A stretch of DNA of 64,000 nucleotides from Vicinamibacterales bacterium. Its GTDB lineage: Bacteria > Acidobacteriota > Vicinamibacteria > Vicinamibacterales > 2-12-FULL-66-21. The notes below the pieces were generated by a model. The model was given only the letters and a program-made list of their open reading frames with translations. It was not told the origin of the DNA and did no database searches. The stretch is taken from positions 1 to 64,000 of the forward strand of contig DASSPH010000073.1 of the NCBI GenBank assembly GCA_035699745.1, read 5' to 3'. Both the position numbers and the translations under genes were made by a program. The number at the start of each line of letters is the position of its first letter. Position 1 is the first letter of the stretch. Below, piece by piece: positions 1-64,000 of the stretch.

Positions 1-1242
1 TCACTGGTACCTGAGCGCCTGCGCCGGATCGAGCCTGGCGGCCTGGCGCGAGGGATAGATGGTGGCGACGAAGCAAATCAGCAGGGCGGCGAGCACGACG
101 GCGATCAGGTCCTGCGGCAGCAGCGTGAACGGCACGTAGGAGATCTGGTAGACGTCCATCGGGACGCGAATGAGCTGGTAGCGATCCAGCAGGTAAATCA
201 CGCCGCAGCCGAGCAGCGTGCCGCCGCCGGTGCCGATCAGCCCGATGATCAGCCCCTGCAGCATGAAGATCCGGCGGATGCTCGCCGTCGTGCTCCCCAT
301 CGTCTTCAGGATCGCGATGTCGCGGCTCTTCTCCATCACCAGCAGCACCAGCGAGGCGACGATGTTGAGGGCGGCGACCATGATGATGAGACCGATGGTG
401 ATCGAGATGGCCATCTTCTCGAGCCACAGCGCCGAGAAGAGCGACTTGTTCATCTGCGCCCAGTCCTGGGTCGCGTACTCCTCGCCGAGGCGGCGCGGGA
501 TCTCCTCGGCAACCGCCGCGGAGGCGAACATGTCGTCGAGCCGCACCTGCATGAAATCGGGCCGGTCCTTGCCGAACACCCGCTCGGCGACCTGGAGATC
601 GACCAGCGCGTACTCGCTGTCGAACTCGAACAGTCCGAGACTGAAGATGCCGACCACCTTGAAGGCGCGCGTGCGCGGCATCGGCGTGAAGGGGGTGAGC
701 ACCTGATCGGGGGTCATCAGCCGCACCGTCTCGCCGACCTGGACCTCGAGGTTCTTCGCCAGGTCGATGCCGAGCACGATGCCGTCCATCTCCTCCGGGC
801 CGGCGCGCAGGCCGTCGAGCGTGCCCTGGCGAATCGCGCTGCGGATGTCGGTGACGGTGGATTCGAGCGCGCCGTCGATGCCTTTCACCGTGACCGGCGC
901 GTTCTGATTGAGGCCGGATCCGACCGTCAGCATGCCCTTGCCGATCGCCGCCGGCGCCACGCCGATGACGCGCGGCACCTGCCGCAGCCTGGCGACTTCG
1001 GCGGGAATGTCCTGGATCCCGTCGCCGAGCTTGAAGACGTAGACGTGCGCGGAGGAGCCGACGATCCGCTCGCGCAGCTCCTTCTGCAGCCCGGTCATCA
1101 GCGCCATGGCGATGAGCACCGCCATCACGCCGACGCCGACGCCGAGAATCGAGATGAAGGAAATGAGGGAGATGAACGCCTGCTTGCGTTTCGCCAGCAA
1201 ATACCGGAATGCGACGAACAGCTCGTAGGGAAGATCGTTCAT
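1..1242 (-). CDS. lolC: LolC/LolE-type lipoprotein-releasing ABC transporter permease
   Basis: Inner-membrane permease of the LolCDE type, which with the ATPase LolD extracts lipoproteins from the inner membrane and passes them to LolA. The 413-residue protein has the family layout: one N-terminal membrane helix (about 21-45, FISLISFISILGVGVGVMAV), a large periplasmic domain (about 46-270), then three C-terminal helices with the FtsX signature MEKSRDIAILKTMGS (about 303-317) and the ending YPSRQAARLDPAQALRYQ. LolC and LolE cannot be told apart here. It lies 53 bp downstream of lysS on the same strand, a frequent neighbour pair; no LolD ATPase is visible, so it may follow beyond the window edge. 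The stop codon is the first three bases of the window. Confidence 0.9.
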   Translation of the reverse strand: MNDLPYELFVAFRYLLAKRKQAFISLISFISILGVGVGVMAVLIAMALMTGLQKELRERIVGSSAHVYVFKLGDGIQDIPAEVARLRQVPRVIGVAPAAIGKGMLTVGSGLNQNAPVTVKGIDGALESTVTDIRSAIRQGTLDGLRAGPEEMDGIVLGIDLAKNLEVQVGETVRLMTPDQVLTPFTPMPRTRAFKVVGIFSLGLFEFDSEYALVDLQVAERVFGKDRPDFMQVRLDDMFASAAVAEEIPRRLGEEYATQDWAQMNKSLFSALWLEKMAISITIGLIIMVAALNIVASLVLLVMEKSRDIAILKTMGSTTASIRRIFMLQGLIIGLIGTGGGTLLGCGVIYLLDRYQLIRVPMDVYQISYVPFTLLPQDLIAVVLAALLICFVATIYPSRQAARLDPAQALRYQ

Positions 1243-1295
1243 CCGTCAGTCTCAACTATACGTCGGGCGGACGGGGGGCGCCTGGAGAGCGGTCC

Positions 1296-2819
<1,524 letters not shown>

Positions 2820-2852
2820 TCGCTGTCACACGTGTCACGCTTCACGCCCCGT

Positions 2853-2939
2853 CACAAAGGGCACGAAGACCACAAAGCTCACTAAGAATTCTAAAGGTCT
2901 TCTTCGTAGTCCTGGTGTTCTTTGTGGTCTTTGTGGCGG
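2853..2939. repeat. Palindromic 9-mer repeat element, copy 1
   Basis: Intergenic element between nusB and lysS. The left arm (about 2853-2886) is built of imperfect 9-bp units such as CACAAAGGG, CACGAAGAC and CACAAAGCT. The right arm (about 2899-2938) carries the reverse complement, such as CTTTGTGGT. The arms can pair into a long imperfect hairpin. Related copies lie at 12574-12710 and 16632-16761, with similar GC-rich text just outside the arms. Confidence 0.8.
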
Positions 2940-2958
2940 AGCGTCTTGCCGCAGGCCG

Positions 2959-3432
2959 TCACTCCCGGTTGAGTGTCTTCCGCACGGCATCGAGGACGCC
3001 GTTGATCAGCGGCACCGGTTCTTCGCCGCTGAAGGTCCGCGCCAGCTCGAGCGCCTCGTTGATGATCACGCGGGCCGGCGTCTCCGGCTCGGTCAGCAGC
3101 TCGTAGATCGCCAGACGCATCACGAGACGATCGATCACCGCGACGCGTTCGATCCGCCAGTTCTTCAGGTGCGCGGCAATGAGCTGGTCCGTCTCGGCGA
3201 CGCGGGCCACCGTGCCGGCGACCAGACCGTTGGCGAACGTCCGGCCCGCCTCGTCGACCATCACGTCGGGCGTGGCGTCGGCGCGCTCGTCTTCGGGCGA
3301 CGGCGGCGCGTCCCGTCCGGGCCAGTAGGTGCGGACCGCCTCGTGCGGCGAGACGCGGCCGACTTCCCACTGATACAGCATCTGCAGCGCCGCTTCGCGC
3401 GCATGATGACGGCCGGCGCGGTCCACGGTCAT
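2959..3432 (-). CDS. nusB: Transcription antitermination factor NusB
   Basis: RNA-binding factor that with NusE/S10 binds boxA in rRNA operon leaders for antitermination. The 157-residue all-helical protein begins MTVDRAGRHHAREAALQMLY, the classic NusB start (R-x-x-ARE-x-A-L-Q-x-LY), and ends with the family motif PVPLINGVLDAVRKTL. The frame stays open further upstream inside ribH, but the ATG at 3432 is chosen because it overlaps the ribH stop in a TCAT/ATGA arrangement and gives the normal length. The insert around residues 38-55 (GRDAPPSPEDERADATPD) is slightly longer than in compact NusB proteins. ribH-nusB is a common pair. Confidence 0.95.
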   Translation of the reverse strand: MTVDRAGRHHAREAALQMLYQWEVGRVSPHEAVRTYWPGRDAPPSPEDERADATPDVMVDEAGRTFANGLVAGTVARVAETDQLIAAHLKNWRIERVAVIDRLVMRLAIYELLTEPETPARVIINEALELARTFSGEEPVPLINGVLDAVRKTLNRE

Positions 3433-3938
3433 GCGCGGAAGCCGAACGGGCGGCTGGATCCGCCGGTGAGCGACTTGTAGAGCGCCGCCATCTCGATCGC
3501 CGCCGCGGCAGCCTCCCGGCCCTTGTTGTCCGGACCGGATCCCGATCGCGCCGCCGCCTGCTCCAGCGTGTCGGTGGTCAGCACGCCGAACGCCATCGGC
3601 ACGCCCGTCTCTCCGGCCGCGTCCGTGATGCCGTGCGCCACCGCCGAGGCGATGTACTCGAAGTGCGGCGTCTCGCCGCGGATGATGCACCCGAGGCAGA
3701 CGACCGCGTCGAAGCGTCCGGTCTCCGCCGCCGCGCGCGCCGCCTGCGGCAGCTCGAATGCGCCGGGCACGGAGAACAGGTGGACGTGGCCGTCAGCCGC
3801 GCCCGCTTCCTTCAGCGCCGACACCGCGGCGTCGCGGAGACTGTCGGTCACCGCGTCGTTGAAGCGCGACACGATGACGGCGAATCGGAACGCCGAGGCG
3901 TCCGGAAGCGGCGCCGCCGGCTGGCCCTCGGTGCGCAC
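3429..3938 (-). CDS. ribH: 6,7-dimethyl-8-ribityllumazine synthase
   Basis: Penultimate step of riboflavin synthesis: condenses 5-amino-6-ribitylaminouracil with dihydroxybutanone phosphate, normally in an icosahedral shell. The 169-residue protein shows the family motifs in order: FAVIVSRFNDAVTDSL, VPGAFELPQAARA, VVCLGCIIRGETPHFEYIA and PMAFGVLTTDTLEQA, ending in NKGREAAAAAIEMA. The start is GTG at 3938, with a 10-15 residue N-terminal extension relative to compact homologues. It is translationally coupled to nusB by an ATGA overlap. The start codon abuts the stop of the hydratase-tail remnant directly upstream. Confidence 0.95.
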   Translation of the reverse strand: MRTEGQPAAPLPDASAFRFAVIVSRFNDAVTDSLRDAAVSALKEAGAADGHVHLFSVPGAFELPQAARAAAETGRFDAVVCLGCIIRGETPHFEYIASAVAHGITDAAGETGVPMAFGVLTTDTLEQAAARSGSGPDNKGREAAAAAIEMAALYKSLTGGSSRPFGFRA

Positions 3939-4122
3939 TTACTTCCCCTTGAAGTCCGCTTTACGCTTTTCAAGGAATGCCCTGGTTCCTTCGCGCATGT
4001 CCTCACTCGATCGGGGGGCTTCGCCCCCCGGCCCCCCTGCACGCTCACTCGCGGGGGCCCCCTGCCCCGCTCCGTTCGCGTGGCTCACTCGCTGCCGCTC
4101 GTTCGCTTCCGAGGCGCGCATG
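3939..4122 (-). pseudogene. Remnant 3' end of a second enoyl-CoA hydratase gene plus GC-rich hairpin segment
   Basis: Reading the minus strand, 3939-4010 encodes EDMREGTRAFLEKRKADFKG followed by K and stop. This matches the last 21-22 residues of the intact hydratase next door (EDMREGTRAFLEKRKPEFRG plus K) at amino-acid and DNA level. No other part of a hydratase remains. The rest (4011-4122) is GC-rich low-complexity DNA containing a perfect hairpin (GGGGGGCTTCGCCCCCC) and repeated CGCTCACTCGC/CGCTCGTTCGC words. The simplest reading is a tandem paralogue deleted except for its tail; a local duplication of the 3' end is the alternative. Confidence 0.7.
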
Positions 4123-4905
4123 TTATTTGCCCCTGAACTCGGGCTTCCGTTTTTCCAGAAACGCCCGCGTCCCTTCGCGCATGTCCTCAGTACTGGCGAC
4201 CAGGCCGAACAGCGTCGCCTCGAAGATCTGCGCCTGCGGGAACGGCATCTCGAGCCCCTTGTGCACGGCCTCGAGAATGTAGCGCACCGCGATCGGCGCC
4301 TTCGCCGCGAGCGCCGCCGCCAGCTTCTTCGCTTCAGTCAGCAGCTCCGCCGCCGGGAAGACGCGATTGACGAGGCCGAGGCGATGCGCCTCCGCCGCGG
4401 TGATCTGGTCGCCGGTGAGCAGCAGTTCGAGCGCGCGGCCGCGGCCGACGAGGCGCGTCAGCCGCTGCGTGCCGGCGTAGCCGGGGATCAGGCCGAGATT
4501 GATCTCCGGCTGCCCGAGCCTGGCCGTGTCGGCGGCGACGCGGATCGTGCACGCCATCGCCAGCTCGCAGCCGCCGCCGAGCGCAAAGCCGTTGATCGCC
4601 GCGATCACCGGCTTGCCCATGTGCTCGATGAGATCGAGGACGTGCTGCCCGGCGATGGCGTGCTCGCGGCCGGCCGTCGGCGTCTGCGCCGCCAGCTCGT
4701 TGATGTCGGCGCCGGCGACGAACGATTTCTCCCCGGCGCCCGTCAGCACCACGGCGCGCACCGTCTCGTCGCGCTTCAACTCGAGCATGGCGCGCCGCAG
4801 CTCGTCGAGCGTCTGCGTGTTCAGCGCGTTCAGGACCTTCGGGCGGTTGACGGTGATGACCGCGACGGCGCCATCACGCTCGACCAGCAGGTTTTCGAGG
4901 TTCAT
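4123..4905 (-). CDS. Enoyl-CoA hydratase/isomerase family protein (crotonase type)
   Basis: Hydrates trans-2-enoyl-CoA to 3-hydroxyacyl-CoA in beta-oxidation or butyrate-type pathways. The 260-residue length is typical for short-chain crotonases. Both catalytic glutamates are present: E114 in GFALGGGCELAMA and E134 in RLGQPEINLGLIPGYAGTQR. The oxyanion-hole segment KSFVAGADINEL (60-71) and the tail EDMREGTRAFLEKRKPEFRG are conserved. The ATG at 4905 is chosen because it overlaps the stop of the upstream small membrane gene (ATGA) and yields a normal N-terminus. Its role probably fits with the three acyl-CoA dehydrogenases elsewhere in the window. Confidence 0.95.
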   Translation of the reverse strand: MNLENLLVERDGAVAVITVNRPKVLNALNTQTLDELRRAMLELKRDETVRAVVLTGAGEKSFVAGADINELAAQTPTAGREHAIAGQHVLDLIEHMGKPVIAAINGFALGGGCELAMACTIRVAADTARLGQPEINLGLIPGYAGTQRLTRLVGRGRALELLLTGDQITAAEAHRLGLVNRVFPAAELLTEAKKLAAALAAKAPIAVRYILEAVHKGLEMPFPQAQIFEATLFGLVASTEDMREGTRAFLEKRKPEFRGK

Positions 4906-5078
4906 AACGGAAATGGATACATCAGCCAGCCGAGAACGAGCGCCGCCACGACGAAGCCGGCGAACATCGTCGCTCCCGTGCGGAGCTGCTGGCGCGGATC
5001 GTCCCGCAGCAGCACGGCAAAGACCGCGGACACGAAGCACGCGAACAGCGCCATGAGCCAGAAATGGCTGGGCCCCAC
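4902..5078 (-). CDS. Small two-helix membrane protein
   Basis: A short gene of 58 residues fitted exactly between its neighbours: the GTG start at 5078 lies 1 nt after the stop of the DUF6677-like gene, and its stop overlaps the ATG of the hydratase (ATGA). The product has two predicted membrane segments, HFWLMALFACFVSAVFAVLL and AGFVVAALVLGWLMY, joined by a short polar loop RDDPRQQLRTGA. The sequence AAGGGGCGGAAG just upstream may serve as ribosome binding site. An internal ATG at 5054 would give 50 residues. No function is assigned; tight coupling on both sides argues that it is a real gene. Confidence 0.7.
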   Translation of the reverse strand: MGPSHFWLMALFACFVSAVFAVLLRDDPRQQLRTGATMFAGFVVAALVLGWLMYPFPL

Positions 5079-5079
5079 G

Positions 5080-5484
5080 CTACTTCCGCCCCTTGGCGAT
5101 GTCGAACGCGTCCAGCACGACGAGGAAGTTCAGCAGGCCGGCGGTCATCAGGAACGTGTTGCCGTACTCGTACGAGGCGGCGGTCACCGTGCCGAGGCCC
5201 GCATCCATCGCCCGCGCGACGAAGTACGGAAGACCGATGCCGCGGTTGGCGATGCCGCCGAGGAACACCAGCGGGTCGGACATCTCGAGCGGGAACAGCC
5301 GTCCCTCGAGCCACAACCCGATCGCGAACATCAGCGGCAGGGCGATCAGGAAGACGATGCCTTTCTGCCGGCGGCCCTGCAGCAGGTGCCCCGCGCCGGG
5401 GATCAGCCACGAGAGTCCGACGACGAGCGCGAGCCGGCCCGGCTCCGCTCCGGCGCGCTCCGCTGTGGTGGATTTCGTCGCCAT
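5080..5484 (-). CDS. DUF6677-like integral membrane protein
   Basis: A 134-residue membrane protein of unknown function. After a polar N-terminus it carries LVVGLSWLIPGAGHLLQGRR, the signature of small membrane proteins that start with a W-x-x-PG-x-GH motif (DUF6677 type), then IVFLIALPLMFAIGLWL and a C-terminal hydrophobic stretch (FLMTAGLLNFLVVLDAFDIA). It is followed after 1 nt by the 58-residue membrane protein and then the hydratase, so the three are probably co-expressed. The family name is recalled from motif pattern only. Confidence 0.65.
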   Translation of the reverse strand: MATKSTTAERAGAEPGRLALVVGLSWLIPGAGHLLQGRRQKGIVFLIALPLMFAIGLWLEGRLFPLEMSDPLVFLGGIANRGIGLPYFVARAMDAGLGTVTAASYEYGNTFLMTAGLLNFLVVLDAFDIAKGRK

Positions 5485-5537
5485 GCGATCACCGAATCAT
5501 ATCATTCGGGTCCGGCGCCTCCCGGGTCCCGCCGCCG

Positions 5538-5966
5538 TCAGTCGTCCGCGAGCACGCCGAGCACGAGCCAGGCGGCGGCGCATCCGAGCGGCAGCGCGGC
5601 CGCAAAGCGCGCGGCGTTCGAGAACGCGGCGGCGCCGGCGGTCTCGAGCGTCCACGTGACGGCGGTCGGCAGCGCGGCCAGCGCCAGCACGCGGCGGGCG
5701 CGGCGGGCAGAGACGGACGCTCCGGCAGCGAGCGTCAGGGGAAAGGCGAGCGCGCCGCCGACGTAGAGACCCGTGCAGCGCGCGCATACCGGCATCTGGG
5801 TGCCGCCGGGAAGGAAGAACGACCGTTCAGGACGCTGATGACAGATGAACCCGCAGAACGGCCGCATCGCGGCCGGCGCCAGGAAGAGTGCCGCCATCCA
5901 CAGCCAGAGGCCCACGCCCACGGCGAATTGCCCTGCTCTCGCCGCCCGACGCACCGCGATCGGCAC
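5538..5966 (-). CDS. DUF2085 family membrane protein
   Basis: A 142-residue protein with a hydrophobic first helix (about 14-32), then the DUF2085 signature FCGFICHQRPERSF (C38, C42, H43) and CARCTGLYVG (C61, C64), and two further helices. The Cys/His pattern suggests metal binding at the membrane face, but the biochemical role of the family is unknown. It is separated by 53 bp from the DUF6677-like gene on the same strand and by 36 bp from the VWA gene downstream of its start. Its ATG at 5966 gives the expected short N-terminus before the first helix. Confidence 0.8.
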   Translation of the reverse strand: MPIAVRRAARAGQFAVGVGLWLWMAALFLAPAAMRPFCGFICHQRPERSFFLPGGTQMPVCARCTGLYVGGALAFPLTLAAGASVSARRARRVLALAALPTAVTWTLETAGAAAFSNAARFAAALPLGCAAAWLVLGVLADD

Positions 5967-6002
5967 GAAGAGATTCTACCGGCATCGCCGCCTCGACCGC
6001 CG

Positions 6003-6941
6003 TCACCGTTCGTCGGTCGCGTATCCCAGTCGCGTCCGCGAGCGCAATGCGTTCCCCGTCAGCACCTGGACGACGATCCGCCTGAACCGGCTGTCCAGAC
6101 GTTCGTCGCTGGGGACGTACCCGATCGAGTACTGGTTGGCGAGCTCGGTGGCGATCGCGCGATACACCGACCGCAGTTGATCGGGACGAGGGAAGAACGA
6201 AGCGCCTCCGGTCTCACGCGCGAGCGCCTGCAGCGCGCGATCGGACTCGTCCGACTCGACGCGGGCCGCGAGGGTCCGTTCGGCGGGCTGCAGCGACACG
6301 GTGTAGACGCTCACCCCCGACCGCCGCGCCGCGCGCAGCACGTCGTCCTGCGACATCGGGCTCGCGGTGTCGGCGCCGTCGGACAGCAGGACGATCGCCT
6401 GCCGGCGCACGGCCTCGGCGGATCGCGCCCGCTGGCCGAATTGCCTCAGGGCGACGTAGAGCGCGGTATTGAGGGCCGTCTTTCCGCGCGCGACCGTGCT
6501 GCGGACGGCCCGCTGCAGGGCGGCGCGATTGGAGGTGAGCGGCTCCAGAATCGAGACCGTGTCGCTGAAGGAAACCACCGCGCCGCGATCGATGTCGCGC
6601 AGCGTGCCGAGGAAGCCGGCCGCGGCGTCCTGCGCCAGGCCGATCTTGTCGGTCATGCTGGAGCTGGTGTCGATCAGCACGATCAGATCGAGCGGCACCG
6701 TCGAGGACTCGAAGAACCGGACTTCCTGCTTTACGCCGTCCTCGTACACTGCGAAGTCGGCCGGCTGGAGCCCGGCGACGTACTTCGCGCTCCTGTCCTG
6801 CACGGTGACGTTCAGCGAGACGACCGCCGCGGTGCTGCGGAACATCGGCCGCGACGGCAGATCGGCGACGGGGGGGAGCTCCTGGGCGAGAGCTGAGGCG
6901 CTGGCCGCGAGACACGCCAGCGCGGCGATCAGGACTTTCAC
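6003..6941 (-). CDS. Secreted VWA-domain protein
   Basis: 312 residues with a signal peptide (VKVLIAALACLAASASALAQ) and a von Willebrand A domain from about residue 84: MIDAS motif DTSSSM at D91, later threonine/aspartate elements in GKTALNTAL and VLLSDGAD. The N-terminal segment before it (VVSLNVTVQDRSAKYVAGLQ, DFAVYEDGV) is the fixed preamble of the 'VWFA-related acidobacterial' family. The GTG at 6941 is chosen because GGAGGG lies just upstream and a signal peptide follows at once. A second, larger VWA protein sits at 56.2-58.4 kb. Likely periplasmic or surface; ligand unknown. Confidence 0.85.
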   Translation of the reverse strand: MKVLIAALACLAASASALAQELPPVADLPSRPMFRSTAAVVSLNVTVQDRSAKYVAGLQPADFAVYEDGVKQEVRFFESSTVPLDLIVLIDTSSSMTDKIGLAQDAAAGFLGTLRDIDRGAVVSFSDTVSILEPLTSNRAALQRAVRSTVARGKTALNTALYVALRQFGQRARSAEAVRRQAIVLLSDGADTASPMSQDDVLRAARRSGVSVYTVSLQPAERTLAARVESDESDRALQALARETGGASFFPRPDQLRSVYRAIATELANQYSIGYVPSDERLDSRFRRIVVQVLTGNALRSRTRLGYATDER

Positions 6942-7042
6942 GACGACCCTCCGCCGCCCGGGGCTGCAAATTGGATTCCCGGACGGCGAGGGGGCGCGCG
7001 CCGACTCAGCCACTGGCCGGTGCCGGCGGAATCGCCTGACGA

Positions 7043-7972
7043 TTACAGCGGTCCGAAGTGGGCGGCGTAGCGGGCGCTGAACTCGTCCCACGTGTAGGCG
7101 TGGCTCTGCCCTCCAAGATGTTCCAGCGCGTACGTTGCCGCGACACTGCCGACCCGGCAGGCGACCTCGAGGCTCCACCCGGCGGCGAGCCCCTTGAGCA
7201 ATCCGCCCCGGAAGGCGTCGCCGACACCGGTGGGATCGACGATCGAGTGCGGCGTCACCGCGGGAACCGGCGTGATCGCCGTCCCCTGGTGGATCGTGCA
7301 GCCGTGTTCGCCGCGGGTGACGATGAGCGCGTCGGCGCGCGAGAGAATCGCCGCCTCGTCCATCCCCGTCTTCTGCTTCATCAGCTCCAGCTCGTAGTCG
7401 TTGCAGATCACGATCGCGGCCCCCTCGATGCCGTCGGCCAGCTCCGGTCCGCTCATCCGCGCGCACTGCTGGCCCGGATCCCACACGAACGGGATGCCCA
7501 GCGTGCGGCACTCCTCGGCATACTGGACCATCGCGCCCGGATCGTTGGGCGACACGATCACCAGCTCCGCGCCGGTCACGGTGCGGAACGACAATTCGCC
7601 CGCGTTGGCCATCGCCCCCGTGTAGAACGAGGCAATCTGGTTGCTCTCGGTGTCAGTGCTGCAGAAGAACGAGGCGGTGAACTTGTCCTCCACCTGCTTC
7701 ACCAGCGAGGTGTCGACCCCCGCGGCCTCGAGCCAGCGGCGATAGTCGTCGAAGTCCTGGCCGGCGGTGCCCATCAGCCGCGGACGCTCGCCGAGGAGCG
7801 CCATCGTGTAGGCGATGTTCGGGGCGCAGCCGCCGCGCCGCTTGTCCATCGAGTCTACGAGGAAGCTGAGGCTGACGCGGCTCATGTGCTCCGGCAGGAA
7901 GTGCTCGGTGAACTTCCCGGGGAAGGACATCAGGTAGTCGAAGGCGATCGAACCGGTGACGATGGTGGACAT
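7043..7972 (-). CDS. PfkB-family sugar/nucleoside kinase (adenosine-kinase-like)
   Basis: 309-residue ribokinase-fold kinase. The N-terminus TIVTGSIAFDYLMSFPGKF and RRGGCAPNIAYTMALLGERP match PfkB signature 1; signature 2 is DPTGVGDAFRGGLLKG (246-261) with the catalytic aspartate D252. Adenosine or another nucleoside is a likely substrate because the gene directly follows mtnP (MTA phosphorylase), both on the minus strand and separated only by a 99-bp heptamer array, suggesting a purine/methylthioadenosine salvage unit. Substrate assignment is inference. Confidence 0.88.
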   Translation of the reverse strand: MSTIVTGSIAFDYLMSFPGKFTEHFLPEHMSRVSLSFLVDSMDKRRGGCAPNIAYTMALLGERPRLMGTAGQDFDDYRRWLEAAGVDTSLVKQVEDKFTASFFCSTDTESNQIASFYTGAMANAGELSFRTVTGAELVIVSPNDPGAMVQYAEECRTLGIPFVWDPGQQCARMSGPELADGIEGAAIVICNDYELELMKQKTGMDEAAILSRADALIVTRGEHGCTIHQGTAITPVPAVTPHSIVDPTGVGDAFRGGLLKGLAAGWSLEVACRVGSVAATYALEHLGGQSHAYTWDEFSARYAAHFGPL

Positions 7973-7975
7973 AAT

Positions 7976-8066
7976 CAGTGCTCAGTGCGCAGTGCGCGGT
8001 GCGGAGTGCGCAGTGCGGAGTGCTCAGTGCGCAGTGCGACGTGTGAAGTGCGCGGTGCGCAGTGCG
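7976..8066. repeat. Heptamer tandem array (CAGTGCG), 13 units
   Basis: The gap between mtnP and the PfkB gene is almost wholly made of 13 contiguous 7-bp units in perfect phase: CAGTGCG with variants CGGTGCG, GAGTGCG, CAGTGCT, AAGTGCG and one ACGTGTG. It is single-orientation. The array ends 5 bp before the mtnP stop codon and begins 3 bp after the PfkB start codon, so it also replaces the normal leader and ribosome-binding region of the kinase. Confidence 0.9.
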
Positions 8067-8071
8067 CGGGG

Positions 8072-8938
<867 letters not shown>

Positions 8939-8942
8939 GTCG

Positions 8943-8998
8943 CTCTCTGCCATCCGCCATCCGCCATCCGCTCGCCGCTCTCCGCCGTCCGCCATCCG
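8943..8998. repeat. Heptamer tandem array (CCATCCG), 8 units
   Basis: The gap between the MBL hydrolase and mtnP consists of eight 7-bp units in phase: CTCTCTG, CCATCCG three times, CTCGCCG, CTCTCCG, CCGTCCG and CCATCCG. It runs from just upstream of the mtnP start to just after the hydrolase stop codon. Confidence 0.85.
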
Positions 8999-9003
8999 GT
9001 GCG

Positions 9004-9843
9004 CTAGATCACGGGATCGACGGAGAGGCGGCTGCCGTCGGCCCGGATGTAGCCGGCGGCGATGCGGGCGTCGTGCTCGAAGAAGATCAAGTACTCGCGC
9101 TCGACGGCTTCCCGCAGGAATGCGCGCTTGAACGCCAGCGTCTCCATCGGATAGAGATCGTATGCCATGATCCACGGCAGGTCGACGTGCGCCGTCGTCG
9201 GCATCAGATCCGCGGCGAACACCGCCGTCTTCCCGCCGGCGTCGATCGTGATCATCTGGTGCCAGCGGGTGTGGCCGCCGGTGCGGCGGAAACGGACGCC
9301 GGGCAGGATCTCGCGATCGTCGGCGACGAAGTCCACCACGCCGGCCTCCTGCAGCGGCAGGTAGTTCTCGGCGAAATAGCTGGCGCGGTTCCGCTCGTGC
9401 GGATGCGTCGCGTCCTCCCATTCGCCGGGATTGATCACGTAGCGCGCGTTCGGAAACCTCGGCGCGAGCGCGCCGTCCGCGCGGCGGACGGTGAAGCCGC
9501 CGGCGTGATCGAAGTGGAGATGCGAGGCGATCACCAGCTCGATGTCCTGGGCGCGGACGCCGGCGCGGGCCAGCGCGACGTCGAGGTCCTCGGCACGGTC
9601 GAACCCGTAGATCTCCTGGCTCTTCGCGTCCATCTTGTCGCCGGCGCCGGCGTCGACGATCGTCAGCGGTCCGCCCGCCGGACGGATGAGCAGCGGCCGC
9701 ATGGCGAAGGTGACGCGATTGCGATCGTCCGCCGCGGCGCGCCTCGACCACAGCGTCTTCGGCACCACGCCGAACATCGCGCCGCCATCGAGACGGAAGT
9801 AGCCATCGAGCAGCGGTGTCAGGTCGAACTCGCCGAACGTCAT
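9004..9843 (-). CDS. MBL-fold metallo-hydrolase
   Basis: 279-residue metallo-beta-lactamase fold protein of the AHL-lactonase-like branch. The metal motif is [10 protein letters not shown] with H108, H110, D112 and H113; the third histidine is in [10 protein letters not shown] and the bridging aspartate in [12 protein letters not shown]. Substrate is unknown; the family includes lactonases and other ester or thioester hydrolases. It sits between mtnP and the methylmalonyl-CoA epimerase on the same strand but separated from both by repeat DNA, so context is weak evidence of function. Confidence 0.88.
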
Positions 9844-9857
9844 CGCTGTCGCATTAC

Positions 9858-10013
9858 TCGAAGCGTCGAAGGATGGCGAAGGATGGGCGAAGGAGACTCA
9901 TGCGGCCGCTCGAAGGGGTCGAAGGGCGAAGGGGCGAAGGGCGAAGGAGATCGGATCACCATCGACGGCTCCCGTCGACCCCTTCGTCTCAGCAACCACG
10001 ACGCTCCTTCGAC
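9858..10013. repeat. Heptamer-type inverted array (GGCGAAG)
   Basis: Left part (9858-9949) has many units of GTCGAAG, GGCGAAG and GATGGCGAAG; the right part (9974-9988 and 10003-10013) has the reverse complement (CCCCTTCG, CTCCTTCG). The right arm overlaps the 3' end of the epimerase gene and encodes its last residues. The unit is mostly 7 bp with occasional 8-11 bp spacing. Confidence 0.75.
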
Positions 10014-10444
10014 ATGTCTTCGCCGCCCTCGATACCCTCGAGCAAGACCCGCTGCTTCAATTCCACGAGCACGCCGTGCGTGCTCGCCGGATGGATGAAC
10101 GCCACCTCCGAGCCGTGCGCGCCGGGACGCGGCGCCTCGTCGATCAGCCGCACGCCCTTCTCCTTCAGGCGCGCCAGCACGGCGCGGATGTCGTCGACCC
10201 GAAGCGTCAGGTGGTGGATGCCCGGGCCGCGCCTGGCGACGTACCTGGCAATCGGCGAATCGTCGGCGGTGGCCTCCAGCAGTTCGATCGCGGACTCGCC
10301 GGTTGGAATGAAGTGCGCCCGGACCCGCTGCGACGCGACCTCCTCGGGCGCTTCCACCTCGAGCCCGAGCGCGTCGCGATAGAACTTCAGCGCCTCGCCG
10401 AGGTCGCCGACGGCGATGCCAATGTGATCCAGCGTTGCTTTCAT
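9989..10444 (-). CDS. mce: Methylmalonyl-CoA epimerase
   Basis: Interconverts (S)- and (R)-methylmalonyl-CoA between propionyl-CoA carboxylase and mutase. A vicinal-oxygen-chelate protein of 151 residues: LDHIGIAVGDLGEALKFYRD with metal ligand His7, then GPGIHHLTLRVDDI and HPASTHGVLVELKQR with the late metal ligands. Most family members end soon after VELKQ; here about 20 more residues follow (LLEGIEGGEDMSKERRGC), the last of which are encoded by the adjoining GGCGAAG repeat. It lies 15 bp upstream of meaB's stop in the strand order mce-after-meaB, forming an acd-meaB-mce cluster. Confidence 0.93.
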   Translation of the reverse strand: MKATLDHIGIAVGDLGEALKFYRDALGLEVEAPEEVASQRVRAHFIPTGESAIELLEATADDSPIARYVARRGPGIHHLTLRVDDIRAVLARLKEKGVRLIDEAPRPGAHGSEVAFIHPASTHGVLVELKQRVLLEGIEGGEDMSKERRGC

Positions 10445-10459
10445 ATAGCCACCAGCGCT

Positions 10460-11407
10460 TCAGCGTATCGCGCGGCTCACGATGGTTTCAACGACCGTGT
10501 ACGGATCGGTGTCGCGCGAGGCGATGCGATCCAGCATCCGGTCGAACTCCCCCGGCGCCAGCACCTGCTGGTTGACGTACTGCACGAAGCGGTGCGCCAG
10601 CAGCTCGCGGACGCGGAACTCGGCGCGGGCGCGGCGGCGCTCGCCCAGCGTCGCGGCGGTGTGCGTCCGGAACCGCTCGATCTGCTCGACCAGCTCCGCA
10701 ATCCCCTTGCCGGTCGTGGCCTCGGTCTTGACGATGGGCGGACGCCAGCGGCTCGCGTCGTAGGCCTCGAGCGACAGCATCGCCTCGATCGAGGCGACCG
10801 TACGGTCCGCTCCCTCGCGGTCCGCCTTGTTGACGACGAAGATATCGGCAATCTCCATGATGCCGGCCTTGAGCGCCTGCACTTCGTCGCCGGTGCCCGG
10901 CACCAGCGTGACGATCGACACGTCCGCGGTGCGCACGATGTCCACTTCGTCCTGCCCCACGCCCACGGTCTCGATGATGACGATGTCCTTGCCGGAGGCG
11001 TCGAGCACGAGAGCGGCTTCGGCCGTGGCCCGGGCGAGGCCGCCGAGATTGCCGCGCGTCGCCATGCTGCGGATGAAGACGCCGCTGTCGCCGGCGTGCG
11101 CCTGCATGCGGACCCGATCGCCGAGAATGGCGCCGCCCGTATACGGACTGGTCGGATCGACGGCGATGACGCCGACGCTGCGGCCGCCGCGCCGCAGCGC
11201 CGCGATGAGGCGGTCGACGAGCGTGCTCTTGCCGGCGCCGGGCGATCCGGTCACGCCGATCAGGTAGGCCCGGCCCGTGGCGGCGAAGATCCGGCGCACG
11301 AGATCGGGCCCCTGCGGCGCTTCGTCCTCGATCAGGCTGATGGCGCGCGCGATGGCGCGCGGATCCCCCTGGCGGACGCGCTCGGAGAGCGAGGCGCGTG
11401 CGTTCAC
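10460..11407 (-). CDS. meaB: Methylmalonyl-CoA mutase-associated GTPase MeaB
   Basis: G3E-family GTPase that gates adenosylcobalamin loading and protects methylmalonyl-CoA mutase. 315 residues, with Walker [13 protein letters not shown] (51-62), [32 protein letters not shown] (switch region) and NKADREGA for guanine specificity. The frame is open far upstream inside the acyl-CoA dehydrogenase, but the GTG at 11407 is chosen: it overlaps the upstream TGA (GTGA) and gives the family start [20 protein letters not shown]. The mutase subunits are 36 kb away at 46.8-48.9 kb. Confidence 0.95.
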
Positions 11408-12543
11408 GCCAGCAGCTGCCGCGCGATGACCAGGCGCTGGATCTCGCTCGTGCCCTCGCCGATGGTGAGCAGCTTCACGTCGCGGAAGTACTTCTCCGCC
11501 GGGTAGTCCTTCACGAAGCCGTAGCCGCCGTGGATCTGGACGCAGTCGTCGGCGACCTTGACCGCGGTCTCGCTGGCGTAGAGTTTCGCCATCGCCGATT
11601 CGCGGGTCATCCGCCGGCCGAGATCCTTGAGATGGGCGGCGCGATAAGTGAGCAGCCGCGCCGCTTCGATCCGCGTCGCCGCGTCGGCGAGCTTCCACTG
11701 GATCGCCTGGAACGCCGCGATCGGCTGGCCGAACTGCCGCCGTTCCCTGGCGTAGCCGCGCGCCGCTTCGTACGCCCCCTGCGCGAGCCCGACCGACAGC
11801 GCCGCGATGCCGATCCGGCCGGCGTCGAGCACCTGCAGGGTGTTGATGAAGCCCTGGCCTTCCTCGCCGAGCAACTGCGACGCGGGAATGCGGCAGTCCT
11901 GGAACACCACCTCGCTGGTGTCGCTGGCGCGCATCCCCAGCTTGTTCTCCTTCTTGCCGGCGCTCATCCCGGGCGTGCCGTGCTCGAGCACGAACGCGGA
12001 GATGCCGCGGTGCCCTTTCGTCCGATCGGTCACCGCCATCGCCACCATCATGCCGCCGATGCGGCCGTGAGTGATGAAGTTCTTCGCACCGTTGAGCACC
12101 CAGCCGTCGCCGCGGCGCACGGCGGTGGTGCGCATGCCGGCGGCGTCGCTCCCGGCGCTGGCTTCGGTGAGCCCCCACGCGCCGAGCACTTCACCTTTCA
12201 CCAGCCGCGGCAGGTACTGCTGCTTCTGCGCGCCGCTGCCGAACATGTTGATGTGCGAGGTGCACAGCCCGTTGTGCGCCGCCACCGACAGCGCGATCGC
12301 CGGACAGACGCGCGCCAGCTCCTCGATGCAGATGCAGTAGTCGACCGCCGACATGGCGGCGCCGCCGTACTGCTCGTCGAACTGGATGCCCATCAACCCC
12401 AGCGCCGCGAGCTTCGGCAGCAGGTCCATCGGAAACTGCTGCGCCTCGTCCCAGGCCATCACGTGCGGTCGCATCTCCGCTTCCGCGAACTCGCGGACGG
12501 TCTGCCGCAGCAGGCGCTGCTCTTCGGTCGGACGAAAATCCAC
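11404..12543 (-). CDS. Acyl-CoA dehydrogenase (short-chain/butyryl type)
   Basis: FAD-dependent alpha,beta-dehydrogenation of acyl-CoA, electrons passing to ETF. 379 residues, usual length. Seen in order: N-terminal helical domain starting [39 protein letters not shown] (flavin and substrate binding), [10 protein letters not shown], and the C-terminal domain with [18 protein letters not shown] and [19 protein letters not shown]. The catalytic base E363 is present in [17 protein letters not shown]. It overlaps the meaB start by 4 nt, linking it to propionate or branched-chain acyl-CoA breakdown (inference). Confidence 0.94.
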
Positions 12544-12573
12544 TGGGCAAATTATACGGCCTGGTGCCTCGTC

Positions 12574-12710
12574 TGCTGAGACGCGCCGACGGCAGCGGCA
12601 CCAAGATCACAAAGGTCACGACGATCACAAAGAAGACCAGGTGGGTTTCTTTCCTGGTCTTTGTGATCCTCGTGGCCTTTGTGCCGCGGCCGTGGGCCGT
12701 CTCAGCGGGT
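12574..12710. repeat. Palindromic 9-mer repeat element, copy 2
   Basis: About 137 bp between the divergent acyl-CoA dehydrogenase and beta-barrel genes. The core has a left arm with 9-bp units ATCACAAAG, GTCACGACG, ATCACAAAG and a right arm CTTTGTGAT, CCTCGTGGC, CTTTGTGCC. Outside the arms, GAGACGCGCCGACGGCAGCG on the left is matched by an inverted GCCGTGGGCCGTCTCAGCG on the right, so the whole element is one long palindrome. Copies 1 and 3 are at 2853-2939 and 16632-16761. Confidence 0.82.
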
Positions 12711-12753
12711 CAGCGGGTCAGCGGCCGCCGTTCGAATCAGAGTACGATGAGGC

Positions 12754-13260
12754 ATGAAGAATCTGCTCGCCGCCGCGGCGTTCCTCCTGCTCGCACCCGC
12801 GCCGGCGTTCGCCGACCTGACGGCGTTTCTCGGCCGCACCACCACGCCGGAGGCGCGCAACACCAAGGGCTTCGCCATCGGCACCGGTCTGCTGATCGTC
12901 GGCTTCGAGTTCGAGTACGGCGCCACCGACGAGAAGCTGCGCACCGCGACCAGCAGCACGGCCGACGAAGACGCGCCGGCGCTGAAGACGTTCATGTTCA
13001 ACGGACTGCTGCAGACCCCGATCCCGATCGCGCGGACGCAGTTCTACGGCACGCTCGGCGCCGGCGTGTACCGCGAGACGCTCTCGACCGACGAGCCCAA
13101 CGACGGCACGAACTTCGGCACGAACGTCGGCGGCGGCGCGAAAATCACGCTCGCGGGACCGATTCGGCTGCGCCTGGATTACCGGGTGTTCAGTCTGCGG
13201 GGATCACCGCGCCACGCGACGGTGCAGCGCCTCTACGCCGGCATCAATCTGAAGTTCTGA
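12754..13260 (+). CDS. Secreted outer-membrane beta-barrel-like protein
   Basis: 168 residues with a clear signal peptide (MKNLLAAAAFLLLAPAPAFA). The mature part alternates polar and hydrophobic residues with many Gly/aromatic positions (FAIGTGLLIVGFEFEYGA, FYGTLGAGVYRETL, FGTNVGGGAKITLAGPIRLR) and ends in LYAGINLKF, the terminal phenylalanine typical of outer-membrane barrels. GATGAGG lies just before the ATG. It converges on the 13333-13845 gene, with a palindromic 8-mer array between them. Function unknown. Confidence 0.75.
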   Translation: MKNLLAAAAFLLLAPAPAFADLTAFLGRTTTPEARNTKGFAIGTGLLIVGFEFEYGATDEKLRTATSSTADEDAPALKTFMFNGLLQTPIPIARTQFYGTLGAGVYRETLSTDEPNDGTNFGTNVGGGAKITLAGPIRLRLDYRVFSLRGSPRHATVQRLYAGINLKF

Positions 13261-13261
13261 G

Positions 13262-13332
13262 AATCTGGAAATCTGGAAATTTGGAAATCTAAAATGCAGA
13301 TTTCCAGATTTCCAAATTTCCAGATTTCCAAA
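13262..13332. repeat. Palindromic 8-mer array (GGAAATCT)
   Basis: Between two convergent genes. The left arm has three units of GGAAATCT/GGAAATTT (about 13267-13290); the right arm has four units of AGATTTCC/AAATTTCC (about 13299-13329). The two arms are nearly perfect reverse complements around a short centre (AAAATGC), so the transcript could form a strong hairpin and may act as a two-way terminator. It is markedly more AT-rich than its surroundings. Confidence 0.88.
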
Positions 13333-13845
13333 TTACTTCACGGTCGGGGACATGTTGGTCGTCAGCTGCAGATTGAGCAGCGTCTGCCCGCTGGCGAAGC
13401 AGGCCTGATACTTCGCCCACAGATCCTGCGCTTCGCTGGGAAACGCTTCCCGCAGGATGTCGGTGATCGTGTAGTCGGCATCCTTCACCGGCGGATCCAG
13501 GATCCACATGTAGACGACGTTGCCGCCGGGGGCGGGCTCGAGTCCCTTGAACACGCGCCAGCCGAGGGCCTGCTGCTTGCGTTTCGGGTCGTCGCTCCTG
13601 GTGAGCCCTTCCTTGACGCGCGCCATCACCGCCTCGAAATCGGCGGTCTTGTCCGGTTTGATGACGCTGAACATGACGCCGGCATCGGAGGTGAAGCGGC
13701 GCGACGCGGGAACCGAGGGGGAGGTCTGTGGAGTCGCCGCGGCCTGGCCCGGAGCGGGCACAGGCGCGGCAGGCGGCTGGGGAGCCGTTTGCGCCGCGGC
13801 GGACACCGCCGCGAGCGCCATCATGAGCAACGAGCTGACTTTCAC
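13333..13845 (-). CDS. Secreted protein, tandem paralogue B
   Basis: 170 residues from the GTG at 13845, with signal peptide VKVSSLLMMALAAVSAAAQ, a Pro/Ala/Gln-rich linker, then a domain that aligns with the next gene: GVMFSVIKPDKTADFEAVMA and ALGWRVFKGLEPAPGGNVVY with ILDPPVKDADYTITDILREA. Family and function not recognised; the phrase 'IKPDKTADFE' suggests a small periplasmic domain. The frame is open upstream to 13953, but the signal peptide decides the start. It lies 38 bp after the stop of its paralogue. Confidence 0.75.
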   Translation of the reverse strand: MKVSSLLMMALAAVSAAAQTAPQPPAAPVPAPGQAAATPQTSPSVPASRRFTSDAGVMFSVIKPDKTADFEAVMARVKEGLTRSDDPKRKQQALGWRVFKGLEPAPGGNVVYMWILDPPVKDADYTITDILREAFPSEAQDLWAKYQACFASGQTLLNLQLTTNMSPTVK

Positions 13846-13883
13846 GCGCACTGCAGGCAGCCGGGTGGGCAGGAGCGCCGCCG

Positions 13884-14405
13884 CTAACCCCCGAGCTGCG
13901 TGAGGCTCAGCTTGCTGAGACCGGCCGCGAACGCGTCGGCGTACCGCTTCCACATGTCGGCGGCCTCCGGCGCGCGGAGTTCGTCCGGCGTCATCGTCTT
14001 CGAGAGCATCTGGAACAGCTCGTACTCGGAATCGGCCACCGCGGGATCGATCAGCACGACGTAGAGGGCGTTCGGACCGAACGGCTCGCTCGACTTGTAG
14101 ATCTTGAAGCCCTGGGCCTGCTTCTGCAGCGTCGCATCCTGCGTCTTGGCGAAGCCGGCCTTCAGCTTGCCCGCCATCTCCTCGAACACCGCGGTCTTGT
14201 CAGGCTTGATCTGCACCAGGAGGATGCCGGCCGGCGTCGTGAACGGAATCTTCGGCGCGGCGGGCGCCGGCGCCGCAGCGGTCTGTCCCGCGGGGGGCTG
14301 CTGGCCTGCCGGCGGCTGCTGACTCGTGGTCGTCGCCTGAGCGAACGCTGCAGCGGGGGCGAGCACCACCGCGAAGGCAAAAGCACTAATCACGCAAGAA
14401 CGCAT
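13884..14405 (-). CDS. Secreted protein, tandem paralogue A
   Basis: 173 residues: signal peptide MRSCVISAFAFAVVLAPAAA, a Q/P/A-rich linker (residues 24-50), and a domain sharing ILLVQIKPDKTAVFEEMAGK, GFKIYKSSEPFGPNALYVVL and IDPAVADSEYELFQML with its downstream paralogue. AAGGAGG stands 7 nt before the ATG, an unusually good ribosome binding site for this window. The pair looks like a tandem duplication that has diverged strongly. No function recognised. Confidence 0.78.
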   Translation of the reverse strand: MRSCVISAFAFAVVLAPAAAFAQATTTSQQPPAGQQPPAGQTAAAPAPAAPKIPFTTPAGILLVQIKPDKTAVFEEMAGKLKAGFAKTQDATLQKQAQGFKIYKSSEPFGPNALYVVLIDPAVADSEYELFQMLSKTMTPDELRAPEAADMWKRYADAFAAGLSKLSLTQLGG

Positions 14406-14499
14406 CCCAATCTCCTCCTTGGGCGGAAGGTCCGAACGGCCACTCTATCACAGCCATGTACCCATCGGACCGCGCCGCATCATCACCGTTTCAGAGCTT

Positions 14500-15771
14500 T
14501 CAGACGAACACCGCCAGCACCTCGTTGGCCATCAGCATCCCGGCCCGCGTGAGCCGGAGCACCCGCCCGTCGCGCACCACCCAGCCCGCCTCGACGAAGG
14601 GCTGCAGCGCGCCGCCGTATCTGGCCCAGACGTCCGTGCCGTAGCGAGCCGCGAAGGCGTCCAGATCGATCCCGTCGACGAGGCGCAATCCCATGAACAG
14701 CGCCTCTTCGAGCCGCTCATCCGCGGACAGGATCCGCCGTTCCGCCACGGGATCCGCGCCGGCGGTCACGCGCGCGATGTACTCCTCGGTGCCCGGGACG
14801 TTCTTCCACCGGACGCCGGCGCGCGTGCCATGCGCACCACACCCGAAAGCAAGCCACTCGCCATCTCTCCAGTACTTGACGTTGTGGCGCGATTCGCGGC
14901 CGGCTCTCGCGACGTTCGAGATCTCGTACTGCCGCAGCCCCGCCGATTCGAGCGCGTCCATCGCCCGCAGGTACATCTCGGCCGCGTCGTCATCCGGCGC
15001 CTGCGACCAGCCGGCCCGTGCCATGTCCTCTTTCAGCGGCGCGTTGGGGTACAGCTCGAGCAGGTAGAGCGACGCATGGTCCGGCGACGCCGCGATCAGC
15101 GCCTCGACGTTGGACAGCCACCCGCCGACGCTCTGACCCGGGAGCCACATCATCAGGTCCAGACTGACGTTGTCGAACCCGGCGGCACGCGCCTCGCGCA
15201 CCGCCGCGCGGGCGCGATCCGCGGAATGCATCCGCCCGAGCCGCTTCAGCTCGTCGTCGTGGAACGACTGGACCCCGAAGCTCAGACGATTGACACCGGC
15301 GGCGCGAAAACGTTCCAGCTTGGCGCGATCGACCGTCTCCGGATTCGTCTCGAGGGTGATCTCCCATTCGACGCGGGCGGACGCTCGTCCCCCCTCGCCC
15401 GGGGCAGGCGGCCGCGCGCCGAACCGTTGCTGGATATCGGCAGTGATGGCGGCTATGTCGTCGGGCTCGAGCAGCGACGGCGTCCCGCCGCCGAAGAATA
15501 CCGTATCGGCCTCGACGCCGGCCGGCGCCCCGCCGATCTCGCGCCGCAGCGCCGCGACGTAGCGCGTCTTGAGATCCGCGTCATAGAGGCCCCGGTTGAA
15601 ATTGCAGTAGTTGCAGATCGACGAGCAGAACGGAATATGGACGTAGACCCCCGCACGGACGTTTGGGAGTTGGAAGGTGGGCGTTCCTTGGGAGTTGGCC
15701 GTTCCTCGGGAGTTGGGCGCTGGAAATCGGGAATTGACGCCGCTCAGCTTAAGTTCCCGCTTTCCCACCAC
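14500..15771 (-). CDS. hemW: Radical SAM heme chaperone HemW (coproporphyrinogen III oxidase-like)
   Basis: 423 residues. The radical SAM cluster motif is VYVHIPFCSSICNYCNF (Cys triad C-x3-C-x2-C), followed by FFGGGTPSLL, LETNPETVD, RLSFGVQSFHDDELKRLGR and the HemW C-terminal domain (WKNVPGTEEYIARV). The CNF after the triad marks HemW rather than HemN. Homologues start just before VYVHIPFC; here no ATG or GTG occurs there, so the start is a GTG at 15771 or 15768 and the first ~38 residues are translated from a GGGAGTT-type repeat. It overlaps the 3' end of the upstream ATPase gene by 23 bp. Confidence 0.9.
   Translation of the reverse strand: MVGKRELKLSGVNSRFPAPNSRGTANSQGTPTFQLPNVRAGVYVHIPFCSSICNYCNFNRGLYDADLKTRYVAALRREIGGAPAGVEADTVFFGGGTPSLLEPDDIAAITADIQQRFGARPPAPGEGGRASARVEWEITLETNPETVDRAKLERFRAAGVNRLSFGVQSFHDDELKRLGRMHSADRARAAVREARAAGFDNVSLDLMMWLPGQSVGGWLSNVEALIAASPDHASLYLLELYPNAPLKEDMARAGWSQAPDDDAAEMYLRAMDALESAGLRQYEISNVARAGRESRHNVKYWRDGEWLAFGCGAHGTRAGVRWKNVPGTEEYIARVTAGADPVAERRILSADERLEEALFMGLRLVDGIDLDAFAARYGTDVWARYGGALQPFVEAGWVVRDGRVLRLTRAGMLMANEVLAVFV
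15660..15735. repeat. Heptamer-type repeat (GGGAGTT) inside the 5' end of hemW
   Basis: Units GGGAGTT, GGAAGGT, GGGCGTT, GGGAGTT, GGCCGTT, GGGAGTT, GGGCGCT and GGGAATT, with two 4-bp spacers (CCTT, CCTC). The array lies within the hemW reading frame upstream of the conserved radical SAM domain and resembles the intergenic arrays elsewhere in the window. Confidence 0.75.
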
Positions 15772-16612
15772 TCCAGCCTAACTCTTTCCCCGGCTTGAGC
15801 TGGGCGCGGATCGGCCCTTTGGCGCGCGCGGGGAGCGTCCGCTTTCCCGACCCTTGCGCCTTCCGCTTCCACGCCATCAGCAGATCTTCGGGGCCGGCGT
15901 TGGTCGGCGCGTGCCTGAAATCGGCGCCGTCCCACTCCAGGAAGTCGCACATCTCGTGCAGCCGCGAGTGAATCCGGAAGCCAATCCGCTCCTTCAGGCT
16001 GAAATCCGTGCTCTCGGTTTCCGCGTCGTCAGGCGTGTCTTCGTAGTTCGAGGTGAAGATCGTCAGCCGCCGCTCGTTGTAGCGGGTGTTGACGATCAGG
16101 TTCATCGTCTCTTCGACCCATTCCGAGGGCTTCTCGGAGCCGAGATCGTCGAGCACGAGCAGATCCGTCTCCATCACCGGCCGCAGGATGTCCATCTCCG
16201 CCGTGCGCACCAGCGGGTTGTAGGTGCTGCGGATCAGTCGGAGCAGATCGCGCGTGTCGTAGAACAACCCGCGCGCCCCGCGGGTGAGAATCGCGCGCCG
16301 CAGCACCGCCACCGCGATGTGGGTCTTGCCGATCCCCGGCGGGCCGATCAGGCACATCCCCTTGCGCGCGTGCTCGCCGCCGGGAAAGTCTTCGGCGAAG
16401 CGCCTCGCGCGGCGCACGGCGGCCGCGAGTTTCTCGTTCGGGTAAATGACAAAGCTGTCGAGGTCGCAGCCGCGGTACCGCGGCGGAATCCGCGCGTCGT
16501 CGAGCAGCCGCGCGGTCACGCCGTCACGCCAGCAGTCGCAGCGGACGACGCGGCGGACACCGTCGGTGATGTCCGCTTTCCATCCGGTGTCGTCGCAGCG
16601 GTCGCACGGCAT
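15749..16612 (-). CDS. DnaC/IstB-like AAA+ ATPase
   Basis: 287 residues. N-terminal four-cysteine zinc ribbon (PCDRCDDTGW, then VVRCDCWRDG), Walker A CLIGPPGIGKTHIAVAVLR, Walker B TDLLVLDDLGSE, sensor 1 LTIFTSNYE and an arginine-finger segment GFRIHSRLHEMC. This is the layout of helicase loaders and IstB-type ATPases; no transposase accompanies it, so a replication or helicase-loading role is more likely than a transposon one. The ATG at 16612 just before the zinc ribbon is preferred over a TTG 48 nt upstream. The C-terminal ~35 residues are basic and low-complexity. Confidence 0.85.
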   Translation of the reverse strand: MPCDRCDDTGWKADITDGVRRVVRCDCWRDGVTARLLDDARIPPRYRGCDLDSFVIYPNEKLAAAVRRARRFAEDFPGGEHARKGMCLIGPPGIGKTHIAVAVLRRAILTRGARGLFYDTRDLLRLIRSTYNPLVRTAEMDILRPVMETDLLVLDDLGSEKPSEWVEETMNLIVNTRYNERRLTIFTSNYEDTPDDAETESTDFSLKERIGFRIHSRLHEMCDFLEWDGADFRHAPTNAGPEDLLMAWKRKAQGSGKRTLPARAKGPIRAQLKPGKELGWSGGKAGT

Positions 16613-16681
16613 GGGGAGATCGGGATTGTAGCACCGAGACGCGCCGGCGGCTCGACACAAAGCGCACGAAGGCCACGAAGA

Positions 16682-17168
<487 letters not shown>

Positions 17169-17179
<11 letters not shown>

Positions 17180-18230
17180 ACAGCTTCCCGAACTCGCGCA
17201 TCAGCTCTTTGCCGCGCTCGTCGACGATCTGCGGCAGCACGATGGTGACGTCGACGATGAGATCGCCGCGGCCGCCGGCGGCGGTCGGCGCGCCGCGCTC
17301 GCGGAGGCGGAACCGCTGCCCCGCCTGCGTGCCCGGCGGAATCCGCAGCTTCACGGGCCCCTCGAGCGACGGCACGTCGACGCGGGCGCCGAGGACCGCG
17401 TCGTGCACGCGGATCGGCACGGTGACGCAGAGATCGTCTCCCTGGCGGCGGAACGTCGGGTGCGGCTGCACGTGGACGGTGACGTAGAGGTCGCCGTTCG
17501 GCGCGCCGCGCCGTCCCGCGTGCCCCCGGCCGGCGATGCGCAGGCGGGCGCCGTCGTGCACGCCGGCCGGAACCGTGACCGGCGCCGCCTCGCTCCGGAC
17601 CTGCAGTCCCTGGCCGCCACACGCCGCACAACGCTGCGTCTGCTGCCGTCCCGATCCGTGGCACGCCGCGCAGCTCTTCGTGAACACCATGTGGCCGCGG
17701 GCCCAGCGGACCTTGCCGGTCCCCTGACACGGCGCGCAGCGCCCTTCCGGCGTGCGCACCGTTCCGCCGCCGCCGCACACGCCGCAGGCGTGCTGACGGA
17801 CGATGACGACCTGCTGCGCCGCGCCGCGCATCGCCTCTTCGAACGAGACGGTCAGCGCCGCGTGGATGTCAGCCCCCTGCTGCGGGCGGCCGGCATCGGA
17901 CGGCCGAACGGGATGCAGCACCTCCGCGAACAACTCGGTGAACGTCGCCGCCTGGGGTCCGTGCGCGGCAGAGGAGAAATCGAACCCGGTGAACTCGAAC
18001 GTCGTGGCGCCGTTGGGCGCGGTCTGCCCGCCGGACGTGTCGTACGACCGGCGCCGATCCGGATCGACGAGCGTCTCGTACGCTTCGGAGATCCGCTTGT
18101 ACAGACTCGCGGCAGCGCGATCGCCCGGATTGATGTCCGGATGGTACCGCCGCGAGAGCCGCCGGTAGGCGCGCTTGATCTCGGACGGCGACGCCCCAGG
18201 CGCAAGGCCGAGCAGCGAGTACAGATCCAT
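17169..18230 (-). CDS. dnaJ: DnaJ co-chaperone
   Basis: 353 residues, normal for type I DnaJ. J domain MDLYSLLGLAPGASPSEIKR with the HPD motif at 30-32; a short Gly/Phe-poor linker; four zinc-binding repeats CGVCGGGG, CAPCQGTG, CAACHGSG and CAACGGQG; then the substrate-binding C-terminal domains (PPGTQAGQRFRLRERG). The frame is open upstream through the repeat-filled gap, but the ATG at 18230 gives the universal J-domain start. No grpE lies between dnaK and dnaJ. Probably transcribed from the dnaK promoter through a 202-bp repeat region. Confidence 0.95.
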
Positions 18231-18234
18231 GTCA

Positions 18235-18420
18235 AATCCCAACTTCCAAGGCCCAACGCCCAACGAACGCTCAACTCCCAACGCCCAAAACTCCCAAACT
18301 CCCAAGGCTCCCAAGCTCCCAGGACTCCCCAACGCCAACCCCCGTCGCGATCTGCTGGGCGTCGGGCGTTGGGCGTTGGGCGTTAATTGGAGCGTTGGGC
18401 GTTGGCCGCTTGGGCCTTGA
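18235..18420. repeat. Large inverted heptamer array (CCCAACG / CGTTGGG) between dnaK and dnaJ
   Basis: Left arm (about 18235-18340): CCCAACT, TCCAAGG, CCCAACG, CCCAACG, then units of AACTCCC, AACGCCC and AAGCTCCC. Right arm (about 18354-18416): GGGCGTC, GGGCGTT three times, AATTGGAGCGTT, GGGCGTT. The arms are inverted, so the dnaK-dnaJ mRNA could fold here into a long hairpin, which might lower dnaJ expression or stabilise the dnaK part. Confidence 0.85.
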
Positions 18421-18432
18421 CGCAACTCAGCC

Positions 18433-20349
<1,917 letters not shown>

Positions 20350-20390
20350 GTCGTATGTCCTCGCCTTCCGCGAAACTTTATAATGTTGAA

Positions 20391-20420
20391 AGTATAAAAT
20401 GTGAGTTCGAACATGTCAAG
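20391..20420 (-). promoter_or_regulatory. dnaK promoter with overlapping HAIR-like HspR operator
   Basis: On the minus strand, TTGACA (20414-20419) and TATACT (20391-20396) are separated by exactly 17 bp, a near-perfect housekeeping-sigma promoter 42 bp before the dnaK ATG. Over the -35 box lies CTTGACA-N7-ACTCACA (20400-20420), which keeps CTTGA and ACTCA of the known HspR operator CTTGAGT-N7-ACTCAAG (10 of 14 positions). Since hspR is in the same operon, autoregulation is likely. Binding is inferred from the match, not shown. Confidence 0.75.
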
Positions 20421-20438
20421 GCCGACCGTGGGCAATTT

Positions 20439-20467
20439 CTGAAATCCCTGTAAGCCGGTGATATACT
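20439..20467 (+). promoter_or_regulatory. Candidate promoter of the DUF6600/FecR gene
   Basis: A consensus -10 box TATACT (20462-20467) lies 35 bp before the ATG. At 17-bp spacing the -35 position reads CTGAAA, a 4 of 6 match. It is divergent from the dnaK promoter, with the HAIR-like site about 20 bp further upstream. The gene's ribosome binding site is GAGAGG close to its ATG. Confidence 0.5.
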
Positions 20468-20501
20468 GCCGATTGCCAACCTGCCCCACTCGAGAGGCTT
20501 T

Positions 20502-22493
20502 ATGCGTCTCCGCCTCGCCTCTGCCCTTGCCTGTGTCCTTCTGGTCTGGCCGCTGACTGCCTTCGGAACGCCTCAGGTCGCGACGAGCCTCCAGAACCCC
20601 GAGCCCCTTCAGGATCCCGAGGCTGCCGCACCGGCGCACGTCGCCTACGTCGAGGGGGCGGTGGTGCTGGAGCGGGATGGCCGGCCGGAAACCGCGCCGC
20701 TGAACATGCCGCTTCTGACCGGCGACCGGCTCAAGACGCTGGAGGGCCGCGTCGAAGTGCTGTTTGCCGACGGCAGCGCGCTGCATCTGGACGCGCGCAG
20801 CACGATCGACCTCCAGTCTGACGAGCTCGTCCGTTTGATCGACGGGCGTCTGCGGCTGAACATCGCGGCCGACGGCGCGGCCCGATCGGCGCGGCTGCTC
20901 TATCGCGTCGATTCACCGGCGGGGTCGGTGCGCATCACGCAGGCCGGCGAATATCGTCTCGCCATTCTCCGCCGCGGCGAGGAAACGCAGCTGGAACTGG
21001 CGGTGCTGCGCGGCGGCGCCGAGATTTTCACGGACGAGGGATCGACGCCGCTAGGTGCCGGCGAGCGGGCGTATGCGAGCGCCGGTCTGGCGCCGTCGTA
21101 CGCCTACGCCTACAACTCGGCGAACTGGGACGCGTTCGATCGCTGGTCCGAGGCGCGCCGCGACACCCGCGCCGGCGCGTCGGCGCAGTATCTTCCGTCC
21201 GAAGTCCGCGCCTATGCCTCCACGTTCGACGAGGAGGGGGACTGGCGTTACCAGCAGTCGTACGGCTACGTCTGGTATCCGCGCGTGGCGGTGAGCTGGC
21301 GTCCGTACTACTACGGCCGCTGGGCGCGGTATCCGCGGTTCGGCTGGACGTGGATTGGCGCCGACCGCTTCGCCTGGCCGACGCATCATTACGGCCGGTG
21401 GGGATTCTCCGCCGGGGCGTGGTTCTGGATTCCGGCGAGGCGCTGGGCGCCGGCCTACGTGTCGTGGGCGTACGCCCCGGGCTACGTGAGCTGGTGTCCG
21501 CTCGGCTTCGACAATCGTCCGGTGATCGCGATCAACATCTTCAACGTCGGTCCCGGCTACTACTCCTCCGGGCGGGCGTGGACCGCGGTCGGCTACAACT
21601 ACTTCGGACGCGATTACGTGCACCGCCGCGCGGTGGATTGGGACCGGTTCGATCGCACCGGCCGGCCGTCGTTCCAGATCGCGCGATCCGCGCCGGCGTA
21701 CCGCGACATCGCGGTGCCGCGCGCGTCGGGCGCGGCCACGGCTCAGGGCGCGCCGATTCGCTCGGCGGGGAACCGGGCCGTGCCGCGCTACATCAACCGC
21801 GGCGACGACATCGTGCGCTCGGAGACCGGCCGCCCGTCGGCGCCGCAGCGTCCAGACGCGAACTCGGCAGTGCCGCGCGGTTCGGCCGGGGCTCAGGGCA
21901 TCCCGAGCCGAGAGGAACCCGGCCCGAGCCGTCTCGAGGGATCCGTCCCCAGCCGAGCCGAGCGCCGCGCCGCGCCGGCGGGACCGGCACGCCGAATCGA
22001 GACGCCCGCGGCACCCGAGCTGGCGCCTGACGTGCCGCGCTCGCGCGGCATGCGAGACGGCGTGAGGCCGTACACGCCACCGGCCTACGATCGCGGCGGC
22101 GTCCCGCGGAGTGACAATCCGGCGTACGTGCCGCCGTCGCGGACCTACGAACCGTACGCCGGCGGCCGGGCGGTGCCGCCCGCCGCACCGCCGCAGACGG
22201 CCGCCCCGTCCCGGGAGAGCGCGCCGCCCGCGGCGCCGGAGATGGCGCCGCGCGGTTACGCGCGTCCGCGCGGAGCGTTCGACTCGCCGCCGCCGCCACC
22301 TGCTGCCGCCAGTCCCGGTCCGCGTCAGCCTCCCGCGCCGCGCGCGATGCCGGCGCCCGAGCGCTCGGCGCCGTCGGGCGATCGCGCCGTGCCGCGCGGT
22401 TCCGGCGCGGCACGCCCCGGCCCGTCGGCTCCGCCGCCGGCGGCGGGGATGCCGAGCGGCGCGCGGTCGCGCGGGCGCGGCGGCGCGCAATAG
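20502..22493 (+). CDS. Secreted FecR-domain / DUF6600 protein with proline-rich tail
   Basis: 663 residues: signal peptide (MRLRLASALACVLLVWPLTA), a FecR-like domain (about 47-190; AYVEGAVVLERDGRPETAPL, LFADGSALHLDARSTIDLQS), then a Trp/Tyr-rich region (about 200-390) with YGYVWYPRVAVSWRPYYYGR and FGWTWIGADRFAWPTHHYGR, the DUF6600 type. The last ~260 residues are Pro/Arg/Ala-rich and disordered, with recurring AVPR and VPR words. Likely periplasmic or surface-exposed, possibly binding envelope polymers, but no biochemical role is known. Divergent from dnaK. Confidence 0.85.
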   Translation: MRLRLASALACVLLVWPLTAFGTPQVATSLQNPEPLQDPEAAAPAHVAYVEGAVVLERDGRPETAPLNMPLLTGDRLKTLEGRVEVLFADGSALHLDARSTIDLQSDELVRLIDGRLRLNIAADGAARSARLLYRVDSPAGSVRITQAGEYRLAILRRGEETQLELAVLRGGAEIFTDEGSTPLGAGERAYASAGLAPSYAYAYNSANWDAFDRWSEARRDTRAGASAQYLPSEVRAYASTFDEEGDWRYQQSYGYVWYPRVAVSWRPYYYGRWARYPRFGWTWIGADRFAWPTHHYGRWGFSAGAWFWIPARRWAPAYVSWAYAPGYVSWCPLGFDNRPVIAINIFNVGPGYYSSGRAWTAVGYNYFGRDYVHRRAVDWDRFDRTGRPSFQIARSAPAYRDIAVPRASGAATAQGAPIRSAGNRAVPRYINRGDDIVRSETGRPSAPQRPDANSAVPRGSAGAQGIPSREEPGPSRLEGSVPSRAERRAAPAGPARRIETPAAPELAPDVPRSRGMRDGVRPYTPPAYDRGGVPRSDNPAYVPPSRTYEPYAGGRAVPPAAPPQTAAPSRESAPPAAPEMAPRGYARPRGAFDSPPPPPAAASPGPRQPPAPRAMPAPERSAPSGDRAVPRGSGAARPGPSAPPPAAGMPSGARSRGRGGAQ

Positions 22494-22496
22494 CGG

Positions 22497-22622
22497 CCGG
22501 CACCCGGCACCCGGCAACCGGCTACCGGCTACCGGCAACCGGCAACCGGTTACCGGCAACTGGCAACTGGCAACCGGCTACCGGCTACCGGCAACTGGCA
22601 ACTGGCAACTGGCAACTGGCAA
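22497..22622. repeat. Heptamer tandem array (CYGGCAA/CCGGCTA), 18 units
   Basis: Eighteen contiguous 7-bp units in perfect phase fill the gap before the PBP1A gene: CCGGCAC twice, then CCGGCAA, CCGGCTA, CCGGTTA and CTGGCAA variants, with a clear shift from CCGG to CTGG towards the 3' end. A degenerate unit CTGCAAC follows. The reverse complement of CCGGCTA tandem DNA is the unit found at 47230-47313. Confidence 0.92.
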
Positions 22623-22652
22623 CTGCAACACACAGCGGCAGAAACGACCTGG

Positions 22653-24953
22653 ATGGCTCAATACGTAGTTCGCCTCGCAAAGAACGCCGGCCTCGTCCTT
22701 CTCTTCGTCGTCGCGGCCTTCCTCGGCACGATCAGCGGGGTGCTGTTTGCGTTTGCCGGCGACCTGCCGGCGATCTCGGCGCTCGACGATTACGCGCCGA
22801 GCACGATTACCCGCGTCTATGCGTCGCGCGGCGAAATGGTCGGCGAGTTCTCCACCCAGCGGCGGGTGGTCGTGCCCTACGAAGCGATCTCGCCGAAGCT
22901 GCGGCAGGCGGTCATCGCCGCCGAGGACGCCGACTTCGAGCGCCATTTCGGGCTCAGCATCCAGCACATCTTCATCGCCGCGACCAAGGCGGTGGCCGGG
23001 TCGATCCGCGGCGCGATCACCGGCAAGTATTCGCGGCCGCGCGGCGCCAGCACGATCACGCAGCAGCTCGCGCGCGGGCTCTTCCCTGAAGCGGTCGGCT
23101 ACGAGATCGGCGACGTCAGCCCCGAGCGCAAGATCAAGGAAGCGATCGTCGCGATGCAGATCGAGAAGCGCTACACCAAGCAGGAGATCTTCACCTTCTA
23201 CGCCAACCAGATGTATCTCGGCGAGGGGGCGTACGGCGTCGAGGCGGCGGCGCGGACCTACTTCGGCAAGTCGGCGAAGGACGTCTCGCTCGACGAAGCC
23301 GCCATGCTCGCCGGCATCCTGCAGACGTGGCGCAACGCCCCGACCGTGAACATGGAGCGCGCCAAGCGGCGGCAGTCGTACGTGCTGCAGCAGATGGCCG
23401 ACAAGGGGTTCATCACGCAGAAGGAGGCCGACGAGGCCAAGGCGCGGCCGATCGTGCTGGCCAATTCGACCTCGCAGCCGACCTCGATCGCGCCGTATTT
23501 CCTCGAAGAGGTCCGCAAGGAGCTGGAAGGGCGCTACGGCGCCAAGGCGCTCTACGAGAGCGGCCTCACGGTGACGACGGGGCTCGACATGCGGCTGCAG
23601 GAAGCGGCGAACCGGGCGCTCGACGCCGGGCTGCGGCGGGTCGATCGCATCCATGGGTTCCGCAAGGCGCGCCGCAACGTCCTCGACGAGCGTCACACCC
23701 TCGAGGGGTTCAAGCACCCGCGCTGGGATCGTCCGATCGCCGCCGGCGACGTCGTCCCGGCGGTGGTCACCAACGTCGATGCCGGATCGATCGACGTGCG
23801 CGCCGGACGGTATCGCGTGGCGATCGACAAGAAGGGCTTCGCCTGGACGCGCCGCTCCAACGCCACACAGCTGGTCAGGCGCGGCGACCTGGTCGACGCG
23901 AGGATCCTGACGATCGACGACGGGCAGGAGGCGGCGACGGGATCGCTGGAGCAGCCGCCGCTGGTCGAAGGGGCGGTGCTCGCCATCGACAACCGCACCG
24001 GCCAGATTCGCGCCATGGTCGGCGGCTACAGCTTCGAGCGCAGCAAGTTCAATCGCGCCACGCAGGCGTTCCGCCAGGTCGGGTCGGCGTTCAAGCCCTT
24101 CGTCTACACGGCGGCGATCGATCGCGGCTACACGCCGGCGACGCTGCTGCAGGACGCGCCGGTGACGTATCCCACCGGCCCGGGCCAGCCGCCGTACTCG
24201 CCGCAGAACTACGAGAAGGATTTCTGGGGGCCGGTCACCCTGCGCCGGGCGCTGGAGCACTCGCGCAACGTGCCCGCCATCCGGCTGATGGACGCGCTCG
24301 GCCCGAAGCAGGTCATCGCTTACGCCCGGCGTTTCGGTCTCTCCGCGCCGCTGCCGCCGTACCTGCCCATCGCGCTCGGCGCCGGCGACGAGACGCTGCT
24401 CGAAATGACCAGCGCGTATTCGGTGTTCCCGAACCAGGGCGTCCGCATGACGCCGTATTCGATCCTCAAGGTCACCGATCGCGAAGGCAATCTGCTCGAG
24501 GAGAACCGGCCGGAGCCGCAGGACGCGATCCGCGCCGACACCGCCTACGTGATGACCAGCATCATGCGCGGGGTGGTCGAGCACGGGACCGCGGTCAAGG
24601 CGGCCTCGCTGAACTGGCCGATCGCCGGCAAGACCGGCACGACCGACGACTTCAGCGACGCCTGGTTCATCGGCTTCGATCCCGACATCACGCTCGGCGT
24701 CTGGGTCGGCTACGACCAGAAGAAGCCGCTCGGCCGCGGGCAGTCGGGCGCGGAGGCGGCGCTGCCGATCTGGATCGAGATCTTCAAGACGTGGATCGGC
24801 GACCGCAAGGATCCGCCGCGATTCGAGCCGCCGGGCAACATCGTGTTCGTCGCCGTGGATCGCGCCACCGGCAACGCCGCCGAGCCGGGCACGCCGGGCG
24901 CCGCGACGGAAGCGTTCATCGCCGGCACGCAGCCGGGGTCGATACGGCAATAG
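22653..24953 (+). CDS. mrcA: Class A penicillin-binding protein 1A
   Basis: Bifunctional peptidoglycan glycosyltransferase/transpeptidase, 766 residues. One N-terminal membrane anchor (13-35). GT51 motifs: catalytic E91 in AAEDADFERHFG, RGASTITQQLARGLF and RKIKEAIVAMQIEKRYTKQE. Transpeptidase motifs: S478 in GSAFKPF, SRN at 537, KTGT at 660-663. An OB-like insert lies between (about 360-440). The length and motif order are those of PBP1A. The ATG at 22653 directly follows the repeat array and a short GGCAGAAACGACCTGG leader with weak SD character. Confidence 0.95.
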   Translation: MAQYVVRLAKNAGLVLLFVVAAFLGTISGVLFAFAGDLPAISALDDYAPSTITRVYASRGEMVGEFSTQRRVVVPYEAISPKLRQAVIAAEDADFERHFGLSIQHIFIAATKAVAGSIRGAITGKYSRPRGASTITQQLARGLFPEAVGYEIGDVSPERKIKEAIVAMQIEKRYTKQEIFTFYANQMYLGEGAYGVEAAARTYFGKSAKDVSLDEAAMLAGILQTWRNAPTVNMERAKRRQSYVLQQMADKGFITQKEADEAKARPIVLANSTSQPTSIAPYFLEEVRKELEGRYGAKALYESGLTVTTGLDMRLQEAANRALDAGLRRVDRIHGFRKARRNVLDERHTLEGFKHPRWDRPIAAGDVVPAVVTNVDAGSIDVRAGRYRVAIDKKGFAWTRRSNATQLVRRGDLVDARILTIDDGQEAATGSLEQPPLVEGAVLAIDNRTGQIRAMVGGYSFERSKFNRATQAFRQVGSAFKPFVYTAAIDRGYTPATLLQDAPVTYPTGPGQPPYSPQNYEKDFWGPVTLRRALEHSRNVPAIRLMDALGPKQVIAYARRFGLSAPLPPYLPIALGAGDETLLEMTSAYSVFPNQGVRMTPYSILKVTDREGNLLEENRPEPQDAIRADTAYVMTSIMRGVVEHGTAVKAASLNWPIAGKTGTTDDFSDAWFIGFDPDITLGVWVGYDQKKPLGRGQSGAEAALPIWIEIFKTWIGDRKDPPRFEPPGNIVFVAVDRATGNAAEPGTPGAATEAFIAGTQPGSIRQ

Positions 24954-25066
24954 CGGGAATTGGCGACCGGCGATTGCAGAGTGCCGATCGACGGTTGTCG
25001 ATTGGATGATTGCAGATCGACGGATTGACGATTGGCGATTGCGATTGGCGATTGGATTGGCGATTG
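24954..25066. repeat. Left inverted arm of CGATTGG array flanking the four-helix-bundle gene
   Basis: Units such as GGCGATT, GCCGATC, GACGGTT, GTCGATT, GACGGATT and GACGATT, mostly 7 bp, orientation GATTGG on the plus strand. It starts right after the PBP1A stop and ends at the stop codon of the four-helix-bundle gene. The opposite orientation is found at 25582-25679. Confidence 0.88.
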
Positions 25067-25067
25067 T

Positions 25068-25481
25068 TTACCGCGGACGCCGGAGAGTTCCCCGCAGTTG
25101 CTTCTCGTGGCGGTCGTGCTCAGCCTTCCTCTGCTCGGCAGTCTTGCGTGACTTCACGAGGATCGCGGTGAGCTCGTCGGCTTCCTGAATCAGTGGACCA
25201 GCCTGATCGAGCGTCACGCGGTTCGACTCGACGAGCAACTGCAGCCATCCCTTGGACTCGTCGGCCTCTTCCACCGCAACGCCAAGCTTTGCGATGAACT
25301 CCGCCTTGCTCCTCGCGCGGCAGGCCGCTCGATAGTTGCTGTCGGTCCCGCCGGACGAATCGACCAGCTGCGACACGATACGTTGCGTGCCCGCGTCTTT
25401 CGCGAGCGTGTCGCACAATTTGATCACACCGGCGGCGAACGTCTGAATTCTGGCCTGAAGTGCAATGGTCTTCGGATGCAT
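25068..25481 (-). CDS. Four-helix-bundle protein (S23 / 23S rRNA intervening-sequence protein family)
   Basis: 137 residues, all helical. It shows the pattern of the TIGR02436/S23 family, also related to the bAvd accessory protein of diversity-generating retroelements: an N-terminal helix (IALQARIQTFAAGVIKLCDT), the conserved turn QLVDSSGGTDSNYRAACRAR and the third-fourth helices KAEFIAKLGVAVEEADESKG. The C-terminus is basic. No reverse transcriptase, rRNA or variable repeat is nearby. It is bracketed by inverted CGATTGG arrays, reads opposite to PBP1A, and its GC content and codon use look less extreme than in its neighbours. Biological role unknown. Confidence 0.85.
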   Translation of the reverse strand: MHPKTIALQARIQTFAAGVIKLCDTLAKDAGTQRIVSQLVDSSGGTDSNYRAACRARSKAEFIAKLGVAVEEADESKGWLQLLVESNRVTLDQAGPLIQEADELTAILVKSRKTAEQRKAEHDRHEKQLRGTLRRPR

Positions 25482-25581
25482 CCGGCGCCCTGCTGCACGC
25501 GGGACGCCAAGAGCATTCAGGCCTGATTTCGCGAGCCTGTGTCGAATTCAATCACACAGTACGCAGCCGCTGCGAACTACC

Positions 25582-25679
25582 CCCCAATCTCCAATCGCCA
25601 ATCCGTCGATCGCCAACCGCCAATCGCCAACCGTCGATCCGCAATCGCCAATCGCCAATCGCCAATCGCCAATCGCCGG
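25582..25679. repeat. Right inverted arm of CGATTGG array (CGCCAAT orientation)
   Basis: Units AATCTCC, AATCGCC, AATCCGTC, GATCGCC, AACCGCC, AATCGCC and so on, ending with five near-perfect AATCGCC units, up to the prfB stop codon. It is the reverse complement of the left arm (24954-25066). Between this arm and the four-helix-bundle start (25482-25581) is about 100 bp with no recognised motif, probably holding that gene's promoter. Confidence 0.88.
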
Positions 25680-26823
25680 TTACTCAGCGTCCTCCTCCGG
25701 CGTCGGGACCGCCAGCGCCCCCGAGGCCTTCTTCATCAGGTAAGCCTTGATGAACTGGTCGATGTCGCCGTCGAGCACGCGGCTGACGTCGCTGGTCTGC
25801 TCCCTGGTCCGCAGGTCCTTCACCATCTGATACGGCTGCAGGACGTAGTTGCGGATCTGCGAGCCGAACGCGATGTCGCGCTTCTCGCCGCCGAGCTGCG
25901 CCAGCCTCGCTTCCTGCTCCTTCTGCTTCAGATCGAACAGCCGCGCCTTGAGCACCTTCATCGCCTGCGCCCGGTTCTTGTGCTGCGAGCGCTCGTTCTG
26001 GCACGAGACGACGATCCCGGTGGGGATATGGGTGATGCGGATCGCGGAGTCGGTGACGTTGACGTGCTGGCCGCCGGCGCCGCTGGAGCGGAAGGTGTCG
26101 ATGCGCAGGTCCTTCTCGTCGACCTCGACTTCCGAGTCGTCGGCCAGCTCGGGCCAGACGTAGAGCGAGGCGAACGAGGTGTGGCGCCGCGCCGCCTGGT
26201 CGAACGGCGAGATGCGCACGAGGCGGTGGACGCCGGCCTCGGCGAGCAGCATGCCGTAGGCGTAGTCGCCGATGATCGCCAGCGTCGCGCTCTTGATCCC
26301 CGCTTCGTCGCCGGGCTGCATGTCCATCACCTCGCGTTTGAAGCCGCGGCGCTCCGACCAGCGGACGTACATGCGCAGCAGCATCTCGGCCCAGTCCTGC
26401 GACTCGGTGCCGCCGGCGCCGGGATGGATGGTGATGATGGCGTTGCGGCGATCGTGCTCGCCGCCGAGCATCTTCTTGGTCTCGCCCGCCTCCACCTCGC
26501 CGAGCAGCTCGTCGAGGCCGCGCGCCAGGTCTTCGGTCACCGGCTCGCCGGCCTGGGACCACTCGACCAGCACCGCGAGGTCGTCGACGCGGCGGCGGAG
26601 CGACTCGCTCAGATTGCGATCCTCCTCGAGGCGGCGGCGGCGCTGCAGCAGTTTCTGTGCGGAGGCCTGATCCTTCCAGAAGTCCGGGTCGGCGACCCGC
26701 ATCTCTATGCGGGCGAGCTCGTCGGCGGGACGGGAGGCGTCAAAGATAGCTCCGCAGGTCGGACGCGCGTTGGGCGAGGTCCTGATACCGGCGGAGCTGC
26801 TCGTCGAGGTGGATGGTCGACAT
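25680..26823 (-). CDS. prfB: Peptide chain release factor 2, with programmed +1 frameshift
   Basis: Reads UGA and UAA stop codons. The main frame alone would start late (ATG 26699-26702 region, 340 residues) and lack the N-terminus. A short leader frame from ATG 26823 encodes MSTIHLDEQLRRYQDLAQRA then SDLRSYL and meets an in-frame TGA (26740-26742); slipping +1 at CTT-TGA-C continues into DASRPADELARIE and the main frame. The fused product is 380 residues. In it the SPF tripeptide (RISPFDQ) falls at 205-207 and GGQ at 250-252, the same numbering as E. coli RF2, which supports the reconstruction. The gene follows lnt after a heptamer array. Confidence 0.93.
26739..26754 (-). promoter_or_regulatory. 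prfB programmed frameshift site
   Basis: Minus-strand sequence CGG AGC TAT CTT TGA C. It matches the classic RF2 site (AGG GGG TAT CTT TGA C): the slippery CTT, the in-frame TGA in weak context followed by C, the TAT codon, and an upstream Shine-Dalgarno-like GGAG. RF2 shortage favours slippage, so the site autoregulates RF2 level. Confidence 0.92.
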
Positions 26824-26826
26824 AGT

Positions 26827-26875
26827 GTTCGAGGGTCGAGGCTCGAGGTTCGAGGGTCGAGGCTCGAGGTTCGGG
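26827..26875. repeat. Heptamer tandem array (GNTCGAG), 7 units
   Basis: Fills the whole 53-bp gap between lnt and prfB with seven units in phase: GTTCGAG, GGTCGAG, GCTCGAG, repeated, then GTTCGGG. The three-unit cycle (GTT, GGT, GCT) suggests a 21-bp higher-order duplication. It occupies the place of a prfB leader and ribosome binding site. Confidence 0.88.
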
Positions 26876-26876
26876 T

Positions 26877-28403
26877 CTATCTTAACTTGCGGCGCGTGGC
26901 GATGAGCGCGGCGAGCGTGATCGCCACGCTGACCCAGCCCGCCGCGTCGCCGATGTAGCTGTAGATCGTGCGCTCGGTGATGAACCGGAGGTCTTCGGCC
27001 ATCACCGCGGTCTGGAACATGTTCGACTGCTGCAGCACGCGGCCGTAGGGATCGACGAAGCCGCTGATCCCCGTGTTCGCGGCGCGCGCCAGGTAGCGTC
27101 CCTGCTCGATCGAGCGCAGCGACGCCTGCTGCCAGTGCTGGTAGGCGGCCGAGGACCAGCCGTACCACGCGTCGTTGGTGATGGTGGTGAGCAGCTCGCT
27201 GCCGTGCGTGACGAATGCGCGCATCAGGCTCGAGTAGATCACCTCGTAGCAGATCGCGGTGCTCGCCCTCCCGCCGCGCACCGGCAGCATCACCGCCTCC
27301 GACCCTGGCGTGAAGTCCGAGACCGCCTCGACCAGCGGTCCCACGAAGTACAGCAGGCGGCTGAACGGCACGTACTCGCCGAAGGGGACGAGATGGATCT
27401 TGCGGTAGACCGCCGCGGTCTCCCCCGTCGGCTGAATCAGATAGGCGGCGTTGTACCACCGCTCCGCCGGCGGCTTCCCTGCCTCGATCGGCTGCACCGG
27501 TTCGATCTGATCGCTGCCGATCAGCAGCGTGACCTTCCCTTGCCGCGCCAGCCGGCGGATCGCCTCGCCGCCGCCGAGGTCGCGCTCGTACGGCAGCGGC
27601 GTCGCCGACTCGGGCCACAGGATGAACTCCGCGTTGCGGCCGATCGCTTCGCGCGTCATGTCGATGTAGCGCTGCATGATCACGCCGCGCATCGCCGGGT
27701 CCCACTTCTGATCCTGCGGGATGTTCCCCTGCAGCACCGCCACCCGGACGGGGACGCCGGACGATCGCAGCGTCCCGCGGGCGATCCGGAACGTCCCCCA
27801 CGCGGCCGTGCCGAGCAGCACCACGGCCACCACCGCCGCCACGCGCCAGCGGCGGCCCGAGCGCTCCAACGCAATGTAGGCCGCCGCCGCGCTCACCAGC
27901 GCGACCAGCGCCGACAGACCGTAGACGCCCACCACGCTGGCGGCCTGCGCGACGGGCAGCACGCTCGTCTGGGAGTAGCCGAGCAGCTCCCACGGGAAGC
28001 CGTCCAGCACGTAGGTCCGCCCCATTTCGCTCGCCACCCACACGGCGGGCGACAGGAGGAGCGCCTGCCTCCCCATCGTCCGCACCAGCCGCGCCTGGAT
28101 CATGGCGAACAGCGCCGGGTAGAGCGACAGGTAGGCGATGAGCACGCCGGCGGCGAACGCGGCGGTCGCCGTGTTGAGTCCGCCGAACGTCGTCATCGTC
28201 TCGACGAGCCAGTAGAGCGTGCCGCAGAAGTAGACGACGCCGGTGGTGAGGCCGAGCGCGAAGGCGCGCCGCCGCGGCTGCGGCCGGTGGGCGATCGCGA
28301 CCAGCAGCGGCGCGAGCGCGATCCAGGCGAACGCGGGATGGCCGAACTTCGGGAAGCTCAGCGCGAGCAGCGCGCCGGAGAGGAGCGCGAGGGCGAAATC
28401 CAA
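26877..28403 (-). CDS. lnt: Apolipoprotein N-acyltransferase
   Basis: Adds the third acyl chain to lipoproteins at the periplasmic face of the inner membrane. 508 residues from the TTG at 28403: N-terminal membrane helices, then a nitrilase-fold domain with the catalytic triad E (LWPESATPLP), K (YRKIHLVPFGEYVP) and C (STAICYEVIY), and a last membrane helix near the C-terminus. A longer frame opens at 28502, but that would overlap the SPOR gene by 92 bp and add 33 low-complexity residues, so the TTG is preferred. Together with lgt and the lolC-like gene the window covers much of lipoprotein biogenesis. Confidence 0.9.
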   Translation of the reverse strand: MDFALALLSGALLALSFPKFGHPAFAWIALAPLLVAIAHRPQPRRRAFALGLTTGVVYFCGTLYWLVETMTTFGGLNTATAAFAAGVLIAYLSLYPALFAMIQARLVRTMGRQALLLSPAVWVASEMGRTYVLDGFPWELLGYSQTSVLPVAQAASVVGVYGLSALVALVSAAAAYIALERSGRRWRVAAVVAVVLLGTAAWGTFRIARGTLRSSGVPVRVAVLQGNIPQDQKWDPAMRGVIMQRYIDMTREAIGRNAEFILWPESATPLPYERDLGGGEAIRRLARQGKVTLLIGSDQIEPVQPIEAGKPPAERWYNAAYLIQPTGETAAVYRKIHLVPFGEYVPFSRLLYFVGPLVEAVSDFTPGSEAVMLPVRGGRASTAICYEVIYSSLMRAFVTHGSELLTTITNDAWYGWSSAAYQHWQQASLRSIEQGRYLARAANTGISGFVDPYGRVLQQSNMFQTAVMAEDLRFITERTIYSYIGDAAGWVSVAITLAALIATRRKLR

Positions 28404-28410
28404 CAGACTT

Positions 28411-29094
28411 TCAGCGGGCGCGGACGAACGGCTTGAATTGTTCGTCCCGCTCGAGGCGGCGCGACGCCTGCTCGGCGTCGTTCTTGTCGGAGTAGCCGCC
28501 AACCTGCACGCGGTAGATGCGGGGGCCGCCGGCGGCCGGATCGAGCACGAACGCCGGGTAGCCCTTGCCGGTGAGCCGCCTGGCGATGGCCGCGGCCGCC
28601 GCTCGATCCTGCAGCGAGACGACCTGCACGATCCACGCGCCCGGCCGCGCCGTCATCTGCGGCGCCGCGGGCTCCGGCCTGGCCGGCGAGGGCGTGGGCT
28701 TCGGCGGCGGCGGTTCCTTCGCCGCGGGCGGCGGCGCGGCCGACGGGGTCTTCAGCTTTTCCGTCGGCGTGGAGTCGGCCTGGAGACGCTTGGCGTAGCT
28801 CAGCTCGTCCTCCCGCTCCGACGCGGGGGCCGGCGGCTCGGCGGACGGCGGACCGCTCGACGCGACCGGCTGCGACGGCGTCGCGGCAGGCGGCGGCGCG
28901 GCGGTGGCCATGGTGTCGGGGTTGTCGGACGGCACGCCGCGATCGTTCGGCACGCCCCGCCCGACCCACACGCCGCAGAGAAAGGTCACGACCAGCACGG
29001 TCGTCGCGGCCATGAAGAGAAAGACGAGCTGCTTGCCCGAGAGCTGGATCTCGTGGAAGCCGTCGTCGGCGTCGTGCTGGATCGGTTCGCTCAC
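28411..29094 (-). CDS. SPOR-domain protein (cell-division/peptidoglycan binding)
   Basis: 227 residues: short cytoplasmic N-terminus, one membrane helix (LVFLFMAATTVLVVTFLCGV), a long Pro/Ala-rich periplasmic linker (about 55-145), and a C-terminal SPOR domain (AWIVQVVSLQDRAAAAAIAR, RIYRVQVGGYSDKNDAEQAS). SPOR domains bind glycan strands stripped of stem peptides at the division site. It lies 1 nt after the slipin gene and 7 nt before lnt, inside a long operon. Confidence 0.92.
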   Translation of the reverse strand: MSEPIQHDADDGFHEIQLSGKQLVFLFMAATTVLVVTFLCGVWVGRGVPNDRGVPSDNPDTMATAAPPPAATPSQPVASSGPPSAEPPAPASEREDELSYAKRLQADSTPTEKLKTPSAAPPPAAKEPPPPKPTPSPARPEPAAPQMTARPGAWIVQVVSLQDRAAAAAIARRLTGKGYPAFVLDPAAGGPRIYRVQVGGYSDKNDAEQASRRLERDEQFKPFVRAR

Positions 29095-29095
29095 G

Positions 29096-29845
29096 CTACG
29101 GCCTGGTCTTCAACAGGTTCATCAGCTCGATCGGCAGCGGGAAGATGATGGTCGAGTTCTTCTCGGCGGCGATCTCGGTCAGCGTCTGCAGGTAGCGCAG
29201 GGTGATCGTCATCGGCTCGATCGCCATCGCGGTCGCGGCCGCCGCGAGTTTCTCGGACGCTTCGAGCTCTCCGGCCGCGTGAATGATCTTAGCACGCTTC
29301 TCGCGCTCGGCTTCCGCCTGGCGGGCCATCGCACGCTGCATGTCGGGCGGCAGATCGACGTGCTTCACTTCGACCGACGAGACCTTGATCCCCCAGGGAT
29401 CGGTGTGCTGATCGAGGATCTGCTGCAGCTGCGCGTTCAGCCGCTCGCGCTCCGAGAGCAGGTCGTCGAGCTCGACCTGCCCGAGGACGCTGCGCAGCGT
29501 CGTCTGGGCCAGCTGCGAGGTGGCGTAGTGATAGCTCTCGACCTCGACGATGGCCTTGCGCGGATCCATGACGCGGAAGTAGACGACGGCGTTGACCTTC
29601 ACCGAGACGTTGTCGCGGGTGATGACGTCCTGCGACGGCACGTCCATGACGATCGTCCGCAGGCTCACCCGCGCCATCCTGTCGATCGGCGCGAAGACGA
29701 GAATCACCCCCGGCCCCTTCGGCAGCGGCAGCAGCTTGCCGAGCCGGAAGACGACGGCGCGCTCGTACTCGTTGATGATCTTGATCGAGCCGAGGACGTA
29801 GAAGACGAGGACCACCGCGATGATGAAGAACGGCGTACTCAGCAC
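29096..29845 (-). CDS. Slipin (stomatin/prohibitin-like SPFH protein)
   Basis: 249-residue membrane scaffold protein: N-terminal hydrophobic hairpin ([20 protein letters not shown]), the SPFH/band 7 domain ([40 protein letters not shown] type motifs) and a helical C-terminal region ([20 protein letters not shown]) for oligomerisation. Slipins and NfeD membrane proteases form conserved operon pairs, as here (the NfeD gene is 9 nt upstream). Likely organises a membrane microdomain and the protease. Confidence 0.95.
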
Positions 29846-29854
29846 AGAACCCTC

Positions 29855-31156
29855 CTACTGACGTCTCACCGTCAGCACCAGGCCGTTGACCGCCGTCACC
29901 ATGACGCGATCGCCGGCGCCAATCGCGTCCGGCGACGTCGCGGTCCAGATCTCGCCGTGCGTGGAGACACGGCCCGTGCCTCCCGGCTCGATCGGTGTCA
30001 GCGCCTGGGCGAACGTCTGCAGCATACCGCTTTCCCCGGTGACCGCGGGCTGCGCCTGCGCCTTGACCCCCAGGCGGACCAGGAACAGCAGGATCGCGGC
30101 GAGCGTCAGGGTGAGCGGCAGGATCAGGCGGAGCCCGATCTGCATCTCGGGCAGCGGCGAGTCGATCAGCATCAGCGATCCGAACAGCAGGCTGGCGATG
30201 CCGCCTGCGGCGAGCAGGCCGTGGCTGACGATCTTGACTTCGAGGATGAGCAGCGCGAAGCCGAGCAGGATCAGCAGCAGGCCGGCGTAGCTCACCGGCA
30301 GCACCTGCAGCGCGAAGAACGCGAGCAGCAGACAGATCCCGCCGACGACCCCGGGCGCCACCGCGCCGGGGCTCCACAGTTCGATCGTCAGCCCGAGCGT
30401 GCCGAGGGTCAGCAGCAGATACGCGATCTGTGGATGGGCGAGCGCCGACAGGATCTTCTGCGGCAGCGTCATCTCTGCCTGCTCGATCGACGCGTTCGCG
30501 AGCTTCAGCGTCACGGTGCTGCCGTCGAAGCGGCGAATGGTGCGGCCGTCCAGCTTCCGGATCAGGTCGGCGACGTCGGCGGCGATGACGTCCACCAGCG
30601 GCGGCGACGCCGTCGACGCTTCCTGCTCGGTGAAGGACCGGCTTTCGGTGACGCCCTGCTCCACCAGGGGAACGTTGCGTCCGCGCTGCGCCGCCAGCGT
30701 GCGGGCGTAGGCCGCGGTGTCCGAGGCCATCTTCTTCGCCATCACGTCGTCGATCTTCTCGCCGTTGCCGGCGACGGGATGCGCCGCGCCGATGTGCGTC
30801 CCCGGCGACATCGCGGCGACGTCGGCGGCGATGGTGATGAGAAAGCCGGCGGACGCGGCGCGGTTGCCGGAGGGCCCGACGAACACGGCAACCGGGGTCT
30901 TCGACGCGATCATCGCGTTGATGATGTCGCGGGTGGAGTCGAGCAGGCCGCCGGGCGTGCGGAGCGTGAAGACCGTCAGGGACGCGCCGGCGGCGTCGGC
31001 GCGCGCGATCACCGATCGCATGAATTCGGAGCTGACGGGGTGGATGATCCCGTCGACCGTGGCCGTGTAGACGACGGGGGCGCGGTCCCGCGCGGCGGAG
31101 AGCATCCCCGCCACCGCGATCAATCCGATTGTCGTGAGCAGCCGTGCGTGTCGCAT
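29855..31156 (-). CDS. NfeD family membrane-bound ClpP-class serine protease
   Basis: 433 residues (NfeD1b type): signal/anchor (LLTTIGLIAVAGMLSAA), an N-terminal ClpP/crotonase-fold protease domain (VYTATVDGIIHPVSSEFMRS, the oxyanion segment RTPGGLLDSTRDIINAM, nucleophile serine in SGNRAASAGFLITIAADVAA), four membrane helices (about 240-360) and a C-terminal OB-fold NfeD domain (GGTGRVSTHGEIWTATSPDA). Cleaves slipin C-termini in characterised archaeal relatives. The ATG at 31156 is preferred over a GTG 12 nt upstream because GGTGGGGGTGG then acts as ribosome binding site. Confidence 0.93.
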   Translation of the reverse strand: MRHARLLTTIGLIAVAGMLSAARDRAPVVYTATVDGIIHPVSSEFMRSVIARADAAGASLTVFTLRTPGGLLDSTRDIINAMIASKTPVAVFVGPSGNRAASAGFLITIAADVAAMSPGTHIGAAHPVAGNGEKIDDVMAKKMASDTAAYARTLAAQRGRNVPLVEQGVTESRSFTEQEASTASPPLVDVIAADVADLIRKLDGRTIRRFDGSTVTLKLANASIEQAEMTLPQKILSALAHPQIAYLLLTLGTLGLTIELWSPGAVAPGVVGGICLLLAFFALQVLPVSYAGLLLILLGFALLILEVKIVSHGLLAAGGIASLLFGSLMLIDSPLPEMQIGLRLILPLTLTLAAILLFLVRLGVKAQAQPAVTGESGMLQTFAQALTPIEPGGTGRVSTHGEIWTATSPDAIGAGDRVMVTAVNGLVLTVRRQ

Positions 31157-31202
31157 AACCACCCCCACCTGGGCCCGACCCTGGCGGTCGGGCGTCCACG
31201 AA

Positions 31203-32798
31203 TCAGCCGCCCCCTTCGATACGCCGCAGCATCGTTGCCGCCTCCAGGGACGTCGGATCCATCGCCAGCGCCTTCTGCGCGTGCGTCCGCGCCGAGGCGG
31301 TGTCCTTCAGCCGGAGATACGCGTCCGCCAGGGCGACGCGCGCGGTCGGCGTGTCCTTGCTCCAGATCGAAATCTTCAGAGCCGCCACCGCATCCTGCGG
31401 CCGTCCGCCGCGAAGGTCGATCCGCCCGAGGAGCAGGTGCGCCTCCGCCTCGTACGGCGACAGGAACACGGCGCGGCGCAGCTCGCCGGCGGCCTCGCGA
31501 TCGCGTTCCTGCTCGTAGAGCCGGCGGCCGCGCTCGAGATGAAACCGCGCCAGCTCCTGTTGATCCCGCTGTGCGGTGGAGGTGATGGCGCGATCGATGA
31601 CGCTGCCTCGGACCGGATCCATGTCCTGCCGCGCGCGTTCGAGGCCGCGGGGCAGGCGATCGCCGGCCGCCGCGGCATCGGCATGCCGCGTCGACAACTG
31701 CTGCGCCAGCTCACGCTCGCGCGCGGCCTCGACCGTGCTGCCCGACGAGTCGAGCGCGGCGGCGAGGACGACGTGCGCGTCGCCGTCGGCGGGGTTGCGG
31801 CGCAGCGCCTCGCGCAGCCAGTAGATCGCGCCCTGCGGATCGCGATCGAGCGCGTAGGCGTAGCCGAGATTGAACAGGATGTCCGGATCGTCGGGGTCGA
31901 GCTCCGCCGCCTTGGTCAGGAAGTAGGTCGGCCGGCCGGCCTCCGTCCCGCCGCGGCGGATCTGGATCACGCCGAGGTTGTTGAAGATGGCGGCGGACGG
32001 CTCCGCGTCGTTCAGCGCCTTCAGCGTCGTGAACGCGTCGTCGAACTGCTGCAATTCCGTCATCGACACCGCCGAAACGAACCGCGCGCGGCGGGACCAG
32101 CGCGCCTTTTCGTTCACGGCGCGCACGGCCGCGAGAGCGGCGGCGTGGTCTCCCTGCGCGGTGCGGACCTCCCAGAGCGCCAGACGCGCGCGATCGTACC
32201 CGGGCTCCAGCTTCAGGGCCGCTTCGAGGAACGCGGCCTGGCTGGCGGGCTGTTCGGCGAGCAGCCCCTTCACGAACTGTTCGAAGGCCTGCAGCGACGG
32301 CGCCGGACCGGCGCCCGCGTCCGAGCCGCCGGGCACGAGGCGGCGCGCCGCGCGCTGGACGACGGCGAAGAGGTCTGCGAGACGGCCGCGCTCGACGATC
32401 TCCCCGTCCGCGCGCCCGACGTCGATGCGGATCGAGCGTCCCCGGATGGTGAACGCATCCCCGTCGACCGACACTTCTCCGGCAATCACCTGCGAAGCGC
32501 CGACGATCTCGCCGACCTTGATCACGGTCGCGCGGCTCAACACCGCGCTGGCGGGCAGGTGCAGCTGTTCGTAGGCGCGCTCGCGGGACGTGCGGGTGAT
32601 CGCGCCCAGGGCGCGCGCGTTGATGTCGTCGGCGATGAGGAGCGCGACCCCTTCGCCGAGCCAGTACGTCCGCCCGTCGCGCGGCGGGGCCTCGAACGGC
32701 ACGACGAGGATCCGCGGCGCCGGCAGCGGCGGCACCGGCGAGGCCTGGTCCGCGGCCGGAGCCGCGGTCGCGAGCAGCGCCAGCAGCGGCAGCATCAT
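31203..32798 (-). CDS. Secreted/periplasmic TPR-repeat protein
   Basis: 531 residues. Signal peptide (MMLPLLALLATAAPAADQAS), an N-terminal domain of about 130 residues resembling the TolB-N-like sensing fold (RILVVPFEAPPRDGRTYWLG, VIAGEVSVDGDAFTIRGRSI), then many TPR repeats (for example AIFNNLGVIQIRRGG, DILFNLGYAYALDRD, AEAHLLLGRIDLRGG). The ATG at 32798 overlaps the stop of the V4R-like gene (ATGA). Possibly a scaffold for envelope or pilus-like machinery; the target is unknown. Next downstream is the NfeD-slipin pair, 46 bp away. Confidence 0.85.
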   Translation of the reverse strand: MMLPLLALLATAAPAADQASPVPPLPAPRILVVPFEAPPRDGRTYWLGEGVALLIADDINARALGAITRTSRERAYEQLHLPASAVLSRATVIKVGEIVGASQVIAGEVSVDGDAFTIRGRSIRIDVGRADGEIVERGRLADLFAVVQRAARRLVPGGSDAGAGPAPSLQAFEQFVKGLLAEQPASQAAFLEAALKLEPGYDRARLALWEVRTAQGDHAAALAAVRAVNEKARWSRRARFVSAVSMTELQQFDDAFTTLKALNDAEPSAAIFNNLGVIQIRRGGTEAGRPTYFLTKAAELDPDDPDILFNLGYAYALDRDPQGAIYWLREALRRNPADGDAHVVLAAALDSSGSTVEAARERELAQQLSTRHADAAAAGDRLPRGLERARQDMDPVRGSVIDRAITSTAQRDQQELARFHLERGRRLYEQERDREAAGELRRAVFLSPYEAEAHLLLGRIDLRGGRPQDAVAALKISIWSKDTPTARVALADAYLRLKDTASARTHAQKALAMDPTSLEAATMLRRIEGGG

Positions 32799-33394
32799 GC
32801 GGCAACCGCGCGATCGTTGGCGCGCCCGTCGAGCGTCACGGATAACACGCAGGCGCGGCTGCCCCCGGCGGCGCGGCACTCGTTGACGCGGGCGTCGGCG
32901 GTCACGTCGAACAGCCGCAGCACGCCGCCGATGGCCGCCGCATAGAACCCGCACAGGGGCTCCATCGACGCCTCGCGCACCTCGCAGAACAACGACCCGC
33001 GCAGATCCACCGTCACCACGCCGCGCCTGATCCTGGTGATGGCGCGCGAGCTCGGGTAGGTGGCTCGGACCAGCGCGCGCGCGGTGCGCAGCGCCGCCCG
33101 CGCGCGAAGGGCGGCGGGAAGCGCGCGGACGATGCGGCGTTCGTAGGCCGGCACGTTCTCGAACGTCCACGCCGCGGCGTATTCACCGGCGCGCTGCGTG
33201 ATCAGGCCGTAGGCGTGCCCCTCGGTGCGGAGAAAGCTGAGCACCGCGGTGAGCGGCGCCAGCCCGATCGTCCCCTCGCGCAGCCCGGCCACGTTCAGCC
33301 AGTTCTCGTAGAACTCGAGCCGCGTCGGCAGCAGATCCGCGATCGCCTGGTGCAGGCTGGCGACCAGCACACGACCGATCCTGGATTCAGTCAT
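32795..33394 (-). CDS. V4R-like (4-vinyl reductase fold) protein
   Basis: 199 residues from ATG 33394. The C-terminal part reads LRGSLFCEVREASMEPLCGF, YAAAIGGVLRLFDVTADARV and NECRAAGGSRACVLSVTL, which matches the V4R pattern of conserved cysteines (C-x-F/Y near a helix, then E-C-x-A-x-G-x-x-x-C). V4R domains bind small hydrophobic or heme-like ligands, or zinc. The N-terminus is helical (YENWLNVAGLREGTIGLAPL). First gene of the TPR-NfeD-slipin-SPOR-lnt-prfB run. Its start codon overlaps that of the divergent mobA in the tetramer CATG. Family call is tentative; the TIGR02265-type myxobacterial family is an alternative. Confidence 0.6.
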   Translation of the reverse strand: MTESRIGRVLVASLHQAIADLLPTRLEFYENWLNVAGLREGTIGLAPLTAVLSFLRTEGHAYGLITQRAGEYAAAWTFENVPAYERRIVRALPAALRARAALRTARALVRATYPSSRAITRIRRGVVTVDLRGSLFCEVREASMEPLCGFYAAAIGGVLRLFDVTADARVNECRAAGGSRACVLSVTLDGRANDRAVAA

Positions 33395-34043
33395 GGTAAC
33401 TTCGCATGTGGCACTCGGCGTCTCGGCGGCCATCCTTGCCGGCGGCCGCGCGCGGCGGCTGGGCGGCGCCGACAAAGCGTCGCTGACCGTCGGACGCGCG
33501 CGCATCATCGATCGACAGCTTGCAGCGCTCTCGGCGGTGGCGGACGACATCCGGATCGTGTGCAACGATCCCCGGCGCTACGCCGATCTCGGGATCCGCG
33601 TGATCGCGGATGCCATCCCGGGCGCCGGCCCGCTGGGCGGGATCTACAGCGCGCTGCTGGACGCGGCGCACGAGCACGTGCTGATCGTCGCCTGCGATCT
33701 GCCGTTCGTGACCGCCGCGCTGCTCGAACGGCTGGCGGCGGAAAGTCTCGGCTGGCCGGAGACCGATGCCGTGGTGCCCCGCTCCGCGCGCGGACTGGAG
33801 CCGCTGTGCGCCGTCTACCGGAGGCGCTGCGCGGCGGCGGCCAGACGCCGCATCGAACAGGGAACGCTTCAGGCCGCTGGACTGCTGGAGGACGTGAGGG
33901 CGCGCATCCTGGAACCGGATGCGCTGGCGCCCTACGACGAAGGCGCGCTCTTCGAGAACGTCAACACGCCGCATGATCACCAACGCGCCAGGGGTTGGGT
34001 TGAACTGAATGAGAAACCGTCCAAAGATCGTATCACGGAATAA
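33393..34043 (+). CDS. mobA: Molybdenum cofactor guanylyltransferase MobA
   Basis: Links GMP to molybdopterin. 216 residues with the nucleotidyltransferase signature AAILAGGRARRLGGADKASL, the GTP-binding segment GPLGGIYSALLDAA, metal/substrate loop VACDLPFVTAALLERL and a C-terminal FENVNTPHDHQRA. The ATG at 33393 overlaps the divergent V4R-like start codon; a GTG at 33408 nearer to the conserved AAILAGG is a possible alternative. It is followed after 6 nt by argS. Confidence 0.93.
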   Translation: MVTSHVALGVSAAILAGGRARRLGGADKASLTVGRARIIDRQLAALSAVADDIRIVCNDPRRYADLGIRVIADAIPGAGPLGGIYSALLDAAHEHVLIVACDLPFVTAALLERLAAESLGWPETDAVVPRSARGLEPLCAVYRRRCAAAARRRIEQGTLQAAGLLEDVRARILEPDALAPYDEGALFENVNTPHDHQRARGWVELNEKPSKDRITE

Positions 34044-34049
34044 TTTACT

Positions 34050-36071
34050 GTGATTCTGCCCGTCCACGACCTCGTTCGCCGCCGCATCGCCGACACGGTC
34101 GGCCGCCTCTACAACCTGTCTCCGGACGATCCCGCCGTCGCCGATCCGGCGCTCGAGACCCCGCCCAGGCGGGCGCTCGGCGACATCGCCGTCCCGGTCG
34201 CCTTCGCGCTGGCGCGCCGCCTGCGCAAGGCGCCGCGCGCCATCGCGCAGGAGCTCGCCGCGGCCCTCGGCGCGATCGACGGCATCAGCCGGGTCGAGGC
34301 CGCGCCGAACGGATATCTCAACCTGTTTCTCGATCGTCCCTACTGGCTCAGGCAGTGGCTCGGGCCGCGAACGTCGAGCGGCTCGCCGGGGGATCGCAGC
34401 AAGACGATCGTGGAACACACCGCGATCAACCCGAACAAGGCGGCGCACATCGGCCACCTGCGCAACGCCACGACCGGCGACGCGTTCGGCCGGCTGCTGC
34501 GGTTTCAGGGGCGCGAGGTCGAGATCCAGAACTACATCGACGACACCGGCGTCCAGGTTGCCGACGTCGTCGTCGGGTTCCGCGAGCTGGAGCGCAAGAC
34601 GCTCGACGAGGTCCGCACGCTCGCCGGCACGACGCGCTTCGATTACTACTGCTGGGATCTCTACGCCAGGGTCACGGAGTGGTACGAGGGGGACAAGGAA
34701 CGGCTGAAGATCCGCAGCGCCGCACTGCACGCCATCGAGCACGGCGGCAACGACACTGCGGCCATGGCGGCGTTCATCGCCGACCGCATCGTCCGCTGCC
34801 ACCTGCAGACCATGCGGCGCCTGAACATCGGCTACGACCTCCTCACTTGGGAGGGGGACATCCTGCGGCTCCACTTCTGGTCGCACGCGTTCGAGTTCCT
34901 CAAGAAGACCGGCGAGGTCTACCTGCAGACCGACGGCAAGCTCGCCGGCTGCTGGGTGATGAAGATCGAAGACGAGCCCGACGCACCGGACACCGGAACG
35001 CGGGAAGCGGCCGGCGAGCCCGACGACAGCGAGCCCAGGGAAAAGGTGATCGTGAGGTCCGACGGCACCGTCACCTACGTCGGCAAGGACATGGCGTATC
35101 AGATGTGGAAGTTCGGCGTGCTCGGCAAGGACTTCCACTACCGCATCTTCGAGACCGACCCGGACGGGCGGGTGCTGTTCTCGACGACGTCGGATCCCGC
35201 CGCCGACGTCCAGGGGCACCCGCAGTTCGGGCGCGCCTCGATGGTGTGCAACGTCATCGACACGCGGCAGGCGTACCTGCAGAAACTGCTGAAACAGGCG
35301 CTCGCCGCGCTCGGGTTCGAGCAGCAGGCGCGGCAATCGGTGCACTACTCGTACGAGATGGTGGCCCTCACTCACAGCACGGCGCGCGAGCTCGGCTACG
35401 AGCCGAGCGAAGACGGCGGCAAGCCGTTCGTCGAGGTCTCGGGGCGTAAAGGGCTCGGCGTCAAGGCGGACGACCTGATCGATCGCCTCACCGCCAAGGC
35501 CGCGGCGGAAGTCGCCAAGCGCAATCCGGAGTTCAGTCCCGAAGACGTCCGCCGCACCGCCGAGACCATTGCCGTCGCCGCGGTTCGCTACTTCATGGTC
35601 AAGTTCTCGCGCGGCAAGGTCATCGCGTTCGACATCGACGAAGCGCTCAGCTTCGAAGGTGAGAGCGGCCCGTACCTGCAATACGCCGTCGTGCGTGCGA
35701 ACAACATCTTCGGCAAGCTGAAAGAGCGCGAAGGGGTGGACGCCGCGGCCGTCAGGTCGGCCCTGCCCTCGCTGGCGCCCGACGCGCTGGTCAACGGCGA
35801 GGACGCGGATGAATTATGGGGCCTGGTGCTCGAAGCGGCACGCCTGGACGACGTGGTGGATCAGGCGGTGCGGACGCTGGAGCTCTCCGTGGTCGCCAAG
35901 TACGCGTTCGGGCTCGCCCAGCAGTTCAACGCGTTCTACCACGTCTATCCCGTACTCAAGGAAGACCGCGCCGACGTGCGGCTCTGGCGCGCCGCCGCGA
36001 TCGCCTACTACCGGCAGCAGCTCACGCAGGCCCTCGATCTGATGGGGTGCCGCGTGCCGGAGCGGATGTGA
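34050..36071 (+). CDS. argS: Arginyl-tRNA synthetase
   Basis: 673 residues, class I. N-terminal Add-1 domain (ALGDIAVPVAFALARRLRKA), HIGH motif at 133 (AAHIGHLRNATTGDAFGR), QNYIDDTGVQVADVVVGFRE, the degenerate KMSKS-equivalent GRKGLGVKADDLIDRL, and the C-terminal anticodon domain ending with the family's MGCRVPERM. The length is above the common 550-590 because of an insert around 300-330 (EPDAPDTGTREAAGEPDDSE). GTG start, 6 nt after mobA. The stop overlaps the next start (TGATG). Confidence 0.96.
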   Translation: MILPVHDLVRRRIADTVGRLYNLSPDDPAVADPALETPPRRALGDIAVPVAFALARRLRKAPRAIAQELAAALGAIDGISRVEAAPNGYLNLFLDRPYWLRQWLGPRTSSGSPGDRSKTIVEHTAINPNKAAHIGHLRNATTGDAFGRLLRFQGREVEIQNYIDDTGVQVADVVVGFRELERKTLDEVRTLAGTTRFDYYCWDLYARVTEWYEGDKERLKIRSAALHAIEHGGNDTAAMAAFIADRIVRCHLQTMRRLNIGYDLLTWEGDILRLHFWSHAFEFLKKTGEVYLQTDGKLAGCWVMKIEDEPDAPDTGTREAAGEPDDSEPREKVIVRSDGTVTYVGKDMAYQMWKFGVLGKDFHYRIFETDPDGRVLFSTTSDPAADVQGHPQFGRASMVCNVIDTRQAYLQKLLKQALAALGFEQQARQSVHYSYEMVALTHSTARELGYEPSEDGGKPFVEVSGRKGLGVKADDLIDRLTAKAAAEVAKRNPEFSPEDVRRTAETIAVAAVRYFMVKFSRGKVIAFDIDEALSFEGESGPYLQYAVVRANNIFGKLKEREGVDAAAVRSALPSLAPDALVNGEDADELWGLVLEAARLDDVVDQAVRTLELSVVAKYAFGLAQQFNAFYHVYPVLKEDRADVRLWRAAAIAYYRQQLTQALDLMGCRVPERM

Positions 36072-36772
36072 TGGCCGCCCGCATCGGCATCACACCGTGC
36101 AGCCGGCTGGACGACTACGTCGAGTCGGTGAAGCGCGCCGGCGGCGAGCCGATCGTCCTGCGCGACTCCGACGACCCGGCACGAGTCATCGGCAGTCTCG
36201 ACGGCCTGCTGCTGACCGGCGGCCTCGACGTCGACCCCTCGCTCTACGCGGAAACGCCGCACGAGACGACGCAGGCGGCGCCGGAGCGGGATCGCTTCGA
36301 GGTCCCGCTGTCGAAGGCCGCGATGGCGGAGGATCTCCCGATCTTCGCCATCTGCCGCGGCGTCCAGGTGCTGAACGTCGCCGGCGGCGGATCGCTCGTC
36401 CAGGACATCCCGTCCGCGGTGGAGACGGATCTGAATCATGCGGTGGACGTGCCGAAGGATCATCACGCCCACCCCGTGAAGATTGCTCCCGGCTCCCGCC
36501 TCGCCGCAGCGCTCGGTCCCGAAGCCGACCTGGAGACGTGCCCCGTCAACAGCCGCCATCATCAGTCGGTGGCGCGCGTCGCACCGCAGTTCGTCGTCTC
36601 TGCCGTGTCTCCGGACGGCGTGGTCGAAGCGATCGAGCGGCCGGACCGGACGTTCTGCGTCGGCGTGCAGTGGCACCCCGAGAACTTCGTCGACAGCGGC
36701 GAGTTCTCCGGACTGTTCAAGGAGTTCGTCGCCGCGGCGTCGAAGCGGCGCCGCGCCGCTAGGCGCGGATGA
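36071..36772 (+). CDS. Gamma-glutamyl-gamma-aminobutyrate hydrolase family protein (peptidase C26)
   Basis: 233-residue class I glutamine amidotransferase-like hydrolase of the PuuD/C26 type. Nucleophile C95 in PIFAICRGVQVLNVAGGGSL, histidine H202 and glutamate E204 in VGVQWHPENF; the oxyanion GG is in LLLTGGLDVDPSLY. ATG overlaps the argS stop (TGATG). The 3' end overlaps the convergent methyltransferase gene by 14 bp. Substrate probably a gamma-glutamyl amide; unproven. Confidence 0.9.
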   Translation: MAARIGITPCSRLDDYVESVKRAGGEPIVLRDSDDPARVIGSLDGLLLTGGLDVDPSLYAETPHETTQAAPERDRFEVPLSKAAMAEDLPIFAICRGVQVLNVAGGGSLVQDIPSAVETDLNHAVDVPKDHHAHPVKIAPGSRLAAALGPEADLETCPVNSRHHQSVARVAPQFVVSAVSPDGVVEAIERPDRTFCVGVQWHPENFVDSGEFSGLFKEFVAAASKRRRAARRG

Positions 36773-38048
36773 ACACGGCGAGGGTCTCGACGTGCGGCGT
36801 GTTCGGGAAGAGGTCGAACGCGCGCACGCCCTCCAGACGATAGCCCGCGTCGAGCATCTTGCGGGCATCGCGGGCCAGCGTCGCCGGATCGCACGAGACG
36901 TAGACGATCCGGGCCGGCCGCTGACGGAGCAGCCGATCGGCTGCCTCCTTCGACAGGCCGGTTCGCGGCGGATCGATCACGATCGTCACTTCACGGTGCG
37001 CGGCGCGCGCGCTCAGGTAGTCCTCGACGCGTTGAATGCGTGCCTTCAGACGCGGTGCGTGAGGACGTGCGTTCTCGCGCAGGTCCGCCCCGCCGGCACG
37101 ATCCCCTTCCACCGCCGTGATCTCCGATCGCCCCGCCGCCGCCAGTGCGGCGGAGAACAGTCCTACGCCGGCATACAAGTCGAGCACCTCGCCGTCGTCC
37201 GGAACGGCGCCGACTACGGCCGTCACCAGGTCCCGCAGCAGAAAGCGGTTGCCCTGAAAGAACGACTCCGCGTGACGCTGGAGGACTGCACCGCTGGCGT
37301 CGTCTGCGACGAGCGCGGAGAGCGGATCCCGGACGATGGGATCGCCTGCGACGAGCGCTTCGCCGGCGGCGGTACGTGCGCTGATGCCGCGCAGGCCGGC
37401 GGCGGCGGCGTGCCGCTCCAGCGACGCCGTGGTCGGCCGCGCGCCCGGCGCGAGATCGAGATGAACCGCCCGCTCGGTGGCGGCGATGTTCTCCGTCACC
37501 GCGATGGAGGTCACCGCCCCGGCCGTGTCACGTTCCAGCGCCTCGGCGAGGGCCGTCACTGCCGAGACCGCGGCGTCGCCGAGTTGATGCGTCCCGCCGG
37601 CATCGCACAACTCGTGCGTGCCCTCGCGATAGAAGCCGGCGCGTCCGGCGCGGACGTGGAACCGCGCCCGCATGCGGTAGCCCTCTTCAGGGGAGCCGGC
37701 TACGGACACCGCGTTCTCGATCGGGTGACGCCCGAGCCGGGCAAACGCATCGCGAATCACGTCGGATTTGATCGCGAGCTGCCGGTCGTAGCGAATGTGA
37801 GAGTAGAGCGCGCCGCCGCAGAGCGGGTCGGGTCCGGAGGGCCGCCGATCGGGCGACGGCTCGACGACCTCGCGCGTCACCGCGAAGGCCATCTGCCTTT
37901 CCGCGCGTTCGATCCACGCGCGCACCCGCTCGCCGGGGATCGCGCCGCGCACGAGCACGACCTGGCCGAGATGCCGCGCGATCATCCGCCCGCCGGCCGC
38001 CGGCTTCTCGATGACGAGCGCGACCTCCTGCCCTTCGGCAAGGCTCAT
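36759..38048 (-). CDS. TrmA/RlmD-family (RumA-like) RNA 5-methyluridine methyltransferase
   Basis: 429 residues. N-terminal TRAM domain (QVVLVRGAIPGERVRAWIER), then the SAM-methyltransferase part: ESFFQGNRFLLRDLV, VLDLYAGVGLFSAALAAAG (SAM motif I), TIVIDPPRTGLSKEA, catalytic cysteine in IVYVSCDPATLARDARKM and the C-terminal FDLFPNTPHVETLAVF. The four cysteines of an iron-sulphur cluster seen in E. coli RlmD are not obvious here (only one, in DPLCGG), so the cluster may be absent. RlmD and RlmC cannot be separated by eye. Confidence 0.9.
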   Translation of the reverse strand: MSLAEGQEVALVIEKPAAGGRMIARHLGQVVLVRGAIPGERVRAWIERAERQMAFAVTREVVEPSPDRRPSGPDPLCGGALYSHIRYDRQLAIKSDVIRDAFARLGRHPIENAVSVAGSPEEGYRMRARFHVRAGRAGFYREGTHELCDAGGTHQLGDAAVSAVTALAEALERDTAGAVTSIAVTENIAATERAVHLDLAPGARPTTASLERHAAAAGLRGISARTAAGEALVAGDPIVRDPLSALVADDASGAVLQRHAESFFQGNRFLLRDLVTAVVGAVPDDGEVLDLYAGVGLFSAALAAAGRSEITAVEGDRAGGADLRENARPHAPRLKARIQRVEDYLSARAAHREVTIVIDPPRTGLSKEAADRLLRQRPARIVYVSCDPATLARDARKMLDAGYRLEGVRAFDLFPNTPHVETLAVFIRA

Positions 38049-38050
38049 GG

Positions 38051-38740
38051 TCAGGGCTCGTGGGACAGCGCCGGCAGGCCGATCGAGTCCCGCAGCAGCC
38101 GATCGAACGCCGCGGAGGTCGCCCGCTCGCGCGCCTCCGGCGTCATGCGCGCCGCGAACGGCGCAATGTCGGCGGCGGCGCCAGTGGAGAGTTCGAGGCG
38201 GCGCGCGTCATCCAGCTCCTCGCGGGCCGACGCGAGAAGCTCGGTGTCGAGCGCGCGGAGGCGATCGAGGAGCGCATCGCGGGATGCGCCACGGGCCTGC
38301 GCGGCGGACGAACGTGCCGCGTCCAGCTCGCGCACCGCGGCTTCGATCCGCGCGCTGAACCCGGGAGAGACGCGCGCCCGCAGCGTGGTCAGCCGCGCGA
38401 TGACCCGATCGAGGTGCGACGGCAGCGAATCACGCGCGCCCCGCTCGCCGGCGCTCCCGGCCGGCCCGCCGACGCCCACGGCGCGCCGCCAGTCGTCGAA
38501 CAGCGACAGGATGTCCGCCTCGCAGAACTCGACGCGCACCGGACGGCGCCGCGGCCCTTTCGCGTAGTAACGCTCGCAGTACTGGTCGATGCCGCGGAAC
38601 GCGACCGCGAGCGGCACGCCCTGCGCCGCCCACCCGGACACCTGCTCGAACACGGGTCCGACGATGCGAATCAGGTGTCCTTCGTTCTTGCGGCAGAGAT
38701 AGCTCTCGATGGCGCGGCAGTACTCGTCGGGCTCGATCAC
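38051..38740 (-). CDS. Conserved-context helical protein of unknown function
   Basis: 229 residues from GTG 38740, which overlaps the coaX stop (GTGA). N-terminus VIEPDEYCRAIESYLCRKNE with GHLIRIVGPVFEQVSGWAAQ and GVPLAVAFRGIDQYCERYYA looks conserved; the middle and C-terminus are helical, Arg/Ala-rich (RARVSPGFSARIEAAVRELD). It is 2 nt upstream of the methyltransferase start region and lies within the coaX-birA-nadC cluster. No family recognised; cytoplasmic, no signal peptide or membrane segment. Confidence 0.75.
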   Translation of the reverse strand: MIEPDEYCRAIESYLCRKNEGHLIRIVGPVFEQVSGWAAQGVPLAVAFRGIDQYCERYYAKGPRRRPVRVEFCEADILSLFDDWRRAVGVGGPAGSAGERGARDSLPSHLDRVIARLTTLRARVSPGFSARIEAAVRELDAARSSAAQARGASRDALLDRLRALDTELLASAREELDDARRLELSTGAAADIAPFAARMTPEARERATSAAFDRLLRDSIGLPALSHEP

Positions 38741-39519
38741 GAATGGGTGCGCTCCCAGATCAACCGCAGCCCCTCCAGCGTGAGGTTCGCGTCCACGTAC
38801 TGGATGGACGTACTCTCGCCGGAAATGACCTCCGCGAGGCCGCCGGTGGCGATGATGACCGCGCGGTCGCCGGCCTGCAGCTCGGTCCGCATCCGCCGCA
38901 CGAGGCCGTCGACCATCTCGACGTAGCCGAAGAACAATCCCGACTGCATCGCCTCGACGGTGTTCTGGCCGATCACCGCCCGCGGCTTCCGCACCTCGAC
39001 GCGCGGGAGCCGCGCGGCGCGCTGGAACAGCGCTTCCGCCGAGATGTTGATGCCGGGGCAGATGACCCCGCCGAGGTACTCGCCCGCGGCGGACACCGCG
39101 TCGAACGTGGTGCCGGTGCCGAAATCGACCACGATCAGCGGCGCCGACGCGGCGCGGCCGTACTTGTCCCATGCGGCCACCGCGTTGACGATCCGATCCG
39201 CACCGACGTCCCCCGCGGGAGTGTAGCGGACCGGCATGCCGGCGTTGGTCGCGTCGACCACCAGCGCGGTGCGATGGAAGTACCGCTCGCACATCTCTTC
39301 CATCGGCCGCGTCAGCGGCGGCACCACGGACGCGACCGCGATGGCGTGCACCGACGCGATCGGCACGTGGGCCTGCTCGAACAGCCGGGTGACGAAGATT
39401 CCGAGCTCGTCGGCGGTGCGCTCGCGCAGCGCGGCCAGGCGCCAGCTGTGCGCCAGCCGCTCGCCGTCGAACACGCCGATGGTCACGTTGGTGTTGCCGA
39501 CGTCCAGCGCTACCAGCAT
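38737..39519 (-). CDS. coaX: Type III pantothenate kinase
   Basis: First step of CoA synthesis: ATP-dependent phosphorylation of pantothenate. 260 residues, typical. ASKHA motifs: MLVALDVGNTNVTIGVFDGE (phosphate 1), VDFGTGTTFDAVSAAGEYLG (phosphate 2), the pantothenate segment YLGGVICPGINISAEALFQR, and VIATGGLAEVISGE (adenosine). Start overlaps the birA stop (TGATG), as is common for birA-coaX pairs. Confidence 0.96.
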   Translation of the reverse strand: MLVALDVGNTNVTIGVFDGERLAHSWRLAALRERTADELGIFVTRLFEQAHVPIASVHAIAVASVVPPLTRPMEEMCERYFHRTALVVDATNAGMPVRYTPAGDVGADRIVNAVAAWDKYGRAASAPLIVVDFGTGTTFDAVSAAGEYLGGVICPGINISAEALFQRAARLPRVEVRKPRAVIGQNTVEAMQSGLFFGYVEMVDGLVRRMRTELQAGDRAVIIATGGLAEVISGESTSIQYVDANLTLEGLRLIWERTHS

Positions 39520-40250
39520 CAGGCCCAGCGTACCTCACCCGCGATGATGCGCGCGAGGCCCTCGCCGGTGCGCGCCAGCAGCGCACCGTCGGCGTCGATC
39601 CCCGCCGTCACGCCGGTCAGCGGCCCGGACGGTCCGTCCCACGCAATCGGCGCCCCGTGCGCCGAGGGCGCCAGCGCGAGCCAGCGCGCCCGCAGCCTTT
39701 CAGGACCCGACGCGTCCAGCTCCGCCAGCGTCCCGTTCAGCGCCGCCAGGACGGCCGCAAGGATGGGGCCCGCGTCGACCGGCCGTCCGAGCTCCCCTTC
39801 GATCGATCCCGCGCGCCCCGACAGCTCCGGAGGAAACGCCGACGGCGAAAGGTTGATGCCGATGCCCAGCACGATGTGCTGGATTCCCTGCGGGCCCGAC
39901 GACGCCTCGGCCAGCAGCCCGGCGATCTTGCGCCGCGCCTTGAACCCGGCGCCGTCGACCGCCACGATGTCGTTGGGCCACTTGATCTGCAGCGGAAGAC
40001 CGGTGGCGCGACGGATGCCTTCCGCCACGGCGACCCCGGCGGCAAGCGTGATCCACGGCGCGGCGGCAGTCCGGCGGATCACGATCGAGCAGTACAACCC
40101 GCTGCCGGGGGGCGAGAACCAGGACCGTCCCAGCCGCCCGCGCCCCGCCGTCTGCGCGCCCGCCACGAACGTCGTCCCCTCGGGTGCCCCCCGCTCCGCC
40201 GCGGCAGCGGCGAGATCGTTGGTCGAGCCGACTTCCGGCGCGTAGACCAT
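39519..40250 (-). CDS. birA: Biotin--[acetyl-CoA-carboxylase] ligase
   Basis: 243 residues from ATG 40250: biotin-AMP-forming catalytic domain with STNDLAAAAA, GAQTAGRGRLGRSWFSPPGS (adenylate loop GRGRxGR), LYCSIVIRRT, LPLQIKWPNDIVAVDG and HIVLGIGINL, plus a small C-terminal SH3-like domain. No N-terminal HTH, so it is not a repressor. The in-frame sequence before the ATG (DIPNDITAALAANAAERGVF) also looks like protein, but no ATG, GTG or TTG is available, so the true start is uncertain. It serves the biotin carboxylases needed for propionyl-CoA/fatty acids. Confidence 0.88.
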   Translation of the reverse strand: MVYAPEVGSTNDLAAAAAERGAPEGTTFVAGAQTAGRGRLGRSWFSPPGSGLYCSIVIRRTAAAPWITLAAGVAVAEGIRRATGLPLQIKWPNDIVAVDGAGFKARRKIAGLLAEASSGPQGIQHIVLGIGINLSPSAFPPELSGRAGSIEGELGRPVDAGPILAAVLAALNGTLAELDASGPERLRARWLALAPSAHGAPIAWDGPSGPLTGVTAGIDADGALLARTGEGLARIIAGEVRWA

Positions 40251-40324
40251 CCGCGCGCCGAAGACGCCCCGCTCCGCGGCGTTCGCGGCCAGCGCCGCGG
40301 TGATGTCGTTCGGGATGTCCGTGG

Positions 40325-41182
40325 CTATCTTTCCGGTTCCAGCTCGAAGCTGAGATCCGCGGCCGGCGCCGAGTGGGTCAGCGCGCCGACCGAGACGTAC
40401 GTCGCCCCGGTTTTCGCGAGTTCGGGCAGGCGTTCGAGCGTGACGCCTCCGGAGAGCTCGACCTTCGCCCGGCCGCCCACACGGCGGACGCCTTCGCGGA
40501 TCGCGTCGATCGGCAGGTTGTCGAAGAGGATGATGTCGGCGCCTGCCTCGAGCGCCTCGTCGATCTGCTCGAGGCTTTGCGCCTCCACTTCGATCGGCAT
40601 CTCGGGGTCCGCGTCCTTCATCCGCCTGACGGCCTCGCGCACGCCGCCGGCGAGCCGGACGTGGTTGTCCTTGATCAGCACGCCGTCGTCCAGCCCCGCC
40701 CGGTGGTTGGTGCCGGCGCCGGCGCGGACCGCGTACTTCTCGAGCGCGCGCAGCGTCGGCGTCGTCTTGCGCGTATCGAGCACGGTGATCGCGCCGTTCG
40801 CGGCCTCGACGAACGTGCGGGTCAGCGTGGCGATGCCGGAGAGGCGCTGCAGGAAATTGAGCGCGGTGCGCTCCGCGGTGAGCATCGCCGCCGCCTGGCC
40901 GTGCAGCTCGGCGACCACGTCGCCGGGCCGGCAGCGATCGCCGTCCTTGCGTTTCCGCTCGAAGCTGCAGCCGGGATCGAGCTGGAGGAACGCTTCTGCC
41001 GCGACGTCGAGGCCGGCGATGACGCAGGGAGACTTCACCAGGATGATGCCGCGGGCGCGCACGTCGGGCGGCACGGTCGCTTCGGTCGTCACATCCCCCC
41101 ATCCCAGGTCTTCGGCCAGCGCGCGCCGCACGATTTCGCGGTAGAGCGCCGGGTCGAGCGGCTGGAACGGTATGGTCTTCAT
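40325..41182 (-). CDS. nadC: Nicotinate-nucleotide pyrophosphorylase (carboxylating)
   Basis: Converts quinolinate and PRPP to nicotinate mononucleotide. 285 residues: REIVRRALAEDLGWGDVTTE, TALNFLQRLSGIATLTR, DTRKTTPTLRALEKYAVRAG (PRPP/quinolinate Arg and Lys), GTNHRAGLDDGVLIKDNHVR, ELSGGVTLERLPELAKTG and SVGALTHSAPAADLSFELE. ATG 41182 gives the family N-terminus; the frame is open upstream. It follows valS by 37 bp and precedes birA. Confidence 0.96.
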   Translation of the reverse strand: MKTIPFQPLDPALYREIVRRALAEDLGWGDVTTEATVPPDVRARGIILVKSPCVIAGLDVAAEAFLQLDPGCSFERKRKDGDRCRPGDVVAELHGQAAAMLTAERTALNFLQRLSGIATLTRTFVEAANGAITVLDTRKTTPTLRALEKYAVRAGAGTNHRAGLDDGVLIKDNHVRLAGGVREAVRRMKDADPEMPIEVEAQSLEQIDEALEAGADIILFDNLPIDAIREGVRRVGGRAKVELSGGVTLERLPELAKTGATYVSVGALTHSAPAADLSFELEPER

Positions 41183-41219
41183 CGCAGTGCTCGCTCGCTG
41201 GGCGGACGCGGGACGGATC

Positions 41220-43802
41220 TCACGCGCCCTTCTCCTGTGCTTTCGGGAAGAACTGGACGTCCGCCGCGGCCAGCCCCTGATCCTGCACGAACTCGAGCTC
41301 GTCCGCGCGGACGGCGGTGCGCAGCTCCGCACGCACGGGGCCGAGTCTTGAATTGAGGTCCTCGCCGGTCCGGACACGAACACGATCGAACTGAGTGGCG
41401 CCCGAGAAGCCCAGTTCAGAACGACTCTTGCGTATGGCCCCGAGCATGGCGGTCGTCTCCGTGTAGAGCGCGCGGGCGTCTGCGGTGCCGCTGCCGATCG
41501 CGGCGGTGATGTCGGCCTCGCCCGGCCACGCCGCCCGGTGCACGCTGCCCGGCTGCCACCAGGACCACACCTCCTCGGTCACAAACGGCAGGAACGGCGC
41601 GAGCAGCCGCTGGATGGTCGAGAGCGCGAGCAGCATCGCCGAGTTCGCCGACCCCGCCGCCGCTTCGCCGAAATCTCCGTACCGCCGCGCCTTCACCAGC
41701 TCGAGATAGTTGTCGCAGAAATCCCAGAAGAACGTCTCGGTCTTCTGCAGCACCCAGGTGTAGTCGTAGTCCCGCTCGAGCCGTTCGGTCGCCTCTCTGA
41801 CCAGCGGAGCCAGGTTCGCGAGCAGGCCGACATCGAGCGGATGCGTGATCGGGCCGCGCGGCTCCGGCCGCGCCAGCACGAACTTCGATGCGTTCAGCAG
41901 CTTGATCGCGAGCCGCCGTCCGACCTTCATCTGCGCCGGGTCGAAGGCGGTGTCGGTCCCGGGGCGCCCGCTCGCCGCCCAGTAGCGCACGCCGTCCGCG
42001 CCGTGCTCTTCGAGCAGTCCCATCGGCGTGACGACGTTCCCCTTGGACTTCGACATCTTCTTGCGATCGGGGTCGAGCACCCAGCCCGAGATCGCCGCGT
42101 TCCGCCACGGCAGCGTGCCGAACTCGAACTCCGAGCGGAGCACGGTGGAGAACAGCCAGGTGCGGATGATGTCGTGCGCCTGCGGCCGCACGTCCATCGG
42201 GAACACGCGGGCGAACAGATCCGGATCGTCGAGCCAGCGTCCCGCAATCTGCGGCGAGAGCGAAGAGGTCGCCCAGGTATCCATGATGTCGAGATCGCCG
42301 CTGAACCCGCCCGGCCGATCGCGCTGCTCGGCGCGGTAGCCGTCGGGCACGTCGGTCGACGGATCGATCGGGAGGCGCTCTTCCGGCGGCAGGATTGGAT
42401 GGGCGTAATCGAGGCTGCCGTCGGCGAGCACCGGGTACCAGACGGGCAGCGGCACGCCGAAGAAGCGCTGGCGGCTGATGCACCAGTCGCCGTTGAGGCC
42501 GTTGATCCAGTTCTCCAGCCGCGCCTGCATGTAGGGCGGATGCCACTGCAGCTCGCTGGCGCGGGCGAGCAGCACGTCGCGGAACGCCATGGTCTTCACG
42601 AACCACTGCCGGCTGGTGACGATCTCGAGCGGACGATCCCCTTTCTCGTAGAACTTGACGGCATGGGTGATCGGCCGCGGATCGCCGATCAGCGCGCCGC
42701 TCTCGCGGAGCAGCTCGACGATGCGCGTCCGGGCCTTCGCCGCGGAGAGGTTCGCGAGCTGATCGTACGCCTGCTGCGCGCGGCCGGGGTCCGCGGACTC
42801 CCAGCCCTCCGTCCCCCAGGTCACCGGTTTCAGCGCGCCGTTGACGCCGATGATCGCGCGCACCGGCAGCGACAGCGCGCGCCACCAGATCACGTCGGTG
42901 AGATCGCCGAACGTGCAGATCATCGCGATGCCGGATCCCTTTTCGGGATCGGCGAGCTCGTGCGGGCGCACCGGCACGCGCACGCCGAACAGCGGCGTGA
43001 TCACGTCGCTGCCGAACAGCGGCTTGTAGCGCTCATCGTCGGGATGCGCCACCAGCGCGACGCACGCGGGGATGAGCTCTGGGCGCGTCGTCTCGATCGC
43101 GACTGCCCCGCCGCCGTCGCCGCGCGCGAACTCGATGCGGTGGTACGCGCCAGGCTGCTCGCGATCCTCCAGCTCCGCCTGGGCGACCGCGGTGCGGAAG
43201 TCGATGTCCCACAAGGTCGGCGCCTCGAGCTGGTAGGCCAGCCCTTTCTGCAACAGGCGCAGGAACGACACCTGCGAGATCCGCCGCGACGCCTGGTCGA
43301 TGGTGGCGTAGGTCATCGCCCAGTCCACCGACAGCCCGAGATAGCGCCACAGCGCCTCGAAGGCCTTCTCGTCCTCCGCGGTCAGCCGCGCGCACAGCTC
43401 GACGAAGTTGGGGCGCGAAACGGAGATCGCCTGCTTGCCCGGCTTTTCGGGCGGGGCGAACGAGGGGTCGTACGGCAGCGACGGATCGCAGCGCACGCCG
43501 AAGTAGTTCTGCACGCGGCGCTCGGTCGGCAGGCCGTTGTCGTCCCACCCCATCGGGTAGAACACCGCCTTGCCGCGCATGCGATGGAACCGCGCGACGA
43601 CGTCGGTATGGGTGTAGGAGAAGACATGGCCGACGTGCAGCGATCCGCTGACGGTCGGCGGCGGCGTGTCGATGGCGAACACGTCGGCGCGGGGCCGCGT
43701 GCGATCGAAGCGATAGACGCCGGCCTCTTCCCAGCGCTGCATCCACTTCGGTTCGAGCCCCTCGAGTGCTGGCTTCTCGGGCACGCGAACGGGATGGGTC
43801 AT
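41220..43802 (-). CDS. valS: Valyl-tRNA synthetase
   Basis: Class I synthetase, 860 residues from ATG 43802. HIGH motif SGSLHVGHVFSYTHTDVVAR, editing domain (TTRPELIPACVALVAHPDDE), NGDWCISRQRFFGVPLPVWY, MDTWATSSL and KKMSKSKGN at about residue 580, then the helical anticodon domain. The C-terminus stops after VQFFPKAQEKGA; the long coiled-coil tRNA arm of E. coli-type ValRS is missing, and inserts resemble the archaeal-like ValRS type found in some bacteria. ATG overlaps the stop of the response regulator (TGATG). Confidence 0.95.
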   Translation of the reverse strand: MTHPVRVPEKPALEGLEPKWMQRWEEAGVYRFDRTRPRADVFAIDTPPPTVSGSLHVGHVFSYTHTDVVARFHRMRGKAVFYPMGWDDNGLPTERRVQNYFGVRCDPSLPYDPSFAPPEKPGKQAISVSRPNFVELCARLTAEDEKAFEALWRYLGLSVDWAMTYATIDQASRRISQVSFLRLLQKGLAYQLEAPTLWDIDFRTAVAQAELEDREQPGAYHRIEFARGDGGGAVAIETTRPELIPACVALVAHPDDERYKPLFGSDVITPLFGVRVPVRPHELADPEKGSGIAMICTFGDLTDVIWWRALSLPVRAIIGVNGALKPVTWGTEGWESADPGRAQQAYDQLANLSAAKARTRIVELLRESGALIGDPRPITHAVKFYEKGDRPLEIVTSRQWFVKTMAFRDVLLARASELQWHPPYMQARLENWINGLNGDWCISRQRFFGVPLPVWYPVLADGSLDYAHPILPPEERLPIDPSTDVPDGYRAEQRDRPGGFSGDLDIMDTWATSSLSPQIAGRWLDDPDLFARVFPMDVRPQAHDIIRTWLFSTVLRSEFEFGTLPWRNAAISGWVLDPDRKKMSKSKGNVVTPMGLLEEHGADGVRYWAASGRPGTDTAFDPAQMKVGRRLAIKLLNASKFVLARPEPRGPITHPLDVGLLANLAPLVREATERLERDYDYTWVLQKTETFFWDFCDNYLELVKARRYGDFGEAAAGSANSAMLLALSTIQRLLAPFLPFVTEEVWSWWQPGSVHRAAWPGEADITAAIGSGTADARALYTETTAMLGAIRKSRSELGFSGATQFDRVRVRTGEDLNSRLGPVRAELRTAVRADELEFVQDQGLAAADVQFFPKAQEKGA

Positions 43803-44923
43803 CAGGCGTTCTTCTTGATGCGCTCGATCTCCTCGCGCACCAGGCGCTCGGCGACGTCGAGGATGGACGGACGGGCGTCGGCGCTCAACCGCGCGAGCAC
43901 GCGCGACGAGATCTCGTCGATCATCTCGTCGGTGATCGGCGGCGGCTCCGGCGGAGTCGGGGCGGCGCCGGCGGACGGCGGCGGCGCGGCCGATGGCGCG
44001 AGCCCGATCTTCTGTTCCGCGGCGAGCAGCGCCGCGAACGCGTCGACCAGCGACGCGGGCAGCGCGGCGGGCTGCGCCGGCGGAGCCGGTGCCGGATGCG
44101 ATGCGGCGGCCGGCGGCGGCGCGGATGCCGCCATCGACGGGGGCGGCGGGGCGGCCGGCGGAGCGGCCGCAGGCGGCGCGGCGACCGTCAGCTTCTGCGG
44201 GGACCGCGTCTCCGGCGCCGGCGGCGCCGGATCCCCCTTGAGATCCGGGTCCCAGTCCGAGAACGGGTCGCGCTGAGCGGCCGGCGCCTCGCCCGGCGCG
44301 GGGCGCCGCGACAGGGGAATCGTCTCGCGCGTCGTGGCGCCGCCGCCGTTCGACGGTGGGACGCCGGCAAACGGATCCGCGGCGGATCCGCCGCTGCCGG
44401 ACGACGCGAACGCGGCGTCCAGCCGATCGAAATAGGCTTCGAGCGGATCGCTCGACGGCGCGGCGGCCGGCGCCGGGGCGCGCAGATTCGAGTCCGGCGG
44501 CTGCCGTACCGGCCCCTGCGCCGCCGGCGGCGCGTTCCACATGCCGGCGGGAGCGCGTCCCGCGAGCAGATCCTTCACCCGGCTGATGACGATCTGCGGT
44601 TCGAACGGCTTCACCAGGACGCCGTCGCAGCCCACGGCGCGCGCCCGCCCCTCGTCGACCGGCTCGAACGCGCCGGTCAGCAGCACCACGGGGATGTGCG
44701 CCGTCGACGGGTTCCCCTTCACGAACGCCGCGACTTCGTAGCCGTTCCGCTCGGGCATGCCCACGTCGGCGAGGACGATGTCCGGCCGGTCGCGCTGCAC
44801 GCGGTCGATCGCCTCCTGTCCGTTCCCGACGGCGGTGACCTGCACATCCTCGTCCGCGAACGTCAGCTCGATGACGCGCTGGATGGTGACGCTGTCGTCC
44901 GCCAGCAGGAGCTTGTGAGGCAT
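43802..44923 (-). CDS. Response regulator with long proline-rich linker and conserved C-terminal helix
   Basis: 373 residues. Receiver domain 1-120: acidic pair D9/D10, phosphorylation site D53 in VLADVGMPERNGYEV, T83 in LLTGAFEP and K105 in LVKPFEPQ. Then a Pro/Ala-rich disordered region (about 128-320, including RETIPLSRRPAPGEAPAAQR), and a C-terminal helical segment DEMIDEISSRVLARLSADAR with LDVAERLVREEIERIKK. No DNA-binding domain, so it acts by protein contact. The layout (receiver, Pro-rich linker, terminal helix) recalls myxobacterial polarity proteins such as RomR. No kinase nearby. Confidence 0.85.
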   Translation of the reverse strand: MPHKLLLADDSVTIQRVIELTFADEDVQVTAVGNGQEAIDRVQRDRPDIVLADVGMPERNGYEVAAFVKGNPSTAHIPVVLLTGAFEPVDEGRARAVGCDGVLVKPFEPQIVISRVKDLLAGRAPAGMWNAPPAAQGPVRQPPDSNLRAPAPAAAPSSDPLEAYFDRLDAAFASSGSGGSAADPFAGVPPSNGGGATTRETIPLSRRPAPGEAPAAQRDPFSDWDPDLKGDPAPPAPETRSPQKLTVAAPPAAAPPAAPPPPSMAASAPPPAAASHPAPAPPAQPAALPASLVDAFAALLAAEQKIGLAPSAAPPPSAGAAPTPPEPPPITDEMIDEISSRVLARLSADARPSILDVAERLVREEIERIKKNA

Positions 44924-44937
44924 GCCTCCATGATACC

Positions 44938-46800
44938 TTGAGCGGCATCCGCAGGATCCTCGTCACGCTGCTCGACGCCGCGGCCATCGCCGCGGGCAGC
45001 GCCGCGCTCGTCATCCTCCTCGGCGGCGGCACGCGGCTCGCGTTCGCGGGAATGCGCATCTCGCTCCGCGGCGTCGTCAACGCGCTCGTCGTCTGCGTCG
45101 CGCTCGCCGCGCTGCGGCTGCTGATCGCGCGGGGGGAACGCCTGCTGCCCGCCCTGCCGCGGCAGGCAGGCGGCGCCGTCCGCGAGGAACGGTCGCGCTT
45201 CGCGTCGACGGCCGTGCGCCCGGCGGGCTTCTGGCTCTATGCGGCGGCGGCGGCGCTGGCGTCGCTCGTCTGGCTGATGCCGCACGTGCTGCATCCGCGT
45301 CGCGTTCCCGATCGCGGCGATCCGGTGTTCTCGGCCTGGCGTCTCGCCGCGTTTGCCCACCAGCTCGCCGCCGATCCGCGGCGCCTGTTCGACGGCAACA
45401 TCTTCTATCCCGAGACGCGCACGCTCACCTATTCGGATGCCACGGTTCTGCAGGCGATGGCGGCGGCGCCGGTGCTGCTGCTCGGCGCCGACCCGCTGCT
45501 GGTCGGCAACCTCCTGTTCCTGATCGCGTTTCCACTGAACGCCCTGGCGTTCTTCTACCTCGCCTGGCGGCTCACCGCCGACCTGCGCTGCGGCTTCGTC
45601 GCCGGCGTCTTCGGCGCCTTGTACCCCTTTCACGGTGAACACTACAGCCATCTCGAGCTGCAGTACACCTTCTTCATTCCGCTCGCGATCGTCGCGCTGC
45701 TCGATCTGCTGGTGTCGCCGGCCGTGCGCCGCGGCGTCGCGCTCGGGGCGATCGTCGCCGCGCAGTGGTTCGCGTCGATGTATCTCGGGTTGATGCTGCT
45801 GACGTTCCTCGCGCCGTTCGGCGCGATCGTCGCCGCCGGATGGGGCGTCGGCCCGTCGCGCCGCCTCGCCGCGGCGCTCGCGCCGGCGGCGGCGATCGTC
45901 GCGCTGTCGTTCGCGCTGCTGGGGCTGCCCTACATGCAATCACCCGCGGCCCGCGGCGACCGCAGCCTGGCGCTCGCGGGTGCATTCAGCGCGCAGCCCG
46001 CGGAATACGGCCGGCCGCAGGGGCGGCTGGCGGCCTACCAGTGGATCTCGCGCCGCGGCAACCGATCCGAGCGCGAGATGTTTCCGGGCCTCGCGATACT
46101 CGGCGCCGCGGCGATCGGCGCCGTCCCGGCCGGCGGCGCCGTCGGTGCGGCGGCTCTCGTCGGCGGCGCGCTCGCCTTCGACTGGTCGCTCGGGCCGTAC
46201 GGCCTGACCTACGACGATCTGTATCGCTGGGTCATGCCCTACCGCGGGCTGCGCGTGCCGGCGCGATTCTCGGTCTTCGTCGGCACCGCGCTCGTCGTGC
46301 TCGCGGCCCTGGGCACGCGGCGGCTCTTCGCCGCCGCCGCGCGGGTCCGGCTCGGCACGCCGGCGTTCGCGGCGGTGGCGGCGCTGGCGCTCGTCGATCT
46401 GCGCCTCGACGTGCGGGTGGTGGACTTCTGGACCGACCCGCCCGACATCTACCGCTCCGTCACGCCGTCGATGGTGCTGGCGGAGTTCCCGTGGGATCGG
46501 TCGCCGGACTACATGTATTTCTCGACCCGGCACTGGGCGCGGCTGCTGAACGGCTACAGCGGGTCGTTCACCGAGCGCTGGATTTCCCTGCAGACGCGGG
46601 TGGAACCGTTCCCCGCGCCCGAGGCGATTGCCGCGGCGCGCGCCGCCGGCGCCACGCACCTGACGTTCAACTGCGCGCTGGAGCCGCGCCAGTACCGCTG
46701 CGCGCCGACGTTCGAGGCGCTGGACGCGAACCCGTCACTCGAGCTGGTGGCCAGCTCGCGATGGGAAGGCGCGCACGTCCGGCTCTACCGCTTCAGATAG
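44938..46800 (+). CDS. Polytopic membrane protein, GT-C glycosyltransferase-like
   Basis: 620 residues, about 11-12 predicted membrane helices (for example [14 protein letters not shown] preceded by [49 protein letters not shown]). Loop 1 after the first helices holds [20 protein letters not shown], with acidic residues where GT-C enzymes keep the catalytic Asp; a soluble C-terminal domain follows ([20 protein letters not shown]). Probably transfers a sugar from a polyprenyl-phosphate donor; substrate unknown. The start is TTG 44938, 14 bp from the divergent response-regulator start. Its 3' end overlaps the convergent mutase gene by 8 bp. Confidence 0.75.
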
Positions 46801-47200
46801 CTTCGGCTCGCGGCCGGACGTTGGCGTTGATGAACTCGATGATCTGCTGCATCGGGCTGCCGGGCAGGAAGATGCCCTTGATGCCGATCGCCTGCAGCTT
46901 GGGGATGTCGACGTCGGGAATGATCCCGCCGACGACGACGAGCACGTCCTCCAGCCCTTTTTCCTTCAGCAGGTCCATCACGCGCGGGCACGCGTGCATG
47001 TGCGCCCCGGAGAGGATCGAGAGGCCGATGACGTCGGCGTCTTCCTGGAGCGCGGCGCCGACGATCTGCTCGGGCGTCTGGCGCAGCCCGGTGTAGATGA
47101 CTTCCATGCCGGCGTCGCGCAGCGCCCGCGCGATGACCTTGGCGCCGCGATCGTGCCCGTCGAGACCGGGCTTGGCAATGACGACTCGGATCTTCTGCAT
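46793..47200 (-). CDS. mcmB: Methylmalonyl-CoA mutase, cobalamin-binding subunit
   Basis: 135-residue B12-binding domain as a separate chain, the split arrangement known from archaea and some bacteria. The signature DGHDRGAKV gives D14-x-H16-x-x-G19 with the axial histidine; [12 protein letters not shown] and [20 protein letters not shown] complete the Rossmann-like fold. It follows the catalytic subunit across a heptamer array of about 110 bp. Works with the 47315-48937 subunit, MeaB and the epimerase to make succinyl-CoA. Confidence 0.95.
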
Positions 47201-47229
47201 CAGTGTCAGCTCTCAGATTTCAGCTCTCG

Positions 47230-47313
47230 GCCGGCAGCCGGTAGCCGGTGGCCGATCGCCGGTGGCCGGTAGCCGGTGGCCGGTAGCCGGTAGCCGGTAG
47301 CCGGCAGCCGAAA
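47230..47313. repeat. Heptamer tandem array (GCCGGTA), 12 units
   Basis: Twelve 7-bp units in phase between the two mutase genes: GCCGGCA, GCCGGTA, GCCGGTG, GCCGATC, GCCGGTG, GCCGGTA, GCCGGTG, three GCCGGTA, GCCGGCA and GCCGAAA. It ends immediately at the stop codon of the large subunit. It is the reverse complement of the CCGGCTA-type array at 22497-22622; relative to the direction of transcription both arrays have the same orientation. Confidence 0.9.
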
Positions 47314-47314
47314 G

Positions 47315-48937
47315 CTAAATCAGCGGCACTTCCTCGTACTCTCCCCAGATCTCTCTCAACGCGTCGCACATTTCGCCGACGGTCGCGTAGGCGCGGACGC
47401 AGTCCAGCAGCGGATACATGGTGTTGCCGGTGCCGCGCGCGGTCTGCTTGAGCGCATCGAGCGCCCCGGCGACGGCGGCGTGGTCGCGCGTCCGGCGCAG
47501 CTCGTGCAGCCGCGCCACCTGCCGCTCGGCCGTGGTCTCGTCGATGTAGAGGATCGGCACCGGCGCGGCATCGTCCTGGACGAAGTCGTTGACGCCGACG
47601 ATGATCTTGTCGCGGAGCTCGACCGACTGCTGGAAGCGGTACGAGGCCTCGGCGATCTCGCGCTGGGGGAACCCCTGCTCGATCGCCTCGACCATGCCGC
47701 CCATGCGATCGATGACGTCGAAGTACTGCCTGGCTTCGCGCTCCATGTCGAGCGTCAGCCGCTCCACGAAGTAGGACCCGCCCAGCGGATCGACGACGTT
47801 GGTGACGCCGCTCTCGTGGGCGATGATCTGCTGCGTCCGCAGCGCCAGCGTGGCCGCCTCCGCGGTCGGCAGCGCCAGCGCCTCGTCGAGCGAGTTGGTG
47901 TGCAGCGAATTGGTCCCGCCGAGCACCGCGGCGAGCGCCTGCAGCGCCGTCCGCACGACGTTGTTGTAGGGCTGCTGCGCGGTGAGCGAGACGCCGGCGG
48001 TCTGCGTGTGGAAGCGCAGCTTCCACGACCGTTCGTTCTTCGCCTTGAAACGATCCCGCATCACTTCGGCCCACAGCTTGCGGGCGGCGCGGAACTTGGC
48101 GATCTCCTCGAAGAAGTCGCTGTGCGAGTTGAAGAAGAAGGAGATCTGCGGCGCGAAGGCGTCGACGTCGAGCCCGGCGTCGACGCCGTACTGCACGTAC
48201 TCGATGCCGTCGCGCAGGGTGAACGCCAGCTCCTGCGCCGCGGTCGAGCCGGCCTCGCGGATGTGATAGCCGCTCACCGAGATGGTGTTCCACTTGGGCA
48301 CCTCGCGGGAGCAGAACGCGAAGATGTCGGTGATCAGCCGCATCGACTGGCGCGGCGGGAAGATGTACTCCTTCTGCGCGATGAACTCTTTCAGGATGTC
48401 GTTCTGGATCGTCCCCGAGAGCGTCTTCCAGTCGGCCCCCTGCTTCTCGGCGACCGCCAGGTACATCGCGAAGATCATCGGCGCCGGCGAGTTGATCGTC
48501 ATCGACGTCGTGATGCCGCCGAGCGAGATGCCGTCGAACAGCCGCTCCATGTCGGCGAGCGAGACGACGCTGACGCCGCACTTGCCGACTTCGCCGAGCG
48601 ACAGCTCGTGATCGGGGTCGCGCCCCATCAGCGTCGGCAGATCGAACGCGACGCTGAGGCCGCTGCCGCCGGCGGCGAGGAGATCCTTGAAGCGCTGGTT
48701 CGTCTCCTCCGGCGCGCCGAAGCCGGCGAACTGCCGCATCGTCCACAGCCTGCCGCGGTAGCCCGTCGGATGAATGCCGCGCGTGTAGGGGAACTCGCCG
48801 GGATCGGGCAGCTCGACGCCGGGGACGCTCTCGCGCGTATACACGCGATCGATCGGCCGTCCGGAAATGGTGGTGAACGGCACCGACCGCTCGGTCAGCT
48901 CTTTCGCGGCGGGCGCCGGCGCGGTTTTCATGAGCAT
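47315..48937 (-). CDS. mcmA: Methylmalonyl-CoA mutase, catalytic (TIM-barrel) subunit
   Basis: 540 residues. TIM-barrel substrate domain with [20 protein letters not shown] (the TGYR substrate loop), [55 protein letters not shown] and [20 protein letters not shown], plus [20 protein letters not shown]. It lacks its own B12 domain, which is the separate downstream gene. ATG 48937 (ATG 48931 is equally possible). The gene is divergent from gdhA across 147 bp. Confidence 0.95.
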
Positions 48938-49027
48938 CGATTATAGCGCCCTGCCCGAAAGGCTTTCGAGCCTCTGCGACCTCGGCGTGAGTACGTCGGC
49001 GACAGCAACTGCAACTCTGGCCCGCAG

Positions 49028-49057
49028 TTGACACTCCCCTCCGCGGCACGGTACCGT
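49028..49057 (+). promoter_or_regulatory. Candidate gdhA promoter
   Basis: Perfect -35 TTGACA at 49028-49033; with an 18-bp spacer the -10 position reads TACCGT (3 of 6, first two and last base conserved). Transcription would start about 20 bp before the gene's ribosome binding site. The -35 box coincides with the first codon of a longer open frame, supporting the later ATG as the true start. Confidence 0.5.
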
Positions 49058-49084
49058 GGACCGTTTGCATTCTACGGGAGAAAC

Positions 49085-50335
49085 ATGGAAGGAAACGGCA
49101 GCGTTTTCAACGCGATGCTCCAGGAGTTCGACGGAGCCGCGCGCCTGCTCGGACTCGATCCCGGCATCTGGAAGATTCTCACCTCCCCGAAGCGGCAGAT
49201 CGTCGTGTCGTGCCCGATCCAGATGGACAACGGCGAGATCGAGGTCTTCACCGGCTACCGGGTCCAATACAACATCACCCTCGGCCCCGCCAAGGGCGGC
49301 ATCCGCTACCACCCGAACGTCACGCTCGACGAAGTCACCGCGCTCGCCGCGTGGATGACCTGGAAATGCGCCGTCGCCCACGTCCCCTTCGGGGGCGGCA
49401 AGGGAGGGATCATCGTCGACCCGAACCGCCTGTCGCGCCGCGAGCTCGAGGCGCTCACGCGCCGTTACATCGCGGAGATCGTCGACGCGATCGGGCCCGA
49501 GAAGGACGTGCCGGCGCCCGACGTCAACACCAACGATCAGATCATGGCGTGGGTGATGGACACCTACAGCATGCACGTCGGCCACACCGCCACGGCGGTG
49601 GTCACCGGCAAGCCGATCGAGATGGGCGGATCGCTCGGGCGCCGCGAGGCGACCGGCCGCGGCGTCATGATCGTCACCCGCGAGGCGGCAAAGCATCTCG
49701 GCCTCGACATCAAGACGGCGACGGTCGCGGTGCAGGGCTTCGGCAACGTCGGCTCGGTGTCGGCGGACCTGCTGGCGAAGATCGGCGCGCGGATCGTCGC
49801 CGTGACCGACTGGAAGGGCGGCGTCTACAACGAGAAGGGGCTCGACATCCCGAAGATGCTCGATTACGTCAAGCAGCACCGTTCGGTGGAGGGCTTCAGC
49901 GGCGGCGAGGCGCTCGACAACACGAAGCTGTTCGGGCTCGACGTCGACGTGCTGATTCCGGCGGCGCTCGAGAATCAGATCACGATGGAGAACGCGTCGA
50001 CAATCCGCGCCAGGATCATCGCCGAAGGGGCCAACGGCCCGACGACGCCGGACGCGCACAAGTCGCTGCACGACCGCGGCGTGTTCGTCATCCCCGACAT
50101 CCTGGCCAACGCCGGCGGCGTCACCACCTCGTACTTCGAGTGGGTGCAGGACCGCCACGGCTACTTCTGGAGCGAGCAGGAAGTGAACCAGCGCCTCGAA
50201 GCCAAGATGTGCGAGGCGTTCGACGACGTCCTCAAGACGGCCCAGCGGTACAAGACCGACATGCGCACCGCCGCCTACATCGTCGCCATCAACCGGGTCG
50301 CCACCGTCACCAAGATGCGCGGGATGTACGCCTAG
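49085..50335 (+). CDS. gdhA: Glutamate dehydrogenase, NAD(P)-dependent
   Basis: Oxidative deamination of glutamate or the reverse. 416 residues from ATG 49085, with GGGAGAAAC just upstream. Catalytic motifs: [20 protein letters not shown] (substrate Lys), [20 protein letters not shown] (catalytic Lys), [19 protein letters not shown], Rossmann [17 protein letters not shown], and NQITMENAS. Hexameric small GDH type; the ...[18 protein letters not shown] segment fits it, but NAD versus NADP preference is not decided by eye. A longer TTG frame from 49028 is rejected because it runs through the promoter. Confidence 0.95.
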
Positions 50336-50340
50336 GGAGG

Positions 50341-50640
50341 GTCGCTTCGCTCCCTGTCGGGCAGGGTGGAAGGGAGGGTCGCTTCGCTCCCTGTCGGGCA
50401 GGGTGGAAGGGGGGCTCGCTTCGCTCGCGGTCAGGGCAGCGTGGAAGGGTGGCTCGCTTCGCTCGCGGTCGGGCAGCGCGGAAGGGTGGCTCGCTTCGCT
50501 CGTCGTCGGGGCAGCGTGGAAGGATGGCTCGTTTCGCTCGCGGTCGGGCAGAGGTACAGCGGGCTCGCGTTCGCTCGCCGTCGGGCAGCGTGGACGAGGG
50601 GCTCGCGTTCGCTCGCCGTCGGGCGGCGTGGACGGGCGGG
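50341..50640. repeat. Tandem repeat of about 37 bp, 8-9 copies, after gdhA
   Basis: Fills the 361-bp gap between gdhA and the ADOP gene. Anchor word CTCGCTTCGCTCG (or GTCGCTTCGCTCC) recurs at 50341, 50378, 50415, 50453, 50490, 50528, 50564 and 50602 (spacing 36-38 bp), followed by a degenerate copy. Each unit also has GGTCGGGCAG and GTGGAAGGG. Units are contiguous, with no variable spacers. CTCGCTTCGCTCG-type text can form small hairpins. The last ~50 bp (50645-50696) are plain leader for the next gene. Confidence 0.88.
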
Positions 50641-50696
50641 TCGCCGCCGGCAGGACACTGCTGAACTCCAGCGGCTGAGTCCGCGTATTCTCGGGC

Positions 50697-53159
50697 ATGC
50701 TCGCTGATGTTCGCTATGCGGTGAAGTGGCTGCTTCGCAGCCCGGGGTTCACCGTCGTCGCGGTCCTTTCGCTCGCCGTGGGGATTGGCTTCAACACGGC
50801 CCTCTTTTCCATCGTCGACGCGCTGCTGTTCAGGCCGCTGCCGATTGCCGATCCGGCGCGGCTCGTGGACGTCTACACGCGCGGCGGGGATGGCGATACC
50901 TACGCGACCAGCTCCTATCCTGACTACCTCGATTTCCAGGCGGGCAACCGCGTGTTCACGGGCCTGCTCGCCTACAGCCCGTCGATTGGCGCGCTGAAGG
51001 CCGGCGATCGCTCGCGCATGGCGCTGGGCGAGGTCGTCACCGGGAATTATTTCCAGGTCCTCGGCATCTCCGCCGCCCTCGGGCGCACGCTGCTTCCAGA
51101 GGACGACCGCGCGGGAGCGCCGCGCGTGACGGTGATCTCGCACGCGGTATGGGCGCGCGACTTTGCCCGTGACCCCGCCGCGCTGGGGCGCACGCTGCTG
51201 ATTCACGGGCAGCCTTACACCATCGTCGGCGTGGCACCGGAGGCGTTCACCGGCCTCGTGCCGATGCTGCAGCCGGAAATGTGGACGCCGATCGCCTGGG
51301 TCGAAGACGTCGAGCCGGCCGGCATCCAGGATGTCGTGCCCTCTCCGACCGGCACCTCGCGCCTCGATCGCCGGGGACAGCGCTGGCTGTTCATGAAAGG
51401 CCGGCTGAAGGACGGCGAGACCGCGGCCCGCGCGCAGGCCAACCTGCAGGCGATCATGAGCCAGCTCGCCGCGGCGCATCCCAGGACCAACGATCGCCGT
51501 CCGATCGCGACCGCCGCGAACGTGCGCATCCACCCCGAGGCGGATCGGATGCTGCGGCCCGTCGCGGCCGGCCTCGGGATCGCGATCGGGCTGGTGCTGC
51601 TCGTCGCCTGCGCCAATGTCGCCAACATGCTGCTGGCGCGCGCGTCGGGACGGCAGCGCGAGATCGGCATCCGCCTCGCGATTGGCGCCAGCCGGCGGCG
51701 GCTGATTCAACAGCTCCTGACCGAGAGCCTCGTGCTCGCGGCCCTCGGCGCGGCCGCGGGCATTATGCTCGCGTCGTTCGCCATCCAGGTGATCGCGGCG
51801 CTGCCGCTGCCGCTCCCGGTTCCGGTGGCGCTCGACCTGCACGTCGACGGCCGGGTCATGCTCTTCACCACCGTCGTCGCGACCGCCGCCGGCCTGCTCG
51901 CCGGCCTGATGCCGGCGCTGCGCGCCACGCGCGTGAACCTCGCCGCCGACATGAAGGGGGAAGCGACCATCGCCAGGGCGGGCCGCCGCTGGACGATCCG
52001 CGACGGGCTCGTCGTGGCGCAGACCGCGGTCACGCTCGTTCTCCTCGTCACCGCCGGCCTGCTGATCCGCAGCATCCTCCAGGCGCAACGCGTCGATCTG
52101 GGTTTCCGGGCCGAGGGAGCCGCCGCGCTGGGGACGGAGCTGGGCCTGATCGGCTACACCGAGGCGCGCGCGGCGGCGCTGTTCGAGCGCGCGGCGGAAC
52201 GCGTCAGCGCGATTCCCGGCGTCACGTCGGTCGCGCGTGCGGTTCGCCAGCCGCTCGCGATCAACTACAACCGCAACACCATCTTCTTCCCGGAGCGATC
52301 GCTCCCCGACGACCGCGGCACGCCCGTCTCGGCGACGTGGGTGGACGAGCATTACTTCAAGACGCTGAACGTGCCGCTCGTGCGCGGGCGCGACTTCACT
52401 GCCGCGGATACGCCGTCATCGGCGAGGGTCGCAATCGTCAACGACGCCTTCGTCCGCCGCTACTGGCCCGGCGAGGAGCCGCTCGGCCGCCGCTTCCGCA
52501 CCCGCGCCGCGGACGGCCCCGAGTTCGAGGTGGTCGGCGTCGTCGCCGACTACAAGGTGGAAACCGTCGGCGAGAAGCCGACGCCGTACATCCACTACGC
52601 GCTCGGCCAGCGCCAGTTCACCGGCGAGGTGCTGATCGCGCGCACCGCCTCGGACGCGCGAGGGCTGCTGGCGGCGATGCGGCGCGAACTGCTGGCGCTC
52701 GAGCCCAACGCGGTCTTCCTCGACAACCAGACGATGGAGGCGCAGGTGGCGGCGAATCTGCTGCCGGCGCGCCTGGCGGCGCAGACGCTGGCGCTGGTCG
52801 GTGTGGTGGCGACGCTCCTCGCCGCCATCGGTCTCTACGGCGTCATCGCCTATGCAGTCGGGCGGCGCACGCGCGAGATCGGCATCCGCATCGCCCTCGG
52901 CGCGACCCCGGGCGACGTGCTCGGCATGGTCATGCGCCAGGGTCTCGGCATCGTCGCCGGCGGACTGACCGTCGGTCTCGTGCTCTCGTGGATTGCCGCG
53001 CGCGCGATCGCCTCGGCGCTGTACGGGGTCGGCGCCGCCGATCCCGCCGCGTGGACCGGCGCCGTCGCCGTCATGCTCGGATCCGCCGCGCTCGCCAACT
53101 ATCTGCCCGCGCGCCGCGCCGCACGCGTCGACCCGAGCATCGCGCTCCGCGCCTCGTAG
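50697..53159 (+). CDS. ADOP-family MacB-like ABC transporter permease
   Basis: 820 residues: two tandem MacB/FtsX permease modules. Each has an N-terminal helix followed by a MacB periplasmic core domain and three helices: first module from VRYAVKWLLRSPGFTVVAVL, helices near 280-420 (VLLVACANVANMLLARASGR); second module from about 440 with VAVGRRTREIGIRIALGATP-like text (YAVGRRTREIGIRIALGATP) and end ARRAARVDPSIALRAS. This is the 'acidobacterial duplicated orphan permease' family, found without a cognate ATPase. Converges with the second ADOP gene 6 bp away. Substrate unknown. Confidence 0.92.
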   Translation: MLADVRYAVKWLLRSPGFTVVAVLSLAVGIGFNTALFSIVDALLFRPLPIADPARLVDVYTRGGDGDTYATSSYPDYLDFQAGNRVFTGLLAYSPSIGALKAGDRSRMALGEVVTGNYFQVLGISAALGRTLLPEDDRAGAPRVTVISHAVWARDFARDPAALGRTLLIHGQPYTIVGVAPEAFTGLVPMLQPEMWTPIAWVEDVEPAGIQDVVPSPTGTSRLDRRGQRWLFMKGRLKDGETAARAQANLQAIMSQLAAAHPRTNDRRPIATAANVRIHPEADRMLRPVAAGLGIAIGLVLLVACANVANMLLARASGRQREIGIRLAIGASRRRLIQQLLTESLVLAALGAAAGIMLASFAIQVIAALPLPLPVPVALDLHVDGRVMLFTTVVATAAGLLAGLMPALRATRVNLAADMKGEATIARAGRRWTIRDGLVVAQTAVTLVLLVTAGLLIRSILQAQRVDLGFRAEGAAALGTELGLIGYTEARAAALFERAAERVSAIPGVTSVARAVRQPLAINYNRNTIFFPERSLPDDRGTPVSATWVDEHYFKTLNVPLVRGRDFTAADTPSSARVAIVNDAFVRRYWPGEEPLGRRFRTRAADGPEFEVVGVVADYKVETVGEKPTPYIHYALGQRQFTGEVLIARTASDARGLLAAMRRELLALEPNAVFLDNQTMEAQVAANLLPARLAAQTLALVGVVATLLAAIGLYGVIAYAVGRRTREIGIRIALGATPGDVLGMVMRQGLGIVAGGLTVGLVLSWIAARAIASALYGVGAADPAAWTGAVAVMLGSAALANYLPARRAARVDPSIALRAS

Positions 53160-53165
53160 CGGCCG

Positions 53166-55838
53166 TCAGTTGCGCAGCGCCTGCATCGGGTCGATGCGCG
53201 ACGCACGTCGTGCCGGCAGCCAGGCGGCGAGCGCCGCCACAACCGTCAGCAGCAGCGCGGCTGCGGCGAAGGTCCAGGGATCGCGGGGCTCGAGGCCATA
53301 GAGCAGCGTCCGCACGTACGTCGCCGCCCACGCCGAGAGCGCGGCCCCCAGCACGATTCCAAGAGCGACCAGCCTCGCGACGCGCGCGATGATCATCCGG
53401 ATCACGCCGTCCGCGCTGGCGCCGAGCGCCATCCGGATCCCGATCTCGCCGCGCCGCAGCGTCACGCCGTGTGACGTCACGCCGTACAGCCCGATCGCGG
53501 CGAGCAGCAGGCCGAGGCCGCCGAAGAACCCCGCGACGGTAGCGACGAGACGCTCCTGCGCGAGCGACGTCTGCACCTGTTCGTCGAGCGTCTGAAAGCC
53601 GAGCACCGCGGCCGGCTGCTCCCGTTCCAACGCTGCGGCCACACTCTTCACCAGCACACGGGGCGGAACGCCCTGCGATCGGAGGGAGAGGACGATGACC
53701 GGTCCGGTATCGTCCGCCTGGAGCAGCGGCAGGTACATCGTCGGCTCCATCGGCGCGCGCAGGGATCGGTAGACCGCGTCCTCGACCACGCCGACGACCT
53801 CGTACTCGGCCGCTCGTCCCGGTAAAGGGCGGCGCACGATCTGGCCGATCGCCGGTCGTCCCCCCAGGAACCGGCGCTCGAACGCGCGGTTCACGATCGC
53901 CACGGCCGGCGCACCGTGCCGGTCCCCGGCGTTGAAGTCGCGCCCGGCGACGAGGCGGACGCCAAGCGTCGAGAACCACCCCGGCGACACGGCATTCATC
54001 CAGGACATGCGCTCGCGGCGGGTCAGCGGCGATCCCTCGGGCACCGCGATCGGCGTATTCCATCCGGCCGGCGCCACCGGTGTCGTGAACGACGCGGCGG
54101 CCGACGAGACGCCGGGCACGGCCTCCACCGCGTTCACCAGACGCTGGAGCGCATCCCCGAGCGCGGCGGTTGCGACGCCGCTGCGGGACAGATCGGCGTT
54201 CACCAGCAGTACGCCGCGCCGATCGAATCCCGCGTCCCGCGAGACGAGCTGGACGAACGTTCGCGTCAGGAGAGTGGCCGCGACGACGAGCGCAAGCGAC
54301 AGCGCCACCTGGATCACGACGCTGGCGTGGCGAACCAGGGTCGGCCGGTCCATGGATCCGGTCCGGCCATGCTCCCTGAGCACGTCGTTCGGCGAGAGCC
54401 GGCTCACCGTCAACGCCGGAGCGGCGCCGAACAGCAGGACCGAGCCGAGGCTGACGGCGATGGTGAAGCCGAGCACACGCGGATCCAGCGTGAGATCCAG
54501 ACTGACGCTCGACGAGACCGACGACAGTTGCGCGACCAGCAGCCGGCTGGCGTGCCCCGCGAGCCAGACGCCAAGCGCCGCGCCGGCGGCGCCGAGCATC
54601 GCGCTCTCCGCCAGCAGCTGCCGGCCGAGCCGCCAGCGAGAGGCGCCCAGGGCAAGCCGCAGCGTCAGTTCGGGCCGTCGCGCGGTCGCGCGCGCGATCA
54701 ACAGGTTGGCGACGTTGGCGCAGGCAATCAACAGGACGATGCCGACGACGCCGAGGACGATGGTGAGCGGACGCTCGTAGCGCGGCCGCAGGATCGATCG
54801 GCCGCCAGGCGCGGCCACGAACGTGAGCGGCGCGGCCAGGTACTCGGCGGCGTCTTCGGCGCGGCGCAGCGCCGGCAGCGTTGCCTGGCGGATCTGCGGC
54901 TGGACCGCGCGCAGGCGCGCCGTCGCGTCCTCGATCGTCTGGCCGGGACGGAGCCGCGCCATGACGTTCATCCACCACCGGCTGCGCTGATCGAGCGAGC
55001 TGTCACGGCCGCGGACGAGCGGCTCGGCGCCAAGCGGAATCGCCACGTCGAAGCTGCGCCCGACGTCGGGTCCGAAGAAGCCCTGCGGCGCGACCCCGAC
55101 GATGGTGAAGGGCACGCGCTCGATGCTGAGGCTGCGGCCGATGACGTCCGGCGCGCCGCCGTAGCGGCGCTGCCAGAAGCCGTACCCGATCACCGCCACG
55201 GGGCCATCGGCGCCTCCGCCGCGCACGTCGTCGGCCGGCGAGATGGTGCGGCCGATCTCCGCGCCGACGCCGAGCACCTCGAACATGCTGCCGCTGACCC
55301 ACAGCCCCTGCACGGTGTCGGCGGCACCCGAGGGTGAGATGTTGAAACGATCGCCCGCCCAGGCGAATGCGCCGGCGGCGATGCCCGATTGACGATCGCG
55401 GATCGCTTCCCAGATCGGATTGGTCCACGATCCCTGATCGAGCAGCAGCAGACCGTAGGGATCCCGCACCGGCAGCGGCTTCATCGCGAGCGTGTTGAGG
55501 ATCGAGAACAGCGCGGTGGCGCCGCCGATGCCGAGGGCAAGCGACAGGACCGCAAAGGCGCTGACCAGCGGCGCCGCGCGCAGCGATCGCCAGGCGTCGC
55601 GCCAGTCGATGGTCAAGGATCCGCGCAGCGAGGCGCCCCGTGTCCGTTCAGCCGCCGCAAAGCGACACGCCTCGATGATCGTGACGATCCAGAAGCCGGC
55701 GACGGCGCGGCGGCCGCGCGATCGCGCCTCGGCGAGGTCGCGCGCCCAGCCGTACCGCATCCCGGCGCCGAACCGCTCGCGCGCCGCCCGCGGACTGGCG
55801 CGCAGCAGCAGGTCGAACAGGCGGGAACCGGCGCTCAC
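53166..55838 (-). CDS. ADOP-family MacB-like permease with N-terminal extension, PadR-coupled
   Basis: 890 residues. The N-terminus (1-75; SRLFDLLLRASPRAARERFG) is the extra domain of PadR-linked ADOPs; then permease module 1 (DAWRSLRAAPLVSAFAVLSL, VLLIACANVANLLIARATAR) and module 2 (VVIQVALSLALVVAATLLTR, TLRRGEIGIRMALGASADGV), ending LPARRASRIDPMQALRN. The start overlaps the padR stop (ATGA), so expression follows the PadR gene. It shares the domain layout of its convergent neighbour but only part of the sequence. Substrate unknown. Confidence 0.92.
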   Translation of the reverse strand: MSAGSRLFDLLLRASPRAARERFGAGMRYGWARDLAEARSRGRRAVAGFWIVTIIEACRFAAAERTRGASLRGSLTIDWRDAWRSLRAAPLVSAFAVLSLALGIGGATALFSILNTLAMKPLPVRDPYGLLLLDQGSWTNPIWEAIRDRQSGIAAGAFAWAGDRFNISPSGAADTVQGLWVSGSMFEVLGVGAEIGRTISPADDVRGGGADGPVAVIGYGFWQRRYGGAPDVIGRSLSIERVPFTIVGVAPQGFFGPDVGRSFDVAIPLGAEPLVRGRDSSLDQRSRWWMNVMARLRPGQTIEDATARLRAVQPQIRQATLPALRRAEDAAEYLAAPLTFVAAPGGRSILRPRYERPLTIVLGVVGIVLLIACANVANLLIARATARRPELTLRLALGASRWRLGRQLLAESAMLGAAGAALGVWLAGHASRLLVAQLSSVSSSVSLDLTLDPRVLGFTIAVSLGSVLLFGAAPALTVSRLSPNDVLREHGRTGSMDRPTLVRHASVVIQVALSLALVVAATLLTRTFVQLVSRDAGFDRRGVLLVNADLSRSGVATAALGDALQRLVNAVEAVPGVSSAAASFTTPVAPAGWNTPIAVPEGSPLTRRERMSWMNAVSPGWFSTLGVRLVAGRDFNAGDRHGAPAVAIVNRAFERRFLGGRPAIGQIVRRPLPGRAAEYEVVGVVEDAVYRSLRAPMEPTMYLPLLQADDTGPVIVLSLRSQGVPPRVLVKSVAAALEREQPAAVLGFQTLDEQVQTSLAQERLVATVAGFFGGLGLLLAAIGLYGVTSHGVTLRRGEIGIRMALGASADGVIRMIIARVARLVALGIVLGAALSAWAATYVRTLLYGLEPRDPWTFAAAALLLTVVAALAAWLPARRASRIDPMQALRN

Positions 55839-56164
55839 GTCCGCCCCCGCCGGGAAGCCGGACGCAGCCCGTCCACGGCGGCGACCAGCGCGGCGAGCCG
55901 GTCGCGCTCGCCGCTCAGCGCGCGGCGTCCGGCCGCGGTGATGCGGTAGTACGCGCCGCGCCGCGGATCGTCCTGGCGGGGCCGATCGGCTTCCTCGACG
56001 AGCCGCGCGTCGATGAGCGCCGACAGCCGCCGGTAGAACGATCCCGTCCCGACGCTGACCGTACCCGCCGATCGCTGGCGAATCGCCTGCATGACGGCGT
56101 AGCCGTGGGCGGGACCGTCGGCGAGCGCCAGCAGCAGGTATATGTCCAACTTGGATATGTCCAC
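55835..56164 (-). CDS. PadR-family transcriptional regulator
   Basis: 109 residues, minimal PadR: winged helix LDIYLLLALADGPAHGYAVM QAIRQ with the recognition segment VSVGTGSFYRRLSALIDARL, wing RGAYYRITAAGRRALSGERD and a short dimerisation helix. GTG start at 56164 with weak ribosome binding. ADOP permeases are often controlled by an adjacent PadR gene; here coupling is by ATGA overlap. The effector is unknown. Confidence 0.93.
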   Translation of the reverse strand: MDISKLDIYLLLALADGPAHGYAVMQAIRQRSAGTVSVGTGSFYRRLSALIDARLVEEADRPRQDDPRRGAYYRITAAGRRALSGERDRLAALVAAVDGLRPASRRGRT

Positions 56165-56209
56165 GCGAGGAGCATAACGCCCGGACGGCGGTTTGGCAAC
56201 TGCCGCAGC

Positions 56210-58351
56210 CTACGTTCCGACTTTGAAGGCGATCATCTCCTGCGCCGCGCCCGACGCGGTCTTGGCGTTCACCTGGATGATGTATTCACCGGCGGCGAGC
56301 GAGGCGAGCGGAAAGTCGATCAGGTACGGCTTCCCTTCCGCCGCCTGTATCGGCACGTCGGCCATGGCCGTGCCGGCGCGATTGAGGAGCCTGGCGGTGA
56401 CTTCCGGCGCCCCGCCGCCGGCGGCGTAGGCGTCGAGCCGTACCAGCAGCCGCTCGGCGCGGCTGAACTCGCGCGTGGCGGTCGGCGGCGCGTCGGCGTT
56501 GTTGCGGACCAGCAGCGCCTCCCGCGCGGTGCGGGCGCGATAGAGGCGCGGCGTGCTGAAGGAGACTTGCGTGCGCGCGTAATCCGGCACGGTCAGCGAC
56601 TGCGTGCTGGTGTCGATCACCTGGCCGCGCGCGTTCTCCACCACCATCCGCAGATCGATCTGCCCGGGCGGCGCGGCGAACGTCACCGCCGCCCCGGCCG
56701 GAGACGGCGCCGCGGCAGACCCCGTGGTCGCCGCCGTGCCGCCCGATGCCGGCGCCGCTGCGCCATCGCCGGCGTCGGCGGACCCGACCGGACCGCGGAA
56801 CAGCGGACTGCCGTCCGCGCCGGTCGCGGTGAGCACCACGCGCGCGGCGGCGTCGCTGACGCGGGCGTCGGCGGAGGCGCCGAGCGGCTCCCAGACGAAC
56901 GTGACCCGGGTCTTCCCGTCCGGCTGGCGGGCGGTGCCGGTCCAGAACCGGGCCGGCAGTCCGGCGCGGTTCGGCTCGACGATCTTGTTCAGCGCGTTGG
57001 CGACGTCGGGCGGCGGGCCTGCCTTGGGCGGAGCCGTCGCGCGGGCCGCGTCCTCCGCCGTGTAGGCGTAGTAGCCCTTGCGCGCGCGCACCTCCACGCT
57101 CGGCCGCTTGACCCGCACCTCGATGCTGTGGAACTTGCCGTCCGTCGGCGCCGCCGAGGACGTGTAGCCGAGCAGGTAGTAGCCGCTCGCGTCGCGCATG
57201 ATCTGCTTCATGCCGGCCGCGAGATCGTTGCGGTTGACGATCGCGCGCCCGTCGGTGTTGTTGGCGAGCACGTGCAGCGAGTCGATCGACGCGTTCAGGT
57301 CCTGCCGGTCCTGCTGCACCCCGACGCGCTGGTTGATGTCGTACTCGAACACGGCGAGGCCGCGCGGATCCACCGCGTAGATCGACGTGTTGTTCCGGTT
57401 CACCGTGTCGTAGACCTCGCGCAGCCGCGACAGCTGCTCGGCCTGATTGAAGAACCGCTGCGAGTCGGCGCGCGGGTCCTGTATGTTCTGGTTCGGCTGC
57501 GGGCGCGGCCCGGCGATCCCCGGCATCGCCGCGACCGGCTCGTTCAACTGCGCCGGCACCGTGCTGGTGAACCCTTCGCTCACGAAGATGATCGACTTGC
57601 GCCCGTCGCGCATGCCGCCGAGCCGCACCGCCGCCCCCTTGAGCGCGTCCATCGTCACGTCGTTGCGGATCTTCTCGACCGTCTGCACCGGGTAGTAGGC
57701 GTAGCGTTCCTCGAACTCGTTGCGCGGCTCGTAGAGCCCCTTGCGCCCCTCGAACTTGTTGATGGCCGCGATCATCGAGTCGCGGTTGCGGGTGAAGGTC
57801 AGCGCGGTCACCGGCGTCAGCGGATACATGAACGCGACCATGTCCTGCGGCGCGAGCTGCGTGCTGACGAAGTCGATCAGCGGCTTCTTCACCGCGAGAT
57901 CGTTGCCGCGGCGCACGTGATAGTCGTCGAGCAGGACGACGAACAGGCGGACGTTCGGCTGCCGCGCCTCCGACTCCTCGTCGTAGGTGCTGCGGATTTC
58001 CTTCGGGTTGGTCGCGGCGACCAGCGCGTCGATCTTGACGACGTCGAAGGTCTCGACCTTCTGCGGCCGCTTGTCTTCGCGGACGTCGAAGTCTTCCTGC
58101 TTCAAGTCGAGGACGACTTCACCGGACTTCTTGTCGGTGACGATGACGTCGACGCTGACGAAGTTGATGCCGCTGCGGATGACCGGGGGACGCTGCCCCG
58201 CCGGCGGCGGCTGCGCCGGCGGCGGCGGCTGCTGCTGCGGCTGCGCGGAGGCGGGCGCCGGTTGAGGGGGCGCTGGTTGCTGCGCCGCGCCGTGGAGCAC
58301 CAGGGCGGCGGCGAGCGTGCCGGTCGCGAAGAGTCGAGCATGGACCCGCAT
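56210..58351 (-). CDS. Large secreted VWA-domain protein
   Basis: 713 residues: signal peptide (MRVHARLFATGTLAAALVLH), Pro/Gln-rich segment (25-55), acidobacterial VWFA preamble (INFVSVDVIVTDKKSGEVVL, DLKQEDFDVREDKRPQKVET), VWA domain in which the MIDAS is changed to LFVVLLDDYHVRRGN (DDYHV instead of DxSxS) with later SIIFVSEGFTS, then a long C-terminal beta-rich region (GKTRVTFVWEPLGA, GEYIIQVNAKTASG). The degraded MIDAS suggests metal-independent folding. Start overlaps a potential start of the divergent acyl-CoA dehydrogenase. Confidence 0.85.
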   Translation of the reverse strand: MRVHARLFATGTLAAALVLHGAAQQPAPPQPAPASAQPQQQPPPPAQPPPAGQRPPVIRSGINFVSVDVIVTDKKSGEVVLDLKQEDFDVREDKRPQKVETFDVVKIDALVAATNPKEIRSTYDEESEARQPNVRLFVVLLDDYHVRRGNDLAVKKPLIDFVSTQLAPQDMVAFMYPLTPVTALTFTRNRDSMIAAINKFEGRKGLYEPRNEFEERYAYYPVQTVEKIRNDVTMDALKGAAVRLGGMRDGRKSIIFVSEGFTSTVPAQLNEPVAAMPGIAGPRPQPNQNIQDPRADSQRFFNQAEQLSRLREVYDTVNRNNTSIYAVDPRGLAVFEYDINQRVGVQQDRQDLNASIDSLHVLANNTDGRAIVNRNDLAAGMKQIMRDASGYYLLGYTSSAAPTDGKFHSIEVRVKRPSVEVRARKGYYAYTAEDAARATAPPKAGPPPDVANALNKIVEPNRAGLPARFWTGTARQPDGKTRVTFVWEPLGASADARVSDAAARVVLTATGADGSPLFRGPVGSADAGDGAAAPASGGTAATTGSAAAPSPAGAAVTFAAPPGQIDLRMVVENARGQVIDTSTQSLTVPDYARTQVSFSTPRLYRARTAREALLVRNNADAPPTATREFSRAERLLVRLDAYAAGGGAPEVTARLLNRAGTAMADVPIQAAEGKPYLIDFPLASLAAGEYIIQVNAKTASGAAQEMIAFKVGT

Positions 58352-58373
58352 GGCCGATGATAACATCCCGGAC

Positions 58374-59552
58374 ATGGCCCCCCCTGAGACGAGCGGCACG
58401 ATGGAACCGGCGTCCGCATTGACGATTCTGGCCGAAGACGAGCTTTTGTTCCGCGACAGCGTCCGCGAATTCGCCGAGACGCGCATCCGCCCCCTGGTCC
58501 GCGAAATGGACGAGCAGGCGAAGATCCCCCGCCCCCTCGTCGACGACCTCTTCGACCTCGGGGTGATGGCGATCGAGATCCCCGAGACCTACGGCGGCGC
58601 CGGCGCCAGCTTCTTCCACGCGGTGATCGCGGTGGAAGAGCTGTCGCGCGTCGACCCGTCGGTCGGCGTGCTGGTGGACGTGCAGAACACGCTCGTCGCC
58701 AACGCCTTCCTGCGCTGGGGCCACGAAGACGTGAAGCGCCGCTATCTCACGAAGCTCGCGTCCGGCACGGTCGGCGCCTACGCGCTGTCGGAGGCCGGCT
58801 CGGGCAGCGATGCCTTCGCGCTGACCACCCGCGCCCGCGAGGACAAGGACGATTACGTCCTCACCGGCCGCAAGCTGTGGATCACCAACGGCAACGAGGC
58901 GGACGTCTTCCTCGTCTTCGCCACCATCAATCCCGAGGCGGGCTACCGCGGCATCACCGCGTTCGTCGTCGAGCGCGGCTTCCCCGGCTTCACCGTCGGC
59001 AAGAAGGAGGACAAGCTCGGCATCCGCGCGAGCAGCACCTGCGAGCTGATCCTCGACGAGTGCCGGGTGCCGAGGGCCAACGTGCTCGGCGACGTCGGCA
59101 AGGGCTACAAGACGGCGATCGAGACGCTCAACGAGGGGCGCATCGGCATCGGCGCGCAGATGATCGGCCTCGCCGCCGGGGCGCTCGATCACACCATCAG
59201 GTACACGAAGGAGCGGAAGCAGTTCGGCAAACCCCTCGCCGAGTTCCAGGCGGTGCAGCACCAGATCGCGCGCGCGGCGGTCGATCTCGAAGCGGCGCGG
59301 CTGACGGTCTACAACGCCGCCCGGCTGCGCGACGCGGGACGGCCGTTCCTCACCGAGGCGGCGATCTGCAAGATCTTCTCGTCGGAGGTCGCCGAGCGCG
59401 TCGCCTCGCTGGCGGTGAACCTGTTCGGCGGCAACGGCTTCGTCAAGGAGTATCCGGTCGAGAAGCTGTTCCGCGACGCCAAGATCGGCCAGATCTACGA
59501 GGGAACGTCGAACCTGCAGCTGCAGACGATCGCCAAGCAGCTGCTCGGGTGA
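58374..59552 (+). CDS. Acyl-CoA dehydrogenase
   Basis: 392 residues from ATG 58374; an in-frame ATG at 58350 would give 400. Typical ACAD: LFRDSVREFAETRIRPLVRE, YALSEAGSGSDAFALTTRAR, GRKLWITNGNEADVFLVFAT, EDKLGIRASSTCELILDECR, QFGKPLAEFQAVQHQIARAA and NLFGGNGFVKEYPVEKLFRD. Catalytic base E376 is present in QIYEGTSNLQLQTIAKQLL. The stop overlaps the lgt start (GTGA). Likely short-chain or 2-methyl-branched substrate; the exact acyl-CoA is not decided. Confidence 0.92.
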   Translation: MAPPETSGTMEPASALTILAEDELLFRDSVREFAETRIRPLVREMDEQAKIPRPLVDDLFDLGVMAIEIPETYGGAGASFFHAVIAVEELSRVDPSVGVLVDVQNTLVANAFLRWGHEDVKRRYLTKLASGTVGAYALSEAGSGSDAFALTTRAREDKDDYVLTGRKLWITNGNEADVFLVFATINPEAGYRGITAFVVERGFPGFTVGKKEDKLGIRASSTCELILDECRVPRANVLGDVGKGYKTAIETLNEGRIGIGAQMIGLAAGALDHTIRYTKERKQFGKPLAEFQAVQHQIARAAVDLEAARLTVYNAARLRDAGRPFLTEAAICKIFSSEVAERVASLAVNLFGGNGFVKEYPVEKLFRDAKIGQIYEGTSNLQLQTIAKQLLG

Positions 59553-60577
59553 CCCCCGGTCCGTTCGTCCATCGCCTCGACCCCGTTCTGCCGATGGTCG
59601 GCAGCATCGGCGGCGTCTACCTCTGGTGGTACGGCCTCAGCTACACCTTCGGCTTCCTTCACGTTCTGCTCTACGTCCGCAGCCGCCGCGCCGCCCTCGG
59701 TCTGAGCCGCCGCGACGCGTATGCGCTCGCGCTGTGCTTCTGCGCCGGGGTGCTCCTCGGCGGCCGCGCCGTGCAGGTGGCGTTCGACGAGTGGCCGCTC
59801 TATCGCGCCCATCCGCAGCTGCTCCCCGCCTTCTGGCTCGGCGGCATGGCGACGCACGGACTGCTGCTCGGCGCGCTGGGAGCGACGGTCCTCTACGCGC
59901 GCTGGAAACGGCTGTCGTTCCTCGCCCTCGCCGACGCGCTCGTCATCCCCGGCGCCCTGCTGCTCGGCCTGGGGCGGCTCGGCAACTTCATCGACGGCCA
60001 GATCGTCGGACGCGTCACCGACGTGTGGTGGGCCGTGAAGTTTCCCGACGCGGATGGGTTCCGTCATCCCGTCGTGCTCTACGACGGACTGAAGAACCTG
60101 CTGCTCGTGCCCTATCTGCTGCGCGTGCGCCGGACCAACCCGACGCCGGGCGCGGTCGCGGCCCGGTTCGTGTTCTGGTACGCCTCGCTGCGGATCGCGA
60201 TCGATCTGTTCCGCGACTATCCGACCTTCCGCCTCGCGCTCGGCACCGGCCAGACGCTCAACATCGTGATGATGACGATCGGTCTCGTGCTGCTCTATCG
60301 CTCGCGCCTGCGCCGGCAGGGGCGGCTGAGCGCGGATCGCGGCGGGACGGCGCGAACGCCGCCGGCGGGAGACGAGAAGCCGCTGGCGGTCCAGCGCCTC
60401 GCGTTCGCCCTCCTGCTGCTGTTCTGCCTGACGATCCCGAGCAACTGGACGCAGGACGTGCCGGTCCGATACGCGTCGCGCCATCCCGGGATGACGCGAA
60501 CGTGGCTCTACCCGTCCATCGACACCGCGCGGTACCGGACGACCACGCGATCGCCCGATCGCCGGATCACCCGATGA
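59549..60577 (+). CDS. lgt: Phosphatidylglycerol--prolipoprotein diacylglyceryl transferase
   Basis: First step of lipoprotein maturation: moves diacylglycerol from phosphatidylglycerol onto the lipobox cysteine. 342 residues, about seven membrane helices. Signature LLGLGRLGNFIDGQIVGRVT (the Lgt motif, with N and R in place) and HPVVLYDGLKNLLL; upstream WWYGLSYTFGFLHVLLYVRS. An extra C-terminal helix (QRLAFALLLLFCLTIPSNWT) and ~40-residue tail extend it beyond compact homologues. GTG start overlaps the acyl-CoA dehydrogenase stop. The tail overlaps the convergent gene by 11 bp. Confidence 0.92.
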   Translation: MTPGPFVHRLDPVLPMVGSIGGVYLWWYGLSYTFGFLHVLLYVRSRRAALGLSRRDAYALALCFCAGVLLGGRAVQVAFDEWPLYRAHPQLLPAFWLGGMATHGLLLGALGATVLYARWKRLSFLALADALVIPGALLLGLGRLGNFIDGQIVGRVTDVWWAVKFPDADGFRHPVVLYDGLKNLLLVPYLLRVRRTNPTPGAVAARFVFWYASLRIAIDLFRDYPTFRLALGTGQTLNIVMMTIGLVLLYRSRLRRQGRLSADRGGTARTPPAGDEKPLAVQRLAFALLLLFCLTIPSNWTQDVPVRYASRHPGMTRTWLYPSIDTARYRTTTRSPDRRITR

Positions 60578-61706
60578 TCCGATCGGCGATGACCATCCGC
60601 TGCACCTCCGACGTCCCCTGATAGATCTCCGTCGCGCGCACGTCCCTGAACAATCGCTCGACGAGGGAGCCGCGGCGGTAGCCGTGCGACGCGAGAATCT
60701 GCATCGCGCGATCGGCGGCTCGATGCGCCGCTTCCGAGGCGGCCAGCTTGGCCATCGAGGCCTCGAGGGTCGGCCGATCGGAACGGCCGCGCGCGTCGGC
60801 GGCTTTCAGCATCAGCATCCGCGCGGCGTCCAGCTCGGTGGCGCTGTCGGCGAGCATCCACTGAATCGCCTGGTAGTTGGCAATCGGCTGCCCGAACGCC
60901 TCGTGGCGTTTCGCATGCGCGATCGCCGCGTCCAGCGCGGCATGGCCGACGCCCAGCGCCTGCGCCGCGATGGCGACGCGGCCGCCGTCCAGCGCCCACA
61001 TGGCGATCTCAAACCCGTCCCGCGGCCCGCCGAGCAGCGCGTCGCCGCCGACATGGACGTCCTGGAGTTCGAGATCGACGCAGCCCAGGCCGCGCATCCC
61101 GAGGGAGTCGTCCTTGCGCGTGCGGCGGATCCCGGGCGTGTCGAGCGGCACGACGAAGGCGCCGATGCCGCGGCCGCGGCTCCCCGGCTGCGTGGCGGCG
61201 AACACGATCGCCACGTCCGCCGCCTCCGCGTTCGCGACCCAGACCTTGCGGCCGTTCAGCACGTAGCCGCTGTCGTCCAGCCGCGCCGCGGTCTGCTGAT
61301 TCGCCGCGTCCGACCCCGCCTGTTCTTCGGACAGCGCGAACGCGCCGATCGATGCCCCCGTGGCGAGGCGGCGCAGCCAGGTCTGCTGCTGCGCGCCGGT
61401 GCCGAACGCCGCGAGCGGTTCGGCGACGAGCGAGGTGTTGACGGTGGCGATCACCGACACCACGGCGCTGGCGTGCGCGAGCGCCTCGATCGCCAGCGCG
61501 TAGCTGACGTAATCGCGGCCGCCTCCACCCCACGCCTCCGGGATGGTCAGACCCATCAGGCCGCGGGATGCCACGTCCGCGATGAGCGACTTCGGAAACC
61601 GCCCGTCGGCATCGATCGCGGCCGCCTCCGGTGCGACCCGTTCCGCGGCGAATCGCGCGACGTCCTGCTGGAATGCCGCCTGCGCGGCGGTCAATTCGAA
61701 ATCCAT
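60567..61706 (-). CDS. Acyl-CoA dehydrogenase-like protein with altered catalytic site
   Basis: 379 residues with the full ACAD fold: DFELTAAQAAFQQDVARFAA, FALSEEQAGSDAANQQTAAR, NGRKVWVANAEAADVAIVFA, DDSLGMRGLGCVDLELQDVH, MWALDGGRVAIAAQALGVGH, FGQPIANYQAIQWMLADSAT and ILASHGYRRGSLVERLFRDV. At the catalytic-base position the usual YEGTS reads YQGTS (codon CAG), a Glu-to-Gln change, and the alternative helix-G glutamate of isovaleryl/long-chain types is also absent. It may be a poor dehydrogenase or a related activity. Followed by about 340 bp without a firm gene. Confidence 0.88.
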   Translation of the reverse strand: MDFELTAAQAAFQQDVARFAAERVAPEAAAIDADGRFPKSLIADVASRGLMGLTIPEAWGGGGRDYVSYALAIEALAHASAVVSVIATVNTSLVAEPLAAFGTGAQQQTWLRRLATGASIGAFALSEEQAGSDAANQQTAARLDDSGYVLNGRKVWVANAEAADVAIVFAATQPGSRGRGIGAFVVPLDTPGIRRTRKDDSLGMRGLGCVDLELQDVHVGGDALLGGPRDGFEIAMWALDGGRVAIAAQALGVGHAALDAAIAHAKRHEAFGQPIANYQAIQWMLADSATELDAARMLMLKAADARGRSDRPTLEASMAKLAASEAAHRAADRAMQILASHGYRRGSLVERLFRDVRATEIYQGTSEVQRMVIADRIIG

Positions 61707-62047
61707 GACCTCCTATTGAACCATTTGCCGGGCCTGCCGTCTCATTGCGCCTGCGGCTCATCACGCTCGGCACCCTGGTCGCGGCCGGCGTCCTGCTGCA
61801 CGGCGTTCGCGCGTACGCCATCGGCGAGGGATCCGGCGGCCGGCTGTTCGATTACGGGTGATTGCCGATGCAGCGGGACGGGAGGTCTGGGAAATGCGCT
61901 GCCAACAGACCGAATCGGCCGGCGGCGACGCGACGATTCACATTCCCATGACCACTGGAATGCGCCCGCGCCGCGCGACGCGGCCCACTGGGGCATCACG
62001 GTGCTTGCCGTGACCCGGTCGCGCGCAAGCACTCAGAAGACGCGCAA
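61707..62047 (+). other. 341-bp stretch with no firm gene; two weak overlapping small ORFs
   Basis: On the plus strand TTG 61745 to TGA 61861 encodes a 38-residue peptide with a signal-like start (LRLITLGTLVAAGVLLHGVR, then AYAIGEGSGGRLFDYG). GTG 61858, overlapping that stop, opens a 51-residue frame (VIADAAGREVWEMRCQQTES) to 62013. The two could be a decayed single gene with a frameshift, because codon bias looks protein-like across the junction, but neither half matches a known family. I see no promoter, RNA or repeat. Confidence 0.25.
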
Positions 62048-62893
62048 CTACTGCCGCTCGGCGATCCGCCCGCGACGCGCCTCGTCGATCTCGTACTCGA
62101 CCGCGTCGGCGTGGACGGTATAGCTCACGCCGCGCACGAGCGCCGGGGGCAGCGCCGGCGTGGGCCACGCGGAGCCGGGCTCCTGCCACCGCTGCACCGC
62201 CGCGAGATCCAGCTCCAGGCCCCGCACCTCGTACAGCTGCCACACCAGATCCCGCGTCAGCACGCCGCCGCGGCGCGAAGACTGGACGGTCACCTGTTCG
62301 ATCACGTGGCGCGCGCGGCCGCGGCTGCCGAATGCCGGAATCGTCGAATGGCGCAGCATCAGGACCTGCGAGCGGCACAGCAGGTCGCCGGGCAGCGCCT
62401 GCTCGCGCGTCCGCCCGTTCTGGGTGATGGTGGCGCTGCGATCGTTGAACTGGATGGTCCAGCCCGTTCCGAGCTTGATCGGCTCGCCGCGCGACAGGCC
62501 GATGCGCGGGCAGGTCATCGCCGCGAACGCGGCGGCGCGATCGGCGGCGCTCAAGGGCGCGCAATACTTCTCCACCAGCGCCTGCGCGGCGCGCGCCGCC
62601 GGGCCGCTCCTGGCGGCCTTCGTGGCGGCAACCGCGTGGGCGCGGAGCAGGCCGCACGCGAGCACGGCGTCGCGCGTCACCCCCTTGCCTTCCGCGTACA
62701 GGAGCGCGAGCTGCTTCAGCGCCGCCGGCTCCGGGCCCTTGACCGCGCGCTCGGGTTCGAACACGTGCTGATGCAGCAGCGTCGCGGCCGTCGCGTAGTC
62801 CCCCCGCTTGACCGCCGTCCCCCACGAGTCCGCCGCGGCCGCCGGGACGACGCCGGCCGCGAGCAGCGCGATGGTGCAGAGTGTTCGACGCAT
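62048..62893 (-). CDS. Secreted Sel1-like repeat protein
   Basis: 281 residues: signal peptide (MRRTLCTIALLAAGVVPAAA), then two helical Sel1/TPR-like repeats (WGTAVKRGDYATAATLLHQH; EPAALKQLALLYAEGKGVTR), a linker with cysteines, and a C-terminal beta domain (LGTGWTIQFNDRSATITQNG). Probably periplasmic; the cysteines (C82, C112, C131, C175 approx.) may form disulphides. No catalytic motif. Upstream to the HIT gene is a 162-bp gap with no evident structure. Confidence 0.8.
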   Translation of the reverse strand: MRRTLCTIALLAAGVVPAAAADSWGTAVKRGDYATAATLLHQHVFEPERAVKGPEPAALKQLALLYAEGKGVTRDAVLACGLLRAHAVAATKAARSGPAARAAQALVEKYCAPLSAADRAAAFAAMTCPRIGLSRGEPIKLGTGWTIQFNDRSATITQNGRTREQALPGDLLCRSQVLMLRHSTIPAFGSRGRARHVIEQVTVQSSRRGGVLTRDLVWQLYEVRGLELDLAAVQRWQEPGSAWPTPALPPALVRGVSYTVHADAVEYEIDEARRGRIAERQ

Positions 62894-63055
62894 GCGCGCG
62901 GTGCGTGCCGATTCCGTGCCCGCGCGAATCCGCCGCCAGGGGGAGATTTCCGCCGCGATCCAATCGCAGTTTCGTAAGGCCAGCCGCGATTTCGTGATCA
63001 GCGAACGGGGGGCCTGGCGCTGCGCGATCGCCGCTCGAAGCGGCCGGGGCGGGAC

Positions 63056-63547
63056 TCAGCCGCCGGCGAGCCGGGCGAACACCGGTCTGAGACGCGCCCC
63101 GGTGACCGGCAGATCCTCCGCCAGCACGCGCGTCTGTCCGACCACGCTCATGAAGTTGGTGTCGCCGTTCCAGCGCGGGACGACGTGCATGTGCACGTGG
63201 TCGAGAACGCCGGCCCCTGCCGGCTTGCCGAGATTGATCCCCATGTTGATGCCGTGCGGCGCGTAGGCTTCGGTCAGCGCGAGCTCCGCCGTCCGCGTCA
63301 GGTCGATCAGCTCACGCAGCTCCTCCGGCGTCGCCGCCGCGAGAGACGGGATATGGCGGTTGGGGATCACCATCAGGTGCCCGTTGTTGTACGGGAAGAG
63401 ATTCAGGATGACGTAGCACGCGGTGCCGCGGAACACGATGAGCGGCTCCGCGTCCGGACTCGTGAGGGCGGCGCAAAAAACACAGCCCGTGGCCTGGCTC
63501 GCCCCGGTGATATAGGCGAGCCGCCACGGGCTCCAAAGGTGGTCCAT
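63056..63547 (-). CDS. HIT-family nucleotide hydrolase
   Basis: 163 residues from ATG 63547. Histidine triad HVHMHVVPRW at 117-126 (H117, H119, H121), nucleotide-binding N-terminus LIVFRGTACYVILNLFPYNN and zinc-like pair GCVFCAAL (C22, C25). The GC-rich longer frame upstream (to 63706) reads through a repeat array and is rejected. Diadenosine/adenylated-peptide hydrolases of this branch usually have 140-165 residues. It precedes the HU gene across an inverted repeat. Confidence 0.93.
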   Translation of the reverse strand: MDHLWSPWRLAYITGASQATGCVFCAALTSPDAEPLIVFRGTACYVILNLFPYNNGHLMVIPNRHIPSLAAATPEELRELIDLTRTAELALTEAYAPHGINMGINLGKPAGAGVLDHVHMHVVPRWNGDTNFMSVVGQTRVLAEDLPVTGARLRPVFARLAGG

Positions 63548-63562
63548 TTCAGATGGCCGAGC

Positions 63563-63715
63563 GCCGATTGCCGATCGACAAGTGTCGATTGACGGATTGC
63601 TGATCGACGGATTGTTGATTGGTGATTGAGCGCATTCCCCAATCTTCAATCCGTCGATCGCCAATCGCCAATCGCCAAACGTCGATCGCCAATCCGCAAT
63701 CGCCAATCTGCAATG
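63563..63715. repeat. Gene-less CGATTGG inverted array element
   Basis: Left arm 63563-63628 (GCCGATT, GCCGATC, GTCGATT, GACGGATT, GCTGATC, GTTGATT) and right arm 63633-63715 (CCCCAATCTTCAATC, then GATCGCC, AATCGCC, AAACGTC, AATCCGC units) in opposite orientation, joined by a few bases only. The right arm is strikingly like the one at 25582-25679, including its opening CCCCAATCT and the CGTCGATCGCCAA words. It ends at the stop codon of the HU gene. Confidence 0.88.
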
Positions 63716-64000
63716 TCAAACTCCGGCGAGGTCCGAGCCTGACACCGCGGGCGGCGCCGGCGGTGCCGGGGCGTCCGCATCGCGGTTGATCAGTTCCTTC
63801 AGCTCCTTGCCGGGCTTGAAGTAGGGGACCTTCTTCGGCGGCACGTCCACCTTGTCCCCGGTCTTCGGGTTGCGCCCCTTGCGCGGCTCCCGCCGGCGCA
63901 GCCGGAAGCTGCCGAACCCGCGCAGCTCGATCTTCTCGCCGCGATGGAGCGCGTCGATGATGCTCTTGAAGACCGTGTCGACGATGACTTCCGAATGCTT
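63716..64000 (-). CDS. HU/IHF-family DNA-binding protein (5' end outside window)
   Basis: Partial gene: the last 94 codons are in the window. The bacterial histone-like beta arm is clear: GEKIELRGFGSFRLRRREPR and KGRNPKTGDKVDVPPKKVPY with FKPGKELKELINRDAD. A Pro/Ala tail (APAPPAPPAVSGSDLAGV) follows the normal C-terminus, an extension seen in some HU-like proteins. The start codon and first ~20 residues lie beyond position 64000. IHF versus HU is not decided. Confidence 0.93.
   Translation of the reverse strand, partial: KHSEVIVDTVFKSIIDALHRGEKIELRGFGSFRLRRREPRKGRNPKTGDKVDVPPKKVPYFKPGKELKELINRDADAPAPPAPPAVSGSDLAGV

Follow-up and report, generated by a model that had tools for sequence, protein, structure and literature searches.

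Between the PBP1A gene and prfB, in the 64,000-nucleotide stretch of Vicinamibacterales DNA that constitutes the window analyzed here, a gene of the S23 family is enclosed by two arrays of short tandem repeats. These features, along with a gene-less palindrome found elsewhere in the window, are as follows:

24959..25066, + strand: left arm, a degenerate tandem array of ATTGGCG/GATTGGC with a period of 7 and 15.6 copies, located 3' of the S23 gene
25068..25481, - strand: S23-family (TIGR02436/PF05635) four-helix-bundle gene of 137 aa, assigned by profile matches and predicted fold
25482..25583, - strand: non-coding leader from the right arm to the start codon, with a hairpin-forming stretch directly 5' of the ATG, as read from the sequence
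25584..25677, - strand: right arm, a degenerate tandem array of CCAATCG (GATTGGC on the gene strand) with a period of 7 and 13.3 copies, located upstream of the gene
63544..63715, no strand assigned: gene-less palindrome with GATTG arms and a short loop, which has GATCGACGGATTG in common with the cassette arms and is a candidate non-autonomous relative

The original prediction described repeat arms of opposite orientation that adjoin the stop codons of the neighboring genes, and both points were borne out. Stretches of 47 nt in the two arms are 85% complementary and several 15-mers are 100% complementary, with a local score for the arm pair of 93 versus 28 or less in cross-locus pairs. The stop codons of the PBP1A gene (24953) and prfB (25680) each lie within a few bases of one arm. 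Single CGATTGG words are only slightly in excess in the window (17 versus 10.7 expected); what exceeds chance is their clustering and inverted layout, not the word count.

The proposed identity of the 137-residue product as an S23/bAvd-like four-helix bundle was confirmed by matches to TIGR02436 (65.1 bits; cut-off of 24) and PF05635 (42.9 bits; cut-off of 33.8), the latter being the sole family match in the cassette gene, and by an AlphaFold (AF2) model that is an all-helical bundle (pLDDT of 95.7). The best match of this model in the PDB is 2rld, and the S23 structure 2gsc is also matched; both comprise five chains. The model likewise matches bAvd (4dwl) and a DGR ribonucleoprotein (8ub7), with TM values by target of 0.82-0.85. 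The dN/dS values for S23 (0.20-0.42) indicate purifying selection. No catalytic motif is known in the S23 family, and although S23/four-helix-bundle genes have been annotated in bacteria at large, no function has been assigned to them beyond rRNA. No transposase is encoded inside the cassette. The earlier statement that neither 23S rRNA nor a diversity-generating retroelement (DGR) accompanies the gene also holds, in that no match to rRNA or another Rfam family was detected anywhere in the window and no RVT_1 reverse transcriptase was detected in the whole of the window genome (G000). RVT_1 was absent from five of nine S23-bearing genomes (G000, G001, G193, G228, and G337), and dependence of the element on a reverse transcriptase or DGR was rejected on these grounds.

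A total of eight copies of TIGR02436, including the window gene, are encoded in the window genome. Their flanks have the same layout with units that vary by locus (GGGTGATC, GATTGGC, GTCAGTGC, CGAATCC, TTCTACGGG, and the longer GTCGCTTCGCTCCC). Most arms of the seven other genes have a unit of their own that matches within the locus only, and two copies (L003 and L007) are without clear arms. When the upstream 600 bp were locally aligned with the reverse complement of the downstream 600 bp, inverted arms scoring at least 40 were detected at 62 of 85 S23 loci of the class (73%), versus 6 of 85 (7%) in a direct-orientation control, 1.8% of cross-locus pairs, and 0.13% of random positions in the same genome; none of 10 prfB loci reached this score. 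S23 genes are thus statistically flanked by such arms, as the cassette idea had anticipated. In a set drawn from many phyla, 41 of 75 S23 loci scored at least 35 versus 3 of 75 in direct orientation and 0.8% of cross pairs. Inverted arms were also identified at 26 of 30 Xanthomonadales S23 loci, around most of the plasmid S23 genes examined, and in Clostridia, Bacteroidota, Pseudomonadota, Cyanobacteriota, Planctomycetota, and CPR bacteria. At 86 of 117 loci the fundamental period is divisible by 7 and at 19 it is 8, and the upstream arm is G-rich at 100 of the 117, giving the arrays a polarity relative to the S23 gene. An origin of the arms as the 3' ends of convergent genes was rejected, given that they are still inverted where neighboring genes are co-directional, namely at a permease/EF-G locus and in plasmid operons.

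Two further observations concern the surroundings of these genes. In several genera (L012, L018, L019, L024, and L033), an S23 gene lies at a conserved position, with a permease gene on one side and an EF-G-like gene on the other, and has CAGCTTC-type arms that vary by genus; at L033, the upstream arm is missing and the S23 gene is shorter. Upstream of the S23 start at L001, L006, and L005 is a conserved leader, TTAGGAAA..GGCCGGCAC, CGGCACTTCYTATGC, followed by a small hairpin before the start codon.

The relationship between the array unit and the protein was examined in two sets of loci, one (P0001-like) collected solely by protein similarity to the window protein and the other by similarity to the S23 protein of L006 (~32-44% identity; several host families). 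GATT/AATTG-rich arms were present at 19 of 23 P0001-like loci and GGTKC-rich arms at 26 of 30 L006-like loci, and no locus of either set was classed with the motif of the other (Fisher, 4e-13). Mapped onto a tree of 117 S23 proteins, the motif class requires 18 changes, versus at least 41 with shuffled labels and at least 38 when shuffles were confined to host family. Arm similarity and protein similarity are correlated (Mantel r = 0.40; 0 of 2000 permutations), with a weak correlation in the multi-phylum set (r = 0.09; 18 of 2000). It should be noted that these tests use related sequences and that the P values are therefore nominal. Among distant plasmid relatives of P0001, GATT is present in only some (L298, L302, L306, and L313) and is often absent, and the possibility that it is universal among relatives of the window protein was rejected. 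The core array motif is thus shown to depend on S23 clade, and the general rule that a clade is paired with cognate inverted arrays is well supported; the link between unit and clade weakens with distance.

Arrays also occur without an enclosed gene. A 762-kb scan of the window genome identified gene-less palindromes with the units of four S23 loci (L001, L002, L005, and L006), whereas gene-sized pairs of periodic arms enclosed S23 three times and thpR once. This ratio is biased, since 419 kb of the scan were contigs picked for S23; the 343 kb scanned without such choice contain the thpR pair but no S23. The thpR pair (L055; G000:C1:2646-3301) consists of inverted CGGCTTC arrays around a thpR (2'-5' RNA ligase)-like gene with no S23. 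A total of 68 arrays were counted in 436 kb of the window genome, such that arrays far outnumber S23 genes, and for many array families no S23 of their own unit was found there. In Rhodanobacter (G193), where gene-less palindromes of an S23 unit also occur, the GGGATTC matches listed form 14 convergent pairs and no divergent ones. The window itself contains additional arrays or palindromes (13246-13334, 18230-18421, 22497-22623, 26829-26873, 47230-47310, and 50334-50644) with the units AATCTGGA, CCCAACG, CCGGCAA, TCGAGGC, GCCGGTA, and a 37-mer containing TCGCTTCGCTCGC. Most of these have no same-unit S23 in the genome; similarity to the L008 arms was noted for the 37-mer.

Across genomes, the GATTG pattern was detected in 38 of 65 genomes with a P0001-like S23 versus 12 of 128 without one; viewed in reverse, a P0001-like S23 was encoded in 38 of 50 genomes with GATTG arrays versus 27 of 143 others. 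All seven genomes with GGGTTCT arrays encode an L006-like S23, which is encoded in 80 of 193 genomes overall. GGGAWTC has 39-253 matches in each of six genomes with an intact close ortholog of XCC0516/L159, and at least 30 matches in 2 of the 144 others. In G208, where this ortholog is split by a stop codon, only nine GGGAWTC matches were found. Four genomes (G263, G287, G296, and G301) have an array without a detected cognate S23. These counts are uncorrected for shared ancestry. In three clades, the presence of gene-less arrays is correlated with that of the cognate S23; the known but so far unexplained GGGAATC repeats of Xanthomonadales belong to one of these.

It could be argued that the arrays are spread by another enzyme (e.g., a RAYT/HUH or IS transposase) or arise by replication slippage, with S23 a passenger in array-rich intergenic DNA. 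Such a scenario would accommodate the abundance of arrays relative to S23 genes, the pair that encloses thpR, and a protein without a known catalytic motif. Short of a genome-wide HUH search, it is considered improbable because the arms are matched by locus and their motifs are specific to clades, because unit and cognate S23 co-occur in three clades, and because the whole cassette is present or missing as a unit.

This last point derives from syntenic comparisons. The arrangement had been likened to a cassette bounded at its ends by inverted arrays, which might be mobile or amplify itself; syntenic sites without it were found both between prfB and PBP1A and at three sites on cyanobacterial plasmids. 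At the former, the cassette is present in G000 and G001; the window unit occurs in G006, without S23, and in G002, where a contig end cuts the locus; other units occur in G004 and in G003, the latter as a foreign palindrome; and no array is present in five genomes. The three plasmid sites were resolved at base level, the flanking sequences being 85-99% identical. Between nrdB and nrdA, the arm-S23-arm arrangement is present in a Nostoc edaphicum plasmid and missing in Calothrix NIES-4105 (85% identity). Between an integrase gene and its neighbor (hypothetical), the cassette is present in Calothrix NIES-22 and missing in Tolypothrix (90%). Between cas6 and cas4, where Anabaena sp. 90 has the cassette, Dolichospermum UHCC 0315A has an unrelated insert instead (99%). 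Target-site duplications could not be read at these sites due to diverged flanks or the other insert in the alternative allele. The alternative alleles of the nrdB-nrdA and integrase sites contain no array at all, indicating that the arms are part of the moving unit. Arms and gene were thus shown to be present or absent together as one unit, although gain and loss were not polarized and the direction of change is not determined.

The same data constrain a different explanation, in which an S23 element enters the loops of pre-existing palindromic arrays that serve as target sites, in the manner of the intervening sequences (IVS) of 23S rRNA, which replace hairpin loops at the tips of helices 9, 25, and 45 (PMC4990558). 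In its favor, gene-less palindromes with the same unit do exist, and at prfB-PBP1A, G006 has arrays but no S23 and G003 has a foreign palindrome. As a general rule, insertion into pre-existing palindromes is nevertheless disfavored by the array-free alternative alleles, where arms and gene come and go jointly, and a random target would not be expected to have a unit that tracks the protein clade across bacterial families. The explanation is therefore regarded as unlikely.

The original interpretation is thus supported, although active transposition was not demonstrated. A search for recent duplication of gene-bearing cassettes found no near-identical pair within G018 (17 copies, with no more than 67% identity over the aligned full length) or within G000 (8 copies), suggesting that movement of cassettes that include the gene is rare or occurs by horizontal transfer. 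Plasmid S23 cassettes are often located in or beside defense operons (L304 on pANA02 of Anabaena sp. 90; L298-L300 on Planktothrix agardhii plasmids; L302, L308, L313, L314, and L315), with neighbors that include cas6/cas4, cas1/cas2, DISARM drmD, and DUF1156/Swt1, an association that may simply reflect what plasmids carry. S23 cassettes of different types also occupy two places of one conserved integrase operon in Aulosira (L323) and Calothrix (L303) plasmids.

What keeps the two arms alike was considered in terms of RNA and DNA. It has to be asked whether S23 and the arrays are merely co-transferred and function in RNA, with a long transcript hairpin cut by RNase III, as happens in rRNA IVS, and the arrays used for processing or termination rather than mobility. 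The same gene with inverted flanks is also what is seen in IVS (PMC4990558), and the strong polarity of G-rich and C-rich arms relative to the gene would fit a role in the transcript. Yet arm mismatches have no G-U bias on the gene strand (227 versus 206), which argues that the likeness of the arms is not maintained by pairing in gene-sense RNA and is better explained by events in DNA; RNA-level pairing of the arms was rejected for this reason. Nor does an RNA function predict dispersed gene-less copies or clade-specific motifs, and little credence is given to it here.

The interpretation favored instead, and thought likely on balance, is that the gene and its two arms are a cassette that works like RAYT/REPIN, with a catalytically unrelated, Avd-like protein as the cognate factor; the chemistry of dispersal has not been shown. 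The element would be a single cassette of about half a kilobase in which short tandem arrays, mostly of 7-nt units, flank an S23-family gene as an inverted pair at the termini. The S23 protein, presumably a pentameric, Avd-like four-helix bundle, would recognize, in DNA, the unit characteristic of its clade, an inference made without protein-DNA binding data, and the form recognized would probably be a hairpin or single-stranded DNA. Recognition would allow palindromic arrays to be copied to new gene boundaries, the gene-bearing cassette being copied likewise but only occasionally, and would also keep the two arms alike. Since neither a nuclease motif nor a reverse transcriptase goes with S23, the copying step would have to be provided by host replication or repair or by an unidentified enzyme. 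The resemblance to RAYT/REPIN lies in the layout, in which each repeat family comprises a single copy with the gene and numerous inverted pairs without it.

A role for S23 in array dispersal is considered probable, and the data point to an overlooked and widespread family of repeat-spreading elements. A wider and more tentative proposal, which may hold but cannot yet be favored, is that S23 proteins are the specificity factors of bacteria-wide selfish repeats, each clade with its own 5-7-nt unit, and drive the spread of the repeats and homogenization of the arms without a nuclease or reverse transcriptase of their own. If true, this would account for the heptamer repeats long known from Xanthomonas and cyanobacteria and would mean that the S23/Avd fold acts on nucleic acids in a sequence-specific manner. 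Independent of that proposal, S23 genes and heptameric repeats that had been catalogued without a driver in Xanthomonas and cyanobacteria are shown to belong together, with a clade-specific motif. The function of S23 thereby becomes directly testable through binding to its own unit, and the many S23 clades with different units would form a natural collection of sequence specificities. The data further provide an origin for intergenic repeats of a kind common in bacteria and suggest a relation of Avd-like bundles to mobile DNA. The locus-specific units, their dependence on the protein clade, and the dispersed gene-less copies go beyond the original prediction.

Several known systems share individual properties with the cassette. 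The IVS of 23S rRNA in Leptospira and Coxiella involve the same S23 family, with an ORF between complementary sequences and a sporadic, selfish-like distribution (PMC4990558). The cassette shares the complementary borders but is not located inside a 23S rRNA gene, and it differs further in having flanks that are tandem arrays of 7-9-mers particular to each locus and tracking the protein clade, in its dispersed gene-less copies, and in arms without G-U bias. The bAvd protein of diversity-generating retroelements has a fold in common with the S23 model; unlike bAvd, the cassette has no reverse transcriptase or DGR. The heptamers of Xanthomonas (GGGAATC), Nostoc (GGGGAYT), and Beggiatoaceae (TAACTGA) have the same unit length and intergenic dispersal, but no associated gene was reported for them (PMC4692102, PMC4679880). 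In Xcc, GGGAATC forms ~70 convergent inverted pairs (PMC4692102, PMC4679880) to which no driver and no general link to mobile elements have been assigned (PMC4692102); GGGAATC/GGGATTC arms were found here around XCC0516-like genes in Xanthomonadales. No paper tying S23 to heptamer arrays was found in the open-access literature, with subscription journals and bioRxiv being outside of the search. The closest parallel in organization is RAYT/REPIN (the REPtron), where each repeat family has a distinct single-copy gene, inverted pairs are dispersed intergenically, and gene and repeat co-evolve (PMC3116915). The cassette likewise has a gene flanked by an inverted, cognate, and dispersed repeat; however, S23 is an Avd-like four-helix bundle rather than an HUH Y1 transposase, and its repeats are tandem arrays of 7-9 nt units rather than short REP hairpins. 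Because the gene does not encode an HUH transposase, the cassette is interpreted as working like RAYT/REPIN and not as a member of that system.
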